Notes under the pieces: model-generated
Seen by the model: the letters and a program-made list of their open reading frames with translations, nothing else
The model's database searches: none
What the model was told of the DNA's origin: nothing
Assembly (NCBI GenBank): GCA_001804565.1
Contig: MHAC01000017.1
Span: forward strand, 1,695 to 38,765
DNA: 37,071 nucleotides
Direction of reading: 5' to 3'
Origin: Ignavibacteria bacterium GWF2_33_9
Lineage (GTDB): Bacteria; Bacteroidota; Ignavibacteria; Kapaibacteriales; UBA2268
Translations under genes and position numbers: made by a program
Shown: piece after piece, positions 1 through 37,071 of the stretch
How positions within the stretch are numbered: position 1 is the first letter of the stretch
Layout: each line of letters begins with the position of its first letter

Positions 1-1
1 G

Positions 2-850
2 GCTGAACAACAAAAAGCTGAAGCAGAAAAACAAGCTGAACAACAGAGAATTATGGCTCAGCAAAAAGAAGAAGAACAAGAAATAGCTCCTGAACAAGAG
101 AAGGTTGTTCCTGAAGAAACATTTATTGAAGAAAAGGATGTTCAAAGTGAAAAAGTACAAATTCTCGTCCAAAAAAGTCCGGATATTTCACCTGTTGTGA
201 CGGCAAATACAGTGCAGATGCAAACAATCGACGAGCCTTTTAATATCGAAAAGGATAGTCCAATTAAAACAGTTGAATACACTTCACAAACAATACTAAC
301 TGAAGAACAAAAAAAGGAATTCCTTAATCAATTCAGAAAATTTATTGAACATTTGCGTAATTATGAATATATGATGGCAAATCAATACATACATCCTGAA
401 TCAAATTTATATACATTTTACAAAGATGAAAGTTCACCTTCAGTCAAAGTATTCACTTCTTTTGAAAAGTTTTTTGCAGTATTTTCCACTTTCACAGGGA
501 AAGGTTCTTCGTATGATTTTTCACTTGACATAGAGATGCTTCTCAAAGATGATATGAAATTCGCAGAATTTCCTGAGTATAATTGTGAAAAAGGTGAATA
601 CAGCATTTTAGGACAGTATGCATCAAATATTGATGGGAATCAAACAAATTTCTCCCAGATGGCTACTAAATATTTCAATTCCTTGAATGCCGATTTCATC
701 GAACTTAAACCAAGTATTGATAATTTAAACAGAAGAATTTGTGTTTCCGTTGTGAATACAAATAATACATTTATCGAAGGGCTCTATTTTAGTTTGATTG
801 AGGACAAATGGTATTTGACTGCAATGGATTTAAGGATAAAGTGTAAATAG
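2..850 (+). CDS. Hypothetical protein, 5'-truncated at window edge; Q/E/K-rich coiled-coil N-terminal part
   Basis: Frame is open from base 2 (AEQQKAEAEKQAEQQRI-M...) into the 53..850 ORF, so the gene probably begins outside the window; stop TAG at 848-850 directly abuts the next ATG. Confidence 0.75.
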   Translation, partial: AEQQKAEAEKQAEQQRIMAQQKEEEQEIAPEQEKVVPEETFIEEKDVQSEKVQILVQKSPDISPVVTANTVQMQTIDEPFNIEKDSPIKTVEYTSQTILTEEQKKEFLNQFRKFIEHLRNYEYMMANQYIHPESNLYTFYKDESSPSVKVFTSFEKFFAVFSTFTGKGSSYDFSLDIEMLLKDDMKFAEFPEYNCEKGEYSILGQYASNIDGNQTNFSQMATKYFNSLNADFIELKPSIDNLNRRICVSVVNTNNTFIEGLYFSLIEDKWYLTAMDLRIKCK

Positions 851-1729
851 ATGAAAAAGACAAAAGGCATAGTTTTAGCAGGAGGTAACGGCACCAGACT
901 TTATCCGGCTACTTCCGGGATTAATAAACATTTGCTGCAGGTGTACGATAAGCCAATGATTTATTATCCAATATCCACTTTGATGCTATCCGGAATCAGA
1001 GATATATTGATAATTTCTTCAGAATACGACCTTGAAAAATTCAGTAAAATTCTTGGAAATGGAGATCAATTTGGTGTTACTTTTTCTTATACTGTTCAAA
1101 CTGAACCGAAAGGTATTGCAGAAGCTTTCATTATTGCTGAAGAATTTATTGGTGAGGACCAGGTTTGTCTGATTTTAGGTGATAACTTAATTTACGGAAA
1201 ATTGAATTTTTTACGTGATGCACTGAATTCAAATAATGGTGGATATATTTTTGCTTATGAAGTGAATAATCCACAGGATTTTGGTGTTGTTACCCTTGGC
1301 AAAGATGGTACAATCATCGATATAACAGAAAAACCTATTAATCCTCAGTCTAATTATGCAATTCCGGGTATTTATATTTTCGATTCTAATGTCGTTAAGT
1401 ACGCAAAAACTTTGACACCAAGTAAAAGAAATGAAATCGAGATAACTGATTTGCAGAAAATTTATCTGAGTAATGGGAATTTACAGTGCAATATAATTGG
1501 CAGAGGTATTGCTTGGCTTGATACCGGAACTCCTGCCGGTTTACTGGATGCTGGTTTGTTTATCCATACCATAGAAAATCGTCAGGGTAGAAAAATTGCT
1601 TGTTTAGAAGAAATTGCAGTGAATAATGAATATATTTCCATTGATTTTTTTAGAGAAATCACAGAGAAATTACCTGACTGCAAATACAAAAACTATTTAT
1701 TGTCGATTATAAAGTCAAAATTTGACTAA
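851..1729 (+). CDS. rfbA: Glucose-1-phosphate thymidylyltransferase-like nucleotidyltransferase
   Basis: N-terminal GIVLAGGNGTRLYPAT..KHLLQVYDKPMIYYP, LILGDNLIYG and ITEKP motifs typical of RfbA/RmlA. Confidence 0.9.
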   Translation: MKKTKGIVLAGGNGTRLYPATSGINKHLLQVYDKPMIYYPISTLMLSGIRDILIISSEYDLEKFSKILGNGDQFGVTFSYTVQTEPKGIAEAFIIAEEFIGEDQVCLILGDNLIYGKLNFLRDALNSNNGGYIFAYEVNNPQDFGVVTLGKDGTIIDITEKPINPQSNYAIPGIYIFDSNVVKYAKTLTPSKRNEIEITDLQKIYLSNGNLQCNIIGRGIAWLDTGTPAGLLDAGLFIHTIENRQGRKIACLEEIAVNNEYISIDFFREITEKLPDCKYKNYLLSIIKSKFD

Positions 1730-1798
1730 TAAAAACAAACTTATTTGTAACTTTTTCGTTATATATTTGTAATTAGTTAATATTAACTTCAGATCATT

Positions 1799-2851
1799 AT
1801 GCAAAAGATATTTTTTTTATTTTTATTTATTACATCGGCAATTCTTTTCAGTTCATGCTCCGATGAAAAAGTAATAAATGATTCAGGAACTGAAAAAAAA
1901 CTACTGGCAGTAAGTTTCGACAATAATTCACATTTCACAAAGTTGAATTTTCCATCAGGGAATATTATTTCTAATGATATCTTCCATGAAAAGAATGATT
2001 CATACTTAACAACTGCAAAGATTGAAAAATTCAAGATATTTCTGAACAATATTTATGCTTTGATTCCTGATGAAAATAAAATTGTTATTATTGATAAAAA
2101 TTCATATCAGATCACAAAAACAATGGATTTTACTTCTGAAGATTTAGTACCAGTGGATATTGCCTTTGCAAATGCAACAGAAGCATATATCATATTCAAA
2201 GAGTCTCCAAAAGTTGCACTATTAGATATTTATTATTTCCAAATTGCAAAGTATATAGAATTATCCGGCGAACCAAGTGCGATTTCAATAGTTGGAAATC
2301 AAATTTACTTGCCTGTTCCTTTGGATGATTTTGTTTGTGTTATAGATTCTCGATATCATGAAGTAGTAGATGAATTACCTGTGGATAATGCTCCTTATTT
2401 AATTCAACCGAATATTGACGGAGACAGATTCGTTGTTATTTCAGCAGGAACCGGTAAATTACCTAACGACCCCAGAGAATCTTTAAGTGCGCCATCTGTT
2501 TCAATTATTGATATTCAAACAAGAGAAATTGTTGGTTCTAATCCATTAATTCCATCATCAATGGATATTGCCTATGAAATTCCTTTAGATTTTGTAATTT
2601 CTAACAATGACTGGGCTTTTTTGATAACAACAAATTTTTTGATTCGAATAGATTCTCGTGACCCTACATATTCAAATAAAGTTGAAGAGCATTCCTATAC
2701 TACACTTTATCACAATAATGTAATAAATGAAATATACGCAATTGATCATCTGGATAATTCTTCAACTATTTATCAGTTAAGTCCAATAACTGGAAAGAAA
2801 ACTGACAAAACTTCATTGCAAAAAAACATTTTAAGTATATCAGTTGATTAA
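1799..2851 (+). CDS. Lipoprotein with YncE/YVTN-like beta-propeller repeats
   Basis: Signal peptide with lipobox-like LFSSC; repeated 'IDxxxxxVV' propeller strands. Confidence 0.6.
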   Translation: MQKIFFLFLFITSAILFSSCSDEKVINDSGTEKKLLAVSFDNNSHFTKLNFPSGNIISNDIFHEKNDSYLTTAKIEKFKIFLNNIYALIPDENKIVIIDKNSYQITKTMDFTSEDLVPVDIAFANATEAYIIFKESPKVALLDIYYFQIAKYIELSGEPSAISIVGNQIYLPVPLDDFVCVIDSRYHEVVDELPVDNAPYLIQPNIDGDRFVVISAGTGKLPNDPRESLSAPSVSIIDIQTREIVGSNPLIPSSMDIAYEIPLDFVISNNDWAFLITTNFLIRIDSRDPTYSNKVEEHSYTTLYHNNVINEIYAIDHLDNSSTIYQLSPITGKKTDKTSLQKNILSISVD

Positions 2852-2855
2852 TCTT

Positions 2856-4526
2856 ATGGCGGAATCAAGTTCATTAATAAATCTGAGGTCTGTTCTTGAT
2901 TTTAGTTCAAAAATGAATGATTCACTTGAGGATAATTTCATTATTTCCTCTACCATGCTTAGTTTAATGGGAAAATTAAAAATTCCGAAAATTTCAGCAT
3001 TTGTAAAAGACCAAGATAAATTCAAACATATTTTCAACAAAGGACTCGATTTTCCATTTTCTGACATTTCTTTCGAAAATGCTGAATATTTTTTTCGTAT
3101 TTCTCCGACAGATGAGCAATATCAGGAACTCTTCGATAATGGATTAAGATATATTATTCCTTTACAACATCGAGATTCAACCTTAGCTTTGATTGCAATC
3201 GGTGATAATTTATTCAAAACTCATTATTCAGACGAAGAAATTGAATACGCAAAAATAATCTGTTCCATTGCTGCAAATTCACTCCAAATTGCATTAAGTT
3301 ATCAAACTTTACAGCAAGAACAGAAAATGACATTACTTAAAAATCAAGTTCTTAATACTCTGATGGAAATCAGCAACGATTTTTCCTCATTTTCTGACCT
3401 CAATAAAATATTGCAGGGATTCTCTCTTAATTTAATGGGTCAATTGATGGTAAGCAAATTTGCGATTTTCCGGTATGAAAATTCCAATTTTGTAGAGATT
3501 GTTAATCGTATTGGCAAAGAAGTACCTAATATTCTGCTTGAAAAAACAAAGTCATTAGGAAAAATTTCTTTTTTCAATAATTTGCCAAAGGAAATTGCTG
3601 CGCAGTTCCATCATTTCACTGGATATACTCTTGCACCAATGATTTCAAATAATCAAATTAAAGGAATAATTTTCATTGGTAAAAGGTTGGATAGCAAAGA
3701 TTTTTCTGAAGAAAATTTCCAATTTATTGAAATTATCACAAATACCCTCACGGTTGCCCTGGAAAATCACAGATTATTCCTTGAAGCTATTGAAAAGAAA
3801 AAGATTGATATAGATTTGAATCTTGCACTTGAAATTCAAAGGAAACTACTTCCTAAAAATAATCCGGCAATTGAAGGATATGACATTTACGGGACCTCTA
3901 TACCTTCTAAAAAGGTTAGTGGAGATTATTATGATTATATTAAAATCAATAAGGATGAAACATTAATAATTATTGCGGATATTTCCGGGAAAGGTATACC
4001 TGCAGCACTTTTAATGGCAAATCTGCAAGCGGCAATTCGTTCTATAGCCAATTTAGGATTAACTTTGAATACAATGCTTCATAATATTAATTCATTGCTG
4101 TATGAGAATTCTGCTCCAGAAAAATTTGCGACGCTTTTTATTGCTAAATTAAATGCGAAGAAAAATTCTTTCGAATATATTAATGCAGGTCATAATCCCC
4201 CACTTCTTATAAATAATGGCAGTGTTGTTAAGGAACTGATTGAAGGAGGCATTATCTTAGGCATTATACCCGATATTCCTGATTTCGAGTCAGAGACTAT
4301 TCAATTATCACATGGAGATAGAATACTTCTCTATACTGATGGAGTTACCGAAGCAATGAATGATAAAGACGAAGAATTCGGTCTGGAAAAACTTGAAGAA
4401 ATTGTCAAATTGGATTTCGGTTCATCAGAAAAAACTGTTGAGAATATTTTGAGTGCAATCAAAAAATTCACTCAAAATCAAATACAATTTGACGATATTA
4501 CATTAATCACAATAACAAAAAATTAA
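2856..4526 (+). CDS. GAF-domain PP2C/SpoIIE (RsbU-type) serine phosphatase
   Basis: SGDYYDYIKI...IADISGKGIPAALLMANLQAAIR, NAGHNPPLL, ILLYTDGVTEAMN motifs of SpoIIE phosphatases; GAF-like N-terminus. Track ORF starts at TTG 2844; ATG 2856 is more likely. Confidence 0.85.
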   Translation: MAESSSLINLRSVLDFSSKMNDSLEDNFIISSTMLSLMGKLKIPKISAFVKDQDKFKHIFNKGLDFPFSDISFENAEYFFRISPTDEQYQELFDNGLRYIIPLQHRDSTLALIAIGDNLFKTHYSDEEIEYAKIICSIAANSLQIALSYQTLQQEQKMTLLKNQVLNTLMEISNDFSSFSDLNKILQGFSLNLMGQLMVSKFAIFRYENSNFVEIVNRIGKEVPNILLEKTKSLGKISFFNNLPKEIAAQFHHFTGYTLAPMISNNQIKGIIFIGKRLDSKDFSEENFQFIEIITNTLTVALENHRLFLEAIEKKKIDIDLNLALEIQRKLLPKNNPAIEGYDIYGTSIPSKKVSGDYYDYIKINKDETLIIIADISGKGIPAALLMANLQAAIRSIANLGLTLNTMLHNINSLLYENSAPEKFATLFIAKLNAKKNSFEYINAGHNPPLLINNGSVVKELIEGGIILGIIPDIPDFESETIQLSHGDRILLYTDGVTEAMNDKDEEFGLEKLEEIVKLDFGSSEKTVENILSAIKKFTQNQIQFDDITLITITKN

Positions 4527-4529
4527 CCT

Positions 4530-4973
4530 ATGAAAGTTATTATTACCCGATTGAACAAAGAGTTTGAAGATATACCATTACCAAAGTATGCCACAGAAGG
4601 TTCAGCCGGCATGGACGTTTACGCTGCAATCAGCGAACAAATTACTATTGAACCATTTTCAACTGTTTTGGTTCCTACTAATTTAGCAATTGAATTGGAA
4701 GAAGGATACGAGTGTCAGGTGCGCTCCCGAAGCGGTTTGGCAATTAAAAATGGTGTGTTCGCACTAAATGCACCCGGTACAATTGATAGCGATTATCGTG
4801 GAGAAATCAAAGTAATTTTATCCAATTTCAATAAAGTTCCATTTATAATTCAGCGGGGCGACAGAATAGCTCAACTTGTATTCGCAAGATACGAAAAAGT
4901 TGATTTCTATGAAGTTGATTTCCTCAAATCTACTGAACGTGGAGCAGGTGGATTTGGCAGTACCGGCAAATAA
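4530..4973 (+). CDS. dut: dUTP diphosphatase
   Basis: EGSAGMDVYA, RSRSGLAIKNGV, GTIDSDYRGEIKVIL, RIAQLVF, RGAGGFGSTGK: canonical dUTPase motifs. Confidence 0.95.
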   Translation: MKVIITRLNKEFEDIPLPKYATEGSAGMDVYAAISEQITIEPFSTVLVPTNLAIELEEGYECQVRSRSGLAIKNGVFALNAPGTIDSDYRGEIKVILSNFNKVPFIIQRGDRIAQLVFARYEKVDFYEVDFLKSTERGAGGFGSTGK

Positions 4974-5037
4974 TTCACTCAGAATTGCATTAAATTGCTT
5001 AATTTTGTAGTTCTCTATTTTGAACATCCAGAGAAAA

Positions 5038-5122
<85 letters not shown>

Positions 5123-5211
5123 CAATGATATTTTTTAGCTTAATATTTTAAGCTGTGAATGTAGTCAATGTTATTCTGATTGTGTATCATATCATTAGGA
5201 CATATTAAACT

Positions 5212-5256
5212 CTAAAGCCCCTTCCAGACAATATTATGGAAGGGGTTCATTGCTTT
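5212..5256. terminator. Stem-loop between convergent tRNA-Ser and slipin gene (possible bidirectional terminator)
   Basis: CCCCTTCC (5218-5225) / GGAAGGGG (5238-5245), with outer AAAGC/GCTTT complementarity; weak T-tract. Confidence 0.5.
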
Positions 5257-5333
5257 AAAAAACCTGAATATATCATTTAAATTATATTCGACATAATCAT
5301 GATTTAAGCAATTTAATTAATGTCAACTCTGAA

Positions 5334-6212
5334 TTATTTATCAAATTTTAGCGGCAGAACTCCTGCCATTTCGCCAATTACATTCACTAATTCTGAACCT
5401 GTTGGGATTACTATCTTCGCATTATTTGAGAGTGAGGTTTCAACCGCCTCGAGTTTCCTTAGTAGCTGTGCATTCCCAATAAAATACAAATCAGCTGCTT
5501 CATTCACTAATTTAATAGCAGCGGCATCTCCTTCGGCATGCAATATCTTGGACTGTTTATAACCTTCTGCTTCCTTAATCTTAGCACGTTTTTCACCATC
5601 AGCTACTGTTTCTCGGGCTGAAGCAAAGTCAATTGCAGCAACTTTCTCATTCTCAGCTTTCACAACTTTATTCATCGTGTCCTGCACATCGGATGGAGGA
5701 TCAATTTCTTTTAACTCTGTTCTGACAATTTCTATTCCCCAACTACTTGTTTCTTCGAAAAGTGTACGGTAAAGTTCTGCATTGATTTTACCTCTTTCGC
5801 TATTTGCTGACTTCAATGTTAATGTACCTATAATATTCCTCAGAGTTGTACGAGCCAGATTGACTATCTGATATATGTAATTATTAACATGATAAATAGA
5901 ACTTTTAACGCTTTCTTCGTCGGATTTAACTTTAAAATAAACCTGAGCATCGACTCTTGCATTTAAGTTATCGTTAGTTATTATTTCTTGAGGTTCTGCA
6001 TCTACCATTGTTTCTGTGATGTTCACTTTAAACATCTTTTCAATTACAGGAAAAATCCAATTAAATCCCGGATTTGCAAATCTATTATATTTACCAAGTC
6101 GTTCAATCAGACCTCTGTGGGTCGGTCTTACTATCCGAATGCCACTAAATATAAAAATTACCAAAACGATTATTCCGAGAATTAATCCAATATTACCATT
6201 TGAGAGTTCCAT
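5334..6212 (-). CDS. SPFH/Band 7 (slipin/paraslipin-type) membrane protein
   Basis: N-terminal TM; RPTHRGLIERLGKYNRFANPGFNWIFPVIEKM..., ELKEIDPPSDVQDTMNKVVKAENEKVAAIDFASA, AEGYKQSKILHAEGDAAAI. Confidence 0.9.
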   Translation of the reverse strand: MELSNGNIGLILGIIVLVIFIFSGIRIVRPTHRGLIERLGKYNRFANPGFNWIFPVIEKMFKVNITETMVDAEPQEIITNDNLNARVDAQVYFKVKSDEESVKSSIYHVNNYIYQIVNLARTTLRNIIGTLTLKSANSERGKINAELYRTLFEETSSWGIEIVRTELKEIDPPSDVQDTMNKVVKAENEKVAAIDFASARETVADGEKRAKIKEAEGYKQSKILHAEGDAAAIKLVNEAADLYFIGNAQLLRKLEAVETSLSNNAKIVIPTGSELVNVIGEMAGVLPLKFDK

Positions 6213-6598
6213 TATTACACCATTAAGTTAGTTTACAAAATATTTATAAGTTTATTATTATCTTTTGAAGGGGCTTTTCAAGTAATTACTATTTCATTTT
6301 TTTCTATAAATTTGGAAATGTAACTTTACCTTTAACAAATACTTACTTTTTGTAAAGCGTTATATTAATAAAACTATTGTAAAAAAAGAAAGATAATATG
6401 AATTGTTTTCTTTTTTTCCAACTATCTCATATAACAAAAAATAGTTTTTTCGTCTTAACTACAAGTTTGCATATAAGTAAAAATTTTATTGTCATAATTT
6501 TTATTTTTAATGCTAGGGATAAAACAAAAATTCACCCAAAATTATAAATAATTATTATTTTTCAATTATTTTTGTAATTATTCTATTACCTAATACCC

Positions 6599-6682
6599 GC
6601 CCGGGTGGTGAAATTGGCAGACACGCTACATTCAGGGTGTAGTCTACTTTTGTAGGTGCAAGTTCAAGTCTTGTCCCGGGCA
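6599..6682 (+). tRNA. tRNA-Leu(CAG)
   Basis: Acceptor GCCCGGG/CCCGGGC, anticodon stem CTACA/TGTAG with loop TTCAGGG (CAG), long variable arm, T-loop TTCAAGT. Confidence 0.93.
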
Positions 6683-6691
6683 CACAGTCAC

Positions 6692-6718
6692 AGAGGCACT
6701 CTCGAGTGTCTCTTTTTT
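6692..6718 (+). terminator. Rho-independent terminator after tRNA-Leu
   Basis: AGAGGCACT-CTCG-AGTGTCTCT hairpin followed by TTTTTT. Confidence 0.75.
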
Positions 6719-6800
6719 ATTACTGCTTAAAAAAAATCCAAGACTGTACTCTTTTTGAATTTAAAAGGTTAAATTCTAAAGTATTGACAATTTTCTTTAT

Positions 6801-6833
6801 GTTAAGATCATTAACACTGTTAAATATTTTAAC
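6801..6833. promoter_or_regulatory. Candidate tandem operator: two GTTAA-N5-TTAAC palindromes 18 bp apart
   Basis: GTTAAGATCATTAAC (6801-6815) and GTTAAATATTTTAAC (6819-6833) upstream of hisC/molybdenum hydroxylase genes. Confidence 0.4.
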
Positions 6834-6868
6834 AGTCTCACATTTCACCAATTTATTCTAACATTTTA

Positions 6869-6909
6869 ATTGTTTTTTCATTGTTTTATATAATAATTTT
6901 GTAATTTTG
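6869..6909 (+). promoter_or_regulatory. Possible Bacteroidota-type promoter(s) (-33 TTG / -7 TAnnTTTG)
   Basis: Two TAATTTTG boxes (6894-6901, 6902-6909), with ATTG at 6869-6872 (spacing 21) and 6880-6883 (spacing 18). AT-rich context, so weak. Confidence 0.3.
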
Positions 6910-6996
6910 TTTATTGATATTGCAAAGTTTAGTGTTGTCTAATATAAAACTTAGGAATGTTGGATTATCATTTATTTAATTGATAAGAGGAAGAAA

Positions 6997-8106
6997 ATGT
7001 TTACCGTCCCCAAACATATAGAAGATCTTAAATCTTATGATCCTGGAAAGCCAATTGACGATGTAATGTTGGAATATGGATTAAAATATGTAGTTAAGCT
7101 GGCTTCGAATGAAAATCCTCTTGGCGTATCTCCACAAGCAATACAGGCAATGATGTCTTCAATTTATCAATACAATCGTTACCCAGATATTGCCAGTAAA
7201 ATTCTCTGCTCCAGACTTTCAGAAATCTATAATCTTGAAGCTGCAAATATCATTACCGGTCATGGTTCAGAAGCCATTTTAAGTGTAATAATAAGGACAT
7301 ATTTAAAAGATGATGATGAGGTGCTCACTTCGGAAGGAACATTTGTTGGTTTTTACGTAATTTGTAATGCAAGAGGTATTAAACCAATACAAATCCCGCT
7401 TAAAGACTACCGATTTGACTTGGAAGCTATTGCAAATGCTATAACAAACAAAACTAAGATTATCTATTTAGTTAATCCCAACAATCCAACCGGTAATATT
7501 TTCACTAAGACAGAGTTTGAAACATTTATTAAAAAAGTACCCGAAAACGTACTTGTAATAATGGATGAAGCATACCATGAATTTGTTAGCGGACATCCCG
7601 ATTACCCCGATTCAATGCATTACAGATATGATAATATCATCACTTTACGTACTTTTTCGAAAGCATATGGATTAGCAGGAATTAGATTGGGTTACGGTTT
7701 CGCCCAAAAAGGTGTGATTAAAAATCTAATGAAAGTCAGACTCCCTTTTGAACCGGGCATCCCTTCTCAAATGGCAGGAGTAGCTGCATTGAATGACAGC
7801 ATGTTTTTGGACTATTATTTGAAAATAAATCTAGCAGGTTTGAATTATCTTTATGGTATTTTCGAAAAGCATGGGATAAGATATATCAAATCTGACGCAA
7901 ATTTTGTTTGCAGTGTTTTTGACTCAGCAGAAACTGTTGATTTAATTGTTTCAAAACTCCTGACAAAAGGTGTCATAGTAAGAGGATTAAGAGCATTTGG
8001 ACTCCCCCATTGTCTTAGAGTCAGCGTGGGATTACAATCTGAAAATGAGTTCTTTGCATCAAAATTCGATGAAGTACTTAATGAGATAAATTTTAAAAAA
8101 GTTTGA
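6997..8106 (+). CDS. hisC: Histidinol-phosphate aminotransferase-like PLP enzyme
   Basis: KLASNENPLGVSP, NPNNPTGNIF, DEAYHEF, TLRTFSKAYGLAGIRLGYG (PLP lysine) motifs. Confidence 0.85.
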   Translation: MFTVPKHIEDLKSYDPGKPIDDVMLEYGLKYVVKLASNENPLGVSPQAIQAMMSSIYQYNRYPDIASKILCSRLSEIYNLEAANIITGHGSEAILSVIIRTYLKDDDEVLTSEGTFVGFYVICNARGIKPIQIPLKDYRFDLEAIANAITNKTKIIYLVNPNNPTGNIFTKTEFETFIKKVPENVLVIMDEAYHEFVSGHPDYPDSMHYRYDNIITLRTFSKAYGLAGIRLGYGFAQKGVIKNLMKVRLPFEPGIPSQMAGVAALNDSMFLDYYLKINLAGLNYLYGIFEKHGIRYIKSDANFVCSVFDSAETVDLIVSKLLTKGVIVRGLRAFGLPHCLRVSVGLQSENEFFASKFDEVLNEINFKKV

Positions 8107-8145
8107 TTCTATACTGTTTCATTTTTATATTAAATACAAACAATA

Positions 8146-8754
8146 ATGAATACTCATAATAAAATTGGAGCAGTAGTACTTGCCGCAGGTTTTTCGAGCA
8201 GAATGAAGTCACCGAAACCTTTTTTGAAATTTGATCCAAGAAGAGTATTTATTGAAAAAATAATTGATGATTTTGTTGTATTCGGTTGCAGTAAAATTGT
8301 GGTAACTATCAATCCGGAAATTCAGGATTGGAAAGATATTATTGAAAATTATAAATCAAGAAATTCTGTTATTTTCAAGGTTAATGATTCACCTGACAAT
8401 GAACGTTTTTATTCTATTAAAACAGGAATAGAAAGTATTGGGGATATGGATTATTGCTTTATTCATAATTCGGACAATCCATTCCTTGATAATGATATAT
8501 TAAAGTTCATTTATGCGGGGAAATCTGATACAGGATATACTGTCCCATGCAATGAAGGGAAAGGCGGTCATCCAGTTTTGTTAGGAAAGCATGTAATGAA
8601 CAATATTCTTGCTGAAAAAGATATTGGAACTAACTTTAAAGAATTTCTTAAGAACTATGAGAGAATTAATGTAAATGTCGGGACAAACAAAATTCTCATT
8701 AATATTAATACTCAAAAAGAATATGAACAATATTTTAAAAGATATAAAATATAA
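8146..8754 (+). CDS. MobA-like NTP transferase (molybdenum cofactor cytidylyl/nucleotidyl transferase, MocA-type)
   Basis: GAVVLAAGFSSRMKSPKPFLKF N-terminus; HNSDNPFLD; GKGGHPVLLGK; next to xdhC and Mo hydroxylase genes. Confidence 0.75.
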   Translation: MNTHNKIGAVVLAAGFSSRMKSPKPFLKFDPRRVFIEKIIDDFVVFGCSKIVVTINPEIQDWKDIIENYKSRNSVIFKVNDSPDNERFYSIKTGIESIGDMDYCFIHNSDNPFLDNDILKFIYAGKSDTGYTVPCNEGKGGHPVLLGKHVMNNILAEKDIGTNFKEFLKNYERINVNVGTNKILININTQKEYEQYFKRYKI

Positions 8755-8759
8755 ATTGA

Positions 8760-9524
8760 ATGAAAGATATCTATAGTAAAATAATTGAACTAAAAGAATC
8801 AGGAACTAATGCTATGCTTTGCACAATAGTACAAACGAAAGGTTCAACCCCTTTAAAGGCAGGTGCGAAGATGCTGGTTGTTTCAGATAATATAATTTAC
8901 GGAACAGTTGGAGGTGGTTCAATTGAAAACCAAACAATTACAAATGCTCTTGAATTAGCTAAAACCAATAAGAGCAATTTATTACATATTGAGTTAATCA
9001 GTAAGGAAGGAACAAGTTGTGGCGGAACAGCAGAAATTTTTATAGAACCCATTATGAATACTCAAAAACTTTATATATTCGGAGCAGGTCATGTTGGCAA
9101 AGCGCTTGTGCAGCATTTGGAAAATATTGATTTCGATATAACTGTTATTGATGACAGACAAGACATTTTTAATGATTGGATTCCGGGAAACTACAAAAAG
9201 GTAACTGTTAATATTGATGAATTCTTGAATCAAATGCAATTTGAGGAAAATATTTTTATTGCAATTATCACTTATGACCATAAGATTGATTGGCAAATCC
9301 TTTCATTTTGTGCTGATAAAAAATGGAAATATCTCGGGATGATGGGAAGCAAGAGCAAAGTGAAGCAGATGAAAAATAAATTACTTGAAATGGATATAAA
9401 GAGTGACATTATAAGTAAGATAAATATGCCGATTGGATTAGAAATAAATGATGAAACTGCCAATGAAATTGCTATAAGTATTGCCGGAGAAATGATTTTC
9501 GAAAAAAATAAATTAAGAAAATAA
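8760..9524 (+). CDS. XdhC/CoxI-family molybdenum cofactor insertion protein
   Basis: TIVQTKGSTPLKAGAKMLV, GTVGGGSIEN, IFGAGHVGKALVQHL, YLGMMGSKSKVKQM, PIGLEI motifs. Confidence 0.88.
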   Translation: MKDIYSKIIELKESGTNAMLCTIVQTKGSTPLKAGAKMLVVSDNIIYGTVGGGSIENQTITNALELAKTNKSNLLHIELISKEGTSCGGTAEIFIEPIMNTQKLYIFGAGHVGKALVQHLENIDFDITVIDDRQDIFNDWIPGNYKKVTVNIDEFLNQMQFEENIFIAIITYDHKIDWQILSFCADKKWKYLGMMGSKSKVKQMKNKLLEMDIKSDIISKINMPIGLEINDETANEIAISIAGEMIFEKNKLRK

Positions 9525-9540
9525 ACCATTAAGGAAAAGT

Positions 9541-10419
9541 ATGTTATTACCTAACTTTAATTATCATAAACCCAAAACTTTAACTGAGGTTTACAACTTA
9601 TTAGACACACATAACAATGTAGGTTTAATGGCTGGTGGAACAGATTTGCTTGTTGAAATGAAGATGGGAAGAAAGCTTGAAAATGTAGTATCTTTAAATA
9701 TGGTGTCTGAATTGAATGAAATTTCAGAAGATACTGATTTTGTATTTATTGGTCCTACCGTTACTTTTCGTCAAATTCAGGATTCTCCGATAATACAAAA
9801 ATATATTCCACATTTGATTGATACTGTATCTAAAATTGGTTCTCCTCAGATTAGGAATACAGGGACCGTTGGGGGTAATGTGTGTACTTGTGCATCCTGT
9901 TCTGATTCAGCACCAACTCTGATTGCATACAATTCAGAAGTTGAAATTAGTTCAAGTACAGGAATTAGAAGAATAAATTTAACAGATTTGCAATTATTCC
10001 ATAGGAAAACAAGTATTTCAAAAAGAGAAGTACTTTCAAAAATAATAATTCCTAAGCCAAAACCAAATTTCACAGCTAATTTCCAAAAGTTCGGCTTAAG
10101 GGAATCCGCTTCAATATCTGTTGGTTCTGTTGCCGTTGGACTATGGATTGAGAATTCTCAAATTGCCGATGCAAATATAGTGGTTGGTGCATGTGCCCCG
10201 ACTCCGATAAAATGCAATTCCGCAATGCAATTAATAATCAATGCTAAATTAAGCGATTTACAAAAGGATTCAATTCTACTGAATGAAATAGCTGAAGCAA
10301 CTGCCTCGGATACCAATCCAATTGACGATATAAGAGGTTCAGCAGATTACAGAAAAGATATTATTAAAACAATTACAAAAAGAGCTATTTTAAATTCCAT
10401 AAATGATTTTAATCAATAA
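9541..10419 (+). CDS. FAD-binding (medium) subunit of molybdenum hydroxylase
   Basis: LMAGGTDLLVEMK, GSPQIRNTGTVGGNVC..SAPTLIA, FGLRESASISVGSVAVGL, CO dehydrogenase/xanthine dehydrogenase FAD-subunit family. Confidence 0.9.
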   Translation: MLLPNFNYHKPKTLTEVYNLLDTHNNVGLMAGGTDLLVEMKMGRKLENVVSLNMVSELNEISEDTDFVFIGPTVTFRQIQDSPIIQKYIPHLIDTVSKIGSPQIRNTGTVGGNVCTCASCSDSAPTLIAYNSEVEISSSTGIRRINLTDLQLFHRKTSISKREVLSKIIIPKPKPNFTANFQKFGLRESASISVGSVAVGLWIENSQIADANIVVGACAPTPIKCNSAMQLIINAKLSDLQKDSILLNEIAEATASDTNPIDDIRGSADYRKDIIKTITKRAILNSINDFNQ

Positions 10420-10445
10420 TTCTATTAAATAAAAGAAATGAACAA

Positions 10446-13250
10446 ATGAAACAAATAGTAAATATAAATGTAAACGGCTTAGATTATGAAGTTGCGATTA
10501 GAACAGGTGCAACATTACTGGATTTACTCAGAGATGAGTTAAAGTTAACCGGCACGAAACGTGGCTGCGATCATGGTGATTGTGGAGCATGTACTGTTTT
10601 AATGAATGGGAAAGCTGTGAATTCTTGTCTTGTTCTTGCTCTCGAAGCTGATGGGCAGAAAATTGAAACTATTGAAGGTGTTGCAAAGGGAGAAGAACTT
10701 CATGCAATTCAGCAAGCATTTGTTGAAAAAGGTGCAATTCAATGCGGTTTCTGCACACCGGGGATGATAATGAGAGTAAAATCCTTACTAAACGATAATC
10801 CTGAACCAACACTTGATGATTTGAAAACAGGTCTTAGCGGAAACTTATGCCGCTGTACTGGTTATGTGAAAATATTCGAAGCAGTTGAAACTGCAGTAGA
10901 TTATCTGAAAGGAAAACCCAGAAAAGAAATTGAATATCAGCCGCAAAAGTCTGCAATTGATTTATCTGTCGTGGGTAAACGTCTTCCAAAGCTTGATGCA
11001 CCCGATAAAGCAACAGGCAGAGCAATTTATACTGATGATATTTCATTTCCAAATATGCTATTCGGTAAAACATTATTGAGTCCTCATGCACATGCAAAAA
11101 TATTATCAATCAATACTGAGAAAGCAAAAGCATTGCCGGGGGTAAAGCACATAATAACTGGAGCAGATGTTCCTGATATTACTTATGGTACTTCCCCTGC
11201 AAGATATGATGAAAATATTCTTGCTAAAGATAAAGTAAGATATGTTGGAGATGTAATTGCCGCTGTTGCTGCAGTGGATGAAGAAACTTGTTATAAGGCA
11301 CTGAAATTAATCGAAATAGAGTATGAAATTCTTCCGGCTGTCTTCGATCCCTTTGAAGCAATGGCAGAAGGAGCTCCAAGACTATTCGAGGATAAATATC
11401 CAAATAATATTAACACACATGTTGACCATCATTTTGGAGATATTGATAAAGGATTTGCTGAAGCTGATCATATTCGTGAAGAAAGATTCGTTGGAAACAG
11501 GACTTATCAAAGTCCGTTAGAACCTCACTGTGCTATTGCAGAATGGGATAGGCATGGAAGAGTGACGCTTCATACTTCGACTCAAGTTGTACACTATGTT
11601 CATCATCAATTATCAAGAATACTGGACATTCCATTAGGTGATATAAGAGTTATTATGACTAATGTTGGCGGTGGTTTCGGAGCAAAAGCCGCAACAAATA
11701 TTCTGGAAGTACTTTCGATTTTCTTAGCTAAGAAGACAGGTCAGGCAGTAAAAATGCGCTTTTCACGAGAGGAAATGTATCTCTATGGAAGAGGAAGACA
11801 TAAACAATTCATTGATTTGAAGATTGGTGTGAAAAAAGACGGCGAAATTACTGCTGTTAAACAAAAAGTAGTTCTCGAAGGTGGTGCATATTCTAGTTTT
11901 GGTGTTGTAACCACTTATTATGCCGGATCTATGTTGGCGACACTCTATAAATTTCCGAATTATAAATATGATGGATATAGAGTAAACACAAATTTACCAC
12001 CTAGCGGAGCTTTTCGTGGACATGGTGTTCCACACCCAAGATTTGCATTTGAATCATTACTCGATATGATTGCCAAAGATTTGAATCTCGACCCTGTTGA
12101 AATTCGCCTTAAGAATGCAATGGAACCTAATTATCATACTTGCAATGACTTAGATATTAATTCCTGTGAATTAACTTCCTGCATTGAAAGCGTAAGAGAA
12201 AAATCAGGATGGAAAGATAAAAAAGGCAAATTACCTTATGGTCGTGGAATTGGAATTGGTTGCGGCGGATTTGTTTCCGGTGCAGGTTATCCCATTTATA
12301 GATCCCAATTTCCACACTCCAATGCTATTATTAAAGTACAGGAAGATGGATCTAAAGTTGTATTATTTATTGGTGATGCAGATATAGGACAAGGTTCCGA
12401 TACAGTTTTAGCTCAAGCTGCGGCTGAAGCATTAGGTATTTCCTTTGACAGAATCAGTGTAGTATCTGCTGATAGCGACTTAACTCCTATCGGCTTTGGA
12501 GCATATTCAAGCAGAGTGACTTTAATGGGCGGGAATGCATCAAAAATGGCTGGTGAACAAGTCAGAGATAAATTGTTAGTGAAAGCATCTCAAATGATGG
12601 GAATTGAAAAAGAAAAAATTTCTGTTAAAAATAATAGATTTTTCATCACTACTAATCCTGAAACATTCATTTCTTGGGAACAAGTTGCCACCGAGTATTT
12701 TTCCGAAAGTGGTCCTTTAATAGGTGCAGGACATTACTCCCCTCCAAAAGGATTGGGTGGCACGTATAAAGGTGCTGCGGTCGGTACATCGCCGGCATAT
12801 TCCTTCTCTGCATCGGTTTGCGAAGTTGAAGTAGATTTTGAAACCGGTAAAGTTAAAGTTTTAAATTTCTGGGATGCACATGATTGTGGGACAGCTATAA
12901 ATCCATTAAATGTCGAAGGTCAGGTTGATGGCGCAGCAGTGATGGGTATGAGTGAAACTTTATTCGAAAATGAGGTGTTCGATAAATCAGGAAGAATGCT
13001 CAATCCGGATTTGCATAATTACTTAATAGCAACTAGTGCGGATACACCTGAAATTAATTCGACTATTGTCGATAGCTTTGAGCCGGCAGGTCCTTATGGT
13101 GCAAAAGAAGTTGGTGAAGGAGCATCATTACCGATTCTTGGAGCAATTGCTAATGCCATTGAAGATGCTGTTGGTGTTCGAATAAAAGAGTTGCCTATTA
13201 CACCTGAAAAGATTTTAAAAGCAATAAAAGAGAAAAATCATAATTATTGA
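10446..13250 (+). CDS. Molybdenum hydroxylase, fused [2Fe-2S] small subunit + Mo-binding large subunit; large part resembles 4-hydroxybenzoyl-CoA reductase alpha
   Basis: GCDHGDCGACTVL, IQCGFCTPGMIM, GNLCRCTGY (two 2Fe-2S domains) then GKRLPKLDAPDKATGRAIYTDDI, NVGGGFGAK, PSGAFRGHGVPHPRFAFE, GDADIGQGSDT, GAKEVGEG. Confidence 0.88.
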   Translation: MKQIVNINVNGLDYEVAIRTGATLLDLLRDELKLTGTKRGCDHGDCGACTVLMNGKAVNSCLVLALEADGQKIETIEGVAKGEELHAIQQAFVEKGAIQCGFCTPGMIMRVKSLLNDNPEPTLDDLKTGLSGNLCRCTGYVKIFEAVETAVDYLKGKPRKEIEYQPQKSAIDLSVVGKRLPKLDAPDKATGRAIYTDDISFPNMLFGKTLLSPHAHAKILSINTEKAKALPGVKHIITGADVPDITYGTSPARYDENILAKDKVRYVGDVIAAVAAVDEETCYKALKLIEIEYEILPAVFDPFEAMAEGAPRLFEDKYPNNINTHVDHHFGDIDKGFAEADHIREERFVGNRTYQSPLEPHCAIAEWDRHGRVTLHTSTQVVHYVHHQLSRILDIPLGDIRVIMTNVGGGFGAKAATNILEVLSIFLAKKTGQAVKMRFSREEMYLYGRGRHKQFIDLKIGVKKDGEITAVKQKVVLEGGAYSSFGVVTTYYAGSMLATLYKFPNYKYDGYRVNTNLPPSGAFRGHGVPHPRFAFESLLDMIAKDLNLDPVEIRLKNAMEPNYHTCNDLDINSCELTSCIESVREKSGWKDKKGKLPYGRGIGIGCGGFVSGAGYPIYRSQFPHSNAIIKVQEDGSKVVLFIGDADIGQGSDTVLAQAAAEALGISFDRISVVSADSDLTPIGFGAYSSRVTLMGGNASKMAGEQVRDKLLVKASQMMGIEKEKISVKNNRFFITTNPETFISWEQVATEYFSESGPLIGAGHYSPPKGLGGTYKGAAVGTSPAYSFSASVCEVEVDFETGKVKVLNFWDAHDCGTAINPLNVEGQVDGAAVMGMSETLFENEVFDKSGRMLNPDLHNYLIATSADTPEINSTIVDSFEPAGPYGAKEVGEGASLPILGAIANAIEDAVGVRIKELPITPEKILKAIKEKNHNY

Positions 13251-13357
13251 TATCTCAACTCTTTATTTTTAAGTTGGCTTAAGAATTCGAATTGCAAGTT
13301 ATTGTATTTTATAACTATATTATTAATTAAATGTATCATATTTATTTATTAGATTTA

Positions 13358-13388
13358 TAATATAATTACGTTCTTCGTAATAATATTA
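13358..13388. promoter_or_regulatory. Near-perfect 13-bp inverted repeat in the intergenic region ahead of the thiolase/benzoyl-CoA cluster
   Basis: TAATATAATTACG-TTCTT-CGTAATAATATTA, 12/13 complementary; no downstream T-tract. Confidence 0.4.
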
Positions 13389-13566
13389 CTCATATATTAC
13401 CTTATGCACTTGTAATTCAAAGCAAATTATCTCCAAAAATTGGCTAATAACTTTCATTTTTTTATGAACAAAATGTAATCTTTTAATTAATTCTAACTTT
13501 TTTTATTGTTTTAAATAAAAAAATTTGTAATTTAGAAAAACTTATTGATTTCAAAATAATTAAAAT

Positions 13567-14838
13567 ATGTCTAAATCTCAGAAAGAAGTTGTTATTGTAA
13601 GTGCTGCACGCACTCCTATTGGAAAACATGGTGGTTTTTACAATGATTTATCAGCTGAAGACCTTGGTGTTTTGGCCGTTAAAGAAGCGATAATCCGTTC
13701 AGGAATTGATTTATCAAAAATCAATATTGACCAGATTATAGCAGGAATGATATATATAGATTCTCAAAATCAACAAATATATCTTCCTCGTAATGTGGCT
13801 CATCGTGTTGCAAAAGAATTTAATGATTCTGAAAATTTAATAAATGCACCCGGTAAAACTACTCTTAGAATTTGCGGTACAGGTTTCCAAACTCTTGCTG
13901 ATGCTTATGATTTACTTACTGCACAAGAACCAAATAAGATGAATTGTGTTATATCTTTTGCTTGCGAAAGTATGTCGCAAACAAATATGATTAATCAAGG
14001 ACGCCGTAAAAAAGAAAGCGTTTGGGAGTTCGAAGAAGCTCCAAATAAAGATTATCTTATGGAAGGATTTAATCACAATCTTTTCAATACATTAATGCCC
14101 AAAACTGCAGAAGTCTATGGTGCAAAAGTCGGTATAACAAGAAAAGATTGTGACGATTTTTCTTATTTAAGTCATATTCGGGCAAAAGAAGCTCAAAAAA
14201 AACAGTGGAATCGTTTCAGAGATAAATCAGAAAATAATTACCTCAAAGGCATTTTCACTGTTGATACTGTTGACAAGGCAGGAAATTCTCTTTGCGTTTG
14301 GAAAGATGAGGGCACTAAATATGACATCAGTTTAGAAGAACTTAAAAATCTTCGTCCAATGTTAGGCCCTAATGGTTTAGTTACTCCAGGAACTGCAAGC
14401 CAAATTAGTGATGGAGCTGCTTCGATAATTTTAATGGATAAAGAATTTGCAGAACAAAATGGAATTCATTATTTAGCAAAATTAACCGGTTATCAGTTTT
14501 CTACGGTTGCACCGGAAATAATGGGACAAGGTCCTGTTCCTGCTGTCAAAACATTATTGAAAAAATTAAACCTTGAAATGAATGATATCGACTTGTTCGA
14601 AGTTAACGAAGCTTTTGCAGCACAATATTTAGGAGTTGAAAGAGAATTAAATCTTCCAAGAGAAAAAACTAATGTGAATGGCGGTGCTATTGCAATAGGG
14701 CATAATATTGCTGCGACAGGATTAAGAATTGTTACAGATTTAGTATATGAATTGAAACGCCAAAACCTTAAAAGAGGAATTGCTTCTGCTTGTATAGGCG
14801 GTGGACAGGGCGGAGCAGTTTGTGTAGAAATTATATAG
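13567..14838 (+). CDS. Thiolase (acetyl-CoA acyltransferase)
   Basis: SAARTPIGKHGG, LRICGTGFQTLADA (active Cys), NEAFAAQYLG, GHNIAATGLRI, ACIGGGQGGA. Confidence 0.88.
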   Translation: MSKSQKEVVIVSAARTPIGKHGGFYNDLSAEDLGVLAVKEAIIRSGIDLSKINIDQIIAGMIYIDSQNQQIYLPRNVAHRVAKEFNDSENLINAPGKTTLRICGTGFQTLADAYDLLTAQEPNKMNCVISFACESMSQTNMINQGRRKKESVWEFEEAPNKDYLMEGFNHNLFNTLMPKTAEVYGAKVGITRKDCDDFSYLSHIRAKEAQKKQWNRFRDKSENNYLKGIFTVDTVDKAGNSLCVWKDEGTKYDISLEELKNLRPMLGPNGLVTPGTASQISDGAASIILMDKEFAEQNGIHYLAKLTGYQFSTVAPEIMGQGPVPAVKTLLKKLNLEMNDIDLFEVNEAFAAQYLGVERELNLPREKTNVNGGAIAIGHNIAATGLRIVTDLVYELKRQNLKRGIASACIGGGQGGAVCVEII

Positions 14839-14874
14839 ATATTAATTATTTTTTAGAACATAAAGACATAGTAT

Positions 14875-17340
14875 ATGAAAAGTTGTTTCGCTTTTGGCAA
14901 TAAATTATTACAGAAAGAAATTTCGAAATTGAATAAAATTTCGGAAGTGGCTCTTATTGGTTCAGGAACTATGGGTATAGGAATTGGAATTGATATCCTG
15001 AACAAAACTAATTTAGGTATTACCTTTATCGATATTTCTGATAAATCACTGGAACGTGCTAAAAATGACATAGGTGACTATTTTGGGAATCAATTAACTG
15101 CTGGTAGAATTCTTCAAAATCAATTTGATGAAATTCTTGGAAGAGTAACTTATACGAACAGTTTTGAAACTTTAAGTAATGCAGAAATTATTTGGGAAGT
15201 GGCTACTGAAAGAATTGAAATTAAAAAATCAATTTTCGAGAATATTGAAAAATATGCTGATCCGGATAAATTATTACTTGTATTTTCCAATACATCATCT
15301 CATACTACAGAAGAATTAGCTGTTTTATTCAACGATTCACTTTTGCGTGATAAATTTTTGACAGGTCATGGTTATTTTCCTTTCCATGCAAACAGATTAT
15401 TTGACGTTATGAAAGGGAAGTATGCAACAGAAGCTACTTACAATATGGGAATTGCTTTTGCTGAACAAATGCTGGAAAAGAAAGTAATTGCTTTGCGAAA
15501 TGACCATCACGGTTATATTGCCGACCCAATTTTCGAAGGAATGGGAGCAATTATCAGTTGGGATATTAAAAACGGTCAGGACATTGTAGAATTACCTCAG
15601 GTTTTTGCAATGTTAACTGCTAATCCATTTGAAGTTTTAGATAGAACTGGTCACATGCCTTATACTGAGTGTGCAAACCATATGGGGAAAGCACTTCCTG
15701 CAGACGATAGATTAAGAGTTGTCTATAATCAGGAAAATCGTCACTACCCTCAATGGATTGAAGACTTGGAAAAAGCCGGCAGAATTGGAATTTATTCTTC
15801 AGAAAAGGAAGGCTTCTTTAAATGGGATGGAAAACCGGGACGTGAAAAACCAGTAAAAGTTTATGACCCGGGCACCAAATCTTATATTCCGATAAATGAA
15901 ATTAATGTTAGTGATTATTTTTCATTATCCAAAGCTGATGCTATTGACCACAGGGAATCTTCAATTAAAAGTATATCCGGTTTGATAAAAGTTGCAAGGT
16001 CGTCAGATAAAGGCGGTAAAACTTTCCGCCGTTACGTAATTCCTATAATGTTATACTCATTGGATTTAATACAAGATAATCATGCAACGGTTGCCGATGT
16101 GAATGTTTCCTCAAAAGTAGGATTACGCTTCAAATATGGGCTTTGCGAAATTATTGATGGATTTTTGAATTATTTTGGTATTGATGCTTTTATAAATTTA
16201 GTAAAGAAAGCAGCTATTGAAAATCCAGACAGACCTGAATTGTATGATATTGATGGAAAAATTGGTCCACGCCAAGGAAAACCAAGTTTGTTATATAAAA
16301 TGAAACAAAATGGCTGGATAAATATACTTGGCTATGGTAGGATATATGGAACTCCGGTAAGCCAAAGAAACTTCATTACCGACAAAATGGATATATATTA
16401 CAACGATCTACGATATGTGTATCCAACTACAAAAGAAAGAGTTGCATCAATTATATTTGACAATCCACTTCGTGGCAATGTTTGGAATAAAAACACAATC
16501 GACCAACTTGACCATGCAATTGGAATTTCAGTTGACTTATACGAGAAAGGAAAACTTGGTGCAATTTTATTCACTGCTTCCGGTGAAGGTATGAGAATGT
16601 TAGGTGCAGATGCAAGACAATTCAATAAAGGCTGGTTCTCTGCTAAAAAAGGTTATCAATTTTTGGGAGAGGAGGAAGCTTCCTACTTCACAAAAGCCGG
16701 AATGAAATTGTTTAGATTTTTGCAGGAATCACCTATTATTACTGTTGGTGTCTTTGGTGAAAAATGGGGTGGTGGAGCTGAATTCACTTATTTCTTGAAT
16801 CAGCGTTTCGATTTGATTTTGAAAGGTGTAGAGTTCGATTCAATTAAACGTGAAAATGTTTATAGAACAAAGAAAAACTATAATCAACCAGAAATTGAAT
16901 ATGCAATTCTAGGTGGTTTTGGTGCTGTTCAGGAATTAGTACGATTAGGTTTTGGCGAGTCATTAGTTGATGAATTGTTTTATCAGGGCTTGACGGCAGA
17001 AAGAGCATACCAATTAGGACTCTCTAATGGAATTGGCGAGAATGAATATGAATTGTTAGAAAAAGCTTTCGAAATAGCAAGAATGAAACAAAAATATTCT
17101 TATCCATATTCTGCTGCTCTTTATAATAAACAAAAGAAAGAAGCTTTCTACGAAGGATGCAATGATGACAGACTGACAAAGGATACCGGCGAAACATTCA
17201 ATCCTGAGAAGAATCCTTATATTAATAATGGTTTAATTAGACTTTTGAATATGGGTGGGCGAAATCCTCAACCCGAACTTGATGTGAGAGGAAAGCTACC
17301 CGGTTGGGAAAATAATTATAAAACACTATATCAAGATTAA
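14875..17340 (+). CDS. 3-hydroxyacyl-CoA dehydrogenase / enoyl-CoA hydratase fusion (HAD at N-terminus, ECH at C-terminus)
   Basis: Rossmann VALIGSGTMGIGIGIDIL; HAD C-terminal-like KVGLRFKYGLCEIIDG; C-terminal crotonase-like GGGAEFTYF and NQPEIEYAILGG. Confidence 0.82.
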   Translation: MKSCFAFGNKLLQKEISKLNKISEVALIGSGTMGIGIGIDILNKTNLGITFIDISDKSLERAKNDIGDYFGNQLTAGRILQNQFDEILGRVTYTNSFETLSNAEIIWEVATERIEIKKSIFENIEKYADPDKLLLVFSNTSSHTTEELAVLFNDSLLRDKFLTGHGYFPFHANRLFDVMKGKYATEATYNMGIAFAEQMLEKKVIALRNDHHGYIADPIFEGMGAIISWDIKNGQDIVELPQVFAMLTANPFEVLDRTGHMPYTECANHMGKALPADDRLRVVYNQENRHYPQWIEDLEKAGRIGIYSSEKEGFFKWDGKPGREKPVKVYDPGTKSYIPINEINVSDYFSLSKADAIDHRESSIKSISGLIKVARSSDKGGKTFRRYVIPIMLYSLDLIQDNHATVADVNVSSKVGLRFKYGLCEIIDGFLNYFGIDAFINLVKKAAIENPDRPELYDIDGKIGPRQGKPSLLYKMKQNGWINILGYGRIYGTPVSQRNFITDKMDIYYNDLRYVYPTTKERVASIIFDNPLRGNVWNKNTIDQLDHAIGISVDLYEKGKLGAILFTASGEGMRMLGADARQFNKGWFSAKKGYQFLGEEEASYFTKAGMKLFRFLQESPIITVGVFGEKWGGGAEFTYFLNQRFDLILKGVEFDSIKRENVYRTKKNYNQPEIEYAILGGFGAVQELVRLGFGESLVDELFYQGLTAERAYQLGLSNGIGENEYELLEKAFEIARMKQKYSYPYSAALYNKQKKEAFYEGCNDDRLTKDTGETFNPEKNPYINNGLIRLLNMGGRNPQPELDVRGKLPGWENNYKTLYQD

Positions 17341-17342
17341 TT

Positions 17343-18095
17343 ATGATCTCAATCAATCTGTCTGATAAAATTGCTATTGTTACAGGAGGAGCCTCTGGAA
17401 TTGGAGCCGCCATTTCTTTTAAATTAGCTGAGTGTGGTGCAAATGTCGCCATTATTGATAAAAAGGAAGTGCTGGAAGCCCAAACTATAATCAATACTAT
17501 CGAAGAACTTGGCAGAAAGTGCGTTTTTATATGTGCCGATATTTCTGATTTTCAGGCTTCTGGAAACGCAATTCTTGAGATTCTTTCTAAGTTTGGCAAG
17601 ATAGATATTTTAGTAAATAATGCCGGAATTAATAAAGATGGTGTTATTTGGAAAATGACTGAAGAACAATGGGACAATGTAATTAATATTAACCTAAAAG
17701 GTTATTTTAATTATATTAGAGCTGTCGCCCCAGTTTTTAGAGAGCAAAACTTCGGGAAAATTATTAATATTTCTTCTATAAATGGGATGAGGGGAAAATT
17801 CGGACAAGCAAATTATTCTGCTGCAAAAGCTGGAATTATTGGTCTGACCAAAACGATTGCAAAGGAATTAGGGAAATATAATGTAAATGTAAACGCTATT
17901 GCTCCGGGATTGATTGATACTGAAATGATGAAAAATGCAGATGAGAGTGTCAGAGAAAATGCAATAAAAGAAATTGTTATTGGCAGAATTGGGTTACCTG
18001 ATGAAATTGCAAATGTTGCAGCATTTTTATCATCAGATTTATCAAGACATATTACCGGCGAGATTATTAAAGTTGATGGCGGACAATATATATAG
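17343..18095 (+). CDS. SDR-family 3-hydroxyacyl dehydrogenase / FabG-like
   Basis: IVTGGASGIGAAIS, VNNAGINKDGVIW, ISSINGMRGKFGQANYSAAKAGIIG, FLSSDLSRHITGEIIKVDGGQYI. Confidence 0.9.
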   Translation: MISINLSDKIAIVTGGASGIGAAISFKLAECGANVAIIDKKEVLEAQTIINTIEELGRKCVFICADISDFQASGNAILEILSKFGKIDILVNNAGINKDGVIWKMTEEQWDNVININLKGYFNYIRAVAPVFREQNFGKIINISSINGMRGKFGQANYSAAKAGIIGLTKTIAKELGKYNVNVNAIAPGLIDTEMMKNADESVRENAIKEIVIGRIGLPDEIANVAAFLSSDLSRHITGEIIKVDGGQYI

Positions 18096-18299
18096 TTTAT
18101 AAAGTTATAAAGTTATAAAGTTATAAATAAATCAAACTTGACAAACTTTATAAACTTGATAAACTTGATAAACTTAATAAACTTGATAAACTTAATAAAC
18201 TTGATAAAATTGATAAAATTGATAAAATTGATAAACTTGATAAACTTGATGATCTTGATGATCTTGATAACTTGATAAACTTGATAACTTGATGAACTT
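18096..18299. repeat. AT-rich repeat block: left (ATAAAGTT)n arm plus about 18 units of 9-bp TAAACTTGA; 'empty' copy
   Basis: 18096-18127 ATAAAGTT tandem; 18133-18299 TAAACTTGA/TAAAATTGA/TGATCTTGA units. Perfect 12-bp inverted repeat GTTTATAAAGTT (18095-18106) / AACTTTATAAAC (18144-18155). Confidence 0.9.
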
Positions 18300-19482
18300 A
18301 AATGACATAGTAATAATATCCGGCTGCAGAACTGCAATGGGAAAATTTGGAGGAACCCTCAAAAATGTTCCTTCTTATGATTTAGGTGCACATGTAGTTA
18401 AGGAATCTATAAAACGAGCAGGACTTACAGGAGAGCAAATTGATGATGTAATTCTAGGAACATGTCGTCAGGCAGGGAATGGACCAAATCCTGCACGAAC
18501 AGCAGCTGTAAATGGCGGAGTAAAACAATCAACTCCTGCCATATCCTTAAATATGGCTTGTCCTTCAGGGATGAGAAGTGTTGTTATGGCTTCACAATCA
18601 ATTCTTTTGGGTGAATCTGAAATCGTTATTACCGGTGGTTTTGAAAATATGAGCTCAATCCCCTATCTATTGAAAAATGCACGCTGGGATGGTTTCAAAA
18701 TGGGGAATAAAGTTCTGGAAGATGGTTGGAGCGACAGTATTGACCCACTGATAAATCAAGGTATGGGTGAAACTGCCGAAAATTTATTTGATAAATATAA
18801 AATATCAAAAGAAGAACAAGATCTGTTCGCAGTTAATAGTCATATGAAGGCAGCTGATGCTCAAAAAAATGGCTGGTTCGATGAAGAAATTGCTCCGATT
18901 GAAATATCAGCTTCAAAAAAATCAAGTTCTATAATTTTCGATAAAGACGAGACGATTAGATATAATGCTAATCTGGAAGATATGGCAAAATTGAAACCGG
19001 CATTCAGAAAAAACGGAGTCGTTACTGCCGGGAATTCATGTGGTTTGAGTGATGGTGCTGTTTCAATGATTGTTACAAGTCGTCAAAAAGCAATTGAATT
19101 GAATGCTAAACCACTTTTTTCTATATTATCTTATTCTTCTATTGCAAGCGATCCTTCTATGATGGGTGAAGGTCCCGGATTTGCTATCCCTATTGCTTTG
19201 CAAAGAGCTAATCTATCTTTGAATGATATTGATGTAATTGAAATCAATGAAGCATTTGCAATCCAGGTTTTGACAAATGTTCAAACATTGAGTATTAATC
19301 TTGAAAAATTAAATATACATGGTGGTGCGATTGCATTAGGTCATCCAACAGGCATAAGTGGAGCCAGAATAATTTTGACTGCCTATTATGCACTTAAAAG
19401 ACTGAATAAAACATATGCCCTGTGTTCAATTTGTGGTGCCGGTGGTGTTAGTATGGCAATGGTAATTAAAAGAGAAAATTAA
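18292..19482 (+). CDS. Thiolase (acetyl-CoA acetyltransferase)
   Basis: ISGCRTAMGKFGG, NMACPSGMRSVVMA, NEAFAIQVL, GGAIALGHPTGISGARI, CSICGAGG. ORF track starts at TTG 18289; ATG 18292 preferred. Confidence 0.9.
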   Translation: MNLNDIVIISGCRTAMGKFGGTLKNVPSYDLGAHVVKESIKRAGLTGEQIDDVILGTCRQAGNGPNPARTAAVNGGVKQSTPAISLNMACPSGMRSVVMASQSILLGESEIVITGGFENMSSIPYLLKNARWDGFKMGNKVLEDGWSDSIDPLINQGMGETAENLFDKYKISKEEQDLFAVNSHMKAADAQKNGWFDEEIAPIEISASKKSSSIIFDKDETIRYNANLEDMAKLKPAFRKNGVVTAGNSCGLSDGAVSMIVTSRQKAIELNAKPLFSILSYSSIASDPSMMGEGPGFAIPIALQRANLSLNDIDVIEINEAFAIQVLTNVQTLSINLEKLNIHGGAIALGHPTGISGARIILTAYYALKRLNKTYALCSICGAGGVSMAMVIKREN

Positions 19483-19500
19483 GAAAGGATTGATAAATAT

Positions 19501-20274
19501 ATGCAAAAAGTAAAATTCGAATATCAACATGAAGGAAGCGTTGCCAAAATTATTCTTGATGATGGCAAAGGAAATGTAATAGACAAAATCATGATGAATG
19601 ATTTGTTGGAATTGTTTGCAACTTTTAAAAATAACAATCATATCAAATTAATCACATTCGAAGGTGCCGGAAAGAATTTTTCTTATGGAGCAAGTGTAGA
19701 AGAACATCAAAAGGAATTAGCAAACGAAATGCTTACAGGATTTCATAATTTATTCCATGCAATGGTGGATTTACATATTCCAACTTTGGCAAAAATTTCA
19801 GGTAGTGCTCTTGGTGGTGGATTTGAATTACCTTTGTTTTGTAATTTTCTTTTTGCAGATAAAACTGCAAAAATTGGTCAACCTGAAATTTTGTTAGGTG
19901 TTTTTGCGCCACCAGCTTCGATAATGTTACCTTTAAAAATCGGGAATTCTAAAGCTGAAGAATTATTGATAACAGGAAAAGTTATTTCTGCTGAAGATGC
20001 TAAACAATTAGGTTTGATTAATGAAGTATTCGAAGACAAAGAAGAGATGGAAAATGCAGTTCAGGATTGGATACAAAAAAACATACTTGGTAAAAGTGCA
20101 TCTTCTCTACGTTATGCAACTCAAGCTGCACGTGCTTCGTTTGATTATTTTATGAAAAAAAATCTTACTGCATTCCACGAGTTATTTGTTAATAAATTAA
20201 TGGAAACTAATGATGCAAATGAAGGAATCAATTCATTTATGGAAAAAAGAAAACCTGAATGGAAGAACTGTTAA
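19501..20274 (+). CDS. dch: Cyclohexa-1,5-dienecarbonyl-CoA hydratase-like enoyl-CoA hydratase
   Basis: EGAGKNFSYGASVEEHQ, SGSALGGGFELPLFCNFLFADKTAKIGQPEILLGVFAPPAS: Dch/BadK-type motifs, in a bcr gene context. Confidence 0.8.
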   Translation: MQKVKFEYQHEGSVAKIILDDGKGNVIDKIMMNDLLELFATFKNNNHIKLITFEGAGKNFSYGASVEEHQKELANEMLTGFHNLFHAMVDLHIPTLAKISGSALGGGFELPLFCNFLFADKTAKIGQPEILLGVFAPPASIMLPLKIGNSKAEELLITGKVISAEDAKQLGLINEVFEDKEEMENAVQDWIQKNILGKSASSLRYATQAARASFDYFMKKNLTAFHELFVNKLMETNDANEGINSFMEKRKPEWKNC

Positions 20275-20315
20275 GTTTATAAAGTTTATAAAGTTCATAA
20301 AGTTATAAAGTTATA
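20275..20315. repeat. Left repeat arm ((T)TTATAAAG)n upstream of four-helix-bundle gene
   Basis: GTTTATAAAGTTTATAAAGTTCATAAAGTTATAAAGTTATA; starts directly after the dch stop. Confidence 0.85.
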
Positions 20316-20349
20316 TTGTTTATTAAGAATAAATATTAATTAAAAAAAT

Positions 20350-20694
20350 ATGATATTTGAAAAATTTGAAGATATAATAGCATGGCAAAAAGCAAAAGTC
20401 TTAACAATAGATATTTATAAAGCATTTTCTGAAAGTAAAGACTACGGATTTAAAGACCAAATTCAAAGAGCATCGGTTTTAATAATGAACAATATCACTG
20501 AAGGTTATGAAAGAAAATCAAACAATGAAGTTAAACAGTTTTTATATATTGCAAAAGGTTCTTGTGGAGAAGTACGCTCAATGTTAATGTTAGCAAAAGA
20601 ATTTAAAAAAATGAAAGAATCAGAGTATTCTAAACTATTTACTCTTTCTGAAGAAATTTCGAAAATATTTTCAGGATTAATTAAAACTTTATAA
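20350..20694 (+). CDS. Four-helix bundle protein (S23/23S rRNA intervening-sequence protein family, Avd-like)
   Basis: FEDIIAWQKAKVLTIDIYKAF, YGFKDQIQRASVLIMNNITEGYERKSNNEVKQFLYIAKGSCGEVRSMLMLA: hallmark IVP/TIGR02436-type pattern. Confidence 0.9.
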   Translation: MIFEKFEDIIAWQKAKVLTIDIYKAFSESKDYGFKDQIQRASVLIMNNITEGYERKSNNEVKQFLYIAKGSCGEVRSMLMLAKEFKKMKESEYSKLFTLSEEISKIFSGLIKTL

Positions 20695-20725
20695 CTTGAT
20701 AAAATTGATAAACTTGATAAACTAA
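20685..20725. repeat. Right repeat arm (AACTTTATAACTTGATAAAATTGATAAACTTGATAAACTA)
   Basis: Same 9-bp unit as 18133-18299. Perfect 11-bp inverted repeat GTTATAAAGTT (20302-20312) / AACTTTATAAC (20685-20695) brackets the gene; the gene's stop codon lies in this arm. Confidence 0.85.
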
Positions 20726-20730
20726 AATAT

Positions 20731-21960
20731 ATGGCAGAAATAGTAAAATTACAATCAGTGAGTCATCTGCGAAAAACAATGGATGATTATTTTGTACGCT
20801 TAAAAGATGCAACAGAAACAGGAAGCAAAAAAATAGCATGGTGTACAAGCGTTGGACCGGCGGAATTACTCTATTCAATGGGATTTGAAGTTTATTTTCC
20901 CGAGAATCACGGTGCAATGCTCGGTGCAGCGAAAGTAGCTGATAACTATATCCCAATTGCTGTTGCTCAAGGATATTCACCTGATATTTGTTCATATCTT
21001 ACAAGCGATGTCGGTGCATTTCTTGCGAATGAAACTCCTTTGCAAAAAAGTGGCTTAGCTTCTGTTCCCAAACCTGACGTATTAGTTTACAATACAAATC
21101 AATGTGGTGAAGTTCAGGATTGGTTTGAATATTATGCCAAACATTTTGATGTTCCGATATTTGGGATTATAACTCCTTTAAAAATAAATGAATTAACGGA
21201 AACGATTATTAGTGGAGTTGCTAAACAAATTGAAGAATTAGTTCCCGAATTAGAAAAAATTTCAGGTATTAAGTTTGATTTAGATAAGTTCAAAGAAACA
21301 ACCCGTTTATCTCATGATGGCTGCGTACTATGGAGACAAGTATTAGAAACTGCTCAGAATCTGCCTGCCCCAATTAACTTCTTTGATTCTGCAATACATA
21401 TGGGGCCAATTGTTGTAATGCGGGGTACTAAGTATGCTGTAGATTATTACAAAATTCTTTTGGCAGAATTGGAGGACAGAATTAAAAATAACATAGCAGC
21501 AGTTCCAACTGAGCAAATCCGAATTTATTGGGATGGAATGCCATTGTGGTATAAATTAAGCAGTATGGCTAAACTTTTTTCAGGTCTGGATACATGTGTT
21601 GTTGCTTCAACTTATTGTAATAGTTGGGTTTTTGATGATTTGGATCCTGAAAATCCGTTTTATTCTGCCGGTTTAGCTTATTGCAAATTATTCATTGTGA
21701 GATCGGATGAGGAGAAGCAAAAAGTTTTAGAAAAATTAATGGATGATTTTTCTATTGACGGAATTATTTACCACGATTCTAAAACTTGCGCAAGAAATTC
21801 GAACAATCGTTTCGGGCTTCCTGTCAGACTACAGGAAAGTACAAATATTCCATATTTGGAAATTAATGGAGATTTAAACGATTCACGTTGTTTTAGCGAA
21901 GAACAAAGCATAATAGCTATTGAAACATTTATTGATCAATTAAAAAGCAGAAAACAGTAA
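20731..21960 (+). CDS. 2-hydroxyacyl-CoA dehydratase / benzoyl-CoA reductase B/C-like (COG1775-type) Fe-S subunit, additional copy
   Basis: GSKKIAWCTSVGPAELLYSMGFEVYFPENHGAMLGA, YNTNQCGEVQDW, HDSKTCARNSNN, LEINGDLNDSRCFSEEQ pattern of HgdB/BcrB superfamily. Confidence 0.85.
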   Translation: MAEIVKLQSVSHLRKTMDDYFVRLKDATETGSKKIAWCTSVGPAELLYSMGFEVYFPENHGAMLGAAKVADNYIPIAVAQGYSPDICSYLTSDVGAFLANETPLQKSGLASVPKPDVLVYNTNQCGEVQDWFEYYAKHFDVPIFGIITPLKINELTETIISGVAKQIEELVPELEKISGIKFDLDKFKETTRLSHDGCVLWRQVLETAQNLPAPINFFDSAIHMGPIVVMRGTKYAVDYYKILLAELEDRIKNNIAAVPTEQIRIYWDGMPLWYKLSSMAKLFSGLDTCVVASTYCNSWVFDDLDPENPFYSAGLAYCKLFIVRSDEEKQKVLEKLMDDFSIDGIIYHDSKTCARNSNNRFGLPVRLQESTNIPYLEINGDLNDSRCFSEEQSIIAIETFIDQLKSRKQ

Positions 21961-21963
21961 ATA

Positions 21964-22719
21964 ATGTATAAAGTTGGAATAGACCTTGGTTCATCATACA
22001 CAAAAGGTGTTCTTGTGGATAGTAGTAATCAAATTATTGATTACCATTTAGTTAAGACCGGGTTTGATTTTAATCGTTCATCGAAAAGAATAATTGACAA
22101 ATTTTCAGAAAATTTCAAAATTGACTTACCAATTTATACTTGTGGATATGGTAGAGAAAAATTAGAAGTTGAATCTGTCTCAAATTCCGAAATTATGGCT
22201 TTGGCAGAGGCTGTTTACCATCTTTACAATAAAAAGTGTTCAGTTATTGATATTGGTGGTCAGGATACTAAGTACATTAAAATAAATGAAATCGGCAAAG
22301 TTGATAAATTTAGAATGAACAGAAAATGTGCTGCCGGAACAGGTTCATTTTTAGAAGAAATTGCTTTCAGGCTGGATGTTTCTGCTACGGAATTTAATTC
22401 TTTTGCAGAACAAGCAACTGAAACAATTAAAATAAATAGTTTTTGTACAGTTTTCGCTGTGTCGGAAATTGTTGGAATGATAAAAAATGGTTTAACAATG
22501 CCTAATATTGTTTTGGGAATTTATAATTCTATACTAGATAGAAGCTTTGAATTGGCAAATATTGACGATTCCTTAATTTTAACAGGTGGGATTCCGGATT
22601 ATCATCCGATAATATTAAAACTAATTCAAAAGAAAATTCCTAATGCTGTGAGCCCTGAGAAATCACAGTTTATGGCTGCATATGGAAGTGTGTTATTGAA
22701 TACAAAAAGAGTAAATTAA
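21964..22719 (+). CDS. BadF/BadG/HgdC-type ATPase (activator) paired with preceding subunit
   Basis: GIDLGSSYTKGVLVD, IDIGGQDTKYIKI, RKCAAGTGSFLEEIA, NSFCTVFAVSEIVG: ASKHA ATPase with two 4Fe-4S Cys. Confidence 0.9.
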   Translation: MYKVGIDLGSSYTKGVLVDSSNQIIDYHLVKTGFDFNRSSKRIIDKFSENFKIDLPIYTCGYGREKLEVESVSNSEIMALAEAVYHLYNKKCSVIDIGGQDTKYIKINEIGKVDKFRMNRKCAAGTGSFLEEIAFRLDVSATEFNSFAEQATETIKINSFCTVFAVSEIVGMIKNGLTMPNIVLGIYNSILDRSFELANIDDSLILTGGIPDYHPIILKLIQKKIPNAVSPEKSQFMAAYGSVLLNTKRVN

Positions 22720-22748
22720 TTATCTATTAAATTTAAATACTAATTATT

Positions 22749-23915
22749 TTGGAAACATTAAAAGAACTTATTAAATATTGCGAAGATGTCGCTTTTGACT
22801 TAAATTTCACAAAAGCAAAAGAATGGAAAATACAAGATAAAAGCCGTGTCCTGGTTGGTTTTATGCCTATTTATTTTCCAAGGGAAATCGTTCATGCTGC
22901 TAATGGATTAGCAGTTGGGATTCTTGGGGGCGGCGATAAAAAACAAATCTTCAAAGGGGATGCTTACTATCAATCCTATATTTGCCATATGCCAAGAGGA
23001 ATTGTTGAATTAGCACTCGACAAACATTTCGAAGAATTTGACGGATTTATTTTCCCATCAATCTGTGATGTGATTCGGAATCTTTCCGGGATGTTTAGAT
23101 TATTCAAGTTAGGTAGATTTATTAAATATCTTGATTTTCCTCAAAATTTTCAGAGTCATATTGGCGGCACGTATTATCAACACGAATTACAGTCCATATT
23201 AGATTACATATATGAAATTAACGGTGTTGAGATAACGGCTGAAAGGCTGAATAACTCAATCTCATTATTTAATAAAAATCGTGAATTAACAAATAAGATA
23301 TATGAAATCAGACAATCATTTCCTTGGCGAATGACTGCTGCTGATTTATATAATGTTGTTAGAGCCGGTTATGTTATGCCAGTTGAAGAGCATAATATTA
23401 TATTAGATCGAATCATATCTTATTTAAATGAAGATATAGGCAATCCACTCGATAAAATCAGAGTATTGGTCATTGGTGCCTTTTGCGAACAACCACCTTT
23501 AGGTCTGATAAGAACAATAGAAATGGCTGGTTGTTATATAGTCGAAGATGACTTTTTACTTGGAGCAAGATGGATTCAGGGAAATGTTGATACCCGAACT
23601 GACAAACCATTAGAAACATTGTGCAATACTTATTTATCTCAAAGTACTTTCTCTTCTTCAGTTTACGATGCGGATAATCCTAAGGAAAATAGATTATTAA
23701 AACAATTTAGCGATAGAAAAGCTGATGGGATTATTTTTGCAGCACCTAGTTTCTGTGACCCTGCATTATTGGATCATCCAATTTTACAAAAAGCTTGCAA
23801 TGATAATAATATTCGTTATATAAGCTTCCTATTCAGTGAAAATACCGGTCAATTTAAAGTTATAAAAGAACAAGTTGGAACATTTTCAGATTCGATTAAA
23901 CTTTGGGAAGTTTAG
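22749..23915 (+). CDS. bcrC: Benzoyl-CoA reductase subunit C
   Basis: GFMPIYFPREIVHAANGLAVGILGGGD, GDAYYQSYICHMPRGIVELAL, FPSICDVIRNLSGM, GAFCEQPPLGLIRTIEMAGCYIVEDDFLL, APSFCDPALLDHP, ENTGQF: BcrC/BadD-like. TTG start. Confidence 0.9.
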   Translation: METLKELIKYCEDVAFDLNFTKAKEWKIQDKSRVLVGFMPIYFPREIVHAANGLAVGILGGGDKKQIFKGDAYYQSYICHMPRGIVELALDKHFEEFDGFIFPSICDVIRNLSGMFRLFKLGRFIKYLDFPQNFQSHIGGTYYQHELQSILDYIYEINGVEITAERLNNSISLFNKNRELTNKIYEIRQSFPWRMTAADLYNVVRAGYVMPVEEHNIILDRIISYLNEDIGNPLDKIRVLVIGAFCEQPPLGLIRTIEMAGCYIVEDDFLLGARWIQGNVDTRTDKPLETLCNTYLSQSTFSSSVYDADNPKENRLLKQFSDRKADGIIFAAPSFCDPALLDHPILQKACNDNNIRYISFLFSENTGQFKVIKEQVGTFSDSIKLWEV

Positions 23916-23995
23916 AGATTTATTAAGTTAAGTTATAATATGAAAAATCGTATATGTGTTAATTAATTAAAAATAGAACAATCTGAATAAAATAT

Positions 23996-25276
23996 ATGTC
24001 TAAAGAAGTAAAAAAAGAAAAAAGTATGGTAATCCAAAAAGAGATGATTGCCAATCTCTTTAAGGAACTGAGCAACGCAAGAGAAACCGGTAAAAAGGTT
24101 GTTTATACCTTTGTCCCCGGTAATATATCTGAACTGATATTATCTTTTGATATGCTCCCTGTTTACCCGGAAATAAATGCATTGCAATCCGGAATGAGAA
24201 AAAAATCAGGTGGTTTTATTCTTGATGCAGAAAAGACTGGTCATTCCGAAGATGTTTGCACGTATGTGAAATGTGATGTTGGAATGTTGCTAAACGGCAA
24301 TATCGGACCTACAGGTGAAAAAATTCCCAATCCTGATTTATTACTTTTAAGTTATACGGGCTGTTTCACTTTTATGAAATGGTTCGAAACATTAAAACGA
24401 CTCTATCCGGGTGTGGAAGTGGCAATGCTCCATACTCCATATCAGGAAGGTGGTAAAATAACTCCGGAAATGACCGAATATATGGTGAAGCAGCTAAAAG
24501 AAGAAGTCATTCCTAAAATGGAAAAAGTATCAGGAAAAAAATATGATGAGGAAAAATTAAAATCTTTGCTGAAAAACACAAGTAAGACCGAAGAGACTAT
24601 TCTCAAAATATTTGAAACTACAAAGAATCGCCCATCACCGATTGATGCTTATTTTGCAGGTGTATATTATATTGGTCCGATTAATAGCGGCTTTAGGGGT
24701 ACAGCTGATGCAGTAAGTTATTATGAGGAATTATTAAAAGAAATTTTGGAAAGAGTCGACAATGGACTCGGTCCTATCACTCCCGAAGGAGAAATGGAAC
24801 ATGAACGATTTCGATTAGTTGTCGAAGGTCCTCCAAATTGGACTCATTTCCGTGAATTCTGGAAACTATTTTATGATATGGGAGCTGTAATTGTTGCTTC
24901 TAGTTATACAAAAGTTGGCGGTGTTTATGATTTGGGCTTTAGAGTTGATCCTGAACAACCTCTCGAAAGTTTATCCAAATATTGTATGAACTGTTACACT
25001 AATTTAAACTTAGAACAACGAGTTGATTTATTGTCAAAACATATACAGGATTATCAGGCAGACGGCTTTTTAGTAAACTCTATAAAAAGTTGTAACTCAT
25101 TTTCGGCAGGACAATTAATGATTATGAACCAATTAGAAAGCAGATTGGAAATTCCGGTTGGATTCATTGAATCTGATTTAGTAGATCCACGGTATTTTTC
25201 GTATTCAAATATTAAGAACCGCCTGGAATCTTTCTTCCAAATGCTGGAACAAAGGAAAATAATTTTAAGCAGATAA
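23996..25276 (+). CDS. bcrB: Benzoyl-CoA reductase subunit B
   Basis: KTGHSEDVCTYVKCDVGMLLNGN, LLLSYTGCFTFMKWFE, VEGPPNWTHFREFWKLF, SIKSCNSFSAGQ, ESDLVDPRYFS; follows bcrC and precedes bcrA. Confidence 0.9.
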   Translation: MSKEVKKEKSMVIQKEMIANLFKELSNARETGKKVVYTFVPGNISELILSFDMLPVYPEINALQSGMRKKSGGFILDAEKTGHSEDVCTYVKCDVGMLLNGNIGPTGEKIPNPDLLLLSYTGCFTFMKWFETLKRLYPGVEVAMLHTPYQEGGKITPEMTEYMVKQLKEEVIPKMEKVSGKKYDEEKLKSLLKNTSKTEETILKIFETTKNRPSPIDAYFAGVYYIGPINSGFRGTADAVSYYEELLKEILERVDNGLGPITPEGEMEHERFRLVVEGPPNWTHFREFWKLFYDMGAVIVASSYTKVGGVYDLGFRVDPEQPLESLSKYCMNCYTNLNLEQRVDLLSKHIQDYQADGFLVNSIKSCNSFSAGQLMIMNQLESRLEIPVGFIESDLVDPRYFSYSNIKNRLESFFQMLEQRKIILSR

Positions 25277-25310
25277 TTGTAAGTATTAACACTTTAAAAA
25301 TCGTACAAAA

Positions 25311-26687
25311 ATGGAAAAATATTATTTAGGAATAGATCTTGGTTCAACTACTTCGAAAGCAGTAATTATTAACGATGAAGACAAAATCATTGGTCGTGGA
25401 ATTACCAATACTCGTGCGAACTATACAGTAGCAACTGAAATTGCAAGATTAGATGCAATTTATAATGCCCGCTTCACTCTTCTTAAGAACAAATTGAAAG
25501 AAGATATTAAAAATCAGCCTGAATATAGAAAATATATAGAAGATCTTGAAGCAGCTTTTCAATTTCTGCAGTTTAAAAGAAGATTAGATAGGTTGGTAGT
25601 CCAATTTAAGGATGTAATTGAACAAACCTTCAAAAATGAACAAAAAAATAAAATTGAAAATTTTGTTAAATCTATTGTTAATACCATAAGTCCTGAAATA
25701 CGAAGTGAGTTTCTGTTTGGTAATTTAGGTTCAAAGAATCAATTTTTCAGAGATATTGTTAGCGAAAAATATAATAAAGAAGTTGGAAAAATAGACATTA
25801 AGTTCTTTGAACCGTTAATGTTAGTTTATGATAAGAGTATAACACCTGTTGAAAACGAATTAACCGAATTTAATTTTGGTGAATTAATTAATCAATCTAT
25901 GGAACTCCTGAATGATAAGTATGCAAATTTAGATAATACATTTTCAGAAAATTCCAGCATTAAATTTGATAGCGAACTTAACTTATTAAAAGGCAATTAC
26001 AAGAAAGTATATGATACATTGAAGGAGCATATACAATTTGTATCCAATATTGATATTCATATTGCAAATATGGTTGGCACTGGTTATGGACGTGCATTAT
26101 TACCATTCCCCGAAAAATCAATTAAATCAGAAATCCTTTGCCATGCATTCGGTGCTCATGCTATTTTCCCGAATACCAGAACAGTTTTGGATATTGGCGG
26201 TCAGGATACCAAAGCAATCCAAGTTGATAGATATGGATTAGTAACAAGTTTTCATATGAATGATAGATGTGCAGCCGGCTGCGGAAGGTATTTAGGATAT
26301 ATAGCAGACGAATTCAGTATTTCTCTTTCTGAATTAGGTCCTTTAGCATTGGAAGCCGAAAATGAAGTAAATATTTGTTCAACTTGCACTGTGTTCGCTG
26401 CTGCAGAAATTAGAGAACTCACTAATGTTGGTCAGAAAAGATCCGATATACTTGCTGGTTTACACAAATCAATTGTAATGAGAGCAATGTCTTTAATCTC
26501 TCGTTCCGGAGGTGTCAGAAATGAGTTTACATTCACTGGAGGTGTTTCCAGAAATCCTGCAGTAGTCAAATATGTAACTGAACTAGTTCGTAAAAATTAT
26601 GGCCAGGATTTGACAATTAACATACACTCTGATTCAATCTTTATGGGTGCTTTGGGTGGTGCTATGTTTGCCAGGTTAAGCAATTGA
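25311..26687 (+). CDS. bcrA: Benzoyl-CoA reductase subunit A (ATPase)
   Basis: GIDLGSTTSKAVII, long insertion, GTGYGRALLPFPEKSIKSEILCHAFGA, LDIGGQDTKAIQV, DRCAAGCGRYLGYIA, CSTCTVFAAAEI. Confidence 0.9.
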   Translation: MEKYYLGIDLGSTTSKAVIINDEDKIIGRGITNTRANYTVATEIARLDAIYNARFTLLKNKLKEDIKNQPEYRKYIEDLEAAFQFLQFKRRLDRLVVQFKDVIEQTFKNEQKNKIENFVKSIVNTISPEIRSEFLFGNLGSKNQFFRDIVSEKYNKEVGKIDIKFFEPLMLVYDKSITPVENELTEFNFGELINQSMELLNDKYANLDNTFSENSSIKFDSELNLLKGNYKKVYDTLKEHIQFVSNIDIHIANMVGTGYGRALLPFPEKSIKSEILCHAFGAHAIFPNTRTVLDIGGQDTKAIQVDRYGLVTSFHMNDRCAAGCGRYLGYIADEFSISLSELGPLALEAENEVNICSTCTVFAAAEIRELTNVGQKRSDILAGLHKSIVMRAMSLISRSGGVRNEFTFTGGVSRNPAVVKYVTELVRKNYGQDLTINIHSDSIFMGALGGAMFARLSN

Positions 26688-26718
26688 TATTTTTTAAATT
26701 AATTAAATAAGAAATGAA

Positions 26719-27558
26719 ATGAAAGAAAAAATATATACAATCGGCATTGATGTAGGAAGTAGTTTAATTAAAGCTTCTCTTATTGAGTATTCAGCAAATC
26801 CTGTAATTTTAGATAAAAGAACTGAAAAAATCAGAAAAAGAAACCCCGAAGTTGTTGCTGACCAGGTAATGGATTCAATATTAGAAACTCATAATTTAAC
26901 ATTCGAAGATATTGCTTATGTTGCAACAACGGGAGAAGGAGAACTACTGAAAAGAAAAAAAGGTCATTTTTATAGTATGACTACTCATGCTCGTGGCGGA
27001 ATTTTTATGAATGAAGGTGCTAAAACAGTTGTTGATATGGGAGCTCTTTATGTTAGAGCAATTAAAATAAATGAGTTAGGAAGGGTATTGAATTACAAGA
27101 TGACAGGGCAATGTGCTTCGGGTTCCGGTCAGTTTGTAGAAAATATATCGAAATATTTGGGAGTTGCTATTGAAGATGTTGGTGAAACTTCCTTAAAAGC
27201 AACGAATCCTGAAAAACCCTCAGGGATTTGCTCCGTATTAGCAGAAACAGATGTAATCAATATGGTTTCACGTGGTATTACAACTCCTGATATAATAAAA
27301 GGAATTCATTTATCTATTGCTGATAAGATTATCAAATTATTAACCTCCCTGAAAGCAGAAAGTCCAATCGCTCTTACCGGTGGCATGGCAATTAATCACG
27401 GGATGGTGCAGGCAATAGAAGAATTAGCCCATAAAGCAAATCTGAATTATCAATTTGTAACACATCAGGATGCAATTTTTGCAGGTTCATATGGAGCTGC
27501 AATTTGGGGTGGGTACAGATATTTAAAACTTAAAAGTGACAATGCAATAGTGCTTTAA
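26719..27558 (+). CDS. bcrD: Benzoyl-CoA reductase subunit D (ATPase)
   Basis: GIDVGSSLIKASLIE, ATTGEGELLKRKKGHFYSMTTHARGG, GQCASGSGQFVENIS, GICSVLAETDVINMVSRG. Confidence 0.9.
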   Translation: MKEKIYTIGIDVGSSLIKASLIEYSANPVILDKRTEKIRKRNPEVVADQVMDSILETHNLTFEDIAYVATTGEGELLKRKKGHFYSMTTHARGGIFMNEGAKTVVDMGALYVRAIKINELGRVLNYKMTGQCASGSGQFVENISKYLGVAIEDVGETSLKATNPEKPSGICSVLAETDVINMVSRGITTPDIIKGIHLSIADKIIKLLTSLKAESPIALTGGMAINHGMVQAIEELAHKANLNYQFVTHQDAIFAGSYGAAIWGGYRYLKLKSDNAIVL

Positions 27559-27579
27559 AACATAAATTAATATGATAAT

Positions 27580-29664
27580 ATGAATCAAGAACTCAATAAT
27601 CTGTTTAATCCGAAATCAGTTGCCTTAATTGGAGCTTCTACTAAAACATATTCAATTGGTAATGTTATTATCAAAAACCTTTTACGTTACAATTATCAAG
27701 GTGAAATCTATCCTATAAATGTGAAGGGAGAAGATATTCATGGAGTAAAAGCATATAAATCGATTTTTGATGTTCCGGGAAAAGTTGACCTTGCACATAT
27801 TGTTATTCCTCCTCCATTTGTTCCTCAGGAAGTAGAAAATTGCGGCCAAATGGGAGTGAAAGCAATTATTATAAATACTGCCGGTTTTAAGGAAATGGGA
27901 ATTGAGGGTAAAAAATTAGAAGACGATTTCTTAGAACGTGCTAAAAAATATAATATCCGCATCTTTGGACCTAACTGTCAGGGTATTATTAATTCTGATC
28001 CTGAATATAAAGCATATTGCAATTTTACATTTACGTATTTCAAACCAGGCAGTATTTCAATTGTAGCACAGAGTGGCGGAGTCGGTGCAGTTATCATGCA
28101 AGCATTCCACGATATGGGCATCGGTATGAGATTGTATGCTTCTAATGGGAATGGCTCCGATATTTCTATACCTGAGATAATGAGATACTATGGGAATGAT
28201 GAAAAAACTAAAGTCATAGTTCTTTACATTGAAAGTATTGCTGATATTAAAGAATTCATGGAAACTGCCTCCGAAGTTGCAGCAAAAAAACCTGTTTTGG
28301 CAATTTCTGCGGGGAGAACAGAAAAAGGTGCAGAAGCATCAAAATCACATACCGGAGGTTTAGCAGGCGGAATGACTATGGAACTTATTTTCAAGAAAGC
28401 AGGAATCATTTCTTTCACAAAATTAGATGAACTTTGCTATGCTTCTATTGCATTTGCTACTCAGCCAATTCCAAAAGGAAAAAATGTTGGGATGATTACC
28501 AATACAGGTGGTCCCGCTATTATTGCAACTGATGAATTGGTTAGCAGAGGTCTCTCAATTCCAAAATTGACTGAAAATGCAAAATCAATTCTAAAAACAA
28601 CTATGTTTCCTGCAGCATCAATTAATAATCCATTAGATGTGGTTGCTACGGCTGGTGCTGCTCAGTTCAAGAGTGCTTTTGAAGTAATGATGAATGAACC
28701 TCAAATTGATAGTGTTTATTTGACATTCGTAACACCTCCATTTGTTGATTGCGAAAGTGTTGCAAAGGAATTAGCCGAAATTAATAATAAGCAAATTAAA
28801 CCAATGGTATGCAATTACATTACCGATAAACAAGGATGGATTGAAACCACTAACATTTTACAAGATAGCGGAATCCCCTGTTATGATTTCCCCGAAACCG
28901 CTGGTCAGGCACTTGCTTCATTAGTTAAGTATCACGAAATCACTTCTCGAGAAAAAGGGAGTATCGTTAGTTTTGATGATGTAGATAAATTAACTGTAGC
29001 AAATATTCTTCGAAATGTTAAGTCGCAAAATCGGGAAAATCTTTCTGCTAAAGAAGTATATGAAATCCTATCTGCATACCAAATTCCAGTAGCTGATTGG
29101 ATGATTGCAGAAAATTTGGAAGAAGCTCTAGCTGCTGCAGATAAAATTGGTTATCCTGTTGTTATCAAAGCTGATTCAGAACAAGTGATTCATAAAAGTG
29201 ATGTAGGGGGCGTTGCCGTAAATTTAACAAATTCAGAAGAAGTAGAAAATGCTGTTAAAGAAATGAAAGGAAAAATTGGGCAAAATGATTTGAAGTTTTT
29301 TGTTCAAAAATTTTTATCAGGTGGGAAAGAACTAATAATCGGAGCTAACAAGGAAGAAGGTTTAGGTCATTTAATTATGTTCGGTTTAGGTGGAATTTTT
29401 GTTGAAATTTTCAAAGATGTGATTTTTAATATTTCACCAATAACTGATGTTGAATCATATGAAATGGTGGAAAATATTAAAGCATCAAAAATATTAGGTA
29501 ATTATCGAGGTAAACCTGGTATAGATAAGCAAATTATTTCAGTCATTTTGCAAAGAATTTCCTTGCTTGTTACTGATTTCCCTGAAATTAAAGAATTAGA
29601 TTTGAATCCTGTATTTGCATTTGAAAATTCAGCTTATGTTGTAGATGCAAGAATTATTATTTAA
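27580..29664 (+). CDS. NDP-forming acyl-CoA synthetase (acetyl-CoA synthetase ADP-forming type, fused alpha/beta with ATP-grasp)
   Basis: NPKSVALIGASTKTYSIGN, IFGPNCQGIIN, IVAQSGGVGAVIM, KSHTGGLAGG, C-terminal ATP-grasp GYPVVIKADSEQVIHKSDVGGVAVNL. Confidence 0.9.
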   Translation: MNQELNNLFNPKSVALIGASTKTYSIGNVIIKNLLRYNYQGEIYPINVKGEDIHGVKAYKSIFDVPGKVDLAHIVIPPPFVPQEVENCGQMGVKAIIINTAGFKEMGIEGKKLEDDFLERAKKYNIRIFGPNCQGIINSDPEYKAYCNFTFTYFKPGSISIVAQSGGVGAVIMQAFHDMGIGMRLYASNGNGSDISIPEIMRYYGNDEKTKVIVLYIESIADIKEFMETASEVAAKKPVLAISAGRTEKGAEASKSHTGGLAGGMTMELIFKKAGIISFTKLDELCYASIAFATQPIPKGKNVGMITNTGGPAIIATDELVSRGLSIPKLTENAKSILKTTMFPAASINNPLDVVATAGAAQFKSAFEVMMNEPQIDSVYLTFVTPPFVDCESVAKELAEINNKQIKPMVCNYITDKQGWIETTNILQDSGIPCYDFPETAGQALASLVKYHEITSREKGSIVSFDDVDKLTVANILRNVKSQNRENLSAKEVYEILSAYQIPVADWMIAENLEEALAAADKIGYPVVIKADSEQVIHKSDVGGVAVNLTNSEEVENAVKEMKGKIGQNDLKFFVQKFLSGGKELIIGANKEEGLGHLIMFGLGGIFVEIFKDVIFNISPITDVESYEMVENIKASKILGNYRGKPGIDKQIISVILQRISLLVTDFPEIKELDLNPVFAFENSAYVVDARIII

Positions 29665-29722
29665 TGTAAACAAATTATAAAAAGGATAATAACATTTTTT
29701 TCAATTAATTAAATGGATAATT

Positions 29723-30676
29723 ATGGAAAGTGAAAAATATAGAATCGGAATAATTGGTTTAGGACCAATAGGCCAAACTTTGGCCGTACATTTCAAAGAA
29801 GCCGGTTGTGATGTAGCTATTACAGATTTAGATAGAGAGAAACTCAATTTAATCAGAAAACAAGGTATTGAATTAGTTGGGAAAATTGAAAAGAAATCCT
29901 TTTTTAAATATGTATATTACTCCATACAGGAAATGCTTGAACATGACATTGATATTCTCATTAGTGCAGTAAAAGCTTACCACGTAGACAGTATTCTTAA
30001 ACAAATTGAAACATATAATCAAAAAGAATTATTTTTGCTTAGTGCTCAAAACGGAATTGATATCAGAAAAAAATACACAAGTCATTTTAGCGAATCTAGG
30101 ATTTTTAGAATGGTTGTAAATTTTGCCGGTAACCTGCAAGCACCAAACACTGTTTTTGAGAATTTTTTTGTTCCTCCCAATTATGTAGCTTCAGTAAATG
30201 ATTCTCAAACGGAAATTGCCGAATGGATTGCCAGGACATTGACAAGTGTAAATTTAGAAACTCGTACAGTAGATTCATTTGTTGTTGCAGATAAAATTTG
30301 GGAAAAAACAATTTTAAATGCTGCTTTAAGTCCAATTTGTGCAATTTCCAGATTAACTATGAAGGAAGCAATGGATAATCCTGATACACTTGAAATTGTA
30401 GAACAAATATTATATGAATGTGTTGCAGTGGCAAAAACAGAGGAAATTAAATTGCCGGAAAATTTTGTTAAATTAGGGATCCGTTATTTATCTCAGGCCG
30501 GCAACCACATGCCTTCACTAGGTGTTGATTTAATTAATAAATCACCCACAGAAATCGACTATATGAATGGTAAAATTGTAGAATATGGTAGAAAGCATTA
30601 TATAAAGACGCCACTTAACTTAACTTTAACCAATTTAGTTAAAGCAATTCAATGTAAAAATGGAAATAGTAAATAA
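29723..30676 (+). CDS. Ketopantoate reductase (PanE/ApbA) family NAD(P)-dependent reductase
   Basis: IGIIGLGPIGQTLAVHFKEAGCDVAITDLDREKL Rossmann fold; NGKIVEYGRKHYIKTPLNLTLTNLVKAI C-terminal signature. Confidence 0.78.
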   Translation: MESEKYRIGIIGLGPIGQTLAVHFKEAGCDVAITDLDREKLNLIRKQGIELVGKIEKKSFFKYVYYSIQEMLEHDIDILISAVKAYHVDSILKQIETYNQKELFLLSAQNGIDIRKKYTSHFSESRIFRMVVNFAGNLQAPNTVFENFFVPPNYVASVNDSQTEIAEWIARTLTSVNLETRTVDSFVVADKIWEKTILNAALSPICAISRLTMKEAMDNPDTLEIVEQILYECVAVAKTEEIKLPENFVKLGIRYLSQAGNHMPSLGVDLINKSPTEIDYMNGKIVEYGRKHYIKTPLNLTLTNLVKAIQCKNGNSK

Positions 30677-30711
30677 TTGAGCAGAAATTATTAACAAAAT
30701 ATATAAGACTT

Positions 30712-31776
30712 ATGAAAGACAAAATTTATTCATGGAAAATGACTTCACTGAAAGAAGACTTTCAATTGCAGGAAAGCCCTTTTCCCGATCTCTCAGAAAA
30801 TGAAGTATTAGTTGAAATAGCAGGTTGCGGTGTTTGTCATACTGATTTAAGTTTTTGGTACTTTGGAGTGAAAACAAAAAAAGAATTGCCAATTACTCTT
30901 GGTCATGAAATTAGTGGACAAGTTATTGCAGGAGACCCTGCATGGGTTGGTAAAAATGTAATTATTCCTGCAGTTTTACCTTGTGGAGAATGTGAACTAT
31001 GCAAAAAAGGTCGTAGTAATATGTGCCAAAATCAACTAATGCCGGGAAATGATTTCGATGGTGGATTTGCTTCGCATATTAAAGTTCCTTCAAAATTTTT
31101 ATGTCCTGTTCCTGACAAAGTTCTTGAGAAATATTCTCTGCAGCAACTTGCTGTAGTTGCAGATGCAATTTCTACTCCTTATCAGGTTTTAATGAAATCA
31201 GAAATAGAACCTGAAGATCTTGCAATTGTCATTGGTGTTGGAGGTGTTGGTACTTATGCAGCTCTCATTGCAAAAATTATGGGTGCTAAAGTGATTGCAA
31301 TCGATATTGATGATATGAAATTAAATAATGCCAAAACAAATGGAATTGATGCAATTATTAATGCTAAAGATTTGGATATTAAATCGATAAAATCAAAAGT
31401 TAAAGAAATTGCAAAAGAACTCGGAGTATCCAAATATGGCTGGAAAATCTTCGAAATATCCGGTACTAGGATTGGACAGGAAACAGCGTTTGCATTGATA
31501 ACTTATACTACAACACTTTCTATTGTAGGTTTTACAATGGATAAACCTGATGTTAGGTTAAGTAATTTAATGGCGTTTGATGCAAAATTGATCGGTACTT
31601 GGGGTTGTAAGCCTGAATTATATCCTGAAGTTCTTGACTTAATTGCAGAAGACAAACTGCAAATTTCATCTTTTATTGAAACTTTTCCAATGTCTCAAAT
31701 CAATGAGGTTTTCAGAAATACTTTGGCACATAAATACACAAAACGTTCAATTTTAGTTCCCGATTTTGAGAATTAA
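30712..31776 (+). CDS. had: 6-hydroxycyclohex-1-ene-1-carbonyl-CoA dehydrogenase-like zinc alcohol dehydrogenase
   Basis: GCGVCHTDLSFWYFGVKTKKELPITLGHEISGQV, CGECELCKKGRSNMCQNQLMPGNDFDGGFASHI; next to oah. Confidence 0.85.
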   Translation: MKDKIYSWKMTSLKEDFQLQESPFPDLSENEVLVEIAGCGVCHTDLSFWYFGVKTKKELPITLGHEISGQVIAGDPAWVGKNVIIPAVLPCGECELCKKGRSNMCQNQLMPGNDFDGGFASHIKVPSKFLCPVPDKVLEKYSLQQLAVVADAISTPYQVLMKSEIEPEDLAIVIGVGGVGTYAALIAKIMGAKVIAIDIDDMKLNNAKTNGIDAIINAKDLDIKSIKSKVKEIAKELGVSKYGWKIFEISGTRIGQETAFALITYTTTLSIVGFTMDKPDVRLSNLMAFDAKLIGTWGCKPELYPEVLDLIAEDKLQISSFIETFPMSQINEVFRNTLAHKYTKRSILVPDFEN

Positions 31777-31827
31777 CTCAACAAAACAATTGAATAAAAA
31801 TAATTAACAATAAATGAGGATAAAAAT

Positions 31828-32910
31828 ATGTTATTTTCACACAATTTAGTAGAAACTGAATATAAAGAAATCCTATTTGAAAAAAGACCTTGCAAGGATA
31901 AAAACGGGAATCCTATTGAAGGACTTTATAATGCCTGGATTTTTTTGAATAATCCTAATCAATTTAATTCCTACACTACAGGTGCAGTTAAGGAAATTAT
32001 ATTAGCAATGCGGGAAGCTTCGAACGATCGTAGTGTTGTTGCTGTTGTCTTCACAGCAGTTGGTGATAAAGCATTCTGTACCGGAGGTAATACTAAAGAA
32101 TACGCTGAATATTACGCAGGCAATCCTCAGGAATATAAGCAATATATGCGACTATTTAATGATATGGTTTCTTCCATTTTAATGAATGATAAACCTGTTG
32201 TTTGTCGTGTAAATGGTATGAGAATTGGAGGAGGTCAGGAAATTGGTATGGCATGCGATTTTTCTATCGCACATGATTTGGCACGTTTTGGCCAGGCAGG
32301 TCCAAAGCATGGAAGCGCACCTGATGGTGGTTCCACTGATTTTCTGCATTTATTTGTTGGAGTTGAACGTGCAATGTACTCTTGTACTATTTGTGACCCT
32401 TGGTCTGCTCACGAAGCATTACAATATGGACTCGTAACTGAAATCGTCCCTTCTTTAAAAGTTGATGGTAATTTTATACCTAATCCAATGGTTTATGTTG
32501 ATAAATGGGTAAATAAAAAAGGTGAAATAATATACGGTAAAACAAAAACAGGCGAAGATTTAGCAGAAGCAAAGGCACTTTTAAAATCAGGAACTGTGGA
32601 TTTATCTTTATTGGATGAAGCAGTTGAAAAATTATGTACAAAACTGCTCATGACAATGCCAAATTGCCTTAGTAAAACAATTAATTCCTTAAGAAAGAAA
32701 AAACTTGAACATTGGGATAAAAATAAAGAAAGTAACCGTGATTGGTTAGCACTCAATATGATGACAGAAGGGAAAGCAGGATTCCAGGCTTTTAATTTTG
32801 GTCCTAAGGATAATAGAGAAGTTGACTTTATTAAAGTTCGTCAAATGCTTGCTGAAGGACACGAATGGAATGAAGAAATGCTGAGAGCTGTTTCACCTCA
32901 GTATCAATAA
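31828..32910 (+). CDS. oah: 6-oxocyclohex-1-ene-1-carbonyl-CoA hydrolase (ring-opening)
   Basis: NAWIFLNNPNQFNSYTTGAVKEIILAMREASND, CTGGNTKEYAEYYAGNPQEYKQYMRLFNDMVSSI, GGGQEIGMACDFSIAHDLARFGQAGPKHGSAPDGGSTDFL: Oah/BamA hallmark. Confidence 0.92.
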   Translation: MLFSHNLVETEYKEILFEKRPCKDKNGNPIEGLYNAWIFLNNPNQFNSYTTGAVKEIILAMREASNDRSVVAVVFTAVGDKAFCTGGNTKEYAEYYAGNPQEYKQYMRLFNDMVSSILMNDKPVVCRVNGMRIGGGQEIGMACDFSIAHDLARFGQAGPKHGSAPDGGSTDFLHLFVGVERAMYSCTICDPWSAHEALQYGLVTEIVPSLKVDGNFIPNPMVYVDKWVNKKGEIIYGKTKTGEDLAEAKALLKSGTVDLSLLDEAVEKLCTKLLMTMPNCLSKTINSLRKKKLEHWDKNKESNRDWLALNMMTEGKAGFQAFNFGPKDNREVDFIKVRQMLAEGHEWNEEMLRAVSPQYQ

Positions 32911-32919
32911 AAAAATACA

Positions 32920-32968
32920 AAAAAAAACAATCCCTAAAAGTGACTCTTTTTGGGATTGTTTTTTTTAT
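32920..32968 (+). terminator. Strong terminator ending the benzoyl-CoA cluster
   Basis: AACAATCCCTAAAAG...CTTTTTGGGATTGTTTTTTTT long stem-loop with T-tract. Confidence 0.85.
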
Positions 32969-33015
32969 TTACAGTTTTTTCATTAATTTACATTTATAAT
33001 AAACAATTATTGAAA

Positions 33016-34635
33016 ATGAAAACATTTTATTTATTTTATTTAATCTTTTTCCTGGCCCTAACCTCATTTGCTCAGGAAATTAACTGGACATTTGAACTTA
33101 AAGATTCTTCATTTGGGCAAACTGCTGCAGGTGACATAGACGGTGACGGGAAACTCGAACTTGTGTTTGGATGCTATAGAAATGATGGCAATATTTATGC
33201 ACTCAATGCCGAAGATGGTTCGTTGCTTTGGAAATACAATACTTCATTAAATGGAAAGGATGCTTGTAACGATGCAGCTCCAATTATTTATGATATTGAT
33301 GAAGATGGGATTCCGGAAGTAATTGTTGCAAGTTCCTGCACTGCCCGCACTTATTGCCTGAATGGCACGGACGGAACTGTAAAGTGGGCAGCTCAATCAC
33401 GAGGAAGCGACTCCCCTCCTTCCATCGCAGATATTGATAATGATGGTAAAGATGAAATTTTGCATGGTGAATTTGGCGGTTACGTGATTTGTTTTGATGC
33501 ACTCACAGGTGCACAAGAGTGGGAAATTGCTGTGGATACTCATTCATGGATTCAAACTGCCCCTTCCATTGCAGATTTCGACCTGGATGGCAATTTGGAC
33601 TTCGTTGTTGCAACCTGGAATGCAGTAGAAGGAGATACAAACCGTGTTTATGCTTATCGTGGATATGACCAAAAACTCCTCTGGAGTTTTGACCTGGCTA
33701 AATATGCCTATCATGGAACTGCTATAGCAAATTTGGATGAAGATTTCTATCCGGAACTTGTGATTGGTGATTATTCCGGTTTGCTTATAGTATTGAACGC
33801 AGAAGACGGTTCTCTCGTTTGGGATGCAGTCGATTCACCTTCTTATTATATTGGCGGACCTGTTGCAATTGGAAATATTGACACTGAACTTGAAGAAGAA
33901 TTAGTGATTCCAACAGGAAGTCAAATAGTATGCCGGAATAAAAATGGTGATTTAAAGTGGAAGATTGTGCAAAATGATGCAGGTCAATCTTTCCGTGGAG
34001 TTGCCTTAAGCGATATTACAGGTGATAATATACCGGATATTTTGTTAGCAACAAGTACCGGAAAAGTTGCCGCATATTCAGGAATTGGAACTCCCAGTCA
34101 GATTTTCGAATATAATATAAATGATTATTATGGAAAAAGTTTGGATTTCAATAATGCTCCAATAGTCGCAGATTTCGATGAAGATGGCACCCTGGATATG
34201 TTTGTAATTGGTGGATACACAACGTATCCAGATTATGAGAGTAATTATGGACTTGCAATTTCATTCAAAGCAGGAAAAGGTGCAGGTCCCGATTGGCTAA
34301 TGTTTCAGAAAAATATCCGCCGTACGAGCAGTGACTATCTTGACCCGGTTTCAGTGAAAGATGTTCCTATGCTAGGTAAAGTGATTATATCCCCTAACCC
34401 TTCTTCGGAATATATTATCATTGATTACCCTTTTAACAAGAATGAACAAGTGGATATGTATGAAACAATCCGAATTTTTGATGTGCTGGGAAATGAAATG
34501 CAAACAACCTGCATTCATAAGCAATCCACATCTCAAGAAAGAAATCGAATACAAATTAATGTTTCAGCACTGCCGACAGGAACCTACTTCCTCCGTACAG
34601 GCAGTGTTGTTCAAAAATTTATGATTGTTAGGTGA
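33016..34635 (+). CDS. Secreted FG-GAP/VCBS/PQQ-like beta-propeller protein with T9SS C-terminal sorting domain
   Basis: Signal peptide MKTFYLFYLIFFLALTSFAQ; repeated DIDGDGKLELVFG / DIDEDGIPEVIVAS; C-terminal ISPNPSSEYIIIDYPF...VSALPTGTYFLRTGSVVQKFMIVR. Track start 32950 lies in the terminator. Confidence 0.88.
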   Translation: MKTFYLFYLIFFLALTSFAQEINWTFELKDSSFGQTAAGDIDGDGKLELVFGCYRNDGNIYALNAEDGSLLWKYNTSLNGKDACNDAAPIIYDIDEDGIPEVIVASSCTARTYCLNGTDGTVKWAAQSRGSDSPPSIADIDNDGKDEILHGEFGGYVICFDALTGAQEWEIAVDTHSWIQTAPSIADFDLDGNLDFVVATWNAVEGDTNRVYAYRGYDQKLLWSFDLAKYAYHGTAIANLDEDFYPELVIGDYSGLLIVLNAEDGSLVWDAVDSPSYYIGGPVAIGNIDTELEEELVIPTGSQIVCRNKNGDLKWKIVQNDAGQSFRGVALSDITGDNIPDILLATSTGKVAAYSGIGTPSQIFEYNINDYYGKSLDFNNAPIVADFDEDGTLDMFVIGGYTTYPDYESNYGLAISFKAGKGAGPDWLMFQKNIRRTSSDYLDPVSVKDVPMLGKVIISPNPSSEYIIIDYPFNKNEQVDMYETIRIFDVLGNEMQTTCIHKQSTSQERNRIQINVSALPTGTYFLRTGSVVQKFMIVR

Positions 34636-34641
34636 AAAAAA

Positions 34642-35460
34642 TTGGAGCGGATTGATTTAGAAAAGATTATGAAAGAAAAAGTAGGTGATAAACATTTCGG
34701 TTTGCCTCCTTTTATTCATAAAATTTTTTACAAATATCTGAAAAAAATTGTGAAGGAAAAGGAAATTAATGACCTGATTCAAAGCAATAATGATAAGAAA
34801 AATTATGATTTTGTTACCGGTTTTTTCGAAGGTCTGAATTTCATATATAATGTTAAGAATAAGAGTAATCAAAAAATCCCGAAAACCGGAAGATTATTCA
34901 TTATTTCAAATCATCCTCTTGGTGGATTGGACGGACTAGCATTACTGAATGCTGTGAGTGAGGTAAGGCAGGATGTAAAGATTATCGTAAACGATATTTT
35001 AATGATAATTGAAAATTTGCAGGAAGTATTCATTCCTACAGCAACTTTCAGCGATAAGATTTCCAAGAGTAATATTCAGAAAATTCTGGATGCCATTTAT
35101 CGAGAAGAAGCTATTATCATTTTCCCGGCTGGTAGTGTTTCTCATTTAACTATGAAAGGTATTAGGGATGCGGAATGGAATAAAAGTTTCGTGTCACTAG
35201 CGAAAAAGTATTCAGTTCCAATTATCCCAACTTTTGTGAAAGGTCGTAATTCCTTTAAGTTTTATATTTTCGGATTAATTAAAAAAACTTTGGGAACATT
35301 GCTGTTGCCTAACGAAATTATTCACAAAGAAAATAAATCAGTTGATATTTATTTTGGAAATACATTTCATGTTGATAAATCTCAAAAAAAATTGTCAGAT
35401 ATTGAAATTGTAAAACTTGTGAAAGAATTGGTTTATTCCCTTCCTAATAAAATAAAATGA
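34642..35460 (+). CDS. PlsC-like acyltransferase
   Basis: FIISNHPLGGLDGLAL (NHx4D motif), IIIFPAGSVSHL, PIIPTFVKGRNSFKFY. TTG start or ATG 34669. Confidence 0.75.
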   Translation: MERIDLEKIMKEKVGDKHFGLPPFIHKIFYKYLKKIVKEKEINDLIQSNNDKKNYDFVTGFFEGLNFIYNVKNKSNQKIPKTGRLFIISNHPLGGLDGLALLNAVSEVRQDVKIIVNDILMIIENLQEVFIPTATFSDKISKSNIQKILDAIYREEAIIIFPAGSVSHLTMKGIRDAEWNKSFVSLAKKYSVPIIPTFVKGRNSFKFYIFGLIKKTLGTLLLPNEIIHKENKSVDIYFGNTFHVDKSQKKLSDIEIVKLVKELVYSLPNKIK

Positions 35461-35589
35461 AATAAAACATAAAAAGTCAACATCTGGTCTCAATGCTATT
35501 TGAATTTACTTGCAAATCAAACGAAAACCTTTTCCATTCAGTGATGGATTAGATAAGATTATTGATTTATTGTTCTTGAAAAAAACAAT

Positions 35590-37071
35590 TTATTTCATTG
35601 CATCATATAGCACTTCCACAAAATGCAAAGCTTTTCGGGATGTACCCTCAGCAATCTGATGACGGCAACTCGTCCCGTTTGCAACAATTATAGTATCTTC
35701 AGGAGCATTTCGAACAGCAGGGAAAAGTGCTAATTCACCAATTTTCATTGAAACGTCATATTTATCCTTTTCAAAACCGAATGAACCCGCCATTCCGCAG
35801 CAACCGGATTTAATTTCTTCCACTTGATAATTTTCGGGAATTGAAAGAACTTTCATTAATGCATCACTGCCGGCAAGAGCTTTTTGATGACAATGTGTGT
35901 GCAGCATGATATTCAAAGATTGTTCTGTGAAAGAATTAGAATTTATTTGCCCTTTTTCAAATTCATTTGCTAAAAATTCATCTAATAGAAATGTATGCCT
36001 TGCAATATTTTTGGCAGAATCATGCAAATCACCTGAAACAATTTCCTTATATTCATCTCTGAATGTAAGTATTGCCGAGGGTTCTAATCCAAGTAAAGGA
36101 GTGTTTTCATTTATCAAATCAGCAAGGTTTCTAACATTCATTTCTGCAATTTTCTTTGCTCTTTTGAGTAATCCTTTGGAAAAAAATGTCCTGCCACTTT
36201 CGCCGACAGGTGCAATTTTTACTCCATATCCCAATTTTTCGAGTAAAAGTATAGCTTTAACTCCAATATCTGAATCGAAATAATTTGTAAACTCATCTGC
36301 GAATAAGTATATTTGCCTATTAGTCCTTGCAGCCTGATGCTTCCTATCCCACTTCTTCAGACTGATTTCTTTCAGTTCGGGCAATTGTCTTTTTTGCTCA
36401 AATTTTAGGAGATATTTCAGTACTGAGGAAGTTACTTTATTTTTTACAATAAAATTATAAAATTTCGGAGCAAAACTACCTATTCGATTGAATATATTCA
36501 AATTGCCAATCATCCATACATTGAATGGTACTCCTGCATCATCATAATAATGCTGCAAGAACTCTGCTTTCAATTTTGTTACATCCACATTTGATGGACA
36601 CTCGCTTTTGCAGGCTTTGCAAGATAAGCATAAACTGAAAACTTCCATTAAATCTTCATCAACGAATGGATTTCCTTTATTAGATTTACTGATAATTTCA
36701 CGTAAAGCGTTTGCCCGAGCACGTGTAGTATGTTTCTCGTCCAAGGTTGCTTTATAACTCGGACACATTGTCCCGCCAAGTATTTGCGGCTTGCGGCAGT
36801 CACCTGATCCATTGCATTTTTCAATGGAATTTGAAAAACCTCCATCATTGTCGAAATTGAAATATGTCTGAAATTCCCGTTTTGGCTTTGTGTGGTCAAT
36901 CCTCAGAAAAGTATTCATTCGAGGAGCATCTACGATTTTCCCGGGATTGAAAATCCCATTCGGGTCGAAAATCTGTTTAATTTGCTTAAAATATTCGTAA
37001 ATCTCTTCGCCAAACATAAATGGAATCATTTCACCTCGAAGTCGTCCGTCACCATGTTCACCGCAAAGAGA
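35590..37071 (-). CDS. FAD-linked oxidase / 4Fe-4S dehydrogenase (GlcD-CCG domain fusion), 5' end outside window
   Basis: Frame open to window edge (SLCGEHGDGRLRGEMIPFMF...); FDPNGIFNPGKIVD; CLSCKACKSECPSNVD; HCHQKALAG; GCCGMAGSFG. Confidence 0.85.
   Translation of the reverse strand, partial: SLCGEHGDGRLRGEMIPFMFGEEIYEYFKQIKQIFDPNGIFNPGKIVDAPRMNTFLRIDHTKPKREFQTYFNFDNDGGFSNSIEKCNGSGDCRKPQILGGTMCPSYKATLDEKHTTRARANALREIISKSNKGNPFVDEDLMEVFSLCLSCKACKSECPSNVDVTKLKAEFLQHYYDDAGVPFNVWMIGNLNIFNRIGSFAPKFYNFIVKNKVTSSVLKYLLKFEQKRQLPELKEISLKKWDRKHQAARTNRQIYLFADEFTNYFDSDIGVKAILLLEKLGYGVKIAPVGESGRTFFSKGLLKRAKKIAEMNVRNLADLINENTPLLGLEPSAILTFRDEYKEIVSGDLHDSAKNIARHTFLLDEFLANEFEKGQINSNSFTEQSLNIMLHTHCHQKALAGSDALMKVLSIPENYQVEEIKSGCCGMAGSFGFEKDKYDVSMKIGELALFPAVRNAPEDTIIVANGTSCRHQIAEGTSRKALHFVEVLYDAMK

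What the first reader, a model, noticed from the sequence alone, without database searches (positions are those of the whole stretch)
20275..20725. Four-helix-bundle (IVP/Avd-like) gene bracketed by inverted AT repeat arms inside the bcr operon: candidate small mobile or domesticated element
The S23/IVP-family gene has no obvious role in benzoyl-CoA metabolism. It is flanked on the left by (TTATAAAG)n and on the right by AACTTTATAACTTGATAAAATTGATAAACTTGATAAAC, including a perfect 11-bp inverted repeat (20302-20312 / 20685-20695). The gene's own stop codon is in the right arm, and the element fills the dch-to-next-gene gap almost exactly. Established: this family occurs as 23S rRNA intervening sequences and is related to Avd of diversity-generating retroelements. 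A free-standing form bounded by such repeats looks like a dispersed element of unknown mechanism.
Basis: partly seen in the sequence, partly recalled or inferred. Interest (0 to 1): 0.75.

Follow-up and report, generated by a model that had tools for sequence, protein, structure and literature searches.

The report
Mobile helix-bundle gene between repeat arms
A small gene of unknown function sits between two mirror-image blocks of short repeats inside a benzoate-degradation operon; comparison with about 190 relatives shows that gene and repeats move together as a dispersed mobile element, which may give one of the commonest orphan bacterial protein families, and the short repeats scattered through many bacterial genomes, a shared explanation.

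Summary
The gene (20350-20694) is a PF05635/TIGR02436 four-helix-bundle (IVP) gene, and its arms (20271-20315 / 20682-20726) are 84% complementary; none of 2,000 shuffles matched this. The unit is a 9-mer, AAGTTTATA, not (TTATAAAG)n.

All three IVP genes of this genome have inverted tandem-repeat arms, each with a different unit. Of 185 IVP genes from many phyla, about 55% have such arms, against 1.7% of 593 control genes; six of six plasmid IVP genes have them too. Units are mostly 7-mers. Close IVP relatives at unrelated loci share the same arms. Sister species have the same sites without element or repeats, so this is a mobile unit (shown for other copies). Single arrays of the same repeats are dispersed in IVP-rich genomes (19 versus 1.8 per 100 kb). 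Fourteen related bcr clusters lack an IVP gene at this place, so it is not a bcr operon member.

How it moves is unknown: no transposase or RT domain lies in it, and no RVT_1 match is found in its genome. It resembles 23S-rRNA IVS elements in parts and REP-RAYT in logic, but is neither.

The parts
20271..20315 (+). left (5') arm: about 4 tandem copies of the 9-mer AAGTTTATA (one 8-mer copy); begins at the stop codon of the upstream gene
   Evidence: the repeat finder D1/I1; array 20268-20306 period 9
20350..20694 (+). IVP / S23 / four-helix-bundle gene, 114 aa
   Evidence: PF05635 8.5e-31; TIGR02436 5.4e-30; relatives 2gsc and 2rld in the PDB
20682..20726 (+). right (3') arm: reverse-complement 9-mer array AACTTTATAACTTGATAAAATTGATAAACTTGATAAAC; contains the gene's stop codon
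   Evidence: the repeat finder I1; array 20692-20727 period 9; paired with the left arm in the RNA minimum-energy fold
18093..18300 (.). inverted array of the same 9-mer family with no gene inside, between the SDR and thiolase genes of the same operon; probable gene-less relative of the element
   Evidence: sequence; arrays 18093-18132 (period 8) and 18132-18273 (period 9), arm alignment score 19.5
19501..20274 (+). upstream neighbour: dienoyl-CoA hydratase-like (dch); target context, not part of the element
   Evidence: PF00378; best NCBIfam match TIGR03189, below its cut-off
20731..21960 (+). downstream neighbour: HGD-D / benzoyl-CoA-reductase-like subunit; target context, not part of the element
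   Evidence: PF06050

Best explanation
The feature is a mobile element of about 0.45 kb: a G-rich tandem-repeat arm, an IVP-family gene, and the reverse-complement C-rich arm, inserted in the sense direction between two genes of an operon. Shown (on this and related copies): gene and arms are one unit that appears at new sites and is absent from the same sites in sister species; repeat units differ between elements but match within an element; the protein is under strong purifying selection; single arrays of the same repeats are scattered through IVP-rich genomes. Inferred: the element is transcribed with its host operon; the arms pair into a stem (as in 23S-rRNA IVSs, which RNase III excises); the IVP pentamer, a relative of the RT-binding protein Avd, recognises the repeat arms or stem and helps copy the element, or an arm alone, to new intergenic sites, with strand cutting and joining done by host or trans-acting enzymes. 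Single arrays would be one-arm products, remnants or non-autonomous copies.
For: Arms are specific to IVP genes: flank complementarity score >=18 in 27/50, 44/94 and 30/41 IVP genes, against 1.7% of 593 control genes; far above mismatched pairs. Among tandem arrays in 1.45 Mb, 62 of 97 inverted pairs enclose exactly one IVP gene, mostly 345-500 nt apart. 6/6 plasmid IVPs have inverted arms. Anatomy: 101 elements, period 7 in 73, 8 in 15, 9 in 4; median span 501 bp. Arms travel with the gene: non-syntenic IVP pairs with >75% identity have similar arms (mean 24.5 vs 9.4 for unrelated pairs), similarity reaching background below 50% identity; in-genome copies L065/L066, L055/L062 and L068/L069 are alike only over arms plus gene. 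Same 9-mer arms around close relatives of the window gene in unrelated contexts: DUF2851/Big_5, SpoU/FAD, Wzy/glycosyltransferase, YicC/gmk. Empty sites in sister species lack element and repeats (clearest: L219 vs L270). Sense bias: both neighbours co-directional 116, both opposite 4. dN/dS mostly 0.02-0.16. Dispersed arrays 19.3 vs 1.8 per 100 kb, and most match the genome's own IVP arms.
Against: No mechanism was observed. About 45% of IVP genes have no arms above threshold, including distant PF05635 members. No target-site duplication was recognised at the clean junction. RVT_1 is not found in this genome nor in IVP-rich G067 and G068, which weighs against a resident RT. The arm mismatches show no clear excess of G-U-compatible changes (113 vs 98), so pairing at RNA level is not demonstrated. 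Genome G002 has many 9-mer arrays but no IVP match (draft assembly, arrays often at contig ends). 44 direct-orientation array pairs also enclose one IVP (14 within 510 nt). For the window site itself no exact empty site exists, because gene order differs in the related bcr clusters.
Confidence: 0.7

Rival explanations
1. IVP is a regulator: it binds the repeat arms and the dispersed arrays in mRNAs (hairpins, gene junctions) and controls RNA processing or translation of operons; movement is a side effect of repeat recombination.
For: Elements sit mostly between co-directional genes; 23S IVSs are RNase III substrates (PMC4990558); strong purifying selection on the protein; repeats lie close downstream of ORFs in Xanthomonas too (PMC4692102).
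Against: Neighbour genes are functionally unrelated; presence at a site is not conserved between sister species; up to 17 IVP copies per genome with different arms look like element expansion.
Confidence: 0.12
2. The gene is moved by an unrelated trans-acting system: an RT as in diversity-generating retroelements, or a Y1 transposase as in REP-RAYT; IVP only assists. (A sub-case of the best explanation that names the enzyme.)
For: PF05635 is the Pfam family that resembles Avd (PMC10053308); sense-strand bias suits an RNA intermediate; all 12 IVP-bearing genomes tested have a Y1_Tnp match, against 4 of 10 without IVP.
Against: No RVT_1 match in G000, G067 or G068. Y1 genes in the same genomes are mostly bracketed by REP-type palindromes, not by these tandem repeats, so the Y1 association may only reflect mobile-element load.
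Confidence: 0.3
3. IVP inserts into pre-existing inverted repeat arrays (hairpin tips, as IVSs replace rRNA tetraloops); the arms belong to the target.
For: Gene-less inverted arrays exist (window 18093-18300; one search lists others); IVSs sit at rRNA hairpin tips (PMC4990558); a different IVP element occupies, in a related bcr cluster, the junction where the window has the gene-less array.
Against: Empty sites have no arrays (sites B, E, G); close IVP relatives carry the same arms to unrelated loci; no inverted pairs in 576 kb of sampled sequence from family genomes.
Confidence: 0.08
4. A functional member of the bcr operon flanked by chance AT-rich repeats.
For: Co-directional, tightly spaced, intact reading frame.
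Against: No IVP homologue at this place in 14 related bcr clusters; arms exceed shuffles and control genes.
Confidence: 0.03

Closest known systems
23S rRNA intervening sequence (IVS) with S23p/IVP ORF (Leptospira, Coxiella burnetii)
   Same: Same protein family, ORF in sense, ends complementary; Coxiella IVS (428 nt) even has tandem heptamers before the ORF (PMC4990558)
   Different: Inserted between protein genes, not in rRNA; both arms are 7-9-bp tandem arrays; many copies per genome; gene-less arrays of the same repeats dispersed
REP / RAYT (Y1 transposase and its palindromic repeats)
   Same: Logic: a small gene bracketed by inverted copies of a repeat family that is dispersed in the genome
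   Different: No Y1 domain matched in IVP; repeats are tandem 7-9-mers, not palindromes; both systems co-occur and stay distinct
Short tandemly repeated repetitive sequences (heptamer STRRs) of cyanobacteria, Xanthomonas GGGAATC and Beggiatoaceae TAACTGA arrays
   Same: 7-bp units, intergenic, often just after a gene; 70-75 inverted pairs per Xanthomonas genome (PMC4692102); the TAACTGA paper speculated about a repeat-binding protein as the mobile element (PMC4679880)
   Different: The parts of those papers read here name no partner gene; here the partner is IVP. XCC0516 (PDB 2gsc) is an IVP of such a Xanthomonas, but its flanks could not be read here
Diversity-generating retroelement accessory protein Avd
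   Same: Related four-helix-bundle fold (PMC10053308)
   Different: No RT, template or variable repeat recognised; no RVT_1 match in the genome
MITEs / small IS elements
   Same: Size, inverted ends, intergenic insertion
   Different: Encodes its own protein with no transposase domain; no fixed terminal sequence; no target duplication recognised

Membership tests
PF05635 / TIGR02436 IVP protein family | profile match above curated cut-off | tested here: met
   106.8 bits vs 33.8; 103.8 vs 24
23S rRNA IVS element | location inside a 16S/23S rRNA gene | tested here: not met
   Window: no rRNA. In loci L001-L161 only L067 has 23S sequence, upstream of the IVP gene, not around it
23S rRNA IVS element | complementary ends that form a stem | tested here: met
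   (stem is a prediction)
23S rRNA IVS element | excision by RNase III | not testable with these tools
   needs RNA work
Diversity-generating retroelement | reverse transcriptase with template and variable repeats | tested here: not met
   no RVT_1 match in the genome, which is 94% complete
REP-RAYT | Y1 (HUH) transposase domain | tested here: not met
   only PF05635 matched
REP-RAYT | palindromic REP repeats | tested here: not met
   arms are tandem 9-mers
Mobile element (general) | presence/absence at orthologous sites with conserved flanks | tested here: met
   For other copies of the element class; for the window locus only absence from 14 related clusters with different gene order
Mobile element (general) | copies at unlinked sites of one genome | tested here: met
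   L065/L066, L055/L062, L068/L069 in a relative
Mobile element (general) | target-site duplication | tested here: inconclusive
   none recognised at the one clean junction, L219 vs L270
bcr operon member | conserved in bcr clusters | tested here: not met
   0 of 14 with an IVP homologue at this place

The most novel reading that the evidence does not exclude
IVP genes are the autonomous copies of a widespread class of bacterial mobile elements without any known recombinase, whose termini are self-matching tandem-repeat arms, and whose one-armed by-products are the heptamer repeats (STRRs) seen for decades in cyanobacteria, Xanthomonas, Bacteroidota and others.
Probability: 0.45. Interest if true: 0.92.

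Novelty: new variant of a known kind. Interest (0 to 1): 0.8.

Why it matters
IVP / 'four helix bundle protein' genes are common and have had no known role outside a few rRNA IVSs. If gene and repeats form one mobile element, then these orphan genes and many intergenic heptamer arrays get one explanation, operon annotation improves, and a testable question appears: how does an element without transposase or RT domain spread, and why do its two arms match each other while differing from those of most other elements?

Tried and rejected
Viral contigs and phages: no relative of P0001; PHROGs only weak (E>=0.05), PADLOC none, so no phage or defence link. A diverse 14-protein alignment had no conserved stretch for contig scans; P0001 alone was used. 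A Flavobacterium empty-site search was not possible ('of' needs a genome handle); genus g40 was used instead. RNA-level selection on arm pairing: mismatches show no clear wobble excess. IVP genes of the sampled loci being rRNA IVSs: rejected. RT in trans as a resident enzyme: not supported in three IVP genomes. Y1 transposases sharing these arms: rejected, mostly REP-type palindromes. A same-family search for the bcr site gave only paralogues; the class-wide search gave 14 useful clusters. Literature: nothing found that links free-standing IVP genes to tandem repeats, but most subscription papers are not held.

Full report
Check of the observation. The window gene 20350-20694 encodes a 114-aa IVP-family protein. 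Their complementarity (27.5) was not reached in 2,000 dinucleotide shuffles (maximum 17.5). The unit is a 9-mer. A second inverted array of the same family, without a gene, lies in the same operon at 18093-18300.

Same genome. It has three IVP genes. The second, decayed one is bracketed by (AATTGAT)n and its complement, the third by GTGAAA repeats and their complement. So the arms differ in sequence between copies, but the design is the same. All three repeat families also occur elsewhere in the genome (the GTGAAA control is not informative because the reversed pattern is the same repeat).

Many genomes. IVP genes from 40 relatives, from 80 named loci and from a related genus were tested. The two flanks match each other far more than flanks of different copies do. 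With a threshold that 1.7% of 593 other genes reach, 54%, 47% and 73% of IVP genes pass. Six plasmid-borne IVP genes from cyanobacteria and Riemerella all show inverted arms by eye. Among 101 clear elements the period is 7 in 73, 8 in 15, 9 in 4; the median span is 501 bp; the 5' arm is G-rich in 78 and C-rich in 15. An independent scan for tandem arrays found 97 inverted pairs in 1.45 Mb, 62 enclosing exactly one IVP gene. Direct pairs around IVP genes also occur (44, of which 14 within 510 nt), probably in part because neighbouring elements and low-complexity units align both ways; this was not resolved.

Arms belong to the element. IVP pairs above 75% identity at unrelated sites have similar arms (24.5 vs 9.4), a similarity that fades to background below 50% identity. 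Three recent pairs in one genome are alike only over arms plus gene. Close relatives of the window gene carry 9-mer arms in other neighbourhoods.

Insertion. Four species of one genus hold 17, 4, 8 and 11 IVP genes. For seven sites the orthologous place in sister species was found and four were aligned. In the clearest case (L219 vs L270) the empty site is an overlapping stop-start (GAGAAATGATACC); the filled site has about 490 bp in it, the left arm gives the upstream gene its new stop, and the start codon downstream is kept. Three other sites (A, E, G) show the element in a short intergenic gap; at site A one sister species has arm-like sequence that may be a remnant. At one site the gene is inverted between its arms in the sister species and is broken (L232 vs L240). 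Different IVP subfamilies occupy the same gap in different species.

Context. Both neighbours are co-directional in 116 of 153 cases and both opposite in 4. The protein is under purifying selection (dN/dS mostly 0.02-0.16, a few pairs higher; dS is near saturation in some pairs).

Genome-wide repeats. Sampled contigs of six IVP-rich genomes have 19.3 intergenic arrays per 100 kb, those of ten IVP-free genomes of the family 1.8. 27 of 41 arrays match arms of their own genome's IVPs better than any of 20 foreign sets. Genome size and mobile-element load are not controlled. No inverted pairs were seen in these samples, so single arrays are the commoner dispersed form. G002 is a counter-example (arrays, no IVP found).

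bcr operon. In 14 clusters with a BcrB 65-82% identical, from the same class, tblastn finds no homologue of this IVP. One of them (L351) has a different IVP element at the SDR-thiolase junction, exactly where the window has its gene-less array. The gene order around dch differs, so an exact empty site for the window element is not available.

Mechanism. IVP proteins with solved structures are 2gsc (XCC0516) and 2rld; XCC0516 is reported as a pentamer of four-helix bundles, and the family resembles Avd (PMC4990558, PMC10053308). The element RNA folds with the arms paired (z = -2.2), which is modest. No RT was found in three IVP genomes including this one. Y1 transposases occur in all 12 IVP-bearing genomes tested but mostly carry REP-type palindromes. 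The copying step is therefore inferred, not shown.

Verdict. Mobile element: well supported (about 0.9). Arms as part of it: well supported. Role of IVP in mobility, RNA stem and origin of single arrays: inferred (about 0.3-0.5).

Noticed in passing
window 18093-18300: Inverted array of the same 9-mer family with no gene inside, between SDR and thiolase genes of the same operon.
   Followed up: partly
L351 11660-12354: In a related bcr cluster (G336) the same SDR-thiolase junction holds a different IVP gene (120 aa) with what look like two nested pairs of inverted repeats.
   Followed up: partly
L240 2440-2815 vs L232: IVP gene inverted between its arms relative to the flanks in a sister species, and broken: probable flip by recombination between arms.
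   Followed up: partly
L323, L325, L327, L334: RAYT-like Y1 transposase genes bracketed by REP-type palindromes in the same genomes, a parallel system.
   Followed up: partly
L036 604-1842: Two nearly identical IVP genes in tandem, without recognised arms.
   Followed up: no
L111 2838-3617: Locus with a 97-100% identical internal duplication over the IVP region, arms of near-perfect TAGTTGT units.
   Followed up: no
PMC5524665 Table 5: Flavobacterium columnare regions listed as phage elements contain gmk - four helix bundle protein - nadD, which looks like an ordinary operon with an IVP gene in it.
   Followed up: no
window 5038-5123 and 6599-6683: tRNA-Ser (cga) and tRNA-Leu (cag) genes.
   Followed up: no
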